In this document: in pieces, positions 1 to 64,000 of the stretch
Position numbering within the stretch: the first letter of the stretch is position 1
Layout of the letters: every line of letters begins with the position of its first letter
Assembly: GCA_903873805.1 (NCBI GenBank)
Contig: CAIQQB010000032.1
Coordinates: 1-64,000, forward strand
Length of the DNA stretch: 64,000 nucleotides
Direction: 5' to 3'
From: an uncultured Opitutia bacterium
GTDB taxonomy: Bacteria; Verrucomicrobiota; Verrucomicrobiia; Opitutales; Opitutaceae
The notes under the pieces: generated by a model
Databases searched by the model: none
What the model saw: only the letters and a program-made list of their open reading frames with translations
What the model was told of the DNA's origin: nothing
Translations under genes and position numbers: made by a program

Positions 1-170
1 GGGCTTTCAGATCGGGACTGTGCTGACGTCGTTTCTTTGACATAGGGATCGTTGTGCTGACTTTGGGTTAACGATCCGACCTGTCCAGTTTCCGGGGACC
101 ACCTCAAAGATCGTAATATCATAAGTTCTATCTGTGGGACAACACCGTGCATTTACTATCAGAACCTGTA

Positions 171-200
171 GTCAATCCGAAGGGAGTCAATCCGAAGGGG
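171..200. repeat. 15-bp tandem duplication
   Basis: Two adjacent copies of GTCAATCCGAAGGG, each followed by one further base (A, then G), lie head to tail with a 15-bp period. There are only two copies and nothing spacer-like, so this is a local slippage duplication rather than an array. Confidence 0.7.
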
Positions 201-363
201 ACTGGCCGTGTTTTGATAGTTATGATCAAATTTGCGTTGCTGGAGGTATACCAAATAGGGCTGACAGCGGGAGCAAGCACGAGACAGTCGTGCACAATTC
301 AGCATCGCATAGCAAGATGGCTTTGCCGCGGGTTTTGGTGCGTTCTTGCGTTCAACATCTGTG

Positions 364-413
364 ATAGGGACGGCTCTCCGAGCCGTCCGCGGACGCTACG
401 GAGTGACGTCCCT
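364..413 (-). repeat. REP-like palindrome pair, GGACGG class
   Basis: An inner hairpin has stem GGACGGCT/AGCCGTCC with loop CTCCG (367-387). On its right is a second hairpin that, read on the minus strand, begins GTAG followed by GGACG...CGTCC. Outer GGGACG/CGTCCC arms join the two. The GTAG-plus-stem layout matches the other elements in this window. Confidence 0.65.
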
Positions 414-479
414 ACCGGTCGGAAGCTGTTTCTCGAGGTCCCATTTGCTAGCGGCGGCGGTCTGAAGAGCGCAGTTCTC

Positions 480-503
480 GCGGGGTGAGGGCACCCCGCC
501 TAC
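480..503 (-). repeat. REP-like element, GCGGGGTG stem class
   Basis: Read on the minus strand this is GTAG followed by a perfect 8-bp stem GCGGGGTG/CACCCCGC with loop CCCT. The same element recurs at 2842-2865 and 21812-21835. Confidence 0.8.
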
Positions 504-530
504 ATTTTGTGACTGTCGGTCTCTGAAGTT

Positions 531-615
531 CGTTCTCGTTCTCTTACTCGTTCTCGTGATCGAAAATTAAGAATCCAGACGTGAGAACGAGAATGAGAAG
601 GAGAACGAGAACGAT
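531..615. repeat. GAGAAC-hexamer inverted repeat, copy 1
   Basis: The left arm consists of iterated CGTTCT units and the right arm of iterated GAGAAC units, separated by an AT-richer spacer. The arms can pair into a long imperfect hairpin just beyond the lptD stop. Related copies lie at 40067-40159 and 42701-42768. Confidence 0.75.
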
Positions 616-659
616 AGGCAGCAGGCCAATCAGCGGGCATCAGACCAGGCACTCGCCGC

Positions 660-2738
660 TCAGAACTTCGCGAGCTCGATTTCGATGTTGAAGCCGAAGG
701 AGCCTTCGCGGCGGGGGCCCTGGTAGAATGACATCAGGTAGCGCACGCGCCAGACGTTGCCGAGGTTCTGGCTCAGGCCGTAGGAGTTCTCCACAAAGCG
801 ATGCTGGTGCTCGTCGTAATACACCCGGGCCAGCGCTTCGTAGACTTCGTTCAGGCGATACCGGCCCTCCAGCGCGTCCTCGCTGAGCTGCCCCTGCAGG
901 TAGTTCGTGCCGACCGTGACCGACCAGGCGTTGCCGTCGTGCAGCTTCAGGCTGGTGTTGAATTCGCGGAGCCCGCCCGTCTGCGGATCGATCCGGCTGA
1001 ACACATCCAGCCGCAGCCAGTTCGCCGGCATCACCGCGAACTCGCTCTGCACGGTGGAAAAGGCGCGCTGGCCGGGCTTCCGCGAGAGGAGCCAGTCGGC
1101 GGCGAGGTTGAGGGTCGCCAGGTCGCGCGAGCCGTATTTCGGGTCGCGCGTCTGCAGGGTGTTGTCGACGCCGAGGCGCAGGATGTTGGTGTTGGTGAGC
1201 TGGTCGATGTTGCGCTGGTCGGCGAGGTCGAGCGGCTGCAGGTAGGTCGAATAGACCTGGCGGTCGATGGCGGGGATGAAGGGCGTCCCGCTCGCGGCGG
1301 CGGGGATGTAGCGGTAGGACAGCGTCGGCGTCACGAGGTGGCGCAGCCCGTCGATGCCCCAGATCGCGTTCTTGTAGTCGTAGGTCGCGCTGGCCTGCAG
1401 TTCGGCGTCGGCCCCGACCTCGCCGAGCACGCGGGTGTAGTCGCTGCGGCCGCCGAGGGCCTGGTCATAGTAGGTCACGCGGCCGCCCGCGACAGGCGTG
1501 AAGGCGAACCAGTCCCGCGCGCGGAAGGGCCGCGAGACCTCGTAAACCGCGTCGGCCCGGTCGCTGTTCAGCGTGGGTCCGGTGACGGGCGGGGCCTCGC
1601 GCAGCACCGCGACGCTGGCCGAACCGCGTTCATAGAAGCCGGCGCCCATGGCGGTCGGCAGCAGGTCGGCGCGCACCTCGGGCAGGCGCTGTTCCACGTC
1701 CACGAAGTTGGTGGGATCGGCGCGGACGAAGGCGGAGAGAATGACGTTCTGGCCGGCATAGGTGGCCTCGAGAAAGCTGTCGGGCGTCTGCACCGGGAAG
1801 AAGTCGGCCGGGCGGAAGTCGCGCAGCACCTCGGAGTCCGACCAGTAGTTGAGCTCGCCGGTGATGGTGACCTGGTCGCCGATCTGCTCGTGGTGGTCCC
1901 ACTCGACGAAGCCGCGGTTGGGCCGGATGGGCCGCCCGAGGATGTCGGTCAGGCGGCTGCCATAGTCGTTGATGAAGCCGGTGCGCAGGCGGTCCGCCAC
2001 CGACAGGCCGGGCTCGTCAACCTTGTAGGATGCTTCCGGTCCGTAAAGCAGACCGCGGTTGGAGTAAAAGCCGAGGTCGCCCCCGAGCTTGAGGTCGGGC
2101 GCCACCGGGGCGAGCAGGCCGACATCGGCGAACGCGCCGAGCGAAGACCGGTAGCCCACGCGGATGGAGAGCAGCTCGAAGAGCGGGTCCTTGACCGACT
2201 GGTTGAAGGTGGGCAGCGGGAGAAACTTGAAGGCCCCGAAACCGAGCCGGGCGTTGTCCGCCCGCACCATCTTGCCCGGGGTGTAGGTCAGCGAATCGGC
2301 GCGCAGAGACGGCGTCCACGGACCGGGTTCGGAGTAGAAGAGCTGGGCGTCGTGGATGGTGACCGCAGAAGTGTCGCCGACCAGGCCGCTGCCGGAGACA
2401 TAAAGGGGCGAGTCGCCGAGCCGCAGGCCCTTCACCGAGTAGCTGCGCGCGGTGAGATGGTAGGTGATTTCGTCGGCCAGCAGCCGCTGCGTGCCACGCG
2501 TGAGGGAAACGTTGCCCCGGGCGACGACGACCTGGGTGGTGTAGTTGTAGTGGAGCTCGTCGGCCAGCAGCAGCACATCCTCGTACGTAAGGTGGGTATT
2601 GCCGATAAAGACGGTTTCCGTGGCGTTGGTTTCGGACCGGTCACCACCAATCTTCAGCCCGGGCAGCCAATCGATGGCGGCATGAGCCAGGACGGCGGTG
2701 GCGATTAACAGGACGGAGAAAAAACGGCGGAGGATCAC
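660..2738 (-). CDS. lptD: LPS-assembly outer-membrane protein LptD
   Basis: LptD is the outer-membrane beta-barrel that receives lipopolysaccharide from the periplasmic Lpt bridge and inserts it into the outer leaflet. The chosen GTG start gives 692 residues beginning VILRRFFSVLLIATAVLAHA, a good Sec signal peptide. An OstA/LptA-like N-terminal region (about residues 28-130, with GNTHLTYEDVLLLADEL and VARGNVSLTRGTQRLLADEI) is followed by a long barrel region rich in alternating Tyr/aromatic strands and ending in EIELAKF. A frame open to 3065 adds 109 residues, but these cross two palindromic repeats and precede the signal peptide, so that start was rejected. No clear Shine-Dalgarno is visible. 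E. coli LptD is somewhat longer (784). It is transcribed alone here, with no lptE or surA neighbour in view. Confidence 0.85.
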   Translation of the reverse strand: MILRRFFSVLLIATAVLAHAAIDWLPGLKIGGDRSETNATETVFIGNTHLTYEDVLLLADELHYNYTTQVVVARGNVSLTRGTQRLLADEITYHLTARSYSVKGLRLGDSPLYVSGSGLVGDTSAVTIHDAQLFYSEPGPWTPSLRADSLTYTPGKMVRADNARLGFGAFKFLPLPTFNQSVKDPLFELLSIRVGYRSSLGAFADVGLLAPVAPDLKLGGDLGFYSNRGLLYGPEASYKVDEPGLSVADRLRTGFINDYGSRLTDILGRPIRPNRGFVEWDHHEQIGDQVTITGELNYWSDSEVLRDFRPADFFPVQTPDSFLEATYAGQNVILSAFVRADPTNFVDVEQRLPEVRADLLPTAMGAGFYERGSASVAVLREAPPVTGPTLNSDRADAVYEVSRPFRARDWFAFTPVAGGRVTYYDQALGGRSDYTRVLGEVGADAELQASATYDYKNAIWGIDGLRHLVTPTLSYRYIPAAASGTPFIPAIDRQVYSTYLQPLDLADQRNIDQLTNTNILRLGVDNTLQTRDPKYGSRDLATLNLAADWLLSRKPGQRAFSTVQSEFAVMPANWLRLDVFSRIDPQTGGLREFNTSLKLHDGNAWSVTVGTNYLQGQLSEDALEGRYRLNEVYEALARVYYDEHQHRFVENSYGLSQNLGNVWRVRYLMSFYQGPRREGSFGFNIEIELAKF

Positions 2739-2841
2739 GTTGGCTTGGGAGCAAAGGCAGCCCCGGTGCCGCAAGCAAGCCAAGGCTGCAGACTTGATCG
2801 AGCTGCGACCCAGCCAGCATCTGGTCGCATCGGCATGAAAT

Positions 2842-2899
2842 GTAGGCGGGGTGCCCTCACCCCGCGGGAACGAACGCGGGGTGAGAGCGCCCCGCCCAC
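2842..2899. repeat. REP pair (BIME-like), GCGGGGTG class
   Basis: GTAG at 2842-2845 is followed by stem GCGGGGTG/CACCCCGC (2846-2865). About ten bases later a second related hairpin (2876-2895) ends in CCAC. The two face each other as in bacterial interspersed mosaic elements. The pair lies between lptD and the divergent hydrolase gene. Confidence 0.75.
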
Positions 2900-2968
2900 A
2901 GATCCAACTGCACGGCCCGGCAGGAAACTTACTTAGGCTCGCATGATAGCCTGACGAACGCCCAAACC

Positions 2969-3025
2969 CCCTGCCTTCACGCGCAGGGCTACATTTCCGA
3001 GGTAGCCCGCCGCGTGAGCGACGGG
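2969..3025. repeat. REP pair, CCCTGC and CCCG classes
   Basis: On the minus strand, GTAG is followed by CCCTGC/GCAGGG (2969-2992). On the plus strand, GTAG at 3002-3005 is followed by an imperfect hairpin opening CCCG and closing CGGG (3006-3025). They point away from each other over a 9-bp gap. With the pair at 2842-2899 they account for most of the 417-bp gap 2739-3155, where I see no gene. Confidence 0.6.
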
Positions 3026-3155
3026 ACTTGAGGCACCACCCACGCGAGGCTAAAGCGCGAGCCATCAGTTGAAGCGCCCAGCGGGCTTTTGGGCTTCTGT
3101 TTCATCGCCGGTCACGGTATCGTTTTTTGTCCGTACTCCAACCCCGCCCCACCCC

Positions 3156-5657
3156 ATGCAAAGGAAGCTAATTCTGGCCGTGCTGGCCGGACTGTCCCTG
3201 TCATTGCCGCTATCCGCGATGAACCCGGCCGAGCAGCGCGACTACCTCGACCACCTGCGCCAGATCCTGCCCGCCGTGCCCTCCTGGGACCAATGGCTAC
3301 AGACGTCCGGCGAGCTCCCGCCCGACTTCGACGCCCTGCCCAAGCAGAACCGCCTGCCCGACCCGCTGACGTTTAGCGACGGCCGTGCGGTGCGCTACCC
3401 GGCGGACTGGGCGGCGCGGCGCGAGGAGATCAAGCGGCTGTTCGAAAAATATGACGTTGGCTCGATCCCGCCCAAGCCGAAGCTCGACCAAGTCGTGCCG
3501 GTGAGCGAAACGGTGTCCGACGGTTCCGCGCCGGCGGCAGGGGGCGCGCGCGGCGGATTCGGCGGGCCCGGCCCGGCGCCCAAAGGCGCGGTGACCCGCG
3601 TGGTCCGGTTGCAATACGGTCCGGGCAGCCAGGCTTCGCTCCAGGTGACGGTGACGCTGCCGCCGGGCGACGGTCCGTTTCCGGTGCTGATCGGTGGCAC
3701 CAACGCCATCCTCGCCCGCGGCTACATCAACTGCACGTTTCCCAACAGCGTCGACCAGGTGACGGACCTGCCGGCGCTTTATCCCGGCTACGACTTCGGC
3801 ACGATGGGGCAGCAGGCCCTGCGCGTGCAGATGATCGTGGACTACCTTTACACGCTGCCGCAGGTGGACAAAGCCCGCATCGCGATCACGGGTTACTCCC
3901 GCCTCGGCAAGATGGCGGTCATCGCCGCCGCCTGGGACGACCGCATCGCGGCGGTGGTCGCGGGCAGCACCGGCGTCGGCGGCGTGGTGCCGTGGCGCCT
4001 GGGCGGCGAGCGCAACCAGGCCGAGAGCATCCAGTCCACCACCCTGATGTTCCCCCTCTGGTTCACCCAACGCCTGCGCTTCTTCGCCGGCCGCGAGGAC
4101 CGGCTGCCCGTCGACGGCAACCTGCTCGTCGCGCTCCTCGCCCCGCGGTCCTGCCTGATTGAATACGGGCTGAACGACGAGGTCTCGAACGACTTCGCCA
4201 GCGAGGCGGTCCTGCAAAACGTCGCCCCACTGTTCAAGCTGGCCGGCCGGCCCGACGCCGTCGGCCTCCTGCGCCTGCCCGGCACCCACGGGGCCAACAA
4301 CCTCGACCTGTGCCTCGACTGGCTCGACCTCCAGTTCGGGCGCGCCCCGCTCGCCGGCACCAAGTGGGAAAACCATCCCCTGTTCGCCTGGGATTTCGAG
4401 CAGTGGCGCCATCGGCAGACGGACGGCTTTAGCCTGACGAAGTTCCCGGCGCATCCGACCGGCGACCTGCTGCTCACCGATTCCGGGGCGGCGATCACCA
4501 GCCAAGCCGCCTGGGAGGCGAAGGCCGCGACCATCCGGCTGAACGTTGGCTGGATGCTCGGGTCGGTGTTTCCCGTCGACGAATCGGTCCCGGTGGCGAT
4601 CGATCCGCTGGAGGGCCGGCCTCCCGCGCCGGCTCCGCGGGGCGGCGGTCCCGGCGGCGGTCCGCCCCGCGCGGGCGCGACGGGGGCGCGCGGAGGCGCA
4701 GCGCCAGCGTTTCCCCTGGGCTCGTCCCTGCCGGCGCCGGTCGCCGGACTGGTGACCCGCAGCTCGGCCGAACTCGCCTGGCTCGCGCCGCAACGCGAGG
4801 CCACCAGCGTCCGGACGATCAGCTTCGGTGAGAATCTCAAGGGCGACCTGTATTATCCCGCCGGCACGCCGCCCGGCACCAAGCTGCCCACCGTCATCTG
4901 GTTGCACGGCTACAGCTATCCCCTCGGCTACATGTGGGTCTACAAACGCGACCTGCACCCCATCCTCTCGCTGGTGGCGGCCGGCTACGCGGTGTTCGCC
5001 TACGACCAGAGCGGCTTCGGCAGCCGCATGGGCGAGTTCGCGCGGTTCTACGAACGCTACCCGCACTGGTCGCAGTTTGGCCGCCTCGTGGCCGACGCCC
5101 GCGCCGCCGTCGATGCTTTGCAGCACGACGAACTCGTGGCCCCGGACAACCTCTCGCTCTACGGCTACGAGCTGGGCGGAACCGTTGCACTCTACACTGC
5201 GGCCCTTGAACCGCGGGTGAAGGGGGTCATCTCTTTCTGCGGTTTCACGCCCATGCGCACCGACACCGCCGACAAGGGTGCAGGCGGTCTCGCCCGTTTC
5301 AGCGTGGACCGCGGTCTGCTGCCCCGGCTCGGCCTCTTTATCGGGCACGAGTCGCAGCTGCCCTATGACTATGACGGCCTGATCGGCGCCATCGCACCGC
5401 GCCCGGTCAGCGTGGTCGCCCCCCTGCTCGACCGCGACGCCTCGCCGGCCGACGTGCATGCCACCGTCGAGCGGGCCCGCGGCGTTTACGCGCTCTACGG
5501 CGCCGCCGACAAACTGAAGCTCGACGAACCCTGGGACTACGCCCGCTCCCCGGAAGTTACGCAGAACCGCGCCATCGCCTGGCTGAAATCCGTGCTGCCC
5601 GCCCCCACCCCGGCCGCGCCCGCCAGCCCGGGCACGCCAACCGCCGCCAACTTCTGA
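3156..5657 (+). CDS. secreted two-domain alpha/beta hydrolase, CE15-like N-terminal half
   Basis: This predicted secreted 833-residue protein starts at ATG 3156 with signal MQRKLILAVLAGLSLSLPLSA; an in-frame TTG at 3069 precedes the signal and was rejected. The N-terminal half carries GYSRLGK (Ser248), then STGVGG and GTHGANNLDLCLDW (His378). This is the nucleophile and His pattern of CE15 glucuronoyl esterases, which cut lignin-glucuronate esters. A Gly/Pro-rich linker (about 483-535) leads to a second alpha/beta-hydrolase domain (about 560-820) with LPTVIWLHGYS. There the nucleophile elbow reads GYELG, with Glu672 where Ser or Cys is normal. The second domain may be a pseudo-esterase or binding module. 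The gene is followed after 20 bp by two PL4 lyase genes, implying joint action on plant cell-wall polysaccharide. Substrate is inferred. Confidence 0.72.
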   Translation: MQRKLILAVLAGLSLSLPLSAMNPAEQRDYLDHLRQILPAVPSWDQWLQTSGELPPDFDALPKQNRLPDPLTFSDGRAVRYPADWAARREEIKRLFEKYDVGSIPPKPKLDQVVPVSETVSDGSAPAAGGARGGFGGPGPAPKGAVTRVVRLQYGPGSQASLQVTVTLPPGDGPFPVLIGGTNAILARGYINCTFPNSVDQVTDLPALYPGYDFGTMGQQALRVQMIVDYLYTLPQVDKARIAITGYSRLGKMAVIAAAWDDRIAAVVAGSTGVGGVVPWRLGGERNQAESIQSTTLMFPLWFTQRLRFFAGREDRLPVDGNLLVALLAPRSCLIEYGLNDEVSNDFASEAVLQNVAPLFKLAGRPDAVGLLRLPGTHGANNLDLCLDWLDLQFGRAPLAGTKWENHPLFAWDFEQWRHRQTDGFSLTKFPAHPTGDLLLTDSGAAITSQAAWEAKAATIRLNVGWMLGSVFPVDESVPVAIDPLEGRPPAPAPRGGGPGGGPPRAGATGARGGAAPAFPLGSSLPAPVAGLVTRSSAELAWLAPQREATSVRTISFGENLKGDLYYPAGTPPGTKLPTVIWLHGYSYPLGYMWVYKRDLHPILSLVAAGYAVFAYDQSGFGSRMGEFARFYERYPHWSQFGRLVADARAAVDALQHDELVAPDNLSLYGYELGGTVALYTAALEPRVKGVISFCGFTPMRTDTADKGAGGLARFSVDRGLLPRLGLFIGHESQLPYDYDGLIGAIAPRPVSVVAPLLDRDASPADVHATVERARGVYALYGAADKLKLDEPWDYARSPEVTQNRAIAWLKSVLPAPTPAAPASPGTPTAANF

Positions 5658-5677
5658 ACCCCTCACCCCGTGCCGTC

Positions 5678-7888
5678 ATGAAACTCACCCCTGTCCGCCT
5701 CGCCGCCGCACTCCTGACCTTGCTTGCGCCCGCCCTCCGGGCCAGCACCCCCGCCACGTCCGGTCCGCCGGTGACGGTCACCGAAACCGGCCCGTTCTTC
5801 GCCTTGGACAATGGCGTCGTCACGGCGTTGGTCGCCAAGGATTCGGGCGACCTCGTGTCGTTCAAGTTCAAGGGCCAGGAAATGTTCGCCACCTTCCTCA
5901 CGGCGGAGGGCCAACCCGACATGGAGCGCGACCCCTCGGGCGAAAATCTCAACGGCCTGAACCGCGGCATGACCGACCACCAGTATGGCTTCTGGTCACA
6001 TGATGCCATGGGCGTACGCGGGACCGCACCGGCGGTCGCCACCGTCACCATCGATCCGAAGGCCAACGGCGGCACCCGCGCGGAGGTTTCCGTCAAGGGC
6101 CTGGCGAACGGCCGCAAGATGGGCACCGGCCCGGGCGCCAACACCGCGCAGTCGGGCGAGGGCAATTTCGCCGCCGATGTCGAGATCCGCTACGCGCTCG
6201 AGCGGGGCGCGGCGGGCGTCTACACCTACTGCACCTTCGACCACCCGGCGTCCTATCCGGCCACCACCATCACCGAGGCGCGGTTCGGCATGAAGCTGGC
6301 CGACATGTTTGACTGGATGCTCGTGGACGCCACCGCGCACCGGAACAAGCTCTACCCGAAAGAATCCCGCGAAAACAAATATTCCTACACCGTCGACCAG
6401 TTCGACAACCGCGCCTACGGCTGGGCGAGCTCGACGAAAAACTTCGGCTGTTTCCTGATCCATCCCTCGATGGAATACATGAGCGGCGGCCCGACCAAGG
6501 TCGAGTTTCTCTGCCACCGCGACACCAACGCCATCGCGGCGCCGACCGTGCTGAATTACTGGCGCAGCAGCCACTATGGCGGCGCGGGCGTGAGCGTCGC
6601 CGCCGGCGAGGAGTGGTCGAAGGTCATCGGGCCGTTCCTCATCTACGCGAACACCGGCCCGGATCCGCAGGCCCTGCGACAGGACGCGATCGCGTTGCAA
6701 CAACAGGAGGAAGCGCGCTGGCCCTACGACTGGGTCGCCGGCGTTGATTATCCGCACCACGACGGGCGCAGCAACGTCACCGGCCAGCTGGTGCTGAACG
6801 ATCCCCTCATGCCCGGCGCCAAGATGTCGCACGTGCTGGTGGGTCTCGCCTTTCCCGACGCCCCGGGTGGTCCCGGCGGACCGGGCGGTCGCGCGGGGGT
6901 CAGCTGGCAGACCGACGCCAAGCACTATGAATTTTGGGCACGTGGCAGTGACGACGGCCGGTTCACCATCCCCGACGTCCGACCCGGCACCTACCAGATG
7001 CACGCCATCGCCGACGGCGTGCTCGGTGAGTTTACCCAGGCGAGCGTCACGGTCGAGGCCGGCAAGCCGCTCGACTTCGGCAAGATCAACTGGGCGCCCG
7101 TGCGCTACGGCCGGCAGCTTTGGGACATCGGCGTCGCCAACCGCAGCCCGGAGGAATTCTACAAGGGCGACGACTGGTGGAACCCCACCATCCAGACTTT
7201 TTACGCCACGGCCTTTCCGAGCGACGTGAATTACGTCATTGGGAAAAGTGACTACACCAGGGATTGGTTTTACATGCAGATCCCGCATGCCAGCGACGCG
7301 GCCATCGCCGCCGCCGCCGCGCGGGCCAGCGCGCCGCCGCGCGGCGCGCTCCCGGGCGAGACCCCGCCGGGCCGCGGTGGTCCCAGCGCGGGCGCAGCCC
7401 CCGGCCTGATGCCCGGGGTGCCGACACAAAGCGGCGGCGCGACGGTGGCCGGCGGTGTGCGCGGCGGTGCCCCAGGTGCAATCCCCGGCGGACGCGGTGG
7501 ACCCGGCGGATTCGGCGGCGGCGCCGCCGTGCAAGGCCGTGAGTCAGCATGGAAGGTGTCGTGGGACATGCCATTGCCCGGCAAGGGCACGGCGGTGCTG
7601 CGCGTCGCCCTGATCCGCACCAATGCCGGCGCGATTCCCGTCTCGCTCAACGGCGAAGCCGTGGGGAGCGTCGGACCCTTGCAGCGCGACGGCGGCCTCG
7701 ACTCCACCGGTCTGGGCGTCCGGGGCATCTGGCACGAATACGCGCTCCCAATAGACGCCTCCAAGCTCAAGTCCGGCACCAACACGCTGACCCTCACGAT
7801 TCCCGCCGGCCCGCTCGGCGCCGGCGTGGATTACGACTATGTGCGCTTTGAGCTGAACGAGGACCAGCCGTTTGGCGCAACGCCATAA
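5678..7888 (+). CDS. rhamnogalacturonan lyase-like PL4 protein, copy 1
   Basis: PL4 enzymes cleave the rhamnogalacturonan-I backbone of pectin by beta-elimination. This 736-residue protein has a signal peptide (MKLTPVRLAAALLTLLAPALRA). The N-terminal catalytic domain opens with FALDNGVVTALVAK and SFKFKGQEMF. A FnIII-like middle domain follows (about 385-465, with GRFTIPDVRPGTYQMHAIADGVLGEF). The C-terminal carbohydrate-binding-like domain carries RQLWDIGVANRSPEEF and DVNYVIGKSDYTRDWFYMQI. A Gly/Pro/Ala-rich insertion (about 547-622) interrupts the C-terminal domain and is absent from the neighbouring paralogue. Another copy follows 29 bp downstream and a third lies at 45177-47312. Family call is strong; exact substrate is inferred. 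Confidence 0.85.
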   Translation: MKLTPVRLAAALLTLLAPALRASTPATSGPPVTVTETGPFFALDNGVVTALVAKDSGDLVSFKFKGQEMFATFLTAEGQPDMERDPSGENLNGLNRGMTDHQYGFWSHDAMGVRGTAPAVATVTIDPKANGGTRAEVSVKGLANGRKMGTGPGANTAQSGEGNFAADVEIRYALERGAAGVYTYCTFDHPASYPATTITEARFGMKLADMFDWMLVDATAHRNKLYPKESRENKYSYTVDQFDNRAYGWASSTKNFGCFLIHPSMEYMSGGPTKVEFLCHRDTNAIAAPTVLNYWRSSHYGGAGVSVAAGEEWSKVIGPFLIYANTGPDPQALRQDAIALQQQEEARWPYDWVAGVDYPHHDGRSNVTGQLVLNDPLMPGAKMSHVLVGLAFPDAPGGPGGPGGRAGVSWQTDAKHYEFWARGSDDGRFTIPDVRPGTYQMHAIADGVLGEFTQASVTVEAGKPLDFGKINWAPVRYGRQLWDIGVANRSPEEFYKGDDWWNPTIQTFYATAFPSDVNYVIGKSDYTRDWFYMQIPHASDAAIAAAAARASAPPRGALPGETPPGRGGPSAGAAPGLMPGVPTQSGGATVAGGVRGGAPGAIPGGRGGPGGFGGGAAVQGRESAWKVSWDMPLPGKGTAVLRVALIRTNAGAIPVSLNGEAVGSVGPLQRDGGLDSTGLGVRGIWHEYALPIDASKLKSGTNTLTLTIPAGPLGAGVDYDYVRFELNEDQPFGATP

Positions 7889-7917
7889 CCCGCAATTCTA
7901 TCGGCCGCCCCACCACC

Positions 7918-9936
7918 ATGAAAATCCCCCGCCCCTTCCCGCTGCTCGCCGCCACGCTGGCCCTCCTGGCCGGCGCAGCCCCTGCTTTCGCGGCCGCGTC
8001 CGCGCCGGTCACCGTGACCGAGACCGAAGCCACGTTCACCCTCGACAACGGCGTCGTCCGCGCCCTCGTCGCCAAGAATTCCGGCGACCTGATTTCCCTC
8101 CGTTACAAGGGGCAGGAAATGTTCGCCACCACGATGGGTAACGACGGCCAGCCCGACCTGAAGAGCGACCCACCGGGCGACCCGGGCCGAGGCCGCGGGA
8201 TGACTGACCACATGTACGGCTTCTGGTCGCATGACACCGTCGCTCCGCGCGTCGTGGCGAAGATCACCATCGATCCCGCGGCCAACGGCGGCGCCCGGGG
8301 TGAAGTTTCCGTCAAGGGCTTCGCCGATGGCACCAAGCTGGGCCACGGCCCCGGCGCGCCCCGCGACGGCGAGTTCGCCGCGGACATCGAGATTCGCTAC
8401 ACCCTCGGCCGGGGCGATTCGGGCGTCTACACCTACTGCACCTTCGAGCACAAGCCGGAGTATCCCAACACCACCCTCGGCGAGGCGCGGTTTTGCGTTA
8501 AGCTCAACAGCTTCTTCGACTGGATGCTCGTGGATGAACACCACCACATGCCGTATCCCAAGGAGCTGGAGGCGAATGGTGACGACAAATACAACTACAC
8601 CACCGACCAGTTCGAGCACCGCGCGTTCGGCTGGGCCAGCTCGGAAAAGAAAGTCGGCTGCTTCTTCATCAACGCCTCGACCGAGTACCTCAGCGGCGGC
8701 CCGACCAAGGTCGAATTTCTCACCCACCGCGACACCTCGCGGCCGCTCTATGCGCCGTGCATCCTGAATTACTGGCGCAGCAGCCACTACGGCGGCAGCT
8801 CGGTGGACGTCGCGCAGGGCGAGGCGTGGACGAAGGTCGTGGGTCCGTTTCTCATCTACTGCAACGAGGGCGGCGATCCCGAGACGCTGTGGCAGGATGC
8901 GCTCGCCGAGGTCGGCCGCCAGAGCGCGAACTGGCCCTACGCCTGGGTCAACGGCGTCGATTATCCGCACCGGGAACAGCGCGCCACCGTGTCGGGCCGA
9001 CTCGTGCTGACCGACCCGCTGATGCCCGCCGCCACCATGTCCAACGTGCGCGTCGGCCTCGCGTATCCGGATTACCATGTCACGACGAACCGCCCCGCGG
9101 CCGGCAACACCCCGGCCGACATCACCTGGATGACCGATGCCAAGCACTACGAGTTCTGGATGCGCGGCGACGACCAGGGCCATTTCACCATCACCAATGT
9201 CAACCCCGGCAAGTACACGCTCCACGCCATCGCGGACGGCGTGCTGGGCGAATACGCCCGCGCCGATATCACGGTCGCCGCCGGCCAGACGCTCGATCTC
9301 GGCGCCCTCACCTGGACGCCGGTCCGCCGCGGGCGGCAGCTCTGGGACATCGGCATTCCGAACCGCAACGGCTCGGAATTCCTCAAGGGCGACGACTATT
9401 TCCACGACGGCATGGGCCTCGTCTACCGCGACCTCTTTCCGAACGACGTGAACTTCGTCATCGGGAAAAGCGACTTCCGCAAGGACTGGTTTTTCCAGCA
9501 CGTGTCGCATGTCGAGGACGCCAACGCCGCGCCGAACAGCATCATGGGCGGCGGTGGGGCCCGCGGGCGGGCCACGCCGTGGACCATCACCTTTGCGCTG
9601 CCCGCCGCGGCGCACGGCACCGCGACCCTCCGGGTGGCCACCGCGGGGGGCACAGTCAGCGGGGGCGGCGTCGCCGTCGCCGTCAACGGCCAGCCCGTCG
9701 GCGCGATCCGTGTGCCCGGCGACTCCACCATCAGCCGCAACGCCGTGCAGGGCCTGTGGTATGAGCGCGAGGTTCCGTTTGACGCCTCGCTGCTGAAGGC
9801 CGGCGCCAATGTCGTCACCCTCACGGTTCCCGCCGGCGCCCTTACCAACGGCATCATTTACGACTACCTGCGGCTCGAGCTCGACGAGTCGGCCCCCGCA
9901 CCCGCCAACGTCTCCGCCGGACCGTCCGCCAACTAA
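7918..9936 (+). CDS. rhamnogalacturonan lyase-like PL4 protein, copy 2
   Basis: This is a tandem paralogue of the preceding gene, 672 residues, with signal MKIPRPFPLLAATLALLAGAAPAFA. The same three-part PL4 layout is visible: catalytic start FTLDNGVVRALVAK and RYKGQEMFATTM, middle FnIII-like domain with GHFTITNVNPGKYTLHAIAD, and C-terminal domain with RQLWDIGIPNRNGSEFLKGD and DVNFVIGKSDFRKDWFFQHV. It has only a short GGGGARGRA turn where copy 1 carries about 75 low-complexity residues. Close spacing and shared orientation suggest one transcript with the esterase-like gene. It ends 25 bp from the convergent gene at 9962. Confidence 0.85.
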   Translation: MKIPRPFPLLAATLALLAGAAPAFAAASAPVTVTETEATFTLDNGVVRALVAKNSGDLISLRYKGQEMFATTMGNDGQPDLKSDPPGDPGRGRGMTDHMYGFWSHDTVAPRVVAKITIDPAANGGARGEVSVKGFADGTKLGHGPGAPRDGEFAADIEIRYTLGRGDSGVYTYCTFEHKPEYPNTTLGEARFCVKLNSFFDWMLVDEHHHMPYPKELEANGDDKYNYTTDQFEHRAFGWASSEKKVGCFFINASTEYLSGGPTKVEFLTHRDTSRPLYAPCILNYWRSSHYGGSSVDVAQGEAWTKVVGPFLIYCNEGGDPETLWQDALAEVGRQSANWPYAWVNGVDYPHREQRATVSGRLVLTDPLMPAATMSNVRVGLAYPDYHVTTNRPAAGNTPADITWMTDAKHYEFWMRGDDQGHFTITNVNPGKYTLHAIADGVLGEYARADITVAAGQTLDLGALTWTPVRRGRQLWDIGIPNRNGSEFLKGDDYFHDGMGLVYRDLFPNDVNFVIGKSDFRKDWFFQHVSHVEDANAAPNSIMGGGGARGRATPWTITFALPAAAHGTATLRVATAGGTVSGGGVAVAVNGQPVGAIRVPGDSTISRNAVQGLWYEREVPFDASLLKAGANVVTLTVPAGALTNGIIYDYLRLELDESAPAPANVSAGPSAN

Positions 9937-9961
9937 CGCCCAACCTGATTCCGTTTCCCGG

Positions 9962-10870
9962 TCACCGCCCCGCCGCCGGAATCTCGGACTGGGGCAGCCC
10001 GATCGTCCCGCTCCAATCGAGGAAGGGCCGGTCGCTCTTCTCCTCCGCAATGGTCAGGCTGCCCGAGAGGTAATAGGTCGTCCCATCCTGCGGCACGACC
10101 CACGCGTTCTCCGTGCCGGCATCAATGATCAGCTTGTCCTCCGGCCGGAAGCCGAGCCCGGGGAAGCTGACCTGAAACCGGACGGTACCGCCAAAGGGCA
10201 GCGGGATCGGCTCCCAGGTTGGCGCGACGCCATCGTAGCCCCGGGCCGCCACCGCGAGCCGTTTGCCGCTCCGGTCGGTGACCTGCAACCGCAGCCGCTC
10301 CGGGGTGAAACGGATATTGATCTGCCCAACGACATCGGACACATTTTCAAACTCGAGCATGACCCGGCAGAACGACGGGTTGCCCTGCAGTGGCGGCAGG
10401 ACGGTGAGCCGGGCCCGCAGGCCCCGGACCGGTTGCGACCAGCCATCCGGCGCCGCCCGCAGCACAAAGCCCAAGGCCGGCGCCGGCACCGCGCCCGGCG
10501 GGGCGGAGGTCACCAGCTCAATCTTGGTGTGGGGGTTGACCGCATAGTCGCTGGTGAACCGGCTGCCAATCAGGTCCTCGGCCGCCGTGAGCGACAGACC
10601 AGACAGCTTGGTCTCGCCGATCAGGGGAAACTTGACGCTTCCGGTCGCGTCCACCTGGTAGTTTTTTTCCCCCTGCCCCCCCTCGTCATACAGCCGCACC
10701 GACAGCAGGTCGCCGGGGGCGATCAGATGCAAGGCGGCGGGACCGGCAGACGCGGTTGGTGCCGCGGGTGCGCCCTCGGCACCCGCAAGTCTCGCGTTAC
10801 TGAGCACGAAAAGGGACAGGACAATCGCGAGGCTGAAGCGAAGGGAGAGACCGGAGAATGCTTTGGGCAT
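9962..10870 (-). CDS. Wza-like polysaccharide-export-domain protein with unassigned C-terminus
   Basis: This is a predicted exported protein of 302 residues with signal-like start MPKAFSGLSLRFSLAIVLSLFVLSNARLAGA. Residues about 45-115 (IAPGDLLSVRLYDEGGQGEK, VKFPLIGETKLSGLS) match the N-terminal polysaccharide-export domain of Wza/KpsD-type outer-membrane translocons. The usual following SLBB repeats are not seen. The C-terminal 170 residues (FCRVMLEFENVSDVVGQINI, RSGKRLAVAARGYDGVAPTW) look like a separate beta-rich domain I cannot name. No glycosyltransferase or Wzc partner is adjacent, so a role in capsule export is only a possibility. Confidence 0.6.
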   Translation of the reverse strand: MPKAFSGLSLRFSLAIVLSLFVLSNARLAGAEGAPAAPTASAGPAALHLIAPGDLLSVRLYDEGGQGEKNYQVDATGSVKFPLIGETKLSGLSLTAAEDLIGSRFTSDYAVNPHTKIELVTSAPPGAVPAPALGFVLRAAPDGWSQPVRGLRARLTVLPPLQGNPSFCRVMLEFENVSDVVGQINIRFTPERLRLQVTDRSGKRLAVAARGYDGVAPTWEPIPLPFGGTVRFQVSFPGLGFRPEDKLIIDAGTENAWVVPQDGTTYYLSGSLTIAEEKSDRPFLDWSGTIGLPQSEIPAAGR

Positions 10871-11204
10871 GGTGCAACGAATCGATTTCGACCGCTACGA
10901 CAAGTATCCTGTGTGCTGGTTTCACGCCAAATGGGATGTTATTCGTTTGGCCGCGCGCACCGGCCGGCAAGTGACCGGTTTTTTCGTTGCAAGGCGGAAC
11001 GCCAAACCCGGCCGCTATTCCCCGGTGATCTGGGTTAGAAACCCAAGGCACCGGGGTCAGCGACCCCGGCTGCAGATTCTGAAGCCCAGGCCATGCCTAC
11101 GGTGCGGCCGAAAGAAGCTCGCCAATCCCGACGCGTTGCCCCAGTTTTGGGTCGCTGCCAGGCGGGTCAACTGCCGCTCCGGCCGCCCCATTCCACACCT
11201 CCGC
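10871..11204. other. divergent intergenic region with REP-like hairpin at 11051-11073
   Basis: The 334-bp gap separates the divergent genes at 10870 and 11205. It holds one GACCCCGG/CCGGGGTC hairpin (11051-11069, loop AGC) flanked on the right by CTGC, a one-base variant of the CTAC flank. Promoters for both directions must lie here, but I could not assign convincing -35/-10 boxes. An open frame reading into the plus-strand gene through this gap crosses the hairpin and is not credible as coding. Confidence 0.5.
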
Positions 11205-11915
11205 ATGGCTACCAACAAAAAAATTGAGCGCGCCCTTCGCGGCCCCGGACTCTTTGAAATTATTTTCGGGGTCATCCTGAGTGTCGCTCTCGGGATCCTG
11301 CTGGGTGCCGTCCATCTGGCCCTGAAACCAGTCGTGATTGTGAAGGAGAAGGAATTGCCCAAGGACGCGGCGGACAACTCGATCTACCGTCCGGTCTATT
11401 ATGTGGAGGGCTCGACGGATGTCGCCAAGAGCCAGCAGTGGAAGCGCAAGCAGCAGATTCTGATCGAGGGTCAGGCCGGAGAGATCAGCCTGACGGAAGA
11501 GGAGATCAACGCGTTTCTCGCCGCCAGCATTCGCGTGCCCGCGGCCCCGCTTCCGGCCGCCCCCGCCGCCGGCAAACCCGCCGCTCCGGTTCCGCCGGCT
11601 CCGCGGGTCAACGTTCGCATCAGCGACAGTGTGTTTCAGTTTTCGATGCCGACCACGACCAGTCTGCTTGGCCTCGATCTGCCTTTGTTTCTGCAGCTGC
11701 GCGGGGGCTTTGTGCACGGGGCGGAGGGATTCACCTTTGATCCGGCGGAGTTCTACATCGGGTCCCTGCCGATCCATCGGGTTCCCGGTCTAGCCGGTTG
11801 GCTGATCAAGCGGATGGTGGCGGCCCAGCCCCCACCACAGGAGCTGGCGGCCTCCTGGCGGAAGGTCACGAATGTGGCGTTGGATGGAAACACGCTCAAG
11901 CTGACGTTGCCGTGA
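11205..11915 (+). CDS. single-span membrane protein of unknown function
   Basis: A 236-residue protein with one N-terminal membrane span (IIFGVILSVALGILLGAVHLAL, about 17-38) and a predicted extracytoplasmic body. It contains an acidic helix (ISLTEEEINAFLAASI) and an Ala/Pro-rich hinge (APLPAAPAAGKPAAPVPPAP). A C-terminal beta-rich region reads VRISDSVFQFSMPTT and FYIGSLPIHRVPGLAGWLIKR. I do not recognise the family. The stop overlaps the start of the next gene by 3 bases (GTGA), so the two are probably translationally coupled. The ATG at 11205 was chosen because upstream codons lie in the repeat-containing intergenic DNA. Confidence 0.65.
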   Translation: MATNKKIERALRGPGLFEIIFGVILSVALGILLGAVHLALKPVVIVKEKELPKDAADNSIYRPVYYVEGSTDVAKSQQWKRKQQILIEGQAGEISLTEEEINAFLAASIRVPAAPLPAAPAAGKPAAPVPPAPRVNVRISDSVFQFSMPTTTSLLGLDLPLFLQLRGGFVHGAEGFTFDPAEFYIGSLPIHRVPGLAGWLIKRMVAAQPPPQELAASWRKVTNVALDGNTLKLTLP

Positions 11916-13189
11916 AACGTGGTGCGGTCCGACGTCGGTGGCTGTTGCCGGTCCTCGGGCTGATCTGCGCCGGGTGGCTGTCGGGTGAAACGGCACCGCC
12001 CAGTCCCGTTCCGGGTGTGCTGGCGGCGGTTTCCGATCCGGCGAAACCACCGGCCGCCGAAGCGGGCAAACTGCTTCCGGAGCCGCATATATTGGAGACC
12101 GCCCCGGGACAATTCCGGATTGTGGCGATGGAGGCGGACGCGGTGCACGATACCCTGCTCACCGCCGAGGCGGTCTGGGCCACATTGTCCGCTCCGCTGG
12201 CTCTGCCCGAACGTTTTTCCACCCCGGTGACCGTGCAGGTGGTGGCGGCCGACCGCTGGGCCGGTCCGGTGCTGTTTCGCACTTTTATTGATCCGGAAGG
12301 TCAGGTAAGCGTCCAGGTGCGCTGGTCCCCAGTGATGTCGAAGTCCGGCCAGTTGCGCCGGGCGCTGGTGCAGGCGCTGCTGTTTCGCCGCGCGGTGGCG
12401 TGGCATGGGGCGAGCCCGAAGCTCCGGGTGCCGCTCTGGCTGGAGCAGGGGTGCGGGGCGTTGAGCCTGACGCGCGAGCAGCCGGCGATGCTCGATGCCT
12501 GGCAGCAGGAGTCGGCCCGGGTGGCGCCGCTGCCGCTGGCGGTGCTGCTGGGCGGAGGCGGGCCCGCGCCCGAGGATCGCCGCCGGGAGTTGTCCGCCCT
12601 CTGGCTGGTGATGCACCTGCAGGCCGAGTCGGGGACCGACCCGCGCTGGCTGACGCTGGTGCACGGCGTGCTGGGCGGGGAGGATTCGCTGCCGGCGCTG
12701 CAACGCTGTTATGGCGCTTTGTTCCAGGATGACGCCGCGCGGGAGCTGTGGTGGGACGTGGGCTGGTATTATCAGCGGCAGTTCAACGTCCCGCCGATGC
12801 AGCCCGCCCCGGAGGCCCGGCAGTGGCTCATCGAACGCGCCCGCTGGCTGGGCTGGCGCGGCGGCGCGGAGGTGGTGCTGACGCCGCTGGAGATCATCCA
12901 AAACCGCAATGTGCCGTGGGTGGAAAAGGAACTGGCGGCGCGCCTGTCGCAGATCAGGACGCGCGATAAGACGATGCATCCTTACTATTACAACGCCATG
13001 GTTTCACTTGGGAGTGCGTACGAGGAAGCGGCGAAAAATGGCAACACGCGGGTTTACAACCAGTATCTGGCCGACTTCAAACGGGACCTGGCGGACGGTC
13101 TCGAACTGGAACAGGCGACGGACAAGGCGCTGGACGCGGCGGAGGCGGCGCTGGCGAAGGGAGCGGTCGCCCCCGCGGCCAAACCGTAG
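11912..13189 (+). CDS. exported protein of unknown function, coupled to upstream gene
   Basis: This 425-residue protein uses a GTG start overlapping the preceding stop (GTGA). The N-terminus KRGAVRRRWLLPVLGLICAGWLSGE is a signal peptide or anchor. The body is Trp-rich and mostly helical (WLIERARWLGWRGGAEVVL, WWDVGWYYQRQF). It includes ALVQALLFRRAVAW followed by PLWLEQGCGALSL, which superficially recalls the HExxH region of gluzincin peptidases but lacks the HExxH residues. The C-terminus is a helical tail (DLADGLELEQATDKALDAAE). Family unknown. The overlap implies it works with the membrane protein upstream. Confidence 0.6.
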   Translation: MKRGAVRRRWLLPVLGLICAGWLSGETAPPSPVPGVLAAVSDPAKPPAAEAGKLLPEPHILETAPGQFRIVAMEADAVHDTLLTAEAVWATLSAPLALPERFSTPVTVQVVAADRWAGPVLFRTFIDPEGQVSVQVRWSPVMSKSGQLRRALVQALLFRRAVAWHGASPKLRVPLWLEQGCGALSLTREQPAMLDAWQQESARVAPLPLAVLLGGGGPAPEDRRRELSALWLVMHLQAESGTDPRWLTLVHGVLGGEDSLPALQRCYGALFQDDAARELWWDVGWYYQRQFNVPPMQPAPEARQWLIERARWLGWRGGAEVVLTPLEIIQNRNVPWVEKELAARLSQIRTRDKTMHPYYYNAMVSLGSAYEEAAKNGNTRVYNQYLADFKRDLADGLELEQATDKALDAAEAALAKGAVAPAAKP

Positions 13190-13261
13190 CGTGCGGCGTG
13201 GTCAACTCGAGGTGGACCGCTCTACCAGCGGAGCGTTAAACAGAAGCTCGGATCACTGTCG

Positions 13262-13323
13262 CCGGGGCCGTTGACCCCGGTGTTTGAGATGGAAATCCAA
13301 GGCCCCGGGGTCAGCGACCCCGG
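13262..13323. repeat. two REP-like CCGGGG hairpins
   Basis: The first hairpin (13262-13280) is an imperfect CCGGGGCC...GACCCCGG; the second (13305-13323) is the perfect CCGGGGTC/GACCCCGG with loop AGC. They fill the gap between two convergent genes, a common REP position, and could also help end transcription on either strand. Confidence 0.7.
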
Positions 13324-13372
13324 CTCCAGCGCTACAAGCTACGGAAATTCGTACTCCATTCTGCAAGAAATC

Positions 13373-14725
13373 TCAGAGCTTCTCTTCTCCTGCCGCTTTT
13401 CTGATACGCGCTTGCATTGATTCAGACATGCTCGACCAGCCCCAGACGCCGGAAAGGCAGCGACGAAATTTACGATCCCGCTTTGCTTGTGCTTCGACTC
13501 GTTCGATAAAAAGCGCTCCATGCCCACACAGTAAGTCTTCAAGCGGGCCGGCCGCGACATCGCCTAACAACCGATCATCGGACGAAAGCTCCACCAGCCG
13601 CAGAATAATCGGCCAGACCAATTCCGGATCAGAGCAAAGTCCGCAAAGTTGCATCACACGCTGGATGGCCCAGTTCTCGCCGTTCTCTTGGAGCTGCTGC
13701 TCAATCCAGGTCGCCGCCAAATCCTCGGGCCTGCAATTCTCCGCTTCTTTGATGTGGGAAAGCCCGCGGTGCGGGTCTTCGCCATCGAAGCCAAATGTCA
13801 ATAGCACCAGCGCATCCTCGGCCACCGTCGGGACGAAATTGCCCGAGTAGGGAATCAAGACGTTGTCACCGCGCTTCAGTTCTCCGCAGGCTGACGTGAG
13901 CCGGCCTGCCACGACACTCAGAATACAGGGACCTTCGCCCGCGACAAAGTCCATCGTTTTTCCCGCTGCAACAAAGACGCGACAGATTTGGAACTCGCGC
14001 GCATAAGCCAGCACACCAAACTTACCCTTTGCCTTGACCTCGACGGGCGGCGGCTCGTCCCAGAGGATCGAGCGCAGCGACTCAGCCACATGGAGCTGGC
14101 GTGGTTTGCCGTCCAGCCCCACCCGGCCCCAGTCATGGACCCGGTAGGTCGTGTCGGAGTTCTGCTGGATTTCCAGGATGAGATTGCCGCCGTCGATCGC
14201 GTGGACCTGGCCGCTGCGCACCAGCACCGAGTCACCGGCGGCCACCGGGAAACGGTTCACGCACTCCTCGAGTTTACCCTCGGCGATGGCGCGCTCAAAT
14301 TTTTCCTGCGTCACCCCGGGCCGCAGGCCGACGATCAGGTGCGCGCCGGGCTCGGCGGCGGCGATGAACCAGTTCTCCGTCTTCGGCTCGCCGCCGAGCG
14401 ATGCCGCCACCGCGGCGGGCGGATGCACCTGCAGGCTCAGCCGCTCGCGGCAGTCGAGCCATTTGACCAAAATCGGAAACGGTTTGTCCGCGGGCCAGCG
14501 CGGACCCATCACGGCGGCCGAGTGGCGTTGAAGCACCTCGCGCAAGGTGAGCCCGTCATAGGTGCCGCCGACCACCACCGATTGCGCCTCGGGCCGGTCG
14601 ACGATTTCCCAGCTCTCGCCGATGGGACGTTCGGGCGGCAGGGTGCGGCCGAGGGCGGTTTCCAGGGCGCGCCCGCCCCAGACGCGGTCCTGGTAGAGCG
14701 GTTTGAGCCGGAGAAATTCGTCCAT
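13373..14725 (-). CDS. manA: type I mannose-6-phosphate isomerase with extra C-terminal domain
   Basis: Phosphomannose isomerase interconverts fructose-6-phosphate and mannose-6-phosphate. Residues 1-325 match the zinc enzyme: start MDEFLRLKPLYQDRVWGG, metal ligands Gln99 and His101 in LSLQVHP, Glu117 in KTENW, His175 in GQVHAIDGG. About 120 residues follow (333-450), with DPELVWPIILRLVELSSDD, AAGPLEDLLCGHGALFIERV and RRCLSGVWGWSSMS. This resembles a small helical domain usually found as its own protein (DUF6869-like, from memory). The part coding it looks less GC-rich than the rest of the gene (about 52% in the 60 bases 13381-13440). ATG 14725 was chosen because upstream codons lack family similarity. 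The fusion is supported by one uninterrupted frame. Confidence 0.85.
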   Translation of the reverse strand: MDEFLRLKPLYQDRVWGGRALETALGRTLPPERPIGESWEIVDRPEAQSVVVGGTYDGLTLREVLQRHSAAVMGPRWPADKPFPILVKWLDCRERLSLQVHPPAAVAASLGGEPKTENWFIAAAEPGAHLIVGLRPGVTQEKFERAIAEGKLEECVNRFPVAAGDSVLVRSGQVHAIDGGNLILEIQQNSDTTYRVHDWGRVGLDGKPRQLHVAESLRSILWDEPPPVEVKAKGKFGVLAYAREFQICRVFVAAGKTMDFVAGEGPCILSVVAGRLTSACGELKRGDNVLIPYSGNFVPTVAEDALVLLTFGFDGEDPHRGLSHIKEAENCRPEDLAATWIEQQLQENGENWAIQRVMQLCGLCSDPELVWPIILRLVELSSDDRLLGDVAAGPLEDLLCGHGALFIERVEAQAKRDRKFRRCLSGVWGWSSMSESMQARIRKAAGEEKL

Positions 14726-14840
14726 CGCGGTGCGGAGTTGGAAAAAAGGGGCCGCAGTTCGGGCGGGCCGGGGAATAATGCGTTTGACCGAGGCGGGCGT
14801 TGCCGTGAAATGCGGCAGGCTCATCCGGTGGCCACATTCC

Positions 14841-17261
14841 ATGCCCAAGCCCGCGAGTTCAAACCCAAACAACGAGCCCTCCTTCGATGCTCCCCGCTAC
14901 CGCCCGAACTGGCTGGCCGCCCTGATCAGCGGCCTGCTGGGCCTCTGGCTCACGGTGGCGATGTTTGACTATGACCCGTTGCAGGTCGGCTACTTCACCC
15001 AGAACACCACCAACGCCGTCCTGCGGAACTTCATGGGCGAATTCGGCACCGACTGCGCCCGGATGGCCTTCATCTGGTTCGGCGGAATGGCCTGGCTGCT
15101 GCCCTGTTTCTGCGGCCGGGTCTTCTGGATCGCGCTGCGCGGGACGCGCCGGCTGACGGGCGCGCGGGTCGCGGCGATGGTGCTGACACTCTGCGCCGGC
15201 TGCGGACTCGCCGCCATGGTGAAGCTGGACAGCCTGAACGGCAGTCAGTGGTTTCCGGCGGGAAGGCTCGGCGGCGTCATGGGCAAGTGGATCTACGACG
15301 ACATGTTCGCCGACACCCTCGGCCTGTTCGGCACCGCCACGCTGCTGCTGAGCATTTATGTGGTCGGGCTGGCGTTCATCTTCACCAAGGACATCACCGC
15401 CACGCTGGAGAAACTGCTGCAGCATTTCCACGACTGGCGCGACGCCCGCGTCCGCAATCGGGCGGAACTCGCCGAGCTGCGGAAACAGCAGGCCGACGCC
15501 CCGGTGAAGAATGGACCCGGACCGGATGGCCTGTTTCCCGCCATTCCGGCGACCGCCGCGAAAGCCGCGGCCCCCACCCCGGCGCCGGTCAAAGCCGCAC
15601 CCCCGCCCGCCCCGCTGGTCCTCAAGGTCGAGAAAGCCGCCCCCAAGCCCTCGGCACCCGCCGAGCCCGGCAAGATCGAGCTCAACATCGTCAAGCCCGA
15701 GGAAACCAAGAAGTCCCGCGCCACCCTGACGCTCAGCACCGATGACAACTACCAGGCCCCGCCGCTTTCGCTGCTGAAGGAACAGTCGCGCCCCGCCACC
15801 GGCAACAGTGAAGAGGAGCACCGTTCCAACGCGGAAAACCTCCTGCGCATCCTCCGCGAGTTTGGCGTCGAGGTGACGCTCGGCGAAATCCACGTCGGCC
15901 CCGTCATCACCCGCTACGAGGTCGTCCCCGCCGCCGGCGTGCGCGTGGAAAAAATCGCCGGCCTCGACAAGAACATCGCCCTCGGCATGCGTGCGCAGTC
16001 CGTCCGCATTCTTGCCCCCATCCCGGGCAAGGCCGCCGTCGGCGTCGAGGTCCCCAACCAGCACGCCACCCCGGTCGGGCTGCGCGAGATCATCGAGAGC
16101 GAGGACTGGTCCGCCGCCCGCGCCGAGATTCCGATCGCCCTCGGCAAGGACGTCTCCGGCAAACCGCTCATCAGCGATCTCGCCAAGATGCCCCACCTGC
16201 TCATCGCCGGCGCCACCGGCTCGGGCAAATCCGTCTGCATCAACGCCATTGTCGCTTCCATCCTCTACTCGAAGAGCCCCAACGACCTCCGTCTCATCAT
16301 GGTGGACCCGAAGGTGGTCGAGTTGAAGATCTTCAACACGCTGCCGCACATGCTGATCCCGGTCGTGACCGAGCCAAAGAAGGTGCCGGCCGCGCTCAAG
16401 ATCCTGCTCAAGGAGATGGAGAACCGCTACCAGATTTTCGCGAAGTGTAATGTCCGCAACATCGTCGGCTTCAACTCGCGCAAGAAGGCCGGCAAGGCGC
16501 CGCCGCCGCCCGACCCCCAGGCCTCGCTCGCGGGCGTGGACCCGCTTGCGCTCGACGACGGCATCGAGATCCCGGATCGCCTGCCCTACATCGTCGCCAT
16601 CATCGACGAGCTGGCCGACCTGATGATGGTGGCGCCGGCCGAGATCGAGACCTGCATCGCCCGCCTTGCCCAGCTCGCCCGCGCCGCCGGCATCCACCTC
16701 ATCATCGCCACCCAGCGGCCGTCCGTGAACGTCATCACCGGCGTGATCAAGGCCAACCTGCCCTCCCGCATCGCCTTTCAGGTCGCCTCGCAGGTGGACT
16801 CGCGGACGATCCTCGACGGCAAGGGGGCCGACACGCTGATCGGCCGCGGCGACATGCTGTTCTCGCCCCCCGGCAGCTCGCGCCTCGTGCGCGCGCAGGG
16901 GGCCTTTGTCGCCGACGAGGAGATCATGGAGATCGTGGAATTTCTCAAACGCAACGGCCCGCCGAAATACGACCAGTCGGTGCAGCAGCAGATTGACCGC
17001 GCCGCGGCCGAGGACAACGAAGAGGACGGCGGCGGGTCCGGCGAGGAAGGAGACCTGGGTGACGAAGACAAGCTGTTCCAGCAGGCGCTCGACGTGCTCA
17101 AGTCGAGCAAGCGCGCCTCGACCTCGATGCTCCAGCGCCGCCTCTCCATCGGCTACAACCGCGCCGCCCGCATCATGGATTTGATGGAGGAACGAGGCAT
17201 CGTGGGCCCCGAAAACGGCTCCAGCCCCCGCGAGATCCTGAAGGACCTGGATTCGTTGTGA
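14841..17261 (+). CDS. ftsK: DNA translocase FtsK/SpoIIIE
   Basis: FtsK is a membrane-anchored hexameric ATPase that pumps chromosomal DNA through the closing septum. The 806-residue protein has four hydrophobic N-terminal spans (LAALISGLLGLWLTVAMF, MAFIWFGGMAWLLPCFCG, VAAMVLTLCAGCGLAAMV, LFGTATLLLSIYVVGLAFIF) and an Ala/Pro/Lys linker (about 205-330). The RecA-like motor has Walker A GATGSGKS at 457-464 and Walker B-like IVAIIDELADLMM. The C-terminal winged-helix gamma domain (LDVLKSSKRASTSMLQRRL, GIVGPENGSSPREIL) reads polar KOPS-type sequences. ATG 14841 begins MPKPASSNPNNEPSFD; earlier codons overlap the divergent manA start. A terminator-like hairpin follows at 17266. Confidence 0.95.
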   Translation: MPKPASSNPNNEPSFDAPRYRPNWLAALISGLLGLWLTVAMFDYDPLQVGYFTQNTTNAVLRNFMGEFGTDCARMAFIWFGGMAWLLPCFCGRVFWIALRGTRRLTGARVAAMVLTLCAGCGLAAMVKLDSLNGSQWFPAGRLGGVMGKWIYDDMFADTLGLFGTATLLLSIYVVGLAFIFTKDITATLEKLLQHFHDWRDARVRNRAELAELRKQQADAPVKNGPGPDGLFPAIPATAAKAAAPTPAPVKAAPPPAPLVLKVEKAAPKPSAPAEPGKIELNIVKPEETKKSRATLTLSTDDNYQAPPLSLLKEQSRPATGNSEEEHRSNAENLLRILREFGVEVTLGEIHVGPVITRYEVVPAAGVRVEKIAGLDKNIALGMRAQSVRILAPIPGKAAVGVEVPNQHATPVGLREIIESEDWSAARAEIPIALGKDVSGKPLISDLAKMPHLLIAGATGSGKSVCINAIVASILYSKSPNDLRLIMVDPKVVELKIFNTLPHMLIPVVTEPKKVPAALKILLKEMENRYQIFAKCNVRNIVGFNSRKKAGKAPPPPDPQASLAGVDPLALDDGIEIPDRLPYIVAIIDELADLMMVAPAEIETCIARLAQLARAAGIHLIIATQRPSVNVITGVIKANLPSRIAFQVASQVDSRTILDGKGADTLIGRGDMLFSPPGSSRLVRAQGAFVADEEIMEIVEFLKRNGPPKYDQSVQQQIDRAAAEDNEEDGGGSGEEGDLGDEDKLFQQALDVLKSSKRASTSMLQRRLSIGYNRAARIMDLMEERGIVGPENGSSPREILKDLDSL

Positions 17262-17265
17262 AGGG

Positions 17266-17326
17266 GGAAGCCAGGAAACCAGGATTTGAGCCACCTTGGA
17301 TTCCCCTTCCGGGTTTTCTGGCTTCC
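17266..17326 (+). terminator. hairpin downstream of ftsK
   Basis: Arms GGAAGCCAGGAAACC (17266-17280) and GGTTTTCTGGCTTCC (17312-17326) pair with one G-T wobble over a 31-base loop, followed by a pyrimidine-rich run ending in TTTT near 17340. The long loop makes it weaker than a classical terminator. Confidence 0.45.
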
Positions 17327-17371
17327 TTCTTAATCCTTTTCAATTTCCCCCAATTCTCCTAACTCCTCCTC

Positions 17372-18205
17372 ATGCAATCCATCGGTGAACGCCTCGAAGA
17401 GGCCCGCAAACGCAAAGGCACCTCCCTCCGCGAGGCCGCGGAGGCCACCAAGATTCGCGGCGACTACCTGCAGCAATTTGAGACCAACAAGTTCAACATC
17501 GGGCTGAGCGAGATTTACACCAAGAGCTTCCTGCGCAGCTACGCGAGCTACCTCAAGCTGCCCGCCGATAAAATCCTCAGCGATTACAAGGCGCTCAGCC
17601 CGAATGATCATCGCGCCCGCCCGATCAACCGCGAGGTGTACGGCCGCATGGATCTTTCCGTCGCTTCCGCCGACAAAGCCGGGGCGGAACCGCCCTCCAA
17701 GTCCGAGCCCGAGCCGGGTCCGTCCCCGAGCCAGGCCCCGCGCAAAGCGGCAACTTACATGCCGCATGCCTCGACCAGCCCGTCGATGGACAAGGCGATC
17801 CTCCTCAAGTTTGGCGGCCTGATCGCCGGTGTCGTCATCGTGATCACCCTGCTCGTCTGGGCGGTCGGAGCCCTGGGCAGCCGCAAACCTGCGGCCAACT
17901 CGTCGGCCGCGCTGTCCGACCAGACGGCGCTCCCGCCGCCGGCCAACGTTCCAATGCTCCGGGTCGTGGCCTCCGGCCCCGTCAAGGTCACCCTCCAGCA
18001 GAAGGCGGACAAAACAATCCTGTTCAGCGGCAGCCTCAATACCGGCGAGTCCCGCAGCGTACCTCGTCTCGGCAACATCACCGTCACCGCCGACGCTCCC
18101 CAGTACATCAAGTTCGATATTGGTGGAAATCTCTGGCCCATGCCCGCCGGCCAGAACGTCGCCGAAATTGTGGCTCCCGTCGCGCCAGCTCCGGCGACAC
18201 CCTGA
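17372..18205 (+). CDS. rodZ: RodZ-like cytoskeletal HTH membrane protein
   Basis: RodZ links the MreB cytoskeleton to the membrane. This 277-residue protein has the family layout: N-terminal HTH_25 helix-turn-helix (IGERLEEARKRKGTSLREAA ... YLQQFETNKF, residues 3-70), a disordered Ser/Pro linker, one membrane span (about 150-172, GGLIAGVVIVITLLVWAVGA), and a periplasmic C-terminal beta domain (VASGPVKVTLQQKADKTILF, RLGNITVTADAPQYIKFDIG) like the DUF4115 region. It follows ftsK by about 110 bp with a possible terminator between, so it may have its own promoter. E. coli RodZ is slightly longer (337). Its exact role in this species is inferred. Confidence 0.75.
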   Translation: MQSIGERLEEARKRKGTSLREAAEATKIRGDYLQQFETNKFNIGLSEIYTKSFLRSYASYLKLPADKILSDYKALSPNDHRARPINREVYGRMDLSVASADKAGAEPPSKSEPEPGPSPSQAPRKAATYMPHASTSPSMDKAILLKFGGLIAGVVIVITLLVWAVGALGSRKPAANSSAALSDQTALPPPANVPMLRVVASGPVKVTLQQKADKTILFSGSLNTGESRSVPRLGNITVTADAPQYIKFDIGGNLWPMPAGQNVAEIVAPVAPAPATP

Positions 18206-18231
18206 GGTCAGGTTTGGCTTCCGCCCCATCG

Positions 18232-18355
18232 GGCTCGACCGCGCGTCGAGCGTGAGCAAACATCCCCGGGACATTTCAACCATTGTAGCCGGGGTCGCTG
18301 ACCCCGGTGCCTGAAATCGCCGATTTCGATCCCCGGGATCGGCGACCCCGGCTAC
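18232..18355. repeat. REP cluster: GGCTCGAC hairpin plus CCGGGGTC inverted pair
   Basis: At 18232-18252 is a GGCTCGAC...GTCGAGC hairpin without an obvious GTAG. GTAG at 18285-18288 starts a perfect CCGGGGTC/GACCCCGG hairpin (loop GCT). A mirror-image copy (18333-18351) ends in CTAC (18352-18355). This makes a textbook head-to-head REP pair in the 407-bp gap 18206-18612. Confidence 0.8.
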
Positions 18356-18362
18356 AACCAAG

Positions 18363-18568
18363 CCGAAGCTAGCTTCGGCGAATGAACCCATAGCAGATTC
18401 AAAGGAGGTGGAGCGCGTTGACCCCAACGCGCTGGCTGGAGATGTGAGCCGAGCGCGCGCGACCGGTGTAAACGTCGCTCCCGGATGCCCGCACTACTCT
18501 TCGGAGCTCGCGTCTTGAATCGCACAGCTATCGCCCGACGCAAACCAGCGCGTTGGGGTCAACGCGCT
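18363..18568. repeat. palindromes including inverted AGCGCGTTG pair
   Basis: A perfect 16-bp palindrome CCGAAGCTAGCTTCGG spans 18363-18378. A hairpin with stem AGCGCGTTG/CAACGCGCT (18412-18433, loop ACCC) preceded by GGTGG recurs inverted at 18547-18568, followed by CCACC. The two copies are about 113 bp apart; no gene is seen between them. Confidence 0.75.
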
Positions 18569-18612
18569 CCACCATTGGAAAACCTCCGTTGCGGGCTCGC
18601 GCCCCACCCTGC

Positions 18613-19179
18613 TCAGCGCAGCGCCACCGGCGGCCCCAGCACTTCGCGCAGCGCAATCGCGCGCCGCAAGTCCCGCCCGCTCCGCAGGTCCTTCCGCAAG
18701 GCAGAAGTGCCCGTCGCTGGCTTGGTTGACTCTGTCCATGAGAGCTCCGCGGTCCTGGCTTCCGCGATCGTTTGCTCGGTGCGCTTCAGTTCTGCCTGAA
18801 CCACCAGCTCCTCAGCCGCCTCGGCCTGATGCCGCTTCTCCGGTGCGGTCAGCACCGGCTGCGGTGGGGCAGCCTCTTCCGGCACGGTCGGAGCCTCAGG
18901 CTGATATTCTGTCTCCGTCATCATGGCCGGAGCGGGCGTGGACGGGGGCAAGCCGGTCTGGGCCGCGCTGCGGCGCTCCTCGATTTTCCGGCGGATCTCC
19001 TCCCGGATCCGCCGCATGCGTTCGTCGTAGTCCATGGTCCCCTCGGGACGGGCGGGCGAGCCGGATTCGTTCGGACGCCGGGATCCGGCGGCCGGCGATT
19101 GGTCCCCGTTCGTCTCCTTGCCCTTCTTCACCAGACTGCTGATGACGGCGATGATGACAAAGAGGATGAAGCCATTCAT
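18613..19179 (-). CDS. small membrane-anchored coiled-coil protein, unknown
   Basis: This 188-residue protein begins MNGFILFVIIAVISSLVKKGKE, a single N-terminal membrane anchor. A charged, predicted coiled-coil segment follows (DYDERMRRIREEIRRKIEERR, about 50-70), then a Pro/Ala/Glu-rich low-complexity tail. I recognise no family. It lies 42 bp downstream of floA on the same strand, so it is probably the third gene of the nfeD-floA operon and may associate with flotillin microdomains. That role rests only on position. Confidence 0.65.
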   Translation of the reverse strand: MNGFILFVIIAVISSLVKKGKETNGDQSPAAGSRRPNESGSPARPEGTMDYDERMRRIREEIRRKIEERRSAAQTGLPPSTPAPAMMTETEYQPEAPTVPEEAAPPQPVLTAPEKRHQAEAAEELVVQAELKRTEQTIAEARTAELSWTESTKPATGTSALRKDLRSGRDLRRAIALREVLGPPVALR

Positions 19180-19221
19180 GGCGAACGGGGCGGAGGGAAA
19201 TCGACGGGGCCGGCCGGCAGT

Positions 19222-20223
19222 TTACTTCTTGTCGTCGGGCTGCGCGATGGCCTTGCGCATGCCGGTATCGGCCTGGATGTTTTCCATCTTGTAATAGTCC
19301 ATCACGCCAAGCCGGCCGGAGCGGAAGGCCTCGGCCATGGCGAGGGGCACCTGGGCCTGCGCTTCGACGACCTTCGCCTGCATCTCCTGCACGCGGGCCT
19401 TCATCTCCTGCTCGACGGCCACGGCGGCGGCGCGGCGGATTTCCGCCTGCGCCTGGGCGATGCTCTTGTTCGCCTCGGCCTGCGCCTCCTGCAGCTTGGC
19501 GCCGACGTTCTCGCCGACGTCCACGTCGGCGATGTCGATCGAGAGGATCTCAAACGCCGTGCCGACGTCGAGGCCGCGGGCGAGCACCGTCTTGGAAATG
19601 CTGTCGGGCGACTCGAGCACGATCTTGTAGCTCTCGGACGAACCGATGGTGGAGACGATGCCCTCGCCGACGCGGGCGATGATGGTCTCCTCCTTGGCGC
19701 CGCCAACGAACCGCTCGAGGTGGGTGCGAACGGTGACGCGGGCCTTGACCTTGACCTGGATGCCGTCCTTGGCGACGCCGTCGATGGTGGTGCGGCCGCT
19801 GGCGGGATTGGGGCAGTCGATGACCTTGGGATCGACGGAAGTGCGGACGGCCTCGACGACGGATTTACCGGAGCCCTTGGTCGCGAGGTCGATGGCGCAG
19901 GCCTGTTTCCAATCCAGCGCGAGGCTGGCCTTCTGGGCGGCGATGAGCGCCTGCACGGTGGGGACGACGTTGCCGCCGGCCAGGTAGTGGGACTCGATGT
20001 CGTCGATCGGAATCGGGATGCCGGCTTTGCGGGCGGTGATGCGGGCGTCCACGATCAGGCTGTAAGGCACCTGCCGGATCTTCATCCCGACCAGGTTGGA
20101 AATTCCGACCGGCGCGCCCGCGCTCAGGGCGCGCAGCCACACCCAGAAGAAGGACAGGAACACCAGGGCCGGGACAATGATGACAACGGCGACGATCAGG
20201 TAAACGATTTGGGTGGAGGTCAT
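19222..20223 (-). CDS. floA: flotillin-like membrane scaffold FloA
   Basis: FloA organises membrane microdomains that affect lipid order, secretion and signalling. The 333-residue protein is near the usual length. It has an N-terminal hydrophobic hairpin ([25 protein letters not shown]), then an SPFH-like body ([39 protein letters not shown]), then a long Ala/Glu/Gln coiled coil ([20 protein letters not shown]) used for oligomerisation. The family ending [21 protein letters not shown] is present. Its ATG overlaps the stop of the upstream nfeD-like gene (ATGA), so the two are translationally coupled, as in many bacteria. Confidence 0.9.
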
Positions 20224-20687
20224 GGGAGTTTGGTGACGGTGAGGGAAAAGTTTTCCGCGCCCACGACCCGGAGCCGGGCGCCCTTTTCGGCCTGGCCGTC
20301 AAGGGAACGCGCCTCGTAGCGCTTGCCCTCGATTTCGACCTGGCCGGTGGGTTTGAGGGGAGTGAGGGCGACAGCCTCCTTGCCGGTGAGCGCGGCGGAG
20401 GAGGTGGCGGACAGGCTCGCCCCGTGTTCGGGCGTGTGCAGGAAAAGCTTTTTGCCCAGTTTCGTTTTGGGCAGGAGTCCGTATTCAATGTACATCGCCA
20501 CGACGAGCAGCACCGCGCCGGCGGCGAAGGCCAGCAGACCGCCCCAGATGCCAAACTGGTCAAAGGCCTGCTGCGTCGCCCCGAGAAAGGCCAGCACCCC
20601 AAGGATCGCCAAAATGGGCCCCGGCGTAAAGAGGTCGAACACGAGCAGCACGATACCAAGCACAAAGAGGAGGAGGATGGGTGTCAT
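20220..20687 (-). CDS. NfeD-like membrane protein
   Basis: NfeD proteins are encoded beside flotillins and are thought to assist them. This short form (155 residues) has four hydrophobic segments ([59 protein letters not shown]). A C-terminal OB-fold follows ([37 protein letters not shown]). The Ser-protease domain of long NfeD proteins is absent. An upstream ATG adds ten residues without conservation; MTPILLL was preferred. It is first in an operon with floA (4-bp overlap) and the coiled-coil gene. It diverges from the epimerase-like gene at 20834. Confidence 0.85.
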
Positions 20688-20833
20688 GGCGGGGTGGGAA
20701 CATGGGCAGGCTCGCACCTTCGCGCCACTGTCACAAGCACGAACGAGTTGGAATCCGGCGCGCCGTTTCCACCCGGTCGCGATTTAAGGCGAAAAAAATT
20801 TGCGCCCGCCGCGACGCGCCCCTTACTCGGCCC

Positions 20834-21754
20834 ATGGAAAAAATTCCCTATCTCGGGCGGACGCTCCTCCGCTGGCGGGTGGGCAGCTCGACCTTCCTCG
20901 CCCTGCCGGAGGCGGGGGCCCGCCTGATGAACTGGCACGTCGCGCTCGGCGACGGGTCGGTGCGCGACGTGCTGTACTGGCCCGAGCTGACCACGCTCGA
21001 CGACTTCGCCAAGGTCCGCGGCGGCAATCCCATCCTGTTTCCCTTCAATGGGCGCAGCTTCGACCGGGGCGACATCTTTTTCTGGCGCGACCCGGCGGGG
21101 GTGCGCCGGCCCATGCCGATCCACGGCATCGCGCGCCAGTCGGAGTTCAAGCTGGTCCAGGCCGATCCGCACGGCTTCACCGCCCAGCTGATCCCCGGCG
21201 AGGAGGCGCGCGCCGCCTACCCCTTCAAATGTGAGTTCACCGTCGTCTACCGGTTTGCGCCGCTCGGGCTCGTCTGCGAGCTGATCCTGCGCAACCTCGA
21301 CGCCCAGCCGATCCCGTGGAGCGCCGGCCACCATTTCTATTTCACGGTGCCGTGGGCGGAGGGCCAGACACGGGGCGACTGCACCATCCGCATCCCGGCC
21401 GGACAGCGCCTCCGGCAGGACGCCGCCGGGCAGCTCGTCCCCGGCCCGGTGCTGGCGGTGGAGGAAAACCTGACCAATCGGGACCTGATTGACACCTTTC
21501 ACACCGCACTGCGGGGCAACGCGGCGGTCTTCGGCGAAAAGGGCCGCCCGGGCGATGTGGCGGTGCGACTCGGCACCGAGCCCGTGCCGCCGCCCGACGC
21601 CACGTTTGTCACCTGGACAGCGGCCGACGACTCACCCTTCTACTGCATTGAGCCCTGGATGGGGCCGGCCAACGCCGTGGAGCACCACCGCGGCCTGCAG
21701 TGGGTCCAGCCGGGCAAGACCGGCAAGTTCGTAGTGAGCCTCGCGCTCGGCTGA
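20834..21754 (+). CDS. aldose 1-epimerase (GalM-like) family protein
   Basis: This family interconverts the alpha and beta anomers of free or phosphorylated aldoses. The 306-residue protein shows the galactose-mutarotase pattern: GNPILFPFNGRSFDRGDIF, PMPIHGIARQSEFKL (first conserved His and Arg), AGHHFYFTVPW (second His, in the place of the family HPYF motif), and the late acidic motif FYCIEPWMGPANAVEH. The start at ATG 20834 gives MEKIPYLGRTLLRWRVG; an upstream extension lacks similarity. It could belong to the glucose-6-phosphate epimerase or LacX-type branch. The specific sugar cannot be told from sequence. Confidence 0.8.
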   Translation: MEKIPYLGRTLLRWRVGSSTFLALPEAGARLMNWHVALGDGSVRDVLYWPELTTLDDFAKVRGGNPILFPFNGRSFDRGDIFFWRDPAGVRRPMPIHGIARQSEFKLVQADPHGFTAQLIPGEEARAAYPFKCEFTVVYRFAPLGLVCELILRNLDAQPIPWSAGHHFYFTVPWAEGQTRGDCTIRIPAGQRLRQDAAGQLVPGPVLAVEENLTNRDLIDTFHTALRGNAAVFGEKGRPGDVAVRLGTEPVPPPDATFVTWTAADDSPFYCIEPWMGPANAVEHHRGLQWVQPGKTGKFVVSLALG

Positions 21755-21811
21755 CCCGCAATCGACCGGCAGCGGTGAACTGAGCTTCCGCAGCTTTTGC
21801 CTGGTTAGATT

Positions 21812-21835
21812 GTAGGCGGGGTGCCCTCACCCCGC
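21812..21835 (+). repeat. REP-like element, GCGGGGTG stem class
   Basis: GTAG (21812-21815) plus stem GCGGGGTG/CACCCCGC with loop CCCT, identical in layout to the elements at 480 and 2842. It lies between the epimerase-like gene and tatA. The bases after it (to about 21880) include a decayed version of the partner hairpin seen at 2876. Confidence 0.8.
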
Positions 21836-21950
21836 GAGGACGGACGCGAGCAGAAGGCATCACGCCCACAGATCCCATCGCGGCGGGCCAGCGTGCGCTT
21901 GCGTTTGCGGTCAACCCGCGCAATTTCCCGGATTCCTCTCCGTGCCCACC

Positions 21951-22325
21951 ATGACTTCACTCCCTCCTGTGCTGGCCTTCTTCGATGTCGGCGGCGGTGA
22001 AATGCTGATCGTCTTCTTCCTCGTGCTGATGCTGTTCGGCGGGGAGAAGCTGCCGGAGTTCGCCCGCGGGCTGGGCAAGTCCATCCGCGAGTTCAAGAAG
22101 GCGAGCGCCGGGGTCGAGGAGGAATTTCGCCGGGCCATGGCCGAGCCGCCGGTGCCGCGCAACGAGATGAAACGCCCGCTCCCGCCGCCGGCCCCGCTGG
22201 CCCTGGCCGAGCCCGCGACGACCGAGAGCCCGGACGAAACCGGTCCGCACCCCGCACCCGAGGCGCCGCATCCGTCCGCGCCCCCGCCGGCGCATGAACC
22301 CCTCCCCCCGCCATCGGATGTCTGA
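21951..22325 (+). CDS. tatA: twin-arginine translocase subunit TatA/E
   Basis: TatA polymerises to form the pore that carries folded proteins across the inner membrane. The 124-residue protein has a short hydrophobic span (MLIVFFLVLMLFGGEKLPEF) followed by the hallmark FG-x-x-KLPE hinge and an amphipathic helix (ARGLGKSIREFKKASAG). A Pro/Ala-rich acidic tail of about 60 residues follows. An in-frame GTG nine bases upstream (21942) is an alternative start. TatB and TatC are not in the window. The longer tail could fit TatB, but the hinge and helix are TatA-like. Confidence 0.88.
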   Translation: MTSLPPVLAFFDVGGGEMLIVFFLVLMLFGGEKLPEFARGLGKSIREFKKASAGVEEEFRRAMAEPPVPRNEMKRPLPPPAPLALAEPATTESPDETGPHPAPEAPHPSAPPPAHEPLPPPSDV

Positions 22326-22358
22326 GGTCCGCCGTCGGTCCGATTCGCAGGTCCGCGC

Positions 22359-23636
22359 ATGAGTTCCCCGCGCCGGCATGTTTCCGCCCCGCCGCTCAAC
22401 GAGCGCCGGCTGCTGCTCACCCTCGCGGTGGTGCAGTTCACGCACATCCTTGATTTCATGATCATGATGCCGCTGGGCCCGCAGTTCATGCGGGTGTTCG
22501 GCATCAATCCGCACCAGTTCAGCCTGTTGGTCTCCTCCTATGCGTTCAGCGCCGGGATCAGTGGGCTGGCCGCCAGTTTTTTCCTCGACCGGTTCGACCG
22601 CAAACACGCGCTGCTCACCCTGTATTCCGGCTTTGCCCTCGGCACCCTGGCCTGTGCCGTCGCCCCCAGTTACGGTGCGCTGCTGGCGGCCCGCATCCTG
22701 ACCGGGGCCTTTAGCGGCGTGGGGGGCTCGGTCGTGTTCGCCATCGTGGGCGACGCGGTGCCGGCGGCCCGGCGCGGCCGCGCGATGGGTTTGGTGATGT
22801 CGGCCTTTTCCGCCGCCCAGGTGCTGGGTCTGCCGCTCGGCCTGTCGGCGGCGCAGCATTTCAGCTGGCATGCCCCGTTCTTGATCATCGTGGTATGCGC
22901 CCTGATGGTCCTGCTGGTCGCCGGGCGCATCCTGCCCTCGCTGCGGCTCCACCACCACCACGGGGTCCCGGTCTCGCCCGTCCGACAGATCCGGCACATC
23001 CTCGGGGCCCGCAACCACCTTGTGGCCTTCGCCCTCTCCGGCCTGCTCACCCTCGCCAGCTCGCTCGTCATCCCCTTCCTCAGTCCGGCGATGGTGTTCA
23101 ACGTCCACATGACCGAGGACCATCTGGACCTGATCTACCTGTGCGGCGGCTTTGCGACAATTTTCAGCATGAATTACATCGGGCACTGGGCCGACCGGCA
23201 CGGGAAGTTCCGCGCCTTTGCGATCATGGCGCTGGTCTCGATCCTGCCGGTCCTCGTGGTGACCCACCTCGGGCCCGTGCCGCTCTGGGAGGCGCTGGCG
23301 GTCAGCACCATCTTCATCGTCACGATGTCGGGCCGCTTTGTGCCGGCCAGCGCGATGATCACCGGCGCGGTCGTGGCACGGTACCGCGGCGGCTTCTCCA
23401 GCATCAGCGCGGCATCCCAGCAGATCTGCCAGGGCCTCGGCACCTATGCCGCCGGCCTGCTCGTCTACCAGCCGGTGGAACAGGGCCGGCTGGAGGGCTA
23501 CGCCAATGTTGGCTACCTGTCGGTCGGCATCGTGCTGATCTCCCTGGTGCTGGCCCGCCGGCTGCAGCCGGCGGACGAAGCCCCGGCGGCCGGAACGGCC
23601 CCGGGGGAATTCGTCACCCTGGAACCGGTCGGCTGA
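22359..23636 (+). CDS. MFS transporter, DHA1-type
   Basis: A 425-residue proton-coupled secondary transporter with about 12 hydrophobic spans. The first span reads LAVVQFTHILDFMIMMPLGP, a pattern common in DHA1 drug/arabinose-efflux permeases. The MFS signature between spans 2 and 3 appears as FFLDRFDRKHALL. The span-4 to span-5 region (ILTGAFSGVGGSVVFAIVGD) and the central cytoplasmic loop with LHHHHGVPVSPVRQ are visible. It starts 33 bp after tatA and may share its transcript. The substrate is unknown. Confidence 0.85.
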   Translation: MSSPRRHVSAPPLNERRLLLTLAVVQFTHILDFMIMMPLGPQFMRVFGINPHQFSLLVSSYAFSAGISGLAASFFLDRFDRKHALLTLYSGFALGTLACAVAPSYGALLAARILTGAFSGVGGSVVFAIVGDAVPAARRGRAMGLVMSAFSAAQVLGLPLGLSAAQHFSWHAPFLIIVVCALMVLLVAGRILPSLRLHHHHGVPVSPVRQIRHILGARNHLVAFALSGLLTLASSLVIPFLSPAMVFNVHMTEDHLDLIYLCGGFATIFSMNYIGHWADRHGKFRAFAIMALVSILPVLVVTHLGPVPLWEALAVSTIFIVTMSGRFVPASAMITGAVVARYRGGFSSISAASQQICQGLGTYAAGLLVYQPVEQGRLEGYANVGYLSVGIVLISLVLARRLQPADEAPAAGTAPGEFVTLEPVG

Positions 23637-23680
23637 GCGGTTTCATAATAACTTTGGCCGCTCGATTGTTGCGTGGGGAG

Positions 23681-23730
23681 GGCGAACCGTCCTCGGTGAG
23701 CCGCGGCTCGGCGGGGACGCCTCGCCCTAC
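23681..23730 (-). repeat. REP-like double hairpin, GGCGAGGCG class
   Basis: On the minus strand GTAG is followed by an imperfect hairpin opening GGCGAGGCG and closing CGCCGAGCC, then a second related hairpin (GGCTCACCGAGGACGGTTCGCC). It lies just after the MFS gene stop. Confidence 0.65.
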
Positions 23731-23772
23731 CATTTCGGCCACAGCTGTATTTAACCTGGAAAACGCAGTCGT

Positions 23773-23908
23773 AACCACGGAAATCACGGATGCACACGGA
23801 TGATCAATCCATGGCAGATTTTTGGCCTTCACCCCGCAGGTGAACAGATTTTGCGCAATCGATATTTCTCAATGCTCGGGATCCGTGTTCTCTGTGAAAT
23901 CCGTGGTT
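23773..23908. repeat. CCACGGA/TCCGTGG long inverted repeat
   Basis: The left arm (23773-23801) reads AACCACGGAAATCACGGATG and continues CACACGGAT. The right arm (23880-23908) is its near complement, ending TCCGTGGTT. A spacer of about 78 bp separates them. It fills much of the 339-bp gap 23637-23975 together with the REP element at 23681; no gene is apparent there. Confidence 0.75.
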
Positions 23909-23975
23909 GGATTGAACTGCCGAATGTAGGTTTAACTTGCTCGAATGGGCGGCGGCCCGGCGGAGTGCGCGGGGC

Positions 23976-25340
23976 TCAGTTGCCCGGCGCGTAAGCGTCG
24001 GGGTTGCCGATGGATTCGCGCAGGGTGGCGAGGGCGACGTTGAAGCTGTAGTTGGCCTGCAGTTGGTTGTTGCGCGCCTGGGTGAGCGCGACCTGGGCCG
24101 AGAGGACGTCGAGTTGGGTGGCGGTGCCGGCGGTGTAGCGGGCGTTGGCCAGGCGGAGGGCCTCCTCGCCCTCGGCCACGACCTTCTGGGCGGCCTCGGC
24201 GAGTTCGCCCGCCTCCTGGAGTGACGAAACCGCGCGGCGGACCTCGACCTCGATGGCGAGAGCCTGTTGCAGGGTGTTGAGCCGGGCCTGGGCGAGCTGC
24301 GAGCGGGCCTGGGCGACGCGGCCAGCGGTGGCGCGGCCGTCAAAAATGGCCCAGCTCGACTGCACGCCGACCAGCCAGCCGTCCAGCGACTGGCCGAAGC
24401 TGGAGAACGGTCCGGACTTGACGACCTCATAACCGGCAAGCAAGGCGACGTTCGGCCGGTAGCCGGCCTGCTGCACGCGAACGTTGGCATCCCCGGCCTC
24501 CTCGACCTTTCGGAGGCGCTGCAGCTCGGGCCGCTCGGTGCGGGCGGTGTCGAGGGACTTTTGCAGATCATAGGTCACCGGGGCGTAGACGAGGGTGCCG
24601 TCAAACGCCGGGACCTTGCGCAGGTCCTCCGGCGTGGTGTTGCTGTAGCCGAGGGACTGGCGCAGCTCGTCGATCGCCAGCCGATAGTTGTTGCGGGCGG
24701 TGATGAGCGGGGGCTGGGCGTTGGCCAGCTCGACATCCGCCCGGAGGACCTCGAAGTTGGACACCGTGCCGGCGTCGAAGCGGTTCTTGGCGTCCTTCAG
24801 CTGCTGCTGGAGGAGCTCGACACTCTCCTCCTGCACCTTGATTTGCTCACGGGCGAAGAGGACCGCGTAGAACTTGGTGCGCACGTCGAGCAGGGCGGTG
24901 TTGATGGTGGCCTTGAGGTCGAGCAGGGCAGAGGCGCGCACCAGCCGCTGGGCGTCGAGGGCGGCCGAGATGCCGCCGCCGGCGTAGAGCGTCTGGCGGA
25001 CCTGGAGGGCAATACCCCAGCTCTGGACGCTGGCGGCCGGAGAACCGGGCTGCACCAAAGTGTCCTGGGTGTCGGAGTAGTTGCCCGTCAGCGCAAGGGT
25101 CGGCAGGGCCTGGGCCGTCACGGTGATGATGAGCCCCTCCTGCTCGCGGATGCGCTCCTGGGCCTGGAGGATGGAGAAGTTGTGCTCCAGCGCATAGCCG
25201 ACCGCGGTCTTGAGATCGAGCGTGTCGGGGATGGGCGGCGTCGGCGCCGGGGGCACGGCGGCCAGGACGGCGGAGGCGCCGGCGGCAAGGCCGAGGGCCA
25301 GCAGGGCAAGGGTACGGAACGGAACGGAGTGGCGGTTCAT
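23976..25340 (-). CDS. TolC-family outer-membrane efflux channel
   Basis: The outer-membrane exit duct of a tripartite RND pump. It has 454 residues with a signal peptide (RTLALLALGLAAGASAVLAA) and the two OEP repeats typical of TolC proteins: TLDLKTAVGYALEHNFSILQ near residue 40, and repeated helical hairpins such as LLQQQLKDAKNRFDAGTVSN and LRLANARYTAGTATQLDVLS, each with the R/A-F/Y-x-A-G-T turn. It is last in the marR-MFP-RND-OMF operon and starts 6 bp after the RND gene stop. Confidence 0.9.
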   Translation of the reverse strand: MNRHSVPFRTLALLALGLAAGASAVLAAVPPAPTPPIPDTLDLKTAVGYALEHNFSILQAQERIREQEGLIITVTAQALPTLALTGNYSDTQDTLVQPGSPAASVQSWGIALQVRQTLYAGGGISAALDAQRLVRASALLDLKATINTALLDVRTKFYAVLFAREQIKVQEESVELLQQQLKDAKNRFDAGTVSNFEVLRADVELANAQPPLITARNNYRLAIDELRQSLGYSNTTPEDLRKVPAFDGTLVYAPVTYDLQKSLDTARTERPELQRLRKVEEAGDANVRVQQAGYRPNVALLAGYEVVKSGPFSSFGQSLDGWLVGVQSSWAIFDGRATAGRVAQARSQLAQARLNTLQQALAIEVEVRRAVSSLQEAGELAEAAQKVVAEGEEALRLANARYTAGTATQLDVLSAQVALTQARNNQLQANYSFNVALATLRESIGNPDAYAPGN

Positions 25341-25346
25341 GGAAAG

Positions 25347-28300
25347 TTATTTGGCGAACACAGGCTCCCCCACCGGCGCCGGGGCGGGGGCGGGATGGCG
25401 GTCGCGGGAATGATCCCGGGCAAGCAGGATGTAGAGGGAAGGCAGCACAAACAGGGTGAAGATCGTGCCGATCGTCATGCCGCCGACAAGCACAAGTCCG
25501 ATGGAATTGCGCGCCGCGGCGCCGGCCCCGGTCACCAGCGTGAGCGGGAAATGGCCGGCCACAGTCGCGACCGAGGTCATCAGAATGGGGCGGAGCCGGG
25601 TCAGGGCCGCCTCGCGGACCGCGGCGATCTTGGACCGGCCCTCCTCCTGGAGCTTGTTCGCGAACTCCACGATCAGGATGCCGTTCTTGGCGATCAGGCC
25701 GACGAGGGTGACGAGGCCGACCTGCGCGTAGATGTTCAGGGTCGTCGTCCAGCTGTCGGTCCAGAAGTGCATGTTGGGATTCGGTATTTTCAGCACCGTG
25801 AAGATCAGCGCGCCGAACATCGCCAGCGGTACCGAGCCAAGGAGAATCACGAGCGGATCCCGGAACGAGTTGAACTGCACCGCCAGTGCGAGGAAGATCA
25901 TGACGATCGCGAGGATGAAAGCGGGCAGAAACTTGTTGCCCTCGGTGCGAAGCTGGCGCGATTCACCGGTGTAGTCGTAGGTGACACCAGGAGGAAGAGT
26001 GTCCCGCGCGGCACCCTCGAGGACCTGCAACGCCTCGTCCAGCGTCCGGTTGGTCGCGCCCGTGATCTTGACCGCGTTCATCTGCTGGAAGCGGTTCAGC
26101 GAACGCGGCACAGTGTGGTTCTCGATGTGGGCGAGCGAACTGAGGGGCACCAGCTGGTTGTTCGGGCCGGTGACATAGAGACCCATGAGCTGATCCGCGT
26201 TGAGCCGCTCGCCCCGCTTGAGCTCCGGAATCACCTTGTAACTGCGACCGGCAATGTCGAACCGGTTGACGAAGTTGCCGCCAAGGTCGGTCGCAAGGTC
26301 GGCCCCCACCTGGGAGAGGTTCAGGCCCAGCGTCGCGACCTTTTCGCGGTCAATCACGATCTCGGACTCGGGCTGGTCGATTTTTGTGTCAATCTGGAGA
26401 AACGGGAATTTGCCGCTCGCCATGGCCTTCCCCACAATGGCCTGCGCGTAGCCAAGGAGCTGGGGGGCGTCCCCGGTGCCTGCGACCACGAACTCGACCG
26501 GAAAATTGCTCCCGCCGGGCAGCGCCGCCGGCGTCGCCGCAAAGGTCTGAAAGCCGGGAATCCGTGACAATTTCCCCTGCAGCTCGTTCTTGATGTCAAA
26601 GATGGTCCGCGTCCGCGGCGCGCGCCAGGGCGTGACAATCATGCCGGCAAAGCCATCGGCGCCGGCGGCGGCCCGACCGACGGGATTGGACGGGGGGAAC
26701 AGGATCTGGAAGGTCAGCGCTCGCTCCGGCGTGTCGAGCAGGGCCTTTTCGGTCGCCCGGCCGAAGGCGCTCTTCTGGTCGCCGGTGGCGTTGGCCGCGC
26801 TGGTGATGATTCCGAAAACCACACCCTGGTCCTCGGTCGGCGCGAGCTCCTTCGGGGAAAACAGGAACATCGGGATGGCCACGAGGCTGAGGACGATCCA
26901 GACGGTGTAGACGGCGGGGCGGGCGCCGAGGGTGCCGTCGAGCGCGCGGCCGTAGGCCTGGCGGAGCCGGTCGAAGCGGTGGTTGACCCAGCCGGTGAAG
27001 CCCTTCTCCTCCTCGGCCGCGCTGCGGAGCAGGCGGGAGGCCATCATCGGGGAGAGCGTGAGGGCAACGATGCCGGAGATCGTCACCGCCCCGGCCAGCG
27101 TGAGGGCGAATTCGCGGAACAACGAACCGGTGAGGCCGCCCTGCAGACCGATCGGCGTGTAGACCGCGGCCAGCGTGACGGTCATCGCGATCACCGGGCC
27201 GACCAGCTCGCGCGCGCCCAGTAGGGCGGCATCCAGCGGGGTGCGGCCCTCGCGGAGGTGCCGCTCGACGTTTTCCACCACCACGATGGCGTCGTCGACC
27301 ACCAGACCGACGGAGAGCACGATCGCCAGCAGCGTCAGCAGGTTCAGGGTGAAGCCGAAGGCCTGCATCAGGAACACCCCGCCGATCAGTGAAACCGGGA
27401 TCGCGAGGATGGGCACCAACACCGAACGCCAGGAACCGAGGAAAAGGTAGATCACCACCATCACGATGAGCAGGGTGTCGATGAGGGTGTGGGTGACCTC
27501 GTGGATCGCCTGGCTGATGTAGGCCGACGAATCGTAGGCGACCGTCGCCTCGAGACCGGCCGGCAGATCCTTGACCAGGTCGGCGAGCGAAATCCGCGCC
27601 CGCTGGACCACGTCGATCACGTTGGCGTTGGGCAGCGGAAAGATGCCCATAAACACGGCGGTCTGCCCGGTGAACCGGACCTCGGTGTCATAATCCTCCG
27701 CCCCGAGCTCGACGTCGGCGATATCCGCCAGCCGGACGATCGTGTCGTTCTCCTGGCGGATGACGAGGCGCTTGAAGTCGTCCACCGTGTGAAGATTGGT
27801 GTTGGCCGTGAGGTTGACCTGGACGAGGGAGCCCTTGGTCGATCCCACTGCGGCCAGGTAGTTGTTGTTGCCAAGCGCGGCGCGCACCTGCACGGGGCTG
27901 ATGTTGAGGCCGGCCATGCGGTCGGGCTTGAGCCAGATGCGCATCGCGAACGTCCGGGCGCCGAGGATGTCGGCCCGCTGCACCCCCTGCAGCGCCGCCA
28001 GGCGCGGCTGCACGACCCGGACCAGATAATCCGTGATCTGGCTTTGCGAGAGAATCTTGGACGAGAAGCTCAGGTAGCAGGAGGCGATCTGCGAATCGGC
28101 CGACTGCGCCGTGATGGCCGGCACCTCCGCCTCGGGCGGCAGATCATTGCGCACCTGGTTCACCTTGGCGGTGATCTCGGCCAGCGCCTTCAGCGGATCG
28201 TAATTCAGCTTGAGCCGGACGTTGACCAGCGAGAAGCCCTGCAGGCTGTTGGACTCGATGTAGTCAATGCCGTCGGCCGAGGCGACCGCCTGCTCAATCG

Positions 28301-28499
28301 GAGTGGTGACAAACCCGCGCACCAGGTCGGCGCTGGCGCCGACATAGACGGTGCTGATGCTGACGGACGAATTTTCGCTGCGGGGATACTGCCGGACCGT
28401 AAGCGAACGCCAGGCCTGGGCGCCGGCGATGAGAATCACCAGATTGATGACAATCGCAAGGACGGGCTTGCGGATGAAGAGATCGGTAAAGGCTTTCAT
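25347..28499 (-). CDS. RND-family multidrug efflux permease (HAE1 type)
   Basis: The proton-driven inner-membrane pump of the efflux complex, 1050 residues, usual AcrB/MexB length. The start MKAFTDLFIRKPVLAIVINL is the classic first span; a frame reaching back 16 codons further passes a repeat and was rejected. The TM4 proton-relay motif GLVVDDAIVVVENVERHL is present with paired Asp. The second-half repeat includes GLIAKNGILIVEFANKLQEE and the final spans. PN/PC porter domains lie between the span groups. It may export drugs, detergents or metabolites; none can be named. A REP-like hairpin (28537-28557) separates it from the upstream adaptor gene. Confidence 0.93.
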   Translation of the reverse strand: MKAFTDLFIRKPVLAIVINLVILIAGAQAWRSLTVRQYPRSENSSVSISTVYVGASADLVRGFVTTPIEQAVASADGIDYIESNSLQGFSLVNVRLKLNYDPLKALAEITAKVNQVRNDLPPEAEVPAITAQSADSQIASCYLSFSSKILSQSQITDYLVRVVQPRLAALQGVQRADILGARTFAMRIWLKPDRMAGLNISPVQVRAALGNNNYLAAVGSTKGSLVQVNLTANTNLHTVDDFKRLVIRQENDTIVRLADIADVELGAEDYDTEVRFTGQTAVFMGIFPLPNANVIDVVQRARISLADLVKDLPAGLEATVAYDSSAYISQAIHEVTHTLIDTLLIVMVVIYLFLGSWRSVLVPILAIPVSLIGGVFLMQAFGFTLNLLTLLAIVLSVGLVVDDAIVVVENVERHLREGRTPLDAALLGARELVGPVIAMTVTLAAVYTPIGLQGGLTGSLFREFALTLAGAVTISGIVALTLSPMMASRLLRSAAEEEKGFTGWVNHRFDRLRQAYGRALDGTLGARPAVYTVWIVLSLVAIPMFLFSPKELAPTEDQGVVFGIITSAANATGDQKSAFGRATEKALLDTPERALTFQILFPPSNPVGRAAAGADGFAGMIVTPWRAPRTRTIFDIKNELQGKLSRIPGFQTFAATPAALPGGSNFPVEFVVAGTGDAPQLLGYAQAIVGKAMASGKFPFLQIDTKIDQPESEIVIDREKVATLGLNLSQVGADLATDLGGNFVNRFDIAGRSYKVIPELKRGERLNADQLMGLYVTGPNNQLVPLSSLAHIENHTVPRSLNRFQQMNAVKITGATNRTLDEALQVLEGAARDTLPPGVTYDYTGESRQLRTEGNKFLPAFILAIVMIFLALAVQFNSFRDPLVILLGSVPLAMFGALIFTVLKIPNPNMHFWTDSWTTTLNIYAQVGLVTLVGLIAKNGILIVEFANKLQEEGRSKIAAVREAALTRLRPILMTSVATVAGHFPLTLVTGAGAAARNSIGLVLVGGMTIGTIFTLFVLPSLYILLARDHSRDRHPAPAPAPVGEPVFAK

Positions 28500-28536
28500 G
28501 GGTGCGGTGGGCAGTGAACGGCCCCGGTAAGGCCGG

Positions 28537-28557
28537 TCCAGGGTCAACGACCCCGGC
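28537..28557. repeat. REP-like GGGTC/GACCC hairpin inside efflux operon
   Basis: A degenerate member of the CCGGGGTC class (CCAGGGTC...GACCCCGG) followed by CTGC. It sits in the 69-bp gap between the adaptor and RND genes, where a hairpin could protect or separate parts of the operon message. Confidence 0.55.
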
Positions 28558-28568
28558 TGCGGGTAAGT

Positions 28569-29693
28569 TCAGGAGTCGCTGGGCTTGGGCTTGAGCTGCG
28601 CGTCCGGCGCGAGCGTGTTGTCGATCGTCACCGTCTCATGGGCGCGCAGCTTGAAGCCGCCGCTGGACACCACCGTCTCCCCGGCCTGCAGGCCCGAGAC
28701 GACGCTGACAAAATCCCCGCGGGCCTCCCCCAGCTGGACGAACTGTTCGCGCAGGACCTTCTCCGGCTGGCCGGTCTTTTCGTTTTTGTGGTCCTCGATC
28801 ACGAAGACCGAGTCACCAAAGGGGGCGTATTGCACGGCGGTGGCCGGGATCGACAGCACCTTTTTCGTCTCGGGCAGCACCACCTCGACGGTGGCGAACA
28901 TCCCGGCGCGGAGCTTTTCACCGCGGTTGGCCAGCGTGGCTTGGACGCGGACGTTGCGCGTCACGGGATCGATCTCGGGACTGATGGCGCTGATCTTGCC
29001 GGCAAAATTTTCGCCCGGGGCGGTGTCGCTCGCGACCCGCACTTCGGCGCCGGCCGTGAGCTGGGCCAGACTCTGCTGCGGCACCGAGAAATTGACATAG
29101 ATCGGGTCGAGGGTCTCCAGCGTGGCGATCGGGTCGCCGTTGCGCAGGATCTGTCCGAGGTTCACCATCCGGAGGCCGAGCCGGCCGGAGAACGGCGCCC
29201 GAATGGTCTTCTTGTCGATGACGGAGCGGATTTGCGCGATCTGGGCCGCAGCCTGTTTCGCCTGGGCATCCGCCTGGTCCAGATCGGACGGGGCGTTGGT
29301 GCCCTGCTGGCGGAGCTCCCGCTGGCGCCGGAGATTCAGGTCGGTCAGCGCGGCGGCAGCCGTGGCCGCGGCGAGTTGCGCCGTCTCCTCCGAGGTGTCG
29401 AGCTGCACCAGGAGGTCGCCTGAGTTCACCAGGGCGCCGGAATCAAAGGCGATCTTGACCACCTGGCCGGCGATTTCTCCGGCCATGGTCACCCCCTGAT
29501 AGGCGTAGAGCGAGCCGGTCGCACGGATGCTGGTTTCCCAGGTGTCCTCGTGCACGGGGGCGGAGGTGACGACATCCGGGGGCATGGTGGCGTTGGCGGC
29601 GGCGGCCCCCATGGCGGAAAACTGCTGCTGCTTGACCAGGACGATGGCACCGACGACCAGGCCGAGGCCGACAAGGGTGAGGATGAATTTCAT
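28569..29693 (-). CDS. RND periplasmic adaptor (membrane-fusion protein)
   Basis: Links the RND pump to the TolC-like duct. It has 374 residues with an N-terminal anchor (MKFILTLVGLGLVVGAIVLV) and no lipobox. The lipoyl-like halves (ATGSLYAYQGVTMAGEIAGQ and IRAPFSGRLGLRMVNLGQIL) flank a helical hairpin rich in Ala/Gln (TAAAALTDLNLRRQRELRQQ, QADAQAKQAAAQIAQIR). The beta-barrel (DPIYVNFSVPQQSLAQLTAG) and membrane-proximal domain (VQLGEARGDFVSVVSGLQAG) follow. It is the second gene of the operon, 36 bp after the MarR-type regulator. Confidence 0.9.
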   Translation of the reverse strand: MKFILTLVGLGLVVGAIVLVKQQQFSAMGAAAANATMPPDVVTSAPVHEDTWETSIRATGSLYAYQGVTMAGEIAGQVVKIAFDSGALVNSGDLLVQLDTSEETAQLAAATAAAALTDLNLRRQRELRQQGTNAPSDLDQADAQAKQAAAQIAQIRSVIDKKTIRAPFSGRLGLRMVNLGQILRNGDPIATLETLDPIYVNFSVPQQSLAQLTAGAEVRVASDTAPGENFAGKISAISPEIDPVTRNVRVQATLANRGEKLRAGMFATVEVVLPETKKVLSIPATAVQYAPFGDSVFVIEDHKNEKTGQPEKVLREQFVQLGEARGDFVSVVSGLQAGETVVSSGGFKLRAHETVTIDNTLAPDAQLKPKPSDS

Positions 29694-29729
29694 GGATGAT
29701 GAAGGGAAAAGGGCGTGACGATCGTGGCA

Positions 29730-30287
29730 TCAGAGGGTGGCCAGCACGGCCTCGTCAGTGGGAGCGATCTCGGCGGCCCGGCCGAGAATCTTGGTGAGCA
29801 GGCGGACAAGGGTCTTGCGGTCGCGCTCGGAAATGGGGGCCATCAATCCGGCCATGATCTGGAAATGCGACGGCAACACCTTCTCCAGCCGCCGCCGCCC
29901 GCGCGGGGTGAGGCGCACCGACATCATCCGGCGGTCGGTCCGGTCCGGGGCGCGCGTGACGAGGCCGTCGCGCTCCAGCGTGTCGATCAGTCCGGTCATG
30001 GTGGCGCGGGTGACCCCGGCGCGCTCGGCCAGCTCGGCGGGGCTGAGCGGCGCCAACCGGCCGCCGGCCCGGTGGCAGCTGCCCCACAGCGCCATCAGCA
30101 CGCCGAATCGGCCCTGGGTCAGGTGGTGGGCCGCCAGATTCGACTCGACCACGCGGAAGACCTCGTCGCCGGTGCGCAAGAGGTGCAGGAAGACCGCGGC
30201 CGCCGACGGATCGAGATCGGGAAACTCCTTTGCGGCCTCGAGGAGGCACTCGTAGCGCGGCAGGTCTTTGAGGAGGAGGAGCGGCAT
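29730..30287 (-). CDS. MarR-family transcriptional regulator
   Basis: A 185-residue dimeric winged-helix regulator, probably the local repressor of the efflux operon it heads. The core shows LTQGRFGVLMALWGS, the recognition region LSPAELAERAGVTRATMTGL, the wing RDGLVTRAPDRTDRRMMSVR with its Asp-Arg pair, and the dimer helices at both ends. The N-terminal extension (about 40 residues) is longer than in minimal MarR. A TTAGG/CCTAA palindrome lies 24-35 bp upstream of its start and is a good operator candidate, suggesting autoregulation relieved by a pump substrate. Confidence 0.88.
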   Translation of the reverse strand: MPLLLLKDLPRYECLLEAAKEFPDLDPSAAAVFLHLLRTGDEVFRVVESNLAAHHLTQGRFGVLMALWGSCHRAGGRLAPLSPAELAERAGVTRATMTGLIDTLERDGLVTRAPDRTDRRMMSVRLTPRGRRRLEKVLPSHFQIMAGLMAPISERDRKTLVRLLTKILGRAAEIAPTDEAVLATL

Positions 30288-30310
30288 GGCAACAGTAAGG
30301 CCGCGAATAG

Positions 30311-30322
30311 TTAGGAGCCTAA
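30311..30322 (-). promoter_or_regulatory. candidate MarR operator
   Basis: TTAGGAGCCTAA is a perfect 5-bp inverted repeat with a 2-bp centre, flanked by AT-rich DNA (ATAG on the left, TCTAAATT on the right), just upstream of the marR-type gene. MarR proteins commonly bind AT-rich palindromes of this size at their own promoters. Confidence 0.5.
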
Positions 30323-30483
30323 TCTAAATTGCAAGTCCGGACTGCGCATTTTTTGTCCAGCGGTTTCCGGGCCCTCCCGGCGGCATGAACCAGCGTCATC
30401 GCGCGGAGGCGCAGGACCACGCGACCGCCGACCGGCGGGCGGGAGCAGTAACTGCCCCACCCCCGGCCGATGTCACTTATCCG

Positions 30484-32472
30484 TTACAAACTCTTCGCAG
30501 CCGCGACCACGGCCTCGGCAGTGATGCCGAGCACCTTCATCGCGGTGCCGCCGGGGGCGCTGAGGCCGAAGCGGTCGATGCCAATCACCTTGCCGTCCAG
30601 GCCGGTGTACTGGTGCCAGAGACCCGTCACGCCCGCCTCGATGGCCACCCGTTTGCGGCACGCTGCGGGAAGGACCTCCTCGCGATAGGCCGCCGGCTGG
30701 CGATTGAAACGCTCGAAGCTCGGCACCGACACCACGCGCACGCCCGCCCCGAGGGTCTTGGCGGCGGCCACGGCCAGCTGCACCTCGCTGCCGGCGGCCA
30801 GCAGGATATGCGTGAGCGCGGCGGTTTCGCGGATCGCGATGTAGGCGCCCTTGAGCACGCCCTCGCGGCGGGTCGGCACCGGGATGTCGTTGAGCTGCGG
30901 CACGGCCTGGCGCGTGAGCGCGAGCAGCGTGGGGCCGTCCGTGCGCGCGAGCGCCGCGGCAAACGCCCCGGCGGTCTCCTCGGGATCGGCGGGGCGGATC
31001 ACGTCCAGGTTCGGGATGACCCGCAGGCCGGTGACCGTCTCCACCGGCTGGTGGGTCGGGCCGTCCTCCCCCACCCCGACGGAGTCGTGCGTGTAGATAT
31101 AGATGACGGGCAGCTTGGCGATGGCCGCGATGCGCATCGACGGGCGCGAGTAGTCGGCGAACACGAGGAAGGTCGCGCACGAGGTGCGGAACAGGCCGTC
31201 GTAGGCGACGCCGTTGTTGATCGCCGCCATGCCGTGTTCGCGGATGCCGTAGCGCAGGTTGCGCCCGGCGCGGTTGGTGCGGTCAAAATCCTTGTCGGCC
31301 GCGATGTAGTTGAGGGTCGAGCCGTAGAGATCGGCGCTGCCGGAAATGAGCAGCGGGAGCGCGGCGGCGAGCGGCTGGAGGACATCCTTGCCCGCGGCCC
31401 GGGTGGCCAGCTTGGCGTCGGCGGGAAACAGCGGGATTTGGGCGAGCAGCGCCAGCGGGTCCGGCGTGGCCGACGCCGAGGCGAGCAGCGCGGCCTTGTC
31501 GGGGTTGGCGGCGGCCCAGGCGTCGCGGAGCTTGAGCCATTTCTTGTAACCGCGGACGAGGCGTTTTTTGTGGCCGGCGAAATAGCCGCGGACGGCGTCG
31601 CTGACAAAAAAGTGCTGGTCGGCGGGAAGGCCGAGACCGGCGCGGGCGGCGTCGGCGAACTTCGCCCCACCCTCGCCGTGGCCCTTGGCGGTGCCGGCGA
31701 CCTCGGGGATGCCCTTGGCGATGGTGGTCTTGGCGATGATGAGCTGGGGCTTGCCGGACTTGGCGCGCTTGGCCCGGTTGAGGGCCTTGAGGATGGCGGC
31801 GAAGTCGTGACCGTCGATCGTCTGCACGTCCCAGCCGATGGCCTTGAACCGCCCGGCGGTGTTCTCGCTCTGGGATTTGTCGGCCATCGCGTCGAGGGTG
31901 ACGTCGTTGGAGTCATAGATGAGGATGAGATTGTCGAGCCCCTGGTGGCCGGCGAACTCGACCGCCTCCATCGCGACGCCCTCCTGCATGCAGCCGTCGC
32001 CGGCGAGCGCGATGACATGGTGGTCGAAGAGTACGTGCTCCGCCGTGTTGAAACGCGCGGCGGCCATCTGGCCGGCCATCGCCATGCCGACGGCGTTGCC
32101 GACACCCTGGCCGAGCGGGCCGGTGGTGCATTCGACGCCGGGCGTCTCGTGAAACTCGGGGTGACCGGGCGTCTTGCTGTGGAGTTGGCGGAAGTTCTTC
32201 ACCTCCTCGAGGGAGAGGTCGTAGCCGCTGAGGTGCAGCCAGGCATAGAGGAACATCGAGCCATGGCCGGCCGAAAGGATGAACCGGTCGCGGTTCGGCC
32301 AGCGGGGGGCATCGGGATTGTAGGCCAGGGCCTCGCCGAAGAGGACGGCGCCGAGTTCGGCGCAGCCGAGCGGCAGGCCGAGGTGGCCGGAGGAGCATTG
32401 GTGCACGGCGTCGATGGCGAGGCCGCGGGCCTGGTTGGCCGCTTGGGCGAGGATTTCAGTCGGGAGTTTCAT
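30484..32472 (-). CDS. tkt: transketolase
   Basis: Thiamine-diphosphate enzyme of the non-oxidative pentose-phosphate pathway, moving two-carbon ketol units between sugar phosphates. The 662 residues match family length. Visible motifs are the substrate-binding [18 protein letters not shown], the ThDP motif GDGCMQEG...NLILIYDSN, the [12 protein letters not shown] loop, and the pyrimidine-domain signature [18 protein letters not shown]. The C-terminal domain starts near [17 protein letters not shown]. It stands alone and diverges from the protease-like gene at 32656, across 183 bp without evident repeats. Confidence 0.95.
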
Positions 32473-32655
32473 GGCGAAAAGGACGCGGCCCAGAACGGGC
32501 GCGCAGAGTCAAATGGTTTATAGCTTCACGTCCCGCCGGGAAAGCCCAAATTCCGCCAAAATCATCCGGCCCCGCGCGGATCCTCCGCGTGCTTTTGGAA
32601 TTGCTGCGGCCGCCCCGGGCAGCTTCTGCTGGATCGGGCCCACCGGCCACCACCC

Positions 32656-34656
32656 ATGATTCAGCATTCCCGTGTGCCTGACGCCCTGTTCCGTCTTGTA
32701 TGCATCGGCCTCGGCTGGCTCTTGGGTGGAGCGGCGTTCCTGCCGGCCCAAACCATCGGCCCCGCGCCGGTGGGTGGAACCAACCTCACCGCGGAGGAGG
32801 TGCTCAACCGAACCGAAAAGACCTATCGCGAACTGCGCAGCTATTCGGCCGAGATCGCCATGCGCCAGCTCAGCCTGACCCGCCCCAACGACGACGCATC
32901 CCCGCCCTCCGACCCTCAAACCAGCCCGATTAATCATACGCTCTTCTCCTTTCGCTTCCTCCGGCCCGATGACTATTACCTGCGCTACGAGGTCTTTCAC
33001 GACACTACAGCCAATTCGAATCCGCAGAGCCCGTCGAACGGCCGGGTCCTGTACAAGTCGGGGGCCGGGAGTTCCGGCCACTCTACGACCCTCGGTAATG
33101 CGATCACCACGGGAAAAACGATGACCCAGCCCGTGTCTACCGGCCTGGGCTTTCAGAACGAACTGCACAGCCTCCTGGCGGCCACGAATGAGTCCCTCGT
33201 TCCCTCCTGGCTGGTGGATGGCACGATTCGGCCCAAACCGCCGACCTCCGTCATGCTCGGCGGCGAGGCCACCTGGAAGGGCGAGCCGGTCTATAAGGTC
33301 TGGCTCACCACCGCCACCGGCAGACGGGAGGAGCTCTGGATCTCCCAGCATTCCTTTCTCCTCCTGCGTGCCATCGTGATCACCGTGGGACCCGGCCCCC
33401 GGGGCGGGGCGGCGGGAGTCAACCGACCGTTTGAAATCTACGAATCTGTTTTCCGGCAGTCCGCCAGTCCCGACCTCACGGACCACGACTTTGTATTCGA
33501 CGGGGACAGGGCCATCGCCCCCAAAACCGAACAGGAGATTGGATTGGGCAGTGAATGGGCCGACCTGCTCACCTTTGCCGGCCTCCCCGATGACATGCTG
33601 TCGGCGGCCGTCGCGAACAAACCCGCCGCCAAACCCGCCCCGGCGGCGAAGGCCATGGAGGAACAGCAGCTTTCTGCGGAGCAGATGGCCAGCGTGGTGA
33701 TGATCGAAGGAGACAAGGGCGTGGCCACCGGCTTCATCGCCAAGGTTCGCGACATCGAATTCGTGGTCACGAATCTGCATGTCCTCGGCAACAACCAGAA
33801 GATCTCGATCAAGAATCTCCGGGGCGAACCGATTGCGGTCCAGGGGATCATCGGCGCCGTCGGCAGCGACATCGCCCTGTTGCGCATCACCACCCCCAAC
33901 GACGAGACCATGCCGCCGCTGCCCATGGCCGCCAACGTCCTGACTTCCTCCAAGATCGGCGACAAAGTCGTCGTGGTGGGCAACCGGCTTGGCGGCGGCG
34001 TCGCCACCCAGACCAGCGGGCGGATCATTGGCCTTGGACCCAACCGGGTCGAGGTCGACGCCGCCTTCCAGCCCGGCAACAGCGGCAGCCCGATCTTCAA
34101 TGTGACCGACCGCGAAGTCATCGGAGTCGCCGCCTATGCGGAAACGGTCACCGTGCAGCTGGGCAACAACAAGTCGGACTCCCCCTCCAAAAGCGACACT
34201 TCCGCCAATGACCTCCCCCGGGAAACCCGCTGGTTTGGCTACCGATTGGATGCAGTCAGCAAGTGGGAAACCATCGACTGGACCCAGTGGCAGTCCCAAC
34301 TCCAGCAGGTGAACACCTTTCGCGAAAACTCGCTGGCCATCCGGGCCTTCTTTCGGGCCAATTCCACCCCCCCGCCCGCGGACGCCCGCCTCCGGACCAT
34401 CCTCGACCGATACGAAACCAGGTACCGGCAGCCCGGCCTCTCCCACACGGCCAAGACTGAGGAAAACCTCACCCTGCTCAGCAGCCTGATGGCCTATGCC
34501 AGCGACGGCGTGAAAGAGCTGAAGGAGGGAGCCTTCTACGACTACTTTCGTTCGAGTCTCTATTGGGAGACCAGCATCCCGGACCAGCTCCGCATTCGCG
34601 AGCTGATCCTGCAATTCCTCAAGGACGAGGAAACCCGCCAGCGGGGCCTGCTCTGA
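32656..34656 (+). CDS. secreted fusion of LolA-like and trypsin-like serine protease domains
   Basis: A 666-residue exported protein with N-terminal hydrophobic segment LVCIGLGWLLGGAAFLPAQT. Residues about 45-300 resemble the LolA/DUF2092-like lipid-carrier fold (LTAEEVLNRTEKTYRELRSY, PVYKVWLTTATGRREELWIS). Residues about 340-500 are a trypsin-like domain with intact triad: His375 (VTNLHVLG), Asp405 (GSDIALLRI), Ser476 (PGNSGSPIF). About 160 residues of helical tail follow. The protease part resembles DegP/HtrA-type domains, but no PDZ is seen. The combination is unusual; a role in envelope lipoprotein quality control is only a guess. Confidence 0.7.
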   Translation: MIQHSRVPDALFRLVCIGLGWLLGGAAFLPAQTIGPAPVGGTNLTAEEVLNRTEKTYRELRSYSAEIAMRQLSLTRPNDDASPPSDPQTSPINHTLFSFRFLRPDDYYLRYEVFHDTTANSNPQSPSNGRVLYKSGAGSSGHSTTLGNAITTGKTMTQPVSTGLGFQNELHSLLAATNESLVPSWLVDGTIRPKPPTSVMLGGEATWKGEPVYKVWLTTATGRREELWISQHSFLLLRAIVITVGPGPRGGAAGVNRPFEIYESVFRQSASPDLTDHDFVFDGDRAIAPKTEQEIGLGSEWADLLTFAGLPDDMLSAAVANKPAAKPAPAAKAMEEQQLSAEQMASVVMIEGDKGVATGFIAKVRDIEFVVTNLHVLGNNQKISIKNLRGEPIAVQGIIGAVGSDIALLRITTPNDETMPPLPMAANVLTSSKIGDKVVVVGNRLGGGVATQTSGRIIGLGPNRVEVDAAFQPGNSGSPIFNVTDREVIGVAAYAETVTVQLGNNKSDSPSKSDTSANDLPRETRWFGYRLDAVSKWETIDWTQWQSQLQQVNTFRENSLAIRAFFRANSTPPPADARLRTILDRYETRYRQPGLSHTAKTEENLTLLSSLMAYASDGVKELKEGAFYDYFRSSLYWETSIPDQLRIRELILQFLKDEETRQRGLL

Positions 34657-34675
34657 CCGCTGTCCGCCCGGCCCG

Positions 34676-35047
34676 TCAGATGTGCTTCGAGTCGGCCTCG
34701 TCCTTCTTGACGTAACCGCTGTCCTGCCGCTGATGATTCACTTGGTTTTTCTTCAGGTAGGCTTGGTAGACGTCATCTGCGGACATGCCCAGGGTCTGGG
34801 CGAGCGAAACGAGGAAGTGAAACAGGTCCACGACCTCGACCTTCGCGTTCTGCTCGTCGAACTTCTGGTACTTGGCCCACCACTTCCACGGGACCGAGTC
34901 GATCAGCTCCGCGGTCTCCTGCTGCAGAGCGCGGGTGTAGTTGAGAACCCACTTCGCCTTTTCCTCGTCGGTGGGCGGGGGCAGGGTGACGCCGATGCGC
35001 CGGTTGAGCGCCTCCTGCATGGTGAATATTTCCTCGAGCTTGTCCAT
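34676..35047 (-). CDS. all-alpha dimeric dUTP diphosphatase-like protein
   Basis: Members of the all-alpha NTP pyrophosphatase superfamily hydrolyse dUTP (and dUDP) to dUMP, keeping uracil out of DNA. This 123-residue protein has the metal-binding ExxE and WWK pattern in QQETAELIDSVPWKWWAKYQ, then the second acidic motif VEVVDLFHFLVSLAQTLGM (ExxD). A C-terminal helix carries YQAYLKKNQVNHQRQDSGY, as in phage and bacterial dimeric dUTPases. The start MDKLEEIFTMQEALNRR was chosen; a longer frame upstream is low-complexity. A broader dNTP or MazG-like activity is possible. Confidence 0.8.
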   Translation of the reverse strand: MDKLEEIFTMQEALNRRIGVTLPPPTDEEKAKWVLNYTRALQQETAELIDSVPWKWWAKYQKFDEQNAKVEVVDLFHFLVSLAQTLGMSADDVYQAYLKKNQVNHQRQDSGYVKKDEADSKHI

Positions 35048-35325
35048 GTGGCGACGCTGGGCCGCCGGCCGGCGGGTGGCAAGTGGCGAGTGCGGCGGCC
35101 GGTGCGACGCCCGAATATATCGCCCCGGTGCCAGCCGGGGGGGGGACCGGCCCGGTTCGCCCTCCGAGGGATGCCCCAACTTCACTGTTGCCCCAGAGGC
35201 GGGAAAGTGCGAGGCTTCCCCTTTGCTGCCTGCGTCGAGCGCGACTTCCGCCCTCCGCCGGCCGCCTCCCACGCGGTTCCCGCCCACAGCGGTGAGCGCG
35301 TTTCAACCCAAACCAAACCAAAGAC

Positions 35326-36492
35326 ATGTCAGATCAAACTACGTCCGGCTTCACGCCCCCTGCGGCGCCCGCCGAGACTTCCGGCACGCCCTCAGCGGCG
35401 GCAGCCGTACCGGCTGCTTTCGGCGCCGGTCGGGGCTCCGGCCTCGCCCGGGGCAAGCGCCCCAGCCAGCCCGCCGCCGCTCCGCTCACCGCCCCCAGCA
35501 CCGGCGGTGGAGATTACAAGCCCACGTCCATTCAGGTCGTGACCACCGCCAGCGAATACAAGAATCCGTTTGCCCCGGCCGAGGAGCCCGCTCCAGCCGT
35601 CAGCGAATCCGCCCCCGCCCTGGCCTCCCGCCCGGCACCGGCAGTCGTGCCGCCGACACCCGTGGCGGTCGCACCGGCCGTGGAGGCGCCGGTCGCCGCC
35701 CCGGTCGCGGCCGCGCCCAAACCGGCCCACACCTACATCGAGCCCACCGCCATCCCGGATGCCCCGGCCCCCAAGGCCGAGCTCAACATCCTCCCACCGG
35801 CCGAAGTCCGGCGTCCCGCCCAGAATTGGGAGTCGCCCGGCGCCCGCAGCGAAGACGCGGCCCCGCCCGAAGCTTCGCGCCGCGAACCCCGCGCCGAACG
35901 CCCCGTCTTCCAGCCGGAGCGCCGCGAACAGCGCGAAAACCGCGAACAGCGCGAACGCAGTGAGGGCTCCCGCCCCTCCGCCGATGCGCGCCCGGCCCCC
36001 GCCGCCCGCGCCCAGGCCTTTCCCTACGTTCCGGCCCCCGCCGGTTCCTCGTCGGCAGCGGGTGAGGAACGCTCCCGTTCCGCCTCGGAGCCCTACCGCT
36101 CCTCGCGCCATGAATCCTCCTCCCACGGCCATTCCCCGCGGAAAAAGTCCGGCGGGTTCTTCGGCTGGCTGAAACGCCTCTTCACCGGATCGTCGGGATC
36201 GGACAAGTCCAATGACCGCGACGACTCCCGGCACGCCGAGCACCGCCAGGATGGCGGCCAGCATCACCGGCGCGGTGGCCGCGACCGCCGCTCGGGCGGC
36301 GACGACCGCAGCCCGCGGGCCGAGGGCGACTCCCCCGGCTACTCCCAGTCCCGCGAACCCGGCCAGGGCGAACGGCGCTATGAGGACGGCGGCCGGCGCC
36401 GGTCCCGCGGCGGCCGCGGCCGCAACCGCGGCGGCCATCGCCGCCATGAGGGCGGCGGCGGCGGCGAGGGTGTCCGCGGCGGCGGCGCTTAA
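35326..36492 (+). CDS. disordered Pro/Ala- and RGG-rich protein with amphipathic helix
   Basis: A 388-residue protein of low complexity throughout. The N-terminal half is Pro/Ala-rich, the middle carries charged repeats (REQRENREQRERSEG, about 205-219). Then comes KKSGGFFGWLKRLFTG (about 271-286), which could form a membrane-seeking amphipathic helix like the one in RNase E. The C-terminus is an Arg/Gly/His-rich tail (RRRSRGGRGRNRGGHRRHEG) typical of RNA-binding RGG boxes. I recognise no family. A rho-independent terminator follows 38 bp later, supporting a real transcription unit. Function unknown; RNA-associated membrane scaffolding is an inference. Confidence 0.6.
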   Translation: MSDQTTSGFTPPAAPAETSGTPSAAAAVPAAFGAGRGSGLARGKRPSQPAAAPLTAPSTGGGDYKPTSIQVVTTASEYKNPFAPAEEPAPAVSESAPALASRPAPAVVPPTPVAVAPAVEAPVAAPVAAAPKPAHTYIEPTAIPDAPAPKAELNILPPAEVRRPAQNWESPGARSEDAAPPEASRREPRAERPVFQPERREQRENREQRERSEGSRPSADARPAPAARAQAFPYVPAPAGSSSAAGEERSRSASEPYRSSRHESSSHGHSPRKKSGGFFGWLKRLFTGSSGSDKSNDRDDSRHAEHRQDGGQHHRRGGRDRRSGGDDRSPRAEGDSPGYSQSREPGQGERRYEDGGRRRSRGGRGRNRGGHRRHEGGGGGEGVRGGGA

Positions 36493-36530
36493 TAGCCTTG
36501 CCAAGCCCCGGCGGCCTGCGCGCATTTCAA

Positions 36531-36560
36531 GGCGTCCGTTTCCCGACGGGCGCCTTTTTT
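36531..36560 (+). terminator. rho-independent terminator
   Basis: Stem GGCGTCCGT/ACGGGCGCC (36531-36539 and 36546-36554, one G-T wobble) with a six-base loop, followed directly by TTTTTT (36555-36560). It ends the RGG-protein transcript and isolates murA. Confidence 0.8.
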
Positions 36561-36625
36561 GCGCCCGGCCGTATCGCCGCCCGGCCGGCCCGGGCCCGCA
36601 CCACCCTTTTTCCACCTTTCCGCAC

Positions 36626-37915
36626 ATGTCCGACCTCATCGTCCACGGCGGCCGGCCGCTCGCCGGCACCATCGTCCCCTCGGGCAACAAGAACTCCGTC
36701 CTGCCGATCCTCTGCGCGACGCTGCTGACCGACGAGCCGGTGACGCTGCGGAACGTGCCCGACATCACGGATCTGCAGAAGCTCGCAGAGTTCTTCCGCA
36801 CCCAGGGCTCGCAGATCGACTGGGACCGGACGGCCGGGGTGATGCGCGTCAGCCACGCCGGCTTTCGCCCCACCCTGCAGAACCACGAGCTCCCGCAGGA
36901 CATGCGCTCGACGGTGCTCCTGTATCCCGGACTGCTGCACCGGCTGGGTCGGCTTGCGATCCCCTCCAACACCAAGGGTTGCTCGCTCGGGGTGCGCGAA
37001 ATCGATCCGCATCTCGACATCCTCCGGGCCCTCGGTGCCGGCGTGCATGAGGGCGATCCGCTGGTCATCAACCTGCCCGACGGTTTCCGCGGCGCCCGCC
37101 ACTGGCTGGACTACATGTCCGTCACCGTGACGGAGAACTTCGCCATGGCCGCGGCGCTGGCCGCCGGCGAGTCCACGCTGATCAACGCCGCCAGCGAGCC
37201 GCACGTGCAGGATCTCTGCGCCGCGCTCGTCGCGATGGGCGCCCGGATCGACGGCCTCGGCACGTCGATGCTGCGGATCACGGGTGTGGCGAAGCTGCAC
37301 AGCGCGACCATCACCATCAACAGCGACTACCATGAGATCGTCACCTTCCTCGCGCTGGGCGCGATCACGGGCGGCGAGGTCCGCGTGGAGCAGGCCCTGC
37401 CCCAGCACTTTGACCTCATCATCCGCGCCTTCGCCAAGCTGGGCGTGCGCATCGAGCACGAGGGCGGCGCCGTCGTGGTGCGCCGCGGGCAAACACTGCG
37501 CATCGAGCAGCCGTTCACCGGCAACCTGCTCCCCAAGATCGAGGCCGCCCCGTGGCCGTATTTCTCCGTCGACCTGCTGCCCCTCATGATCGCGCTCAGC
37601 ACGCGCTGCGAGGGCACGATCCATTTCTGGAACAAGGTTTACGAAAACGGCTTCGCGTGGATTCCCGAGCTCGCCAAGTTCGGCGCCCACGCCGTCGTCA
37701 GCGATCCGCACCGCCTGATTGTTTTCGGCCCCAAGCCCCTCCGGCCCGCGGTCGTCGACTCGCCCTACGTCATCCGCGCCGCCGTCGCGCTGACGATGGT
37801 GGCCGCGTCCATCCCCGGCCGTTCCGTCGTGCGCAACGCCGAAATCATCAAACGCGCCCACCCGCGCTTCGTCGAGAACCTCCGCAGCCTCGGCGCCGAG
37901 CTGGAATGGCAGTGA
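36626..37915 (+). CDS. murA: UDP-N-acetylglucosamine 1-carboxyvinyltransferase MurA
   Basis: MurA makes the first committed step of peptidoglycan synthesis, moving enolpyruvate from PEP to UDP-GlcNAc in the cytoplasm. The 429-residue protein starts [20 protein letters not shown]. The catalytic Lys lies in [16 protein letters not shown]. The loop Cys that fosfomycin alkylates is retained ([19 protein letters not shown]), predicting sensitivity. The late motif [14 protein letters not shown] and the C-terminal [15 protein letters not shown] are also recognisable. A frame open from 36212 overlaps the RGG gene and terminator and was rejected. Confidence 0.93.
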
Positions 37916-38030
37916 GGATTTTTGAATTTGGATTTTGGAATTTGGATTCCGCCCCGCCATTAACGTCCCAGACCTTCCCCTTTCCCGCCGTGTCCCAATC
38001 CAAAAGCGAAAATCCAAAATCCAAAATCCT
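37916..38030. repeat. AATCCAAA-type inverted repeat spanning the ruvB start
   Basis: The left arm (about 37916-37949) is built from TTTGGATTTTGGAATTTGGA and the right arm (about 37997-38030) from AATCCAAAATCCAAAATCC, separated by about 47 bp. Composition is sharply AT-richer than the surrounding genes. The right arm lies inside the first codons of ruvB. Confidence 0.75.
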
Positions 38031-39075
38031 CCCGCCGCCCGCGACGGGGGCGGCGACCGGCCTCGGCTACATCACCTCCACCCTCGCCCAGCCGGTCTCG
38101 CCCGCCGAGGCGGCGCTGCGCCCGCTTTCGTTTGCCGACTTCACCGGCCAGCCCAAGACCGTCGAGCGCCTCCAGGTCATGGTTGGCGCGGCCAAAAAGC
38201 GCGGCGACCCGCTCAACCACATCCTTCTCTCCGGACCGCCCGGACTCGGCAAGACCACCCTCGCCTTTATTCTCGGCCAGGAGCTCGGCAAAAACGTCCG
38301 CGTCACGTCAGGTCCCGTGGTGGAAAAGGCCGGAGATCTCGCCGGTCTGCTCACCAACCTCGAGGAGGGCGACATTCTTTTCATCGACGAGATCCATCGC
38401 ATCCCCAAGACGGTCGAGGAATATCTCTATTCCGCGATGGAGGACTTCCGCCTCGACATCATGATCGACCAGGGGCCCAACGCCCGCAGCGTGCGGCTCA
38501 CCCTCCCGCGCTTCACGCTGGTCGGCGCCACCACTCGGGCGGGCCTGCTCACCGCCCCGCTCCGCTCGCGCTTCACGCTCCAGACCCGGCTCGACTACTA
38601 CGACCACGCCACGCTGCAGGGCATCGTGCGCCGCAGTTGCGGCCTGCTCGACGTGCCGGTCGAGGACGCCGGCGCGCAGGAGATCGCGACCCGGTCGCGC
38701 GGCACGCCCCGCATCGCCAACAACCTGATCAATTTCTGCCGGGACTACGCGCAGGAACGCGCCCAGGGGAAGATCACCCGGGCCGTCGCCGCCGCCGCCC
38801 TGGAGCTGCTGGAGATCGACGCCCGCGGGCTCGACGAGATGGACAAGCGCATGCTCCGCATCATGGCTGAGAACTACCGCGGCGGCCCCGTCGGCATGAG
38901 CACCATCGCCGTCGCCGTCGGCGAGGAGGCCGAGACGCTGGAGGAGGTCCACGAACCGTTCCTGATCCAGGAAGGCTACCTGCAACGCACCCCGCAGGGC
39001 CGCGCCCTCACCGCCAAAGGCTACGCCGCCATCGGCCTGAAGCCCCCCGGCGGCGAACAGGGCGCGCTGCTGTAG
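37990..39075 (+). CDS. ruvB: Holliday junction branch-migration ATPase RuvB
   Basis: RuvB is the hexameric AAA+ motor that, with RuvA, drives branch migration at recombination intermediates. The 361-residue protein has the usual entry ([20 protein letters not shown]), Walker [12 protein letters not shown], Walker B and sensor region [25 protein letters not shown], and the C-terminal winged helix ([14 protein letters not shown]). The best start is GTG 37990: no ATG occurs before the conserved core. Codons 2-14 ([13 protein letters not shown]) are encoded by the right arm of the AATCCAAA repeat, so the N-terminus is repeat-derived. The frame stays open back into murA but that cannot be native. 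No ruvA or ruvC is nearby. Confidence 0.92.
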
Positions 39076-39091
39076 GAGGATTGTCTACGAT

Positions 39092-39116
39092 GTAGGGCTC
39101 GACCTCGCGTCGAGCC
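39092..39116 (+). repeat. REP-like element, GGCTCGAC stem class
   Basis: GTAG (39092-39095) plus perfect 8-bp stem GGCTCGAC/GTCGAGCC with loop CTCGC. The same class recurs at 44992-45016 and, without GTAG, at 18232-18252. Confidence 0.8.
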
Positions 39117-39138
39117 TGGATTGTTTCGGACGGTTTGT

Positions 39139-39214
39139 GGTGGAGCGCGACGTCCCTGGCGCGCTTTCCGAAATGGACCCACGATCAAGCGCGCCAGGGA
39201 CGTCGCGCTCCACC
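39139..39214. repeat. perfect 28-bp inverted repeat, GGTGGAGCGCG class
   Basis: The arms 39139-39166 and 39187-39214 are exact reverse complements; the left begins GGTGGAGCGCGACGTCCCTG. The loop is 20 bp. GGTGGAGCGCG also opens the elements near 18408 and 18568, so this is another class of the same kind of element. It lies in the 274-bp gap between the convergent ruvB and dehydrogenase genes. Confidence 0.85.
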
Positions 39215-39287
39215 TTCGGATCGAAGTTCTGCCGGAGATATATCGTTCCATCGGCACGAGATTTTCCCAGCGGCCTGATATCAGCCA

Positions 39288-39312
39288 GGCCTCACGCGAG
39301 GTAAGGCCCTAC
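39288..39312 (-). repeat. REP-like element, GGCCT stem class
   Basis: On the minus strand, GTAG is followed by GGCCT...AGGCC with a 10-11 base centre (about 39288-39312). It is the third element in this short intergenic gap. Confidence 0.6.
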
Positions 39313-39349
39313 AACGCCAGACACAGAAGCAGTACAGCCATCTGCCCCA

Positions 39350-40060
39350 TCACAGATCCCCGCCCTGAGGTCGGAGGATGATCTCCTCGACCACGGTGCG
39401 GCGGGTGAGGCGGAAGATGTCGTAAAACGCCCGCGCGACGTCCGCGGCGGGCATCATCCGCTCCTCTGGCGCGCCGCTGCCGGCCCAGGCCGGGGACACC
39501 GTGGCCCCCGGGTGGACGCAGCACACCCGCACACCCTTCGCCTTCAACTCGGCGCGCATCACTTTGCTGAGGCCGGTCACGCCGAACTTCGCCGCGCAGT
39601 ACCCTGCCCCGCCGGCATAGGCCTGCAGGCCGGCAATCGAGCTCATGTTGAAAACATCGCCGCGTCCCCTCGCGACCATCGCCGGCACGAACGCCCGCGA
39701 GACCAGGAAAGTGCTGCGCAGGTTGGCCGCGATCAGTCCGTCGAACTCCGCCACGCGCATCTCCGTGAACGGTCGCGCGGTGAATTTGCCGGCGTTGTTG
39801 ATCAGCACGTCCACCGCACCCCACCGCTGCGCGACCGCCGCCGCCAGCGTCGTGACCGCCGCCTCGTCGGTCACGTCGCAGGGAAAGACCGCGACCTTCG
39901 CCCCCAATCGGGCGCAGGCCGCCTCGACGCGGGCGAGATTTCCCGCGCTGCGCGCCACGAGCGCGAGCTTCACGCCGCGCACCTCGCGCGCAAAGACTTT
40001 GGCGATGGCCGCCCCGATGCCCTGCGACGCACCGGTGATGAGGATGACGGGGGGCTTCAT
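39350..40060 (-). CDS. short-chain dehydrogenase, candidate sepiapterin reductase
   Basis: A 236-residue NADP(H)-type SDR. The nucleotide motif TGASQGIG is at 10-17 and LINNAG at 86-91. The catalytic set is Ser140/141 (NMSSIAG), Tyr154 and Lys158 (YCAAK). The ending RTVVEEIILRPQGGDL closely resembles, from memory, the C-terminus of the Chlorobium sepiapterin reductase. That enzyme makes the last reduction in tetrahydrobiopterin synthesis. The genes upstream encode FolE2 and a PTPS/QueD homologue, the two preceding steps, which supports the idea. A generic 3-oxoacyl-type reductase is the alternative. A GAGAAC repeat separates it from folE2. Confidence 0.7.
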   Translation of the reverse strand: MKPPVILITGASQGIGAAIAKVFAREVRGVKLALVARSAGNLARVEAACARLGAKVAVFPCDVTDEAAVTTLAAAVAQRWGAVDVLINNAGKFTARPFTEMRVAEFDGLIAANLRSTFLVSRAFVPAMVARGRGDVFNMSSIAGLQAYAGGAGYCAAKFGVTGLSKVMRAELKAKGVRVCCVHPGATVSPAWAGSGAPEERMMPAADVARAFYDIFRLTRRTVVEEIILRPQGGDL

Positions 40061-40066
40061 ATCGGA

Positions 40067-40159
40067 ATCGTTCTCGTTCTCCTATTCATTCTCGTTCTCA
40101 TGATTGTTCCTTTTCTCCCTTCCATCGAGAACGAGTAAGAGAAGGAGAACGAGAACGAT
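40067..40159. repeat. GAGAAC-hexamer inverted repeat, copy 2
   Basis: The left arm (40067-40104) consists of CGTTCT units (ATCGTTCTCGTTCTC and onward); the right arm (40124-40159) of GAGAAC units ending GAACGAGAACGAT. A pyrimidine-rich 19-bp centre separates them. It sits between folE2 and the dehydrogenase gene. Confidence 0.8.
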
Positions 40160-40167
40160 TGTTACGC

Positions 40168-41148
40168 TCAGCACACCAGCGAGCGGAAATCCATGAAGTC
40201 CGCCGCAAAGCCGCCGGGCACGCCCTTGCAGATCACGCTCACTGCGTCGTGCGAATGCAGCGATTCCAAGTGTGCGCACGCGATCCGGAAGTCGATGATC
40301 CGGCGGTCGCGCTCGAACTCCCGGTAGAGCAGACGCGCTGCATCCTCCACAAACTTCAGGTGCGCCCCGTTGAGCTCGGCAAACGCCTGCTCGTCCTCGC
40401 GCTTCACCATCACCTGCGTCTCCGTCCGCAACGCCGCCGCGCAGAGCGCCTGCACGTCCTCGATCCAGATCTTTTTGCCCGGCGCTTCCTCAATCGTCAC
40501 GCGCGCCTTGCTGCGCTGCGAATGCGGCACGCTGTAGACGCCGCGCCGGTCGCGCGCGTGCTCCGCCAGCTCCGCCGAACACGGGCAGGCCGACGAATAG
40601 ACGAAGTCAAAATGGATGAACCGCCGGTAGGCCCCCGCGCTCGTCATCACGCCCTCGAAGGCCACGTCGTAGAACTGCCAGCCGGCCAGCCCGCTCCGCA
40701 GGCTGGGCTGCATCATCGGATAAGAAAAGTTGATCCGCAGGCGGGCGTCCTTGCTCTCCACCTTGCGCAGGTAGGTCTTGAGAATCTTGCCCATCCACTC
40801 GCCGGTGAAAACCTGATTTTTGTGGTCGTAAAACGAGCGCACGATGCGGCTCATGTTGATGCCCTTCAGCTCCGCCTCCAGGGAGACCGTGCCAGTCACG
40901 CTTGCCTCCAGCGTGAGAATTTTGCCCTGCTTGGTGCGGAACTTGAGCGGCAGCCGGAAATTGGACACGCCCACCTGCTGGATCGGCACGTGCGCGCCCT
41001 GGACGGCGTCGTGGGCGGCCACCATCATGTCCGGCAGCGACGCCCGGTAGGCGGGCGAAGGGCGGAACTTCGCATCGTAGCCGCGACGGATGCGCGCCGG
41101 GGCGCCGGCCGCCGACTGATGCAGGTACATGGGTTTGGATTTGGGCAT
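40168..41148 (-). CDS. folE2: GTP cyclohydrolase FolE2 (GCYH-IB)
   Basis: FolE2 converts GTP to 7,8-dihydroneopterin triphosphate, the entry to folate, tetrahydrobiopterin and queuosine precursors. It does the same job as FolE with a different, metal-flexible protein. The 326-residue sequence has the hallmark [12 protein letters not shown] (Cys188/Cys190) and [13 protein letters not shown] near residue 58. The C-terminal [17 protein letters not shown] is also visible. It begins 13 bp after the PTPS/QueD-like gene stop on the same strand, so the two are co-transcribed. FolE2 often serves under zinc limitation; no Zur site could be assigned. Confidence 0.88.
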
Positions 41149-41161
41149 GGGAGACGGGGCA

Positions 41162-41638
41162 TCAGACCGGGTCGGGACCGTGGTATTCGGCGAAGTTGCG
41201 CGGGGTTTCGTAGAGGCGGACGCAGTGCAGCCTCCCGGCGGGGAGATGCGGCTCGATCTGCGCCCAGAACGCGATCACGAGGTTTTCGGTCGAAGGGATG
41301 ATGCCGCGCAAAAAGGGCACCTCCTCGTTGAGGTTGCGGTGGTCGCACGGGTCGACAATCGCGGTATGCAGGATGCGCTTGAGCTCGCCGAGGTCCATGA
41401 TGTAACCGGTCTCCGGGTCGGGCTGCCCACGCACGGTGACCTCGAGTACATAGTTGTGTCCGTGCCAGTGCGGGTTGGTGCAGAGGCCGTACTGCCGCTC
41501 ATTCCAGCGCTGGCTCTTCGCCGGGTTGTGCAGCCGGTGCGCCGAGTTAAAATGCACCTGCCGGGTGATGCTGACCGTGCCCCGGAGCGGACGCACGGAC
41601 GGCGGGGCGGCCTTGGACTGGGCGGTTTTGCGCGGCAT
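41162..41638 (-). CDS. 6-pyruvoyl-tetrahydropterin synthase / QueD family
   Basis: Acts on dihydroneopterin triphosphate to give 6-pyruvoyl-tetrahydropterin (PTPS) or 6-carboxy-tetrahydropterin (QueD). The 158-residue protein shows zinc ligands His34 (FNSAHRL), His59 and His61 (HWHGHNY), nucleophile Cys53 (YGLCTNP), Asp99-His100 (DPCDHRNL) and Glu143 (LYETP). The extended N-terminus ([13 protein letters not shown]) and the C-x-x-x-H-W-H-G-H spacing resemble PTPS as much as QueD. It heads a run with folE2 and an SDR; tetrahydrobiopterin synthesis is plausible, queuosine synthesis the alternative. No queC/queE is in view. Confidence 0.85.
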
Positions 41639-41697
41639 GAGGGGTTAATCGGTAACAACAAATCGCCGCCGGTCAACCCGCGGGAGTTTGGCAAAGA

Positions 41698-41764
41698 GTA
41701 GCGCAGGCATCCCTGCCTGCATCCGAGAACAGGCCCGGGATGCAGGCAGGGATGCCTGCGCTAC
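41698..41764. repeat. perfect 27-bp inverted repeat with GTAG at both ends
   Basis: The arm 41698-41724 starts GTAGCGCAGGCATCCCTG; 41738-41764 is its exact reverse complement ending CTAC. The loop is 13 bases. Each arm itself holds a GCAGGCA/TGCCTGC hairpin (loop TCCC), so it is two facing REP units. It lies in the divergent gap between the PTPS/QueD and MBL genes. Confidence 0.9.
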
Positions 41765-41839
41765 GTCCCGGCTGCACCCCGCAAACGGTGCGCAGCAAAA
41801 ACTCTTGCGCGCCCGCGCGCGGGGGACTTCATCGGTTCC

Positions 41840-42640
41840 ATGAGCATCCGTTTTTGCATCCTCGGCAGCGGCAGCGCGGGCAATTGCGCGCTGCTCCAGA
41901 CCGAGGGGGCCCGGGTGCTCGTGGACGCCGGGTTCTCCGCCCGCAAGCTCGCCGCGCTGCTCGCCGCCGTGGGCGAGTCGCTCGACCGCATCGACGCGGT
42001 CTTCCTCACCCACGAACACGGCGACCATGCCGCGGGCATCAGCGGCCTCCGGCGCCATCCGCACATCCGCATCTTTGCCAACGCCGCCACCCAGCGCGCC
42101 GTGCAGTCCGGCCTGGAACACCGCCCCGACTGGCAGCTTTTCGAGACCGGCACGCGCTTCCAGTTTCGCGATCTTGAGGTGCGCAGCTTCGCCGTGCCGC
42201 ATGACGCGCAGGAGCCGGTGGGCTTCACCTTTGCCACCGGCCACGCGGGCGACCTGCTCTTCCCCCACCGCTGCGTCGCCTGGGTCACCGACCTCGGCCA
42301 CGTCCCGCAGCACATCCAGGAACAGCTCCGCGACTGCGACGTCCTCGCCCTCGAATCCAACCACTGCCCGCAGTTGCTGCAGGCCGACACCAAGCGCCCC
42401 TGGTCGACCAAGCAGCGCATCGCCGGACGCCACGGCCACCTCTCCAACGACGGCGCCCGCACGCTCCTCGAGGCCGTCGCCAGCCCGCGCTGGCGGCATG
42501 TTTTCCTCACCCACCTCTCGCGCGATTGCAACAGTCTCGCCGCCGTCGAGGCCGCGATTGCCGGCCTCCGCGCCCGCCTCCGCTGTGAGTTCTCCATCGT
42601 CGGCCCCGGCGAGGGCACGCGGATGGTCGAGCTGGCCTGA
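41840..42640 (+). CDS. metallo-beta-lactamase-fold hydrolase, WalJ/YycJ-like
   Basis: A 266-residue MBL-fold protein with SGSAGNC near the start, the metal motif THEHGDH (His58, His60, Asp62, His63), and further ligands in WVTDLGHV and FLTHLSRDCNS. The SGS-x-G-NC entry and LESNH motif match WalJ/VicX (YycJ) proteins, implicated in DNA repair/exonuclease activity or cell-wall coordination in Gram-positives. In Gram-negatives the role is less clear. It stands alone, 75 bp after a perfect GTAG inverted repeat. Confidence 0.82.
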   Translation: MSIRFCILGSGSAGNCALLQTEGARVLVDAGFSARKLAALLAAVGESLDRIDAVFLTHEHGDHAAGISGLRRHPHIRIFANAATQRAVQSGLEHRPDWQLFETGTRFQFRDLEVRSFAVPHDAQEPVGFTFATGHAGDLLFPHRCVAWVTDLGHVPQHIQEQLRDCDVLALESNHCPQLLQADTKRPWSTKQRIAGRHGHLSNDGARTLLEAVASPRWRHVFLTHLSRDCNSLAAVEAAIAGLRARLRCEFSIVGPGEGTRMVELA

Positions 42641-42700
42641 GGGCGGCGACACGGGAGGCTCAGCCCACATTCCCCCGGAGAGTTGGAGTCTGCCTCCAAT

Positions 42701-42768
42701 ATCGTTCTCGTTCTCTGACTCGTTCTCGTTCTCCCGGTCTGAAAACCGACAATGAGAACGAGACCGAT
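42701..42768. repeat. GAGAAC-hexamer inverted repeat, copy 3
   Basis: The left arm (42701-42733) is ATCGTTCTCGTTCTC followed by further CGTTCTC units. The right arm (42751-42768) is shorter, AATGAGAACGAGACCGAT. It is a truncated version of copies 1 and 2, between the MBL gene and pyruvate kinase. Confidence 0.75.
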
Positions 42769-42839
42769 TTTTTCTGTGACGCCGGCCCCCCTCACGGCGC
42801 TTGCGCACCCGACCGGTTTCCTTCATCAACGGCGCCTTA

Positions 42840-44273
42840 ATGCCCGCCGACCACGCCATCCGCCACACCAAGATCATCTTCACCCTCGGCCCGGCCACCG
42901 AGAGCGAGGAAATGCTCGAGAAACTCATCCGGGCCGGGGCCGACATCGTCCGCCTTAACATGGCGCACGCCAACCACGAGTGGACCCGCGCCGTCATCCG
43001 CCGCATCCGTGCCGTCTCCCAGCGCGTGGGCCGCGACATCGCCGTGCTGATGGACATCAAGGGCCCCGAGATCCGCACCGGCGACCTTTCGGTGCCCATC
43101 GAGCTGAAGCCCGGCGAAATCTTTGACTTCACGGTCAAGCCTGGCGCCGTCCGCCAGGCCGCCGAGGAGATCCGCTCCGTCGACGTCAACTACCAGGGCC
43201 TCGTCAACGACATCAAGGTCGGCGACACCGTACTCGTCGACAACGGGCTGCTGCGCCTCGAGGTGCTGGCCAAGGACGAGGCCCACATCCGCTGCCGCGT
43301 GCTCGTCCCGGGCCAGCTCTCTTCCCGCCGCCACATCAACCTCCCCGGCGTCAAGGTCAGCCTGCCCGCCTTCACCGAGAAGGACCGGGCCGACGCCACC
43401 GTCGGCCTCGAGGAGGGGATCGACTTTCTCGCCCTCTCCTTCGTGCGCGAGGCCGCCGATGTCGCCCTCCTCCGCACCTTTCTGGAGGAGAAACGCTCCC
43501 GCGTCCGCATCATCGCCAAGATCGAGGATCGCTCGGCCATCACCAATCTCGACGAGATCGTCGCGGCCAGCGACGGCCTGATGGTCGCCCGCGGCGACCT
43601 CGGCATCGAGTGCGCGTTCGAGGAGCTGCCCGTCATCCAGCGCCGGGCGATCAACGCCTGCCTCTCGCAGGGCCGCCCCGTCATCGTCGCCACCCACATG
43701 CTCGAGAGCATGATCACGCAACCGGTGCCCACCCGGGCCGAGATCACCGATGTCGCCAACGCGGTCTACGAACTTGCCGACTGCGTGATGCTCTCCGGCG
43801 AAACCACCATCGGCAAATACCCGCTCGAGTGCGTGCAGATGCTCGACAAGATCGCCCGCCGGATCGAGATCGAGGACTCCTCCGGCGCCCGCGAACCCGC
43901 CGTCTTCACCGACGAGCGCATGAAGGTGCTCAACGCCGCCGTCGTCCTGGCCAACCAGCTGCCGCGTTCAAGGTTGGTCACCTTCACCCGCCGCGGTTTC
44001 ATGGCCGGCGGCCTCGCCGCCCTGCGGCCCGCCAACGCCCCCATCCTCGCCTTCACGCCGTCACCCGAGGTCTTCCGCCACCTCCGCCTCCTCCGCGCCG
44101 TCGAGCCCTACCTGATGCCGTTCGCTGTCAGCCCCGACGCGACCATCGAGAACGCCATTCTCCTGCTCACCCGCGCGGGCACCATCGCCCCGGGCGACAA
44201 GCTCATCGTCGCCTCCGACATCGTTTCGCTCGACCGGCTCGTCGCGAGCGTCCAGCTTCGCACCGTGCAGTAA
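42840..44273 (+). CDS. pyk: pyruvate kinase
   Basis: Catalyses the last glycolytic step, PEP plus ADP to pyruvate plus ATP. The 477-residue protein starts MPADHAIRHTKIIFTLGPAT; an in-frame TTG 39 bp upstream is an alternative but adds no conserved residues. Signature parts: IVRLNMAHANHEW, MDIKGPEIRTGDL, the catalytic IIAKIEDRSAITNLDEI and ARGDLGIE, and the PEP-site VIVATHMLESMI with PTRAEITDVANAV. The C-terminal allosteric domain is present (VLNAAVVLANQLPRSRLVTF). The next gene, carbonic anhydrase, starts 22 bp later and is probably co-transcribed, fitting bicarbonate supply for carboxylations near pyruvate. Confidence 0.94.
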   Translation: MPADHAIRHTKIIFTLGPATESEEMLEKLIRAGADIVRLNMAHANHEWTRAVIRRIRAVSQRVGRDIAVLMDIKGPEIRTGDLSVPIELKPGEIFDFTVKPGAVRQAAEEIRSVDVNYQGLVNDIKVGDTVLVDNGLLRLEVLAKDEAHIRCRVLVPGQLSSRRHINLPGVKVSLPAFTEKDRADATVGLEEGIDFLALSFVREAADVALLRTFLEEKRSRVRIIAKIEDRSAITNLDEIVAASDGLMVARGDLGIECAFEELPVIQRRAINACLSQGRPVIVATHMLESMITQPVPTRAEITDVANAVYELADCVMLSGETTIGKYPLECVQMLDKIARRIEIEDSSGAREPAVFTDERMKVLNAAVVLANQLPRSRLVTFTRRGFMAGGLAALRPANAPILAFTPSPEVFRHLRLLRAVEPYLMPFAVSPDATIENAILLLTRAGTIAPGDKLIVASDIVSLDRLVASVQLRTVQ

Positions 44274-44295
44274 GCCGGTCCAACCCGCCCCCGCC

Positions 44296-44940
44296 ATGCC
44301 TCCACTCCAACACCTGTTCGCCAACAACAAGGCCTGGGCCGGGCAGATCCGGCAACGCGACCCCGATTTTTTCCTCAAGCTCTCCCAGCAGCAGTCGCCG
44401 AACTATCTCTGGATCGGCTGCTCCGACAGCCGCGTGCCCGCCAACGAGATCGTCGGCCTCCTGCCCGGCGAGCTCTTTGTCCACCGCAATGTCGCCAACC
44501 TCGTCGTCCACACCGACCTGAACTGCCTCTCCGTGATGCAGTTTGCCGTGGATCTGCTCAAGGTCCGCCACATCATCGTCTGCGGACATTATGGCTGCAG
44601 CGGCGTGATGGCGGCGCTCCGGCGCGACCGGCTCGGCCTGAGCGACAACTGGCTGCGGCACCTGCAGGACGTGCGCCAGAAGCACGGGAAACGACTGGCC
44701 GCGCTGGCCGGTGATCCCCAGGCCGCCGACCTGCTCTGCGAACTGAACGTGATCGAACAGGTCGCCAACGTCTGCCACACGACCATCGCCCGCGACGCCT
44801 GGGAACGCGGCCAGGAACTTTCGGTACACGGCTGGGCGTATGGCCTGAAGGACGGCATCCTGCGCGACCTGAACGTAACCGTCTCCAATTTCACCGACAC
44901 CCCCAAGACCTACGCCGCCGCGCTCGCCGCCCTGGCCTGA
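44296..44940 (+). CDS. can: beta-class carbonic anhydrase
   Basis: Zinc enzyme interconverting CO2 and bicarbonate. The 214 residues match the E. coli Can branch. Ligands and the acidic dyad are intact: Cys42-x-Asp44-x-Arg46 (GCSDSRVPANE), His98 and Cys101 (CGHYGCSG). Further family motifs include VHRNVANLV and NVIEQVANVCHTTIARDAWE, and the C-terminal VHGWAYGLKDGILRDL. It follows pyk closely on the same strand. Confidence 0.93.
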   Translation: MPPLQHLFANNKAWAGQIRQRDPDFFLKLSQQQSPNYLWIGCSDSRVPANEIVGLLPGELFVHRNVANLVVHTDLNCLSVMQFAVDLLKVRHIIVCGHYGCSGVMAALRRDRLGLSDNWLRHLQDVRQKHGKRLAALAGDPQAADLLCELNVIEQVANVCHTTIARDAWERGQELSVHGWAYGLKDGILRDLNVTVSNFTDTPKTYAAALAALA

Positions 44941-44991
44941 ACAGGTTGCCCGGACGCATTGGCTCGTTCCCTTTGCGCATCGTTTTTCCCC

Positions 44992-45068
44992 GTAGGGCTC
45001 GACCTTGCGTCGAGCCTATACATGTGCCGATCCCTTCCGATAACTGTAGGCCAGCTGGTTGAGCTGGC
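44992..45068 (+). repeat. two REP-like elements, GGCTCGAC and GCCAGCT classes
   Basis: GTAG at 44992-44995 precedes the GGCTCGAC/GTCGAGCC stem (loop CTTGC). GTAG at 45046-45049 precedes a GCCAGCT/AGCTGGC stem (loop GGTTG). They lie 29 bp apart in the gap between the convergent carbonic anhydrase and PL4 genes. A degenerate CCGACCCCGG half-stem follows near 45100. Confidence 0.75.
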
Positions 45069-45176
45069 GCCCGGCCAGATCATAGCTGTGGCCCGAGTCG
45101 CCGACCCCGGAAACTATTGGCAGTCGCCCGGCGGCCGGAGACCGGCCGCCGGGACGAAGAAACAAAACCTGCCGGC

Positions 45177-47312
45177 TCAGAAGTTCGCCGACACCGCGGG
45201 CGGGCTGCCCGCCGAATGGTTCTCGTCGAGTTCGAGGCGCAGGTAATCGTAGACCACACCAGACGTGATATCGCCGGCAGGCACCGTCAGCGTCATCTCA
45301 TTCTCTCCGGGTTTCAGCAGCGTGGCGTCGAAGGTCTGGACGTATTCGCGCCAGATGCCCTTGTCGGTGTTGTACCGGAGCGCGTTCGTGGAAACCGTGG
45401 CGATGGTCCCCACCGCCTGGCCGTTCACGGCCACGGCCAGATTGCCGCCGTCGGCACCGGCCAGGGCCACTCGCAGCGCGGCCTGACCCTTGCCGTTTTT
45501 GTCGAAGTTGAACTTGATCGTCCAAGTGGTCGCCCGGCCGCGGCCATAGACGCGCCAGGGACCGGTATTGTCAGTCGCCGGATAGACCGCCTGGGACTCC
45601 GCCTTCACCCAGCCGAAGCGCTGGTTGGCCGGATCCTTGGCCTCGGGGTTGACCCAGGCCATGGAGGTCGCGTGCGGCACCTGCTGGAAGAACCAATCCT
45701 TGTGGTAGTCGCTCTTGCCGATGGTGTAGGTGATGTCGTTCGGGAACAGCAACGCGTAGCGCAGGCCCCAGCCCCAGAGCCAGTAGTTGGCGCCGTCGCC
45801 CTTGAAGAACTTGCCACCGGTGCGATCGGGGTAACCGATTTCCCACAGCTGCTTGCCGTAACGCACCGGCTTCCACTCCAGCTTGCCGAGGTCAACCGGC
45901 TTGCCGGCCGCAACCGTGATGTTGGTCTGCGCATATTCACCGAGAACACCCTCGGCGAAGGCGTGCAGCGTGTACGTGCCGGGGCGGACGTTGGCGATGG
46001 AGAACTGGCCGTCGTCCTTACCCTCGGCCCAGAATTGGTAGTAGTTGGCGTCGTGATCCCAGGTGACGAGCTTGCCATTGCCCGAGCGCAGGGCAAACGC
46101 GCCGCCCTCGCCCATGAAATCCGGATGCGTCAGGCCCACCCAGAGATGGGGCAGCTTGGTCGTGGCGGCCTGCGGGTCGTTGAGCGCGAGTTTGCCGGCG
46201 ACAGTGGCGCGACCATCCTTCTGGGGGTAGTCCACACCCTGCACCCAGTCATACGGCCACTGGGTCTGAGTGACCTTGGCCTGGGCCAGAGCGTCGTTGA
46301 ACAGGGCGTTCGCATTGGCCGTCCAGGAGGCGGGAATCGTGGGGTTGCCTGCGGTGGCCGCAAGGGTGTCGAGCTCGGTTTGGGTCGGGGTCACCGGATT
46401 CTCCAGCGTATTGTAATAAACGAAGATCGGGCCGACCACCTTGTTCCACACCTCGCCCGGCAGGATGTTGCATGCGGCGCCCCCGGCATAATGACCCGAG
46501 GTCCAGTAATCGAGCATCGTGGCCCCCATGTGGCAGACCAGATCAATCCGGGTCGGGCCGCCACCGAGGTATTCGTTGGACGGGTTGATGAACCAGACGC
46601 CGACGTGGTCCTTGATGCTGGACCAGCCGTAGGCGGGCAGCTTGTACATCTCGGCGCAGTAGCTGTACTTGTGCTCAACCGAGTTCTTGTAAATGCCGGT
46701 GCTCAGAATCCGCTGCTCCTTGGCGTGAATCACAACACCCGCGTTCGTGTCCCGGACCGTACACATGGGCATATTGCGATCTCCATCGACTGACAGCCAG
46801 TCGAAGTTGGCGCCGAGCTGGTTGATGAAACGGCTCTCGCCCTCCCCCATCGCGCCGTAGGACGCCGGATGGGAATAGATCGCGTAGGTGTAAAAGCCGC
46901 TGATGCCGCGCTCGAGGGTGTAGCGCACCTCGATGTCCAGGCCCCGGCCTCCCGTGACGCCCTTCACGGCCACTTCGGCGCGCTGACCGCCATTCTTCGA
47001 CGGGTCGATCGTCAGCGATGCCGCCCCATTGGCGGGATACTGCTCCCAGCCCTCCGAACTGCGGTTGAGCGTCTCCTGGCCGTGATAGACCAGCGACGTG
47101 AGTTTGCCATTGCCCTTCTGGACGACCGCCTTGATGAGGCCGTTGTCCAGCGTCCAGGTGGTCCCGCTGTCGGTGACAGCTACGGGGACGTTGACATTGG
47201 GCTTGGCGACGGCCGGCAGCGCGTCGGCGGCGCGCAGCACGGGCGAGAGCAGGACCAGCAGAAGGCCGGCGGCCGATAGACCGCGGAGGCCGAGGGAGCG
47301 GGGAGTTTTCAT
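45177..47312 (-). CDS. rhamnogalacturonan lyase-like PL4 protein, copy 3
   Basis: A third PL4 paralogue, 711 residues, with signal MKTPRSLGLRGLSAAGLLLVLLSPVLRA; a longer frame upstream of this signal was rejected. The catalytic domain opens WTLDNGLIKAVVQK and LVYHGQETLNRSSE. The middle domain has GQFSIANVRPGTYTLHAFAE, and the C-terminal domain KQLWEIGYPDRTGGKFFKGD and DITYTIGKSDYHKDWFFQQV. It is more distant from copies 1 and 2 than they are from each other, and lacks the Gly-rich insertion. It is transcribed alone, 293 bp from the divergent ECF sigma gene, in a gap with no obvious repeats. Pectin cleavage is inferred from the family. Confidence 0.85.
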   Translation of the reverse strand: MKTPRSLGLRGLSAAGLLLVLLSPVLRAADALPAVAKPNVNVPVAVTDSGTTWTLDNGLIKAVVQKGNGKLTSLVYHGQETLNRSSEGWEQYPANGAASLTIDPSKNGGQRAEVAVKGVTGGRGLDIEVRYTLERGISGFYTYAIYSHPASYGAMGEGESRFINQLGANFDWLSVDGDRNMPMCTVRDTNAGVVIHAKEQRILSTGIYKNSVEHKYSYCAEMYKLPAYGWSSIKDHVGVWFINPSNEYLGGGPTRIDLVCHMGATMLDYWTSGHYAGGAACNILPGEVWNKVVGPIFVYYNTLENPVTPTQTELDTLAATAGNPTIPASWTANANALFNDALAQAKVTQTQWPYDWVQGVDYPQKDGRATVAGKLALNDPQAATTKLPHLWVGLTHPDFMGEGGAFALRSGNGKLVTWDHDANYYQFWAEGKDDGQFSIANVRPGTYTLHAFAEGVLGEYAQTNITVAAGKPVDLGKLEWKPVRYGKQLWEIGYPDRTGGKFFKGDGANYWLWGWGLRYALLFPNDITYTIGKSDYHKDWFFQQVPHATSMAWVNPEAKDPANQRFGWVKAESQAVYPATDNTGPWRVYGRGRATTWTIKFNFDKNGKGQAALRVALAGADGGNLAVAVNGQAVGTIATVSTNALRYNTDKGIWREYVQTFDATLLKPGENEMTLTVPAGDITSGVVYDYLRLELDENHSAGSPPAVSANF

Positions 47313-47605
47313 GGGGAAAAGACGGGGCGGCGGGGTGAAGTCTGCCACCGGATAGCGGAGCAACAACGATCCGGCTGGATCGGGATTGTGCCATTTTTCT
47401 GCCGGTAGTGTCAAGATCATCACCGTCGCAGCCGGGAACCAAGCGGTTCGACCGTGAAATGACTTTGGGTGGATGCCCGGGGCTGGATCACCGCGGGGCT
47501 GAAACCAGCACGAATCCAACGAATTTTTACTGGCAGCGATGGCCGCGGCGGATTCTTTTGGCCAGCGGGCCCGCCCAATGCGACTAATGGGGTGAAAGCC
47601 ATCGC

Positions 47606-48181
47606 ATGCCCGACCATCCCCTATCCAAGACGTGGTGCCAGCAAGCCCTCGCGGGCGACCGTGCCGCCGCAGAGGCCCTCGTCCAGCACCATCACCAGCC
47701 GCTCTACGCCTACCTGCGTCGGTTGTGCGGCAACGAGGCCGACGCCTGCGACCTCACCCAGCAGACCTTCAGCAAGGCCTGGCAGTCGCTCGACCTGTTC
47801 CGGGGCGCGTCGGGCGTGTCCACCTGGCTGCACCGCATCGCCTATTGCACCTACGTGGACTGGGTGCGGCGGCAGCGGCCCACCGGAACGATGCCGGACG
47901 GCTGGTGGGAGACCTTGCCCGCAGGGGAACCATCGCCACTGGAGGCGCTGGCGGAGGCGGATCTCGCCCGGCGGCTCTACACTCTCGTCGAACAGCTTGA
48001 CCCCGAATGCCGCCGGGCGGCCGTCCATCTGCACTATTATCAGCACCTGACGCTGGCCGAAACGGCCGAAGTGCTGGCGCTGCCGTTGAGCACCCTCAAA
48101 CACCACTTGAGGTCGGCGGTGGACGACCTGCGGCGCCAGCTCGCCGCTCCGGCCCAGGCCGCCGAACCATTTTCTACCTGA
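47606..48181 (+). CDS. ECF-type sigma factor (sigma-70 family)
   Basis: A 191-residue alternative sigma factor with region 2 (ALVQHHHQPLYAYLRRLCGN, DLTQQTFSKAWQSLDLFRGA, WLHRIAYCTYVDWVRRQRP) and region 4 (LDPECRRAAVHLHYYQHLTL, LPLSTLKHHLRSAVDDLRRQ). It directs RNA polymerase to a small regulon under envelope or nutrient stress. The next gene, 14 bp downstream, encodes a membrane-anchored protein that is probably its partner or anti-sigma. I found no convincing self-type promoter in the upstream gap. It diverges from the third PL4 lyase, which may be a target; that is a guess. Confidence 0.88.
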   Translation: MPDHPLSKTWCQQALAGDRAAAEALVQHHHQPLYAYLRRLCGNEADACDLTQQTFSKAWQSLDLFRGASGVSTWLHRIAYCTYVDWVRRQRPTGTMPDGWWETLPAGEPSPLEALAEADLARRLYTLVEQLDPECRRAAVHLHYYQHLTLAETAEVLALPLSTLKHHLRSAVDDLRRQLAAPAQAAEPFST

Positions 48182-48195
48182 ACCAACGTCACAAC

Positions 48196-49389
48196 ATGAA
48201 CACCGAACTCCCCCTTGAAGAAATTCTCCGTCGCGCCCCGCAACCGTCAGCACCCGCCCGACTGGCCGCCGACCTGCTCGCTGACATCCGACTTCCCGTC
48301 CGAGCTCCGCAACCCGCGCCCCGGCCGCTCTGGCTCCGCCTTTGGCTCCCCGCCACCGGCCTGGCGGGGGCGGCGGCGGTCCTCATCCTGGTCCTGGTTT
48401 TTTCGGGCGCGGGCTCCTCGCGGCTGGTCGCGCAGTCGCTCGAGGCCCTGGCCAAGGTGAAGTCGTTCCATGTGACGGAGCGTATCCGCAGCGGGCCGGG
48501 CAAACCGGTGATCAAGGACAATTCGCTCGGGCCACAAATTTGGCCGAACTATACGACGAGCATCCACCCGGACAATCCGCTGGTCGAAAGCCAGCATTGG
48601 TTCCGCTACGACCCGGCCAATCCCACGCAGGGCCGCACGCGCACCGAGTCCGACCGCCGGGAGAAATGGCAGGCGGGCAACATTGTCCTCGAGGTGGACC
48701 GCCAGACGGGGGCACGGGAAGTGCGGTTGGATTCGAGTGCGACGATGTTTGCCGGCATCGCGGCACCGCTGGTCGGCAGCGCGAACGGGAGCTTCACGGA
48801 GATTGATCCGCGGAAGCTGCCGGATTTTCCGGCGGAGCTGGCCGCCACGGTGAGTGTCAACGAAACCCGGGTGAAGATGGGCGACGAGGTGGAGTTCTTC
48901 CGGGTGTGGGTGGACCGGCAGTCGGGCCTGCCCCTGCGATTCCAGCGCTGGGGCACGGAATGGCCGGAGATCGCGCCGGAGGTGCTGCTGCAGGAATTTG
49001 TGTTCAGCGATTTCGACACGGACTTCCCCGACGCGACCTTCGCGTTTGCGCCGACCGAGGCGGACCTGGCGCCGCTTGGTCTTACGACAACTCAGCTGGC
49101 GCAGCTGCCCAACAACGCGTTTTCGGTGCGCGTGATCGGCACGGCCGGGCAGGATGTGTCCGGAACACTGACGGACGGCAGCGGCGTGCGCGAAGTGCGG
49201 GGGCGGCTGCCTTTCAGCTTCGTGCATGCGCCGGTGGGAGACGTGAAGCTGGCGTTCCGGATGGTGGACGGGCAAAAGCATAACTTCGGCGCGGTGATCA
49301 ACGGCAACAGCATGGAAACCGTGACCGCGCGGATCAGCGGAGAAGTCTACGTGACCAAAGGCGGCGGCGTATCGTTGGCGGGCCGTTGA
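48196..49389 (+). CDS. membrane-anchored LolA-like protein, candidate anti-sigma partner
   Basis: A 397-residue single-span protein: a short cytoplasmic N-terminus (NTELPLEEILRRAPQPSAPA, then LAADLLADIRLP), a span at about 54-70 (ATGLAGAAAVLILVLVFSG), and a large periplasmic domain starting RLVAQSLEALAKVKSFHVTE. The latter resembles the LolA/DUF2092-like fold also seen in the protease fusion at 32656. The N-terminal stretch is the size of a small anti-sigma domain but lacks the HxxxCxxC zinc motif. Position right after the ECF gene argues for regulation of that factor. Not confirmed. Confidence 0.65.
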   Translation: MNTELPLEEILRRAPQPSAPARLAADLLADIRLPVRAPQPAPRPLWLRLWLPATGLAGAAAVLILVLVFSGAGSSRLVAQSLEALAKVKSFHVTERIRSGPGKPVIKDNSLGPQIWPNYTTSIHPDNPLVESQHWFRYDPANPTQGRTRTESDRREKWQAGNIVLEVDRQTGAREVRLDSSATMFAGIAAPLVGSANGSFTEIDPRKLPDFPAELAATVSVNETRVKMGDEVEFFRVWVDRQSGLPLRFQRWGTEWPEIAPEVLLQEFVFSDFDTDFPDATFAFAPTEADLAPLGLTTTQLAQLPNNAFSVRVIGTAGQDVSGTLTDGSGVREVRGRLPFSFVHAPVGDVKLAFRMVDGQKHNFGAVINGNSMETVTARISGEVYVTKGGGVSLAGR

Positions 49390-49638
49390 GCGGGGATGGA
49401 CGCAACACCCTGCAGCTGCGTTGCAAACCCGGCCAGTAATGGCCGACAGATGCGCCACGGACGGGAAAGCCGATATGGAGACGGCATGCTTGCTCATTCT
49501 CTGCGTATGGCTTAGGCAAGAGCCTGAGCAGGCCGGTTCCCGTCCTGGCACGGCCCCGGGAGATGCTCGCATTTTGCCGAAAATGATGGCACCTTTCCGG
49601 GTGATCCGCGGTCAAAGCGAGATCATCAACCTGCTCCC

Positions 49639-50241
49639 ATGAAATCCACCATCTCCACCCTGTTGCTCGGCGCCGTCATCCTGACCGGCGACGTGTTTGC
49701 CCAGTCGGGCGCACCCGCGGTCATACCCGCCCCGGCCGCCCCGGCCCCCGAAGCCGCCCCCAACCGCATCGTCTACGCCCCCCGCCTGCCGCGACCGGCC
49801 GAGCTGGTCGGCGTCGCCAACGCCCAGGGGCGCACCGTCGAGAAAATGGAGCAGACCAGCTATCAGATCACCGCCACCTACAAGGATGCCGCCGGCCATA
49901 CGGAAACCGTCGCCTACCTGCTGCTCCCGGATGGCGCGAGCCTGCCTGCTCCCTCGGTCAGCCCAACCGCGCCAGTGACCGCGGCCCCTGCTCTGCCCCC
50001 GCCTCCACCGCCGGCCGCACCAGCGGCTCCGCCGCCCCCGCCGACGGCGTACCAGCCGGCTCCTCCGACGGTGATCTACCAGTCGGTGCCCACCCAGGTC
50101 ATCTACTACGACACCTACCCGTCGCGTTACTACTACCCGGGATATGACTATTACTATCCCTACGGCCTCGCCATCGGCCTCGGCATCGGATTTCACGACG
50201 GTTTCCGCGGCGGCTTTTTTCGGGGCGGCTTTCGCCGTTGA
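49639..50241 (+). CDS. exported Pro-rich protein with Tyr/Gly C-terminus, unknown
   Basis: A 200-residue protein with a signal peptide (MKSTISTLLLGAVILTGDVFA), an Ala/Pro-rich body with polyproline (ALPPPPPPAAPAAPPPPPTA), and an unusual Tyr/Gly-rich end (YYYPGYDYYYPYGLAIGLGI, then FRGGFFRGGFRR). No family is recognised. It precedes a glycine-zipper lipoprotein by 34 bp, and the two share Pro-rich composition; they may form an envelope pair. The preceding 249-bp gap holds a TGGCAC at 49587 but no acceptable sigma-54 -12 element. Confidence 0.6.
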   Translation: MKSTISTLLLGAVILTGDVFAQSGAPAVIPAPAAPAPEAAPNRIVYAPRLPRPAELVGVANAQGRTVEKMEQTSYQITATYKDAAGHTETVAYLLLPDGASLPAPSVSPTAPVTAAPALPPPPPPAAPAAPPPPPTAYQPAPPTVIYQSVPTQVIYYDTYPSRYYYPGYDYYYPYGLAIGLGIGFHDGFRGGFFRGGFRR

Positions 50242-50275
50242 GACTCTGGGTTAAACGACTGTTTCATTACCCGCC

Positions 50276-50821
50276 ATGATCCGATCAACAGTGATTGTTT
50301 CCACCTTGGCCGTGTCCGCGCTCCTCACCGGATGCGTGGGCGTCGGCCCCAACACCCAGCAGGGAGCCGTCGCCGGCGGTGCCCTCGGCGCACTGGCCGG
50401 CGCCATCATCGGTCACAACAGCCGCGGCGGGGACACCCTCGGCGGCGCGCTGCTGGGCGGCACGGTGGGTGCCATCGCGGGCGGCACGCTGGGCAACAGC
50501 GTCGACAACCAGCGGGGTACGCTCTACCCGGCGCCCGGCCCGAGGGCCTACCGCCGCGTCGTCTACGAGGAGGTTCCGCCGCCACCCCCGCCCCTGCCTC
50601 CGCCGGCCCCGCCGCCCCCGCCTGCCGGCATTGAAACTGTCCCGGCTCCTCCGACCCCCGATGCACTCTGGGTGCCCGGATACTGGTCCTTCGACGGCGC
50701 CACCAACGCCTGGATCTCGGGGCATTGGGAGGTTCCGCCGGCGAATGCGACCACCTTCGTGGCCGCCCACTGGGAATTCCAAGGCGACCGTTACCTGTTT
50801 GTGCGCAGCTACTGGCGCTGA
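50276..50821 (+). CDS. glycine-zipper lipoprotein with YXWGXW-like repeats
   Basis: A 181-residue lipoprotein: lipobox LLTGC with acylated Cys about residue 20. A glycine-zipper membrane region follows (GAVAGGALGALAGAIIGHNS, GGALLGGTVGAIAGGTLGNS), like the outer-membrane 2TM glycine-zipper proteins SlyB/OmpA-linker types. Then come a Pro-rich stretch and C-terminal aromatic repeats (WVPGYWSFDGATNAWISGHW, AHWEFQGDRYLFVRSYW) of the YXWGXW type. Exact function is unknown; an envelope-structure role is likely. Confidence 0.75.
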   Translation: MIRSTVIVSTLAVSALLTGCVGVGPNTQQGAVAGGALGALAGAIIGHNSRGGDTLGGALLGGTVGAIAGGTLGNSVDNQRGTLYPAPGPRAYRRVVYEEVPPPPPPLPPPAPPPPPAGIETVPAPPTPDALWVPGYWSFDGATNAWISGHWEVPPANATTFVAAHWEFQGDRYLFVRSYWR

Positions 50822-50860
50822 CCGGTCGGACAATTCAGACTCACGCCCGGTCCGGCCGGA

Positions 50861-52408
50861 TCATTCGGCCGGTACGCCGTCCTCAAGCCGGTATTCGTTC
50901 AGCTTATTCCGCAAAGTGCGAATGGAGATGCCGAGCAGTTCCGCGGCCTTCGTGCGGTTGCCCCGGGAAGCGACCAGCGTGTCCAAAATCGCCTTTTTCT
51001 CGATTTCGTTCAACGGTAGCAGGCCGGGTTTGGGCGTTTCCGCCGCCACCATCTCGGCCGGCAAGGCGGGGGCCGCCACCGGCTCCGGTGACGCCAGCAC
51101 CGGCAGGATCGGCGGAGCCGGAGGCGGCGCTACGGGGACGAACACGGCGGGAGGCGGGGGGGCGGCTGGGGTGAACGGCTGGCGGGAAATATCCTCCAGC
51201 ACTCCGGAGTGGGCGACCTGCCGGCCCGGTTCGGTGCGCGCCAACTTCGGCAGGTTGAGGGCCGCGGTGGTGACCGGCCGGTGGTCCTCCGACAGGATGA
51301 CGGCGCGCTCAATCGTGTTCTGCAATTCGCGCACGTTGCCCGGCCAAGGGTAGTTGCGCAACGCTTCGAGGGCATGGTCGGTGAAGCCCGCGAGCTTGAG
51401 TCCGTGCTTGCGGGCAAACCGCTTCAGGAACGATTCGGACAGATGCTCGATGTCCTCGGGGCGTTCCCGCAGCGGCGGCACCTCGACCGGAAACACGTTC
51501 AGCCGGTAGAACAGGTCGGAGCGGAACAGCCCCCGCGCCACGAAATCCTGCAGGTCGCGGTTGGAGGTGGCGAGGATGCGCACGTTGACCTTGATGGTCT
51601 TGGAGCCGCCGACGCGCTCGAACTCCCGCTCCTGCAGCACGCGGAGCAGCTTGGCCTGGAGATTGAGGGGCAGCTCGCTCACCTCGTCGAGCAGCAGCGT
51701 GCCACGGTTGGCCAGCTCGAACCGGCCTTCGCGCCGCTCGGTCGCCCCCGTGAAAGAGCCTTTCTCATGCCCGAAGAGTTCGCTCTCGATCAGCTGTTCG
51801 GACAGGGCCGCGCAGTTGACCTTGATGTAGGGTTCGGCGCGCCGCGGGGAGTTGCGAAAAATCTCCTGCGCCACCATCTCCTTGCCGGAACCGTTCTCAC
51901 CCGTGATCAGCACCGTGGCGTCGGTCGGTGCCACGCGCTCGACCAGCTGCCGGGTGCGGAGCATGGCGGCGCTGCGCCCGAGCATCTGTTCGCCATCGCT
52001 GCCGGTGCGTTCGCTGAAGTAGCGGTTGACCTTGATGAGCTGGCTGTAGTTGTCGGCCTTGCGCAGGATGATGTCGATCTGCGTGACCTCAAAGGGCTTG
52101 ATCAGGTAGTCAAAGGCGCCCGCCCGCATGCAGTTCACTGCGCTCGTGATGGAGCCGTAGCCGGTCATCATGACCACAAGGGGGTGCGTGGGCAGGGCCA
52201 TCACCTGCTCGAGAAACCGCTGGCCGTCGCCGTCGGGCAGGCGCACGTCGAGCAGGATCAGGTCGAAGGTATCCTTGCCCAGGAGGCCGTCGGCCGCCGC
52301 CAGCGTGTCCACCCCGACGACCTGGATCTTGCGGCTGCGCAGGATCTCCTCCAACGAACGCCGGACGAGTGCCTCGTCGTCAACCACCAGAATGCGTTCA
52401 AGGGACAT
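50861..52408 (-). CDS. NtrC-family sigma-54 activator, candidate flagellar regulator
   Basis: A 515-residue response regulator. The receiver domain has phospho-Asp54 ([13 protein letters not shown]). The AAA+ domain has Walker A GENGSGKE, the sigma-54 contact loop as GSFTGA ([20 protein letters not shown]) and Walker [14 protein letters not shown] Pro/Ala linker of about 75 residues precedes the Fis-type helix-turn-helix ([20 protein letters not shown]). The GSFTGA loop is an accepted variant of GAFTGA. It lies at the edge of the motility block, as FlrC/FlbD regulators do. Start [17 protein letters not shown] chosen over a longer frame. No sigma-54 gene is in view. The hybrid kinase at 57230 could be its partner. 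Confidence 0.88.
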
Positions 52409-52571
52409 GTCGTTAGGAAAGTTGGGTGGAATCGGCGGCGGTCCCCGTGCCAGCCCGGGAAACCGGATTGAAGGGACGACCCTCCCGGTTTGACCTGAAA
52501 CGGGCGCCACTGCACGCCAAAAATTCCGGCGCGGGGGCAAAATCATTTCCGCCAGGGCCTAAACCCGCGCC

Positions 52572-52976
52572 ATGGTTGCGCCGATACTGCCAGAGGACCG
52601 GTCAGCCACCATCATCATGCGCCTGCTCTCCTTTCTCAACCTGCTCCAGAACCAGCTCAGCCTCCGCCAGCCCGAACATGCATCCGGCTGGACCCGGCGG
52701 GTGAACTACCACGCCAGCTCGGCCTGCTTCATGCATCCGACCCTTGGCCTCACCCTCACGCTGCGCGACTGCGTGCTCGCCGACGGCCAGCACAACCTCA
52801 GTGCCACCTGGCACGGGCTCTCCGGCGAACCTATCAGCAACCGCTCCTTTTTCAGCGGCCTCGCCGGTTTCCAGTGGGACGCCGCCGCCGAGGCCGTGCT
52901 GGAAATCATGCCCGCCCCGGCCCTTCCGGCCGAAACGGCCGAAGAACCCGGCGCGCCGCAACGCCTCTCGGCCTGA
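52572..52976 (+). CDS. small protein of unknown function beside CheX
   Basis: A 134-residue protein without signal peptide or recognised domain. It has a Leu-rich helix (MRLLSFLNLLQNQLSLRQ), a central stretch (SACFMHPTLGLTLTLRDCVL) and an Ala/Pro/Glu-rich tail. A second in-frame Met at 52617 could be the true start. It is followed 63 bp later by cheX on the same strand and may act with it. No function can be assigned. Confidence 0.5.
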   Translation: MVAPILPEDRSATIIMRLLSFLNLLQNQLSLRQPEHASGWTRRVNYHASSACFMHPTLGLTLTLRDCVLADGQHNLSATWHGLSGEPISNRSFFSGLAGFQWDAAAEAVLEIMPAPALPAETAEEPGAPQRLSA

Positions 52977-53039
52977 TCCCCCCTCCCGCCCAACCGTCCG
53001 GTTCCGTCTCCCACCCGAACCCGCGCCGCCTCCCTCCCC

Positions 53040-53552
53040 ATGGCCAACGTTCAGGACATCGATGAAGCCATCTTCCAACTCAGCGTCACCCGCGCCGTTC
53101 AGGCGGTATTCAAAACCATGATCGGAAAAACAGCCAAGCCCGTGCCCCACTTCGCGGACACCTCGGTGCATGCCGTGGCCCTCGACCAGGTCCATGTGGT
53201 CGGCACCGCCGGAATGGTCGGCGCGATCAACGGGCTGATCTACCTCTATTTCGAGCTGAATTTTGCCAAGCTCTGCGCCGGCCGCCTGCTGAGCCTCTCC
53301 CCGCGGGAGATTGAACAGGCCGGGGATGAAACGGTCAATGACGCCGTCGGCGAGCTCACCAACATGACGGTCGGCACGTTCAAAAACCAGCTCTCCGAAC
53401 GCGGCTTCCCCTGCCGCCTCACCATCCCGTCGATCCTCCGCGGCCGCGAGTTCACCATCACCCCGATCAAGTCGGCCGTGCGCCACATCTACCGTTTTGA
53501 CATTGACGGCCACAGCCTCACCGCCGACCTCCTGGTGGAATCCGGCCCGTAA
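53040..53552 (+). CDS. cheX: CheX-like chemotaxis phosphatase
   Basis: CheX dephosphorylates CheY-type response regulators, helping switch the flagellar motor. The 170-residue sequence has the family catalytic pair in VNDAVGELTNMTVGTFKNQL, Glu105 and Asn108, and the CheC/X-fold start (VQDIDEAIFQLSVTRAVQAV). The end LTADLLVESGP is typical. It begins a short unit with the double-receiver gene 13 bp downstream, its likely substrate or target. No CheA/CheW genes are in the window. Confidence 0.85.
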   Translation: MANVQDIDEAIFQLSVTRAVQAVFKTMIGKTAKPVPHFADTSVHAVALDQVHVVGTAGMVGAINGLIYLYFELNFAKLCAGRLLSLSPREIEQAGDETVNDAVGELTNMTVGTFKNQLSERGFPCRLTIPSILRGREFTITPIKSAVRHIYRFDIDGHSLTADLLVESGP

Positions 53553-53564
53553 CCACTTCCCGCC

Positions 53565-54779
53565 ATGCGCCCGAAAATCCTCACCGTCGACGACTCAAAG
53601 ACCGTCCGGGTCATCATTCAGAACGCCTTCAAGCACTACGACTGCGAGATCTTCGAGGCTTGCAACGGAGTCGAAGGACTCGCCCTGGCCTCCCGGGAAA
53701 ACCCGGATCTCATTCTGCTCGACGTCACCATGCCGGTCATGGACGGCATTGAGATGCTCTGCAAACTCAAGGCGAACGCCGTCCTCAAAGCCATCCCCGT
53801 CCTGATGCTCACGGCTGAGGGCGGCCGGGAAAACGTGCTCCGCATCGCCAAGATCGGCGTGCGCGACTACGTCGTGAAGCCATTCAAGGAGGAAGTGTTG
53901 GTGCAGAAGGTCGGTCGCATCATCGACCTGAAATCGATCACCGACGCCCCGGCCAAGATCAAGTCCATCTTCGATCCCGCCACCATCCTGGTCGTCGAGG
54001 ACAAGCCGATCATCATCGCCCAGATCCAGGAGGGGTTCCGCCACACCCCGTGGCAGGTGCGAAGTGTCGCAACCGCCGGGGAAGCCATCGACCTCTGCGC
54101 CGGCGAAACGGTCGACCTCGTCATGGTCTCGCTCTCCCTCCCGGACGATGCCGCCTTCACGCTGTTCCGCATGCTCCGGGCCAGCCTCAAGACCAAATAC
54201 ACTCCGATCATGGCGATCGTCGTCAAGACCGACGCCGCCGCCCAGCAGCACGCCCTCCAGGTCGGCTTCACCGCCATCGCCACCAAGCCGCTCGACCTCG
54301 TCGATCTGGAAGCCAAGGCCGCGAAGGCGATGCACCTCGACACTTCGCAACGCTACTTCCATACCGCCCCGGACCTGCTGGTGCTCAAGCTACCGGACAA
54401 CTGCACGCCGGCCCTGATCGGCGAAATCTCCGACCAGTTGAAGCTAAAGGTGGCAGACGCTGTCAACAGCGGCATCAACCGGGCGGTCTTCGACCTGAAT
54501 GAGGTCAGAAGCCTCGACATGGGTCACATCAAGCTCCTGCTCACCGCCATGCAGATCTGCCGTGACCTCGCCCTGCAGTTTGCCTTGGTCGGGTCGGGCA
54601 ATGTGCTCAAGGACAGCCAGAATTACGAGGACACCCGGGCGTGGCAGTTCTACAGCAGCATGGAGGAAGCCCGCGCCAGCTTCCAGAAGACCGAGGAAGC
54701 GGCCCCCGCGCCCGAGGCACCCGCCGCCCCGCCCGATGCCGTCACGGCGCCCGAGCCGGTCGCGGCCGCCGCCGGATAG
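53565..54779 (+). CDS. double-receiver protein with degenerate second receiver and STAS-like domain
   Basis: A 404-residue cytoplasmic signalling protein. Receiver 1 (1-120) is intact, with Asp53 in LLLDVTMPVMDG and Lys105 in VVKPF. Receiver 2 (about 138-255) keeps the first acidic pair (VVED) and Lys241 (ATKPL). It reads VMVSLSLPDD where the phospho-Asp should be, so Ser189 makes it non-phosphorylatable. A STAS-like domain follows (about 266-365, VFDLNEVRSLDMGHIKLLL), then an Ala/Pro tail. It is co-transcribed with cheX. The arrangement suggests phospho-input through receiver 1 relayed by the STAS part. A strong terminator follows. Confidence 0.82.
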   Translation: MRPKILTVDDSKTVRVIIQNAFKHYDCEIFEACNGVEGLALASRENPDLILLDVTMPVMDGIEMLCKLKANAVLKAIPVLMLTAEGGRENVLRIAKIGVRDYVVKPFKEEVLVQKVGRIIDLKSITDAPAKIKSIFDPATILVVEDKPIIIAQIQEGFRHTPWQVRSVATAGEAIDLCAGETVDLVMVSLSLPDDAAFTLFRMLRASLKTKYTPIMAIVVKTDAAAQQHALQVGFTAIATKPLDLVDLEAKAAKAMHLDTSQRYFHTAPDLLVLKLPDNCTPALIGEISDQLKLKVADAVNSGINRAVFDLNEVRSLDMGHIKLLLTAMQICRDLALQFALVGSGNVLKDSQNYEDTRAWQFYSSMEEARASFQKTEEAAPAPEAPAAPPDAVTAPEPVAAAAG

Positions 54780-54817
54780 AATTTCGGCGGGCCCAACCCC
54801 CCCGCCGCCCTGCACAG

Positions 54818-54854
54818 AACCCGCACCCGCTTTGGTTTCGGGTGCGGGTTTTGG
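54818..54854 (+). terminator. rho-independent terminator
   Basis: AACCCGCACCCG (54818-54829) pairs perfectly with CGGGTGCGGGTT (54839-54850) over a nine-base loop, followed by TT. It ends the cheX transcript. Confidence 0.75.
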
Positions 54855-55062
54855 CTTTGGGCCCCGAACGGGGCACCGGATTGCCCCACCGGGCCCGGCG
54901 CCCACATTCGCGGGCGGCCGGAGCATCCGACCGGTCGGTTGGAACGCCGCTCCCCGCCGCGGAAGGAAATTTCCGCTCAACCCGGGCTGCCAATGTGCCG
55001 ATACGGGGGACAGGTTCTCTATCAGGATGGAGCAGTGACCGCAACAACTGACCCATCTTTTC

Positions 55063-55509
55063 ATGGCCGCCAACTCTTCACTCCCACGGGGTGTCAACCG
55101 TCATCGTCCGTCCCACCATTCCATCGCCGCTCTCACCGCCTGCGTCCTCACTTCCCTCAGCAATGGCGCCTCCGCGCCCTATTTGACCGTGAGCACACCC
55201 GAGCCGATGCGGCAGGCGCCTCCTCCGCCCATCGCCAGTCGATCCGCCGAAGCGCTACGACCGGAAGAAATCCCGGACGTCGATGCGGATCTGACCCTCA
55301 CGATTCTGGCCGGACCACCGGCTCCGGCCGTCGCGCCCGACGCGGCCGCCGCGAAACCTGCCGCCGTGGCACCCGTCGTCGCGCCCACGCCCAAACTGGA
55401 CCTCGTGCCGGACATCGTGCCCACGACCCACACGAAACTGGAGGACATCCTGCCGTTTTTTGTTCCGCCCAGCGCGCCGGTCAGCCGGGCCACCTACGAG
55501 CAAAAATGA
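55063..55509 (+). CDS. small exported protein of unknown function, coupled to TPR gene
   Basis: A 148-residue protein with a late hydrophobic segment (SIAALTACVLTSLSNGASAP) that could be a signal peptide after a basic N-terminus. The rest is Ala/Pro-rich, then VAPTPKLDLVPDIVPTTHTK and LEDILPFFVPPSAPVSRATY. No family known. Its stop overlaps the next ATG (ATGA), so it is coupled to the TPR protein. The preceding gap of 283 bp holds the terminator and no other gene. Confidence 0.55.
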   Translation: MAANSSLPRGVNRHRPSHHSIAALTACVLTSLSNGASAPYLTVSTPEPMRQAPPPPIASRSAEALRPEEIPDVDADLTLTILAGPPAPAVAPDAAAAKPAAVAPVVAPTPKLDLVPDIVPTTHTKLEDILPFFVPPSAPVSRATYEQK

Positions 55510-56795
55510 CCCTTTCTCCCTCCCAATCCTGGCTGCTGGTGGCCGTGCTGGCCGGTTCCCTCCCGGGTCAGGCCGAGCCAGTGCCCAGCGCGCCGCCCGC
55601 CAGTCCCGGCGAGGCCGTCGTGGCTGCCCTGACCGACCAGCGCAACCCGGCTCCGGCCCCGGCCGCCGTCCAGGCACCGGAACCAGCCGCCCCGCCCGCC
55701 GCCCCCGATCCGGTCGCCGCCGAACGCGCCAGCCTGCTGCGCATCGGAGCGGCCAAGCTGGCGGCCGGGGACGCCGACTCGGCCCGGATCGCCTACCGCC
55801 AGGTGGCCGAGGTCTCCGAGGATCCCGCGGTGCTGCCGAACGCGCTCCTCGGCCTGGCCCGCGCCTACCGGCTGGGCGGGGACAGCTTGAAAGCCGCCGC
55901 CACCTACGAGCGCCTGATCAAGGACTTTCCCGAGCACCCGGTGATTCCCGCCGCCTACCTCGAGCTCGGTCGCGCCCTGCGCGACCTCGGCACCCCCAAG
56001 CTCGCCATCGCCGCCTTTTACAACGTCCTCCAGTCGGTCATCAAGTTCCCCGACGGGGACACTGAGAACTACCGCCGCCTGGCGCTCACAGCCCAGTTTG
56101 AGATTGCCGAAACCCATCTCGCGGCCGGGAACTACGAGGAGGCGGTCCGGTTCTTCAACCGCCTCAACCTTCTCGACCTCGCCGAGGACGACCGCGCCCG
56201 CGCCCGCTTTAAATCCGCCCAGGCCCGCCTCCTCTCCGGAGACCGGCCCGCGGCGCTGCTCGCCCTGCAGGCGTTCATCACCGAGAGCCCCGACGATCCG
56301 AACAGCCCCGAGGCCCGGTTTCTGCTGGCGCGGCTCCTGAGCGAGCTCAACCGCCGCGAGGATTCGCTCCAGGTCACCCTCGATCTCCTGCACCACGAGC
56401 ACGACCGCACCGACCATGGGGCGGACGCGCGCTGGCGGACCTGGCAGCAGCGCACGGGCAACCAGCTCGCCAACGAATTCTATTCGCAGGGCGAATTCGC
56501 CAGTGCCCTCCTCGTTTACAAAGCCCTCGCCGCGCTCGGCGACCAGCCCGCCTGGCGCCTCCCGGTCCTGTACCAGATCGGACTGTGCGAAGAACGCCTG
56601 CTGCAGACCAACGACGCGCTCGACACCTACCGCGAAATCAGCAGGCTGGCCGGCAATCCTCCGGGTGAGTTCGCTGATTTGGGCCGCATGGCCGCGTGGC
56701 GCATCCAGCAACTCAGTTGGTGGACCCATACTCAGGACGATCTCCACACCCTGCTCACGCCCCCCCGCGCCGCCGTCGCCTCCGCCCATCCATGA
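55506..56795 (+). CDS. exported tetratricopeptide-repeat protein
   Basis: A 429-residue protein with a signal-like N-terminus (SWLLVAVLAGSLPGQAEPV) and Ala/Pro linker. A series of TPR-like helical repeats follows: LRIGAAKLAAGDADSARIAY, ALLGLARAYRLGGDSLKAAA, EIAETHLAAGNYEEAVRFFN, NEFYSQGEFASALLVYKALA. Such proteins scaffold envelope complexes; BamD/YbgF-like assembly is one possibility. It overlaps both neighbours by 4 bp (ATGA at each end), so the three genes are translationally linked. The link to motility is positional. Confidence 0.75.
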   Translation: MTLSPSQSWLLVAVLAGSLPGQAEPVPSAPPASPGEAVVAALTDQRNPAPAPAAVQAPEPAAPPAAPDPVAAERASLLRIGAAKLAAGDADSARIAYRQVAEVSEDPAVLPNALLGLARAYRLGGDSLKAAATYERLIKDFPEHPVIPAAYLELGRALRDLGTPKLAIAAFYNVLQSVIKFPDGDTENYRRLALTAQFEIAETHLAAGNYEEAVRFFNRLNLLDLAEDDRARARFKSAQARLLSGDRPAALLALQAFITESPDDPNSPEARFLLARLLSELNRREDSLQVTLDLLHHEHDRTDHGADARWRTWQQRTGNQLANEFYSQGEFASALLVYKALAALGDQPAWRLPVLYQIGLCEERLLQTNDALDTYREISRLAGNPPGEFADLGRMAAWRIQQLSWWTHTQDDLHTLLTPPRAAVASAHP

Positions 56796-57169
56796 GCCTG
56801 CCCGAACTGCTCGCCCGCCATCTCGCGCTCTGTGACGAGCTCCACCAGCTGACCCTCGAGGAAAACCGCTTTCTCCAGCGCGAACAGCGCCCGCCCGACG
56901 AGGCCGCCCGCGAGCGCAAACGCGCCCTCGCCGCCCGGCTCGAGGCCGGACTGGCCGAGCTCCGCGCCCTGCCCCTCCCGCCCGGCACCCACGGGGGCGC
57001 CCTGCTCGAACAGGCCCGCGAACGCACGCTCCAGATCCTCCATCTGGACCGGGCCAATGAACAGCTGCTCCTCCGTTGCAGTCTGGTACCGGCCCGGCCG
57101 GCGGCCCCGCCGCCGCCGCCCTCGCCCGCCAGCGCGGGGCGGATCTACGGCCGTTCGGCCCGACCCTGA
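56792..57169 (+). CDS. small helical protein, FlgN-like by composition and place
   Basis: A 125-residue, mostly helical protein (LPELLARHLALCDELHQLTL, RERKRALAARLEAGLAELRA, LEQARERTLQILHLDRANEQ) with a Pro-rich tail. Size and Leu/Glu/Arg helices resemble flagellar export chaperones of the FlgN family, which bind hook-associated proteins. Sequence similarity is too weak to be sure. Its ATG overlaps the TPR gene stop. An alternative is a coiled-coil scaffold unrelated to flagella. Confidence 0.5.
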   Translation: MSLPELLARHLALCDELHQLTLEENRFLQREQRPPDEAARERKRALAARLEAGLAELRALPLPPGTHGGALLEQARERTLQILHLDRANEQLLLRCSLVPARPAAPPPPPSPASAGRIYGRSARP

Positions 57170-57229
57170 GCAGAATCGGCGTGCGCCTCGCCCGTTCCCG
57201 CCGCACAGTCCGGCCCTTCCCCCGGTCCC

Positions 57230-59265
<2,036 letters not shown>

Positions 59266-59269
<4 letters not shown>

Positions 59270-59610
59270 ATGGCGTTGCGCCGGTAGGCGCCGCCGACGG
59301 CCCGGGCGCGGACCGTCGCCTGCCGGACGGCGCCGAGCCGGGCTTCGATCCGGGCCCGGCCTTCGGCCAGACGGGCCTGCACCCGGGTGAAACGGGCCTG
59401 CAACGCCGCGACCCGCCGTGTCAGCTCGCCCGCGGGGTCCGGCCCGCCCCCCGCGGCCACCTCCGCCAGTCGGCGCACCAGCGCCAGCTCACGCTCCGCC
59501 AGGGCGGCCAGCCCCGGCCAGTCGTCCAGAGCGGACAGGCCGGCCTCCTCGGCCGCGCACGCCTCAAGGCCGGCGAGCAGCCGCCGCATGGTCTGGACCG
59601 GGGCGGTCAT
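59266..59610 (-). CDS. small helical flagellar-cluster protein, FliT-like by place
   Basis: A 114-residue helical protein (MRRLLAGLEACAAEEAGLSA, ELTRRVAALQARFTRVQARL, RIEARLGAVRQATVRARAVG). It lies 14 bp downstream of fliS on the same strand, where FliT, the FliD export chaperone, often occurs; length and helical content fit. Sequence alone does not prove it. Its TAG stop and the TAG stop of the opposite-strand kinase share the four bases CTAG at 59266-59269. Confidence 0.55.
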
Positions 59611-59624
59611 CGCGGGCCGGCGGA

Positions 59625-60029
59625 TCAGGCCACCTTGACGCTGCCGTTCCGCAGCATCTCGGACCAGGCGTCGCGCAGCGGACGGACGAGTTCCTCGACC
59701 TCGGCCACCGCGGCCTCGTCCTTCCGGAGGTTGGCCTCCATCAGCCGGCGGAGGTGATAGTCGTAGAGGCGTTCCAGATTGGTGGCGACCTCCCCACCCG
59801 CCTCATGGTTGAGGCTGGCCTGGAGCTCCCGGATCACGGCCTGGGCGCGGAGCAGGGCAGTATTTATTCTTTCGATACGCTGGGGGGTCCGCTCGGGCAG
59901 GGCGAAGGCGGCCCGGGCCTGGCCCATGAAGCGCAGGGCCCCGTCGTACATCAGCAGCACCAGCTGCCCGGGACTGGCGGTGAGCACGGACTGCGCCTGG
60001 TAGGCGCGGGCGTAGGTCTGGGGCGTCAT
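59625..60029 (-). CDS. fliS: flagellin export chaperone FliS
   Basis: FliS binds the C-terminus of flagellin in the cytoplasm and prevents early polymerisation before secretion. The 134-residue protein carries the family pattern TYARAYQAQSVLTASPGQLV, LLMYDGALRFMGQARAAF and LRAQAVIRELQASLNHEAGG ... LERLYDYHLRRLMEANLRKD. The ATG overlaps the upstream stop (ATGA), so it is coupled to the small gene before it. The client flagellin lies at 63171. Confidence 0.92.
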   Translation of the reverse strand: MTPQTYARAYQAQSVLTASPGQLVLLMYDGALRFMGQARAAFALPERTPQRIERINTALLRAQAVIRELQASLNHEAGGEVATNLERLYDYHLRRLMEANLRKDEAAVAEVEELVRPLRDAWSEMLRNGSVKVA

Positions 60030-60316
60030 GGGCGGGTATCCGGCGTTTCGCTTGGGTCGTTGGAGCTCACGATCAGCTTGGCGAGCTGGTCGATGATCTC
60101 GAGGGGCGGATAGTTGAGCGCCACCGCGAGCTTGGCGCCCTGGGCCACGACCTCGGGTCGCGTGGCGGGCGTCCGGGCCAGTGCGGCCAGCAGCTGGGTG
60201 GTCTGGTCGGTCTGGAAGGCGTCCTGCGTGGGGGCAGGGCCGAAGGGCGAAACGCGCGCGCCGGCCGCCGGAGGCAGCGGGCTCGCGGGGCCGGATTGGG
60301 TGGCTGGTGTGATCAT
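60026..60316 (-). CDS. small flagellar-operon protein, FlgM-like at most
   Basis: A 96-residue protein with a Pro/Ala/Ser-rich N-terminus and a helical C-terminus (PEVVAQGAKLAVALNYPPLE then IIDQLAKLIVSSN). The latter faintly recalls the sigma-28-binding C-terminal helices of the anti-sigma factor FlgM, but the match is weak. It is coupled to fliS by ATGA overlap and sits in the fliD-fliS run. A filament-related accessory role is equally possible. Confidence 0.45.
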   Translation of the reverse strand: MITPATQSGPASPLPPAAGARVSPFGPAPTQDAFQTDQTTQLLAALARTPATRPEVVAQGAKLAVALNYPPLEIIDQLAKLIVSSNDPSETPDTRP

Positions 60317-60415
60317 GGCAGTGGCTTGGGTTGCACGGTCAGCCCTGGATCAGTGGGAAGGGAACGCCGTTGTTGGAGAGGGTGCAATGGGCTATCGGCA
60401 CACGGGGCGGAAAAC

Positions 60416-61105
60416 TTAGTGGGCCGGGGCCGGGGCCAGGCGCGGGGGCAGCAGGTCGGTGACCGCCTGGAACGCATAGGCGGCGAAGGTCGACGGGCTT
60501 TTCAGCACGGCGCTGGCCGGATCGCCCGGCCCGCGCGCGTTGCGGTGGCCGAACGCCTCGGCCGCCCGCGTGACCGCGGCGTCCGCCGAGTCAAACAGCT
60601 CGTCGGCCGCCCAGAGGATGTCGGTCGCCGGGAGGACGACCAGCTTGGCGCGGAAGCCGAGCCCGAGCGGCGGATAGGCCGCGCAGTGGGTGAGGTCGAG
60701 GAAGATGACGGCTTCGGCCCCGGTTTCCCTGGCAAGGTGTTCGAGCAGACCGGCGGGCAGGGCGTCGGTCGAGGCCAGGGTTTCGCGCCCGGTCCAGCTG
60801 GCGAGCGTGCGCCGGTCGAGGACCACAAACTCGGCCCGGTGGCTGTGATCGAGCGCCTGCAGCCAGATCGGGTCGTAGGCGGCGGTGAACTCGGGGGTGA
60901 GGCGGCCGGTGGCGTCATGGACCGGGAGCACCGCCACGCGGCGCATCGCCAGCGGCCACTGGGCGGGGCCGTGGACGTTGGTCGGGACGTAGGCCGGCCC
61001 GCCGGCGAGCCCCGCCAACGGAAGGCTGGCGCAGCCGGTCAGCAGGATGGCGAGCGCGCCGCCGGCCAGCAGGAGACGGAAGGTCGGGGCGGGACGGAGG
61101 ATCAT
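60416..61105 (-). CDS. lipoprotein with CsgG/LpoB-like body, in fliD-fliS cluster
   Basis: A 229-residue lipoprotein starting MILRPAPTFRLLLAGGALAI with lipobox LLTGC. The body (RRVAVLPVHDATGRLTPEFT, FVVLDRRTLASWTGRETLAS, LARETGAEAVIFLDLTHCAA) has the alternating strand-helix pattern of the CsgG/LpoB/DUF799-type periplasmic fold. It starts 16 bp after the fliD stop. An LpoB-like or flagellar outer-membrane role is possible; not proven. A longer frame adds codons lacking a lipobox context and was rejected. Confidence 0.65.
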   Translation of the reverse strand: MILRPAPTFRLLLAGGALAILLTGCASLPLAGLAGGPAYVPTNVHGPAQWPLAMRRVAVLPVHDATGRLTPEFTAAYDPIWLQALDHSHRAEFVVLDRRTLASWTGRETLASTDALPAGLLEHLARETGAEAVIFLDLTHCAAYPPLGLGFRAKLVVLPATDILWAADELFDSADAAVTRAAEAFGHRNARGPGDPASAVLKSPSTFAAYAFQAVTDLLPPRLAPAPAH

Positions 61106-61121
61106 GGGAAGGGCCGCGGGC

Positions 61122-62888
61122 TCAGCCCGTTTTGGTGGTGCTGCTGCTGTTGTTGTTGCCAAAGGCGTTGGTGAGCACGGTCTGCATCTGGCTGTAGCTG
61201 GACTCGGCGTTCTGCATGGCCTGGAACTGGGCCGTCATCTGCGCCTGCTCGGTCGCCAGCCGGGCCTCGATGGTGGCGATTTGCGCCGTGATGTCGGTGT
61301 TGGACTTGGTGAGGGCCGTCTGCTCATTCGCAATCTCCCCCGGCAGCCCGTTCACGCCGAGATAGCTGTTGAGGATCTTGTTCAGGTTGGCGGCGAAGCC
61401 GCTGCCCGTCTTTTGAAAGTAGGCGGAGACCTGGTCCGGCTGGTTCGTCAGCGCGGCGGTGAGCGCGGTGGAGTCGACGATCGAGAGGTTGTTGCTGCCG
61501 CTGGTGAAATCAATCCCGATGTCCTGGAGCCGCGAGAGGGTGCTGCTCACCCCGGGCACGGCGGCAAAGACCGCGCTCCGCAGCGAACTCGCCAGCGAGA
61601 GCACCTCCGGATCGTTGCTCAGCGTGGCGGCGGTGACATTGCCGTTGGCGCTCGTGATCCGGGTCTCGTTGGTGATGTCGTTCTGGACGGCGTTGTAGCT
61701 CGCGATGAAGGCCTGGATGTTGGTCTGCATCGCCGGGGTGTCCGCCGCGACCGTGACGGTGACGGGCGTGCCCATCGTCGTGGGCGTGACCGTCAGGCCG
61801 GTGAGGCCGTGGCTGGCCCCCGTGAGGACGTTGCTCGAGCTGGTGAGGGTCGGGCCGCCATTGACGGTGTATTTGGCGTTGAGACCGTGGGTGAGGGGCG
61901 TGCTGCCGGTGACGCCAAGCGACCCGAGCAGGCCACCCGAACTTTCGCTGACCGTCATCCCGAGATCGCCGGTGACAGTGTTGGTGAGCGAAAACTTGCC
62001 GGTCAGCGGACTGTAAGCCGCGGTCACCCCGGCGGCCGAGGCGTTGATGCGGGCGATGACGGCGTTGAGCGAATCGCTGTTGACGTTGTAGGCGATGGTC
62101 ACGCCGTTGATGGTGAACGAGCCTTTGCCGGTGCCGTCCACCGCGGTCACCGGATGGCTGAGCCGGGCGGCCGCGAGGGTGGCCGTGGGGCTCATCACCC
62201 CGAGGCCCGCGGAGCTCTCGATGGCGCCCGAGCCGTTGTTGTTGAGCTGGGCGGCGGCGAGAAAGTTGGAGGTGTCGTTGGCCGCGCCGAGCAGGATGGG
62301 GGCCGGGCTGGCGAGCTTGATATGATCCGTGCCCGGATCGTAGGACGCGGTGACCGGCTGGCCGGCGGCGGCGGTGGCGGTGTTGATCTGGGTGAGAAGA
62401 TCCTGGAGGGAGTCGCTCAGGTTGACCGTGATCGGGACCCCGTTGATCGTGAAGGTGCCCGCCGTGGGGGCCACCGCGGTGCCCAGGGTGGCCAGGCTGA
62501 CGCCCGACACATCCGGCGAGGTGGCGAGCGGCGCACCCAGGTTGGCCGGCCCGGTCAGGCTGGAAGCCGTCGCCAGCTGGGTGACGTTGAAGGTGTAGGT
62601 GCCCTGGGGCGTGCCGGCGGCGGCGGTGACCGCCCAGTTGGTGTCCGAGCTTGTCGCCGTGCGGGCGTTGAATTCGGTCGGCGTGTTCAGCGTCGTGACC
62701 GCCGTCTGGAGCGCCGTGAGATCGGACTGGATGGTGGACAGGGCGCTGTTCTGGGTCTGGTTGGTCGACTGCTCGGTCTGCAGCGCATTCTCCTGGGCCG
62801 CCCGGTCGTCGGCCACGATCGTCGTCACGAACGTCTGCCAGTCAAAGGTGGAGGATCCGGTGAGTCCGGTGACATTAATGCCGGCCAT
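61122..62888 (-). CDS. fliD: flagellar filament cap FliD (hook-associated protein 2)
   Basis: FliD pentamers cap the growing filament and direct flagellin insertion. The 588-residue protein has the conserved N-terminal helical region (FDWQTFVTTIVADDRAAQEN, ALSTIQSDLTALQTAVTTLN), repeated Ser/Thr/Ala/Gly-rich beta domains in the middle (TFTINGVPITVNLSDSLQDL, SFTINGVTIAYNVNSDSLNA), and a C-terminal coiled coil (SNTDITAQIATIEARLATEQ ... MQTVLTNAFG). It diverges from flagellin across a 282-bp gap and heads the minus-strand run with the lipoprotein, small gene, fliS and fliT-like gene. Confidence 0.9.
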   Translation of the reverse strand: MAGINVTGLTGSSTFDWQTFVTTIVADDRAAQENALQTEQSTNQTQNSALSTIQSDLTALQTAVTTLNTPTEFNARTATSSDTNWAVTAAAGTPQGTYTFNVTQLATASSLTGPANLGAPLATSPDVSGVSLATLGTAVAPTAGTFTINGVPITVNLSDSLQDLLTQINTATAAAGQPVTASYDPGTDHIKLASPAPILLGAANDTSNFLAAAQLNNNGSGAIESSAGLGVMSPTATLAAARLSHPVTAVDGTGKGSFTINGVTIAYNVNSDSLNAVIARINASAAGVTAAYSPLTGKFSLTNTVTGDLGMTVSESSGGLLGSLGVTGSTPLTHGLNAKYTVNGGPTLTSSSNVLTGASHGLTGLTVTPTTMGTPVTVTVAADTPAMQTNIQAFIASYNAVQNDITNETRITSANGNVTAATLSNDPEVLSLASSLRSAVFAAVPGVSSTLSRLQDIGIDFTSGSNNLSIVDSTALTAALTNQPDQVSAYFQKTGSGFAANLNKILNSYLGVNGLPGEIANEQTALTKSNTDITAQIATIEARLATEQAQMTAQFQAMQNAESSYSQMQTVLTNAFGNNNSSSTTKTG

Positions 62889-63045
62889 GAGAAAGGAAAA
62901 CGGTGGTGAGGGGAAAATCGGCCGGAAAAGCGGCCGGGCTTCGGGTTGAGATCGGCACCCGGCGGCGATCCTTTAGGGGAATCCGGCCCCGCCGGGCGGT
63001 TCCGCCCCCGCCGGCGAAAAATCCAGACAAATGTTGAAAATTGAT
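62889..63045. other. fliD/flagellin divergent gap, part without assigned element
   Basis: This stretch is GC-rich with several short GCC/GGC palindromes (for example GCCGGAAAAGCGGCC near 62921 and GGCGGTTCCGCC near 62995). It should hold the fliD promoter, but no sigma-54 or sigma-28 match for the minus strand was found by eye. Confidence 0.4.
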
Positions 63046-63073
63046 TAAAGCCGGCCCGGCGGCGGACCGTAAT
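63046..63073 (+). promoter_or_regulatory. candidate sigma-28-type flagellin promoter
   Basis: TAAAG (63046-63050), 15 bp of GC-rich spacer, then ACCGTAAT (63066-63073) approximate the FliA consensus TAAA-N15-GCCGATAA, one base short in the -10. It lies about 98 bp upstream of the flagellin start, a usual distance for a leader. Confidence 0.4.
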
Positions 63074-63157
63074 TGCTCGCAACTGCGGTTCAACCCGCAG
63101 CCGGATCGGCCCGGATCCCACTCCGGCCCGTCGCCCTACGGAAAGGGCATCAAAATC

Positions 63158-63164
63158 AAGGAAG
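63158..63164 (+). promoter_or_regulatory. strong Shine-Dalgarno of flagellin
   Basis: AAGGAAG is 6 bp before ATG 63171. It is one of very few clear Shine-Dalgarno sites in the window and fits a highly translated structural protein. Confidence 0.7.
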
Positions 63165-63170
63165 ATCACC

Positions 63171-63992
63171 ATGTCAGTCGTCATCAACACCAACTACGCG
63201 GCCACCGTTGCTTCCAACAACCTGGCTCACGCCAATGCCATGCTGCAGAACAGCCTCGACCGGCTGTCCAGCGGCTCGAAAATCGTCAATCCGTCGGATG
63301 ATGCCGGCGGTCTCGCCGTGTCCATGAAACTGTCCGCGGAAGCTTCCCGGGACGGCGCCGTGGCCACCAACATCGGCAACGCCACTTCGTTCCTGCAGAC
63401 CCAGGACGGGGCGCTCAAGGTCGCCGGAGACATCCTCAGCCGCATGGGCGAGCTCAAGACGCTCTACGGCGATGTCACCAAGAGCAGCGGCGACCAGGCC
63501 AACTACAACACGGAGTTCACCGCGCTGCAGGCCGAGCTCACCTCGATCACCGGGGAGCTGTTCAACGGCAAGTCGCTCTTCAGCTCCACCGGGCTGTCGG
63601 TGGCCGTGACCTCGGACGGCTCGACCAGCTCGGCCGTGTCCATCGCCGCCAGCGACCTGGCCTCGACCAGCACCGGGATCGGCACCGTGACCGCCACCAC
63701 CGGGAGCACCTCCCTCGGGGTCGTCACCCTGCAGAACATCACCGACGCCATCGCCAACGTCGCGTCGATGCGCGCCAGCAATGGTGCCGAGCAGAGCCGC
63801 CTGAGCTTCGCGAGCAGCCTGCTCACGACCAACCAGACGAACCTGCAGGCCGCCAACAGCCGCATCACCGATGTGGATGTCGCCGCGGAATCCACGCAGC
63901 TCGCCCGCTGGAACACCCTGGTTCAGGCCGGCACCTCGATGCTCGCCCAGGCCAACCAGAGCTCGCAGAGCGTGCTCAAGCTCCTGCAGTAA
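63171..63992 (+). CDS. fliC: flagellin
   Basis: The filament subunit, 273 residues. Conserved D0/D1 ends are complete: SVVINTNYAATVASNNLAHA, QNSLDRLSSGSKIVNPSDDA and GLAVSMKLSAEASRD at the start; NGAEQSRLSFASSLLTTNQT, LQAANSRITDVDVAAESTQL and AQANQSSQSVLKLLQ at the end. The variable middle is short (about 140-200, Ser/Thr-rich), so only small D2-type surface domains are expected. It is secreted by the flagellar type III system with FliS as chaperone. It is divergent from fliD, with its own leader, candidate sigma-28 promoter and strong ribosome-binding site. Confidence 0.95.
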   Translation: MSVVINTNYAATVASNNLAHANAMLQNSLDRLSSGSKIVNPSDDAGGLAVSMKLSAEASRDGAVATNIGNATSFLQTQDGALKVAGDILSRMGELKTLYGDVTKSSGDQANYNTEFTALQAELTSITGELFNGKSLFSSTGLSVAVTSDGSTSSAVSIAASDLASTSTGIGTVTATTGSTSLGVVTLQNITDAIANVASMRASNGAEQSRLSFASSLLTTNQTNLQAANSRITDVDVAAESTQLARWNTLVQAGTSMLAQANQSSQSVLKLLQ

Positions 63993-64000
63993 TCCGGACT

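Follow-up and report, generated by a model that had tools for sequence, protein, structure and literature searches.

In the window analysed here (the whole stretch of DNA, 64,000 nucleotides) a gene for an ECF sigma factor is followed directly by a gene for a membrane protein, which raises the question of whether the second protein restrains the first and what kind of signal it would read. Both the ECF sigma factor and its adjoining membrane partner, as proposed in the initial annotation, were confirmed. The sigma factor (47606..48181, + strand, 191 aa) consists of sigma2 and sigma4 domains only, both above the Pfam cut-off (Sigma70_r2, E 2.7e-16; Sigma70_r4_2, E 5.4e-7), which places it among the ECF factors, and it was included in a phylogenetic tree together with 12 relatives. 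The partner gene (48196..49389, + strand, 397 aa) begins 14 nt past the sigma stop, and codon usage favours the coding status of both genes. The ATG at 48196 was selected as the start of the partner, and not the first start of the long open reading frame at 48007, because the homologues have their starts at the corresponding position, 11-14 nt past the stop of their sigma gene. We consider it likely that the pair forms a one-operon switch in which the partner acts as an anti-sigma factor that crosses the membrane once and carries a LolA-like envelope sensor.

Whole-protein searches that covered 95 relatives, 252 genomes from the family and 387 from the phylum identified no full-length homologue of the partner beyond the window. 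When only the outer part of the protein was used as query, at a loose threshold, 236 genomes of the class yielded two full-length homologues (36% and 33% identity), both encoded behind a sigma factor 51-52% identical to that of the window, and a profile of the window partner and these two recovered two more full-length copies (all five being termed type A) among 50 genomes of one family. In all five type A pairs the partner comes 11-14 nt after the sigma gene, the gap being 14 nt in the window and 11-13 nt in the other four. The search for the pair in relatives, which had been proposed as a check, therefore found it conserved as a unit, with 5/5 full-length partners placed after closely related sigma factors. 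Single-sequence scans of the genome_contigs and viral_contigs collections confirmed no close relative, and a profile scan of genome_contigs recovered just one of the known type A copies. When 100 genomes of the family were searched with the sigma factor, only sigma factors of ~40% identity were obtained, and the next gene of the four that were examined encodes a small partner. The full-length type A partner is thus real but rare and patchy, being present in 1 of the 252 genomes of the window's family, namely the window's own. This rarity, together with the lack of a close relative in the single-sequence scan of genome_contigs, is what would be expected of a chance or lineage-specific neighbourhood without a functional link; the pairs are nevertheless found in three genome groups (f1, f112, and f114) with a near-constant gap and one promoter, which makes such a coincidence highly improbable. 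A gene remnant corresponding to the last 60 residues of a type A partner was detected in a different genus within the window's family (L054 in genome G049, about 2133-2324, and L010:1501-1692); it is 55% identical, contains one internal stop and lies beside a metallophosphoesterase-like gene, and no other portion of the partner gene was located there.

The operon is preceded by an ECF-type promoter, TTGGCCA-N16-CGACTAA (47558..47587, + strand), and the same element, described by the expression TG[GT]C[CT][AG]-N16-CGAC[TC][ACT]A, lies immediately ahead of the sigma start in 13/13 members of the sigma factor clade described below. The expression was found once per stretch in the 13 stretches searched (145,671 bases in total). 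Since it was derived from the same 13 sites, two controls matter. A matrix from which the window site had been left out still ranked that site first in the window (25.0 vs 12.9 bits), and in the whole 3.78-Mb genome it was the sole match with 0 or 1 mismatch, while allowing up to 2 mismatches gave 16 matches vs 29 for the pattern read backwards. Other spacers (14, 15, 17, and 18) gave no match within the window. The circuit appears to be autoregulated with a very small regulon, because its own site is the only match in the genome with 0 or 1 mismatch, and at spacer 16 the operon itself would be the sole evident target of the sigma factor. Since this promoter seems to be unique in the genome, a reporter under its control would give a direct readout of the sensor, and the ligand question would become testable.

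The divergent polysaccharide lyase family 4 (PL4) gene had been suggested as a target. The gene is real (45177..47312, - strand, with Pfam PL4 domains), and it is not an evident target: no sigma motif was found on the PL4 side, where a sigma-70-like promoter, TTGACA-N18-CACAAT, lies upstream of the gene instead (47414-47385, minus strand), and the gene was rejected as a candidate. Downstream of the operon the + strand encodes two small exported proteins, one proline-rich and without a Pfam match (49639-50241) and one with Gly-zipper and WXXGXW motifs (50276-50821). No Rfam matches were obtained across 47200-50900 and no terminators were found on the + strand between 47300 and 50300. Transcription could possibly run on from the sigma operon into both genes, because neither a promoter nor a terminator was found ahead of them.

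The partner was correctly described at the outset as having a short cytoplasmic region and one span, the former comprising residues 1-50 (48196..48345, + strand) and the latter a hydrophobic segment at about residues 51-71 (48346..48408, + strand), as judged by the sequence and by hydropathy in the homologues. The cytoplasmic N-terminus, which is the probable sigma-binding segment, carries the motif MN..LE..LR.AP.P.PP..L...L..I.L and is shared with the type B partners (see below) and with small ECF-adjacent membrane proteins. Two short helices were predicted at residues 7-13 and 19-29 by a single-sequence model of low confidence (pLDDT 37.9); as a structure model of the partner it was too poor and was set aside. 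The observation that the partner lacks HxxxCxxC also held, as the protein has zero cysteines, and by this motif it does not belong to the zinc anti-sigma (ZAS) proteins. HxxxCxxC was likewise absent from the N-terminal 90 residues of the 19/19 other related or N-terminally similar partners that were screened, and it was found in 0/12 of the genes next downstream of the sigma genes listed for the window's genome. According to passages in PMC7406223, ~44% of class I anti-sigma domains are without the zinc motif, and RseA and RskA are independent of it. The absence of the motif is ordinary, and the idea that it marks a new class of anti-sigma factor was abandoned.

Profile searches spoke against an anti-sigma assignment, as all scores stayed below the curated thresholds. 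No Pfam model matched the partner above its cut-off, with no anti-sigma match at E <= 5, and no anti-sigma model of NCBIfam or Pfam reached its own cut-off in the partners. The 'anti-sigma factor' model NF052375 matched the N-terminal region of 4/5 type A partners (E 0.43, 0.015, 0.036, and 0.00029; 10.5 to 20.9 bits against a cut-off of 100 bits) and gave no match in the fifth, and an anti-sigma match to NF038083 (E 0.0055) was also below the cut-off. Sequence searches of the PDB with the partner returned nothing significant or credible, and a profile of the N-terminus found no anti-sigma chain and no CnrY chain among its PDB sequence matches.

Evidence in favour came from the proteins that share this N-terminus. 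At E <= 1e-3 the partner profile found 17 matches other than the query sequences (in sets of 387, 50, and 5 genomes), comprising 2 full-length proteins and 15 that match in the N-terminus and span alone, namely 8 larger proteins (type B) and 7 small membrane proteins. Fifteen of the 17 are encoded directly downstream of an ECF gene. In one other (genome G401; L137:2549-3967, - strand) a one-span small protein is followed by Metal_resist (PF13801) and an ECF factor, the same order as in CnrY-CnrX-CnrH, and for the last (G579) no sigma gene was found within ~4 kb. Two near-identical 188-residue ECF partners from two f114 genomes (L143:3099-3665 and L146:2919-3485) share the N-terminal motif and adjoin sigma factors of another branch. 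The outer part of the type B partners (L140, L141, L142, L144, L145, L147, L148, and L149) consists of a coiled region and a pseudopilin-like head (CVNNLKQLGLAVR ... HGHV.LCDGSVQ). The three type B proteins that were scanned gave weak matches to DUF1559 (3/3) and H-X9-DG (2/3), and a profile of the eight type B tails matched two nearby pseudopilins (20.2 and 15.9 bits). The eight type B partners are possible anti-sigma factors that would read secretion or pilus assembly. A pseudopilin gene is also found near two type A pairs (L108:5011-5826 and L139:5565-6326, both - strand); such genes may just be common in these genomes.

In the phylogenetic analysis of 33 ECF factors (L134 contributed no sequence, as no sigma factor was found there) the 5 type A and 8 type B sigma factors share a common ancestry in one clade (support 100/99), within which types A (97/88) and B (100/98) are each separate. 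The partners of the two types are 36% identical over the first 36 residues and 20% over residues 37-95, and their outer parts have no homology (hhalign prob 0.1). The distances among the sigma factors and among the N-termini correlate (r 0.74), with 0/2000 permutations reaching as high a value. The strongest argument for the N-terminus as the sigma-binding segment is that this segment, unlike the outer part, travels with the sigma factor. We tentatively suggest, as a possibility that deserves attention, that within one ECF clade the short zinc-free anti-sigma segment may act as a socket for exchangeable periplasmic sensors, a LolA/RseB-like lipid sensor in type A or a pseudopilin-like head in type B; if true, lipid/lipoprotein traffic and pilus/type II secretion assembly would be read directly by one anti-sigma family. 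The exchange of sensors within one sigma clade would also serve as a natural experiment, showing which portion of an anti-sigma factor governs binding and which governs the signal.

Conserved pairing cannot tell an inhibitor from an activator, and on this point it would fit equally well that the partner is an activating receptor in the manner of the co-activator FecR, with a cytoplasmic segment that is needed for sigma activity and a signal that switches the partner on. The promoter, the sensor and the correlated distances are compatible with this as well. No FecR domain was detected by Pfam at E <= 5, however, the N-terminus resembles that of small ECF-adjacent membrane proteins, one of which is in the CnrY position, and FecR has a far longer N-terminus than the partner. 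An activating receptor therefore appears unlikely, and an anti-sigma factor is preferred.

The outer part of the partner was modelled with AlphaFold2 (residues 72-397) from a two-row alignment, and fine detail of this model is not trustworthy given its mean pLDDT of 54.4 and pTM of 0.48. The fold itself was nevertheless recognized. All 17 Foldseek matches at E <= 0.001 were LolA, LppX, LprG, RseB, MucB or LolA-superfamily chains (LolA, E 2.3e-6; RseB, 5.8e-5; LppX, 1.5e-4), and VIA-align gave Z scores of 12.7 for LprG, 12.4 for LppX and 11.2 for RseB. When the five type A sensors were aligned as a profile by hhalign to 28 PF17131 proteins (28/30 LolA_like loci, L158 and L163 being left out as they had no usable frame), the score was 38.5; the highest value reached was 17.6 when the target columns were shuffled 100 times and 23.5 when the query was shuffled as often. 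Because Foldseek, VIA-align, and the independent hhalign comparison agree, the initial term 'LolA-like' is right as regards the fold of residues 72 to ~300 (48409..49095, + strand), a half-barrel of the LolA superfamily in a model of modest confidence, while the Pfam families LolA, LolA_like, and MucB_RseB gave no match at E <= 5 and thus no curated LolA-type cut-off was reached. The C-terminal ~90 residues (about residues 305-397; 49108..49386, + strand), which the initial annotation did not describe, form a separate small beta-rich part that is conserved in type A according to the alignment, contains strands in the model, has no known match and is barely touched by the fold comparisons.

By analogy with RseB, LprG, and LolA, which have this fold in common, the LolA-like part could possibly sense a lipid or lipoprotein. 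The fold, and the position of the partner gene behind the sigma factor's own promoter, could also point to a membrane-anchored carrier of envelope lipids or lipoproteins that is the target of the sigma factor rather than its regulator. A carrier is difficult to reconcile with the eight pairs in which the outer part is exchanged for an unrelated pseudopilin-like one and the N-terminus and the pairing are kept, and we regard this explanation as quite improbable.

The best reading of the partner is a short (~50 residues) zinc-free membrane anti-sigma factor, probably of two helices, with exchangeable sensors. The pairing, the descent of the 13 sigma factors from one ancestor, the common N-terminus with exchanged outer parts, the LolA-like fold and the promoter are established computationally; for binding, inhibition, ligand, and release we infer the following course of events. 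The ~50-residue zinc-free cytoplasmic segment would bind and silence the adjacent ECF sigma factor and hold it at the membrane, with its two short helices serving in the way that the two of CnrY do, or helices 1 and 4 in class I domains; passages in PMC7406223 and PMC4598750 describe the two helices of CnrY as enough to hold an ECF factor. The periplasmic half-barrel would sense an envelope signal, most plausibly a lipid, a lipoprotein or another acylated molecule. Passages in PMC4598750 and PMC7400510 describe RseB and MucB, whose fold is the same, as controlling anti-sigma cleavage in response to lipopolysaccharide or lipid A. Signal binding would free the sigma factor, either via a conformational change or by exposing the partner to proteolysis, and the freed sigma factor would transcribe its own operon from TTGGCCA-N16-CGACTAA.

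In the literature searched no title or abstract opening described an anti-sigma factor that carries a fused domain of LolA-like or pseudopilin-like type. As far as this search shows, both the joining of a short membrane anti-sigma segment and a LolA-like sensor in a single chain and the exchange of this sensor for a pseudopilin-like one within the same sigma clade are new. Among known systems, the class I anti-sigma factors (RskA, ChrR, RsiW) are also ECF partners encoded beside the sigma gene, and the pre-membrane region of the window partner shows a weak alignment to the same region of a 280-aa ECF partner from genome G276, which we take to be RskA-like; the window partner differs in that it appears to have little room for a four-helix domain and has no HxxxCxxC. 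The class II system CnrY/CnrX/CnrH has a similarly short zinc-free cytoplasmic segment, and the profile matches the gene in the CnrY position in G401, but CnrX is a separate metal sensor, whereas the window partner has a fused LolA-like domain instead. LppX, LprG, and LolA share the fold of the outer domain; they are carriers that are not joined to a sigma-binding segment, and the window partner has no Pfam LolA-type match. The RseA/RseB and MucA/MucB systems of sigma-E and AlgU combine an ECF sigma factor, a zinc-free membrane anti-sigma factor and a LolA-like lipid-responsive periplasmic sensor, as is proposed for the window pair, and RseB was among the top fold matches of the window sensor (VIA-align Z 11.2). 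They differ in that RseB and MucB are separate periplasmic proteins, whereas in the window the sensor and the membrane span belong to one chain, and in the cytoplasmic part of the window partner, which unlike that of RseA and MucA is ~50 residues long. The window version may be likened to RseA plus RseB in one chain; if true, a single-chain RseA/RseB would sense the lipid/lipoprotein state of the envelope in bacteria whose envelope stress regulation has been little studied.
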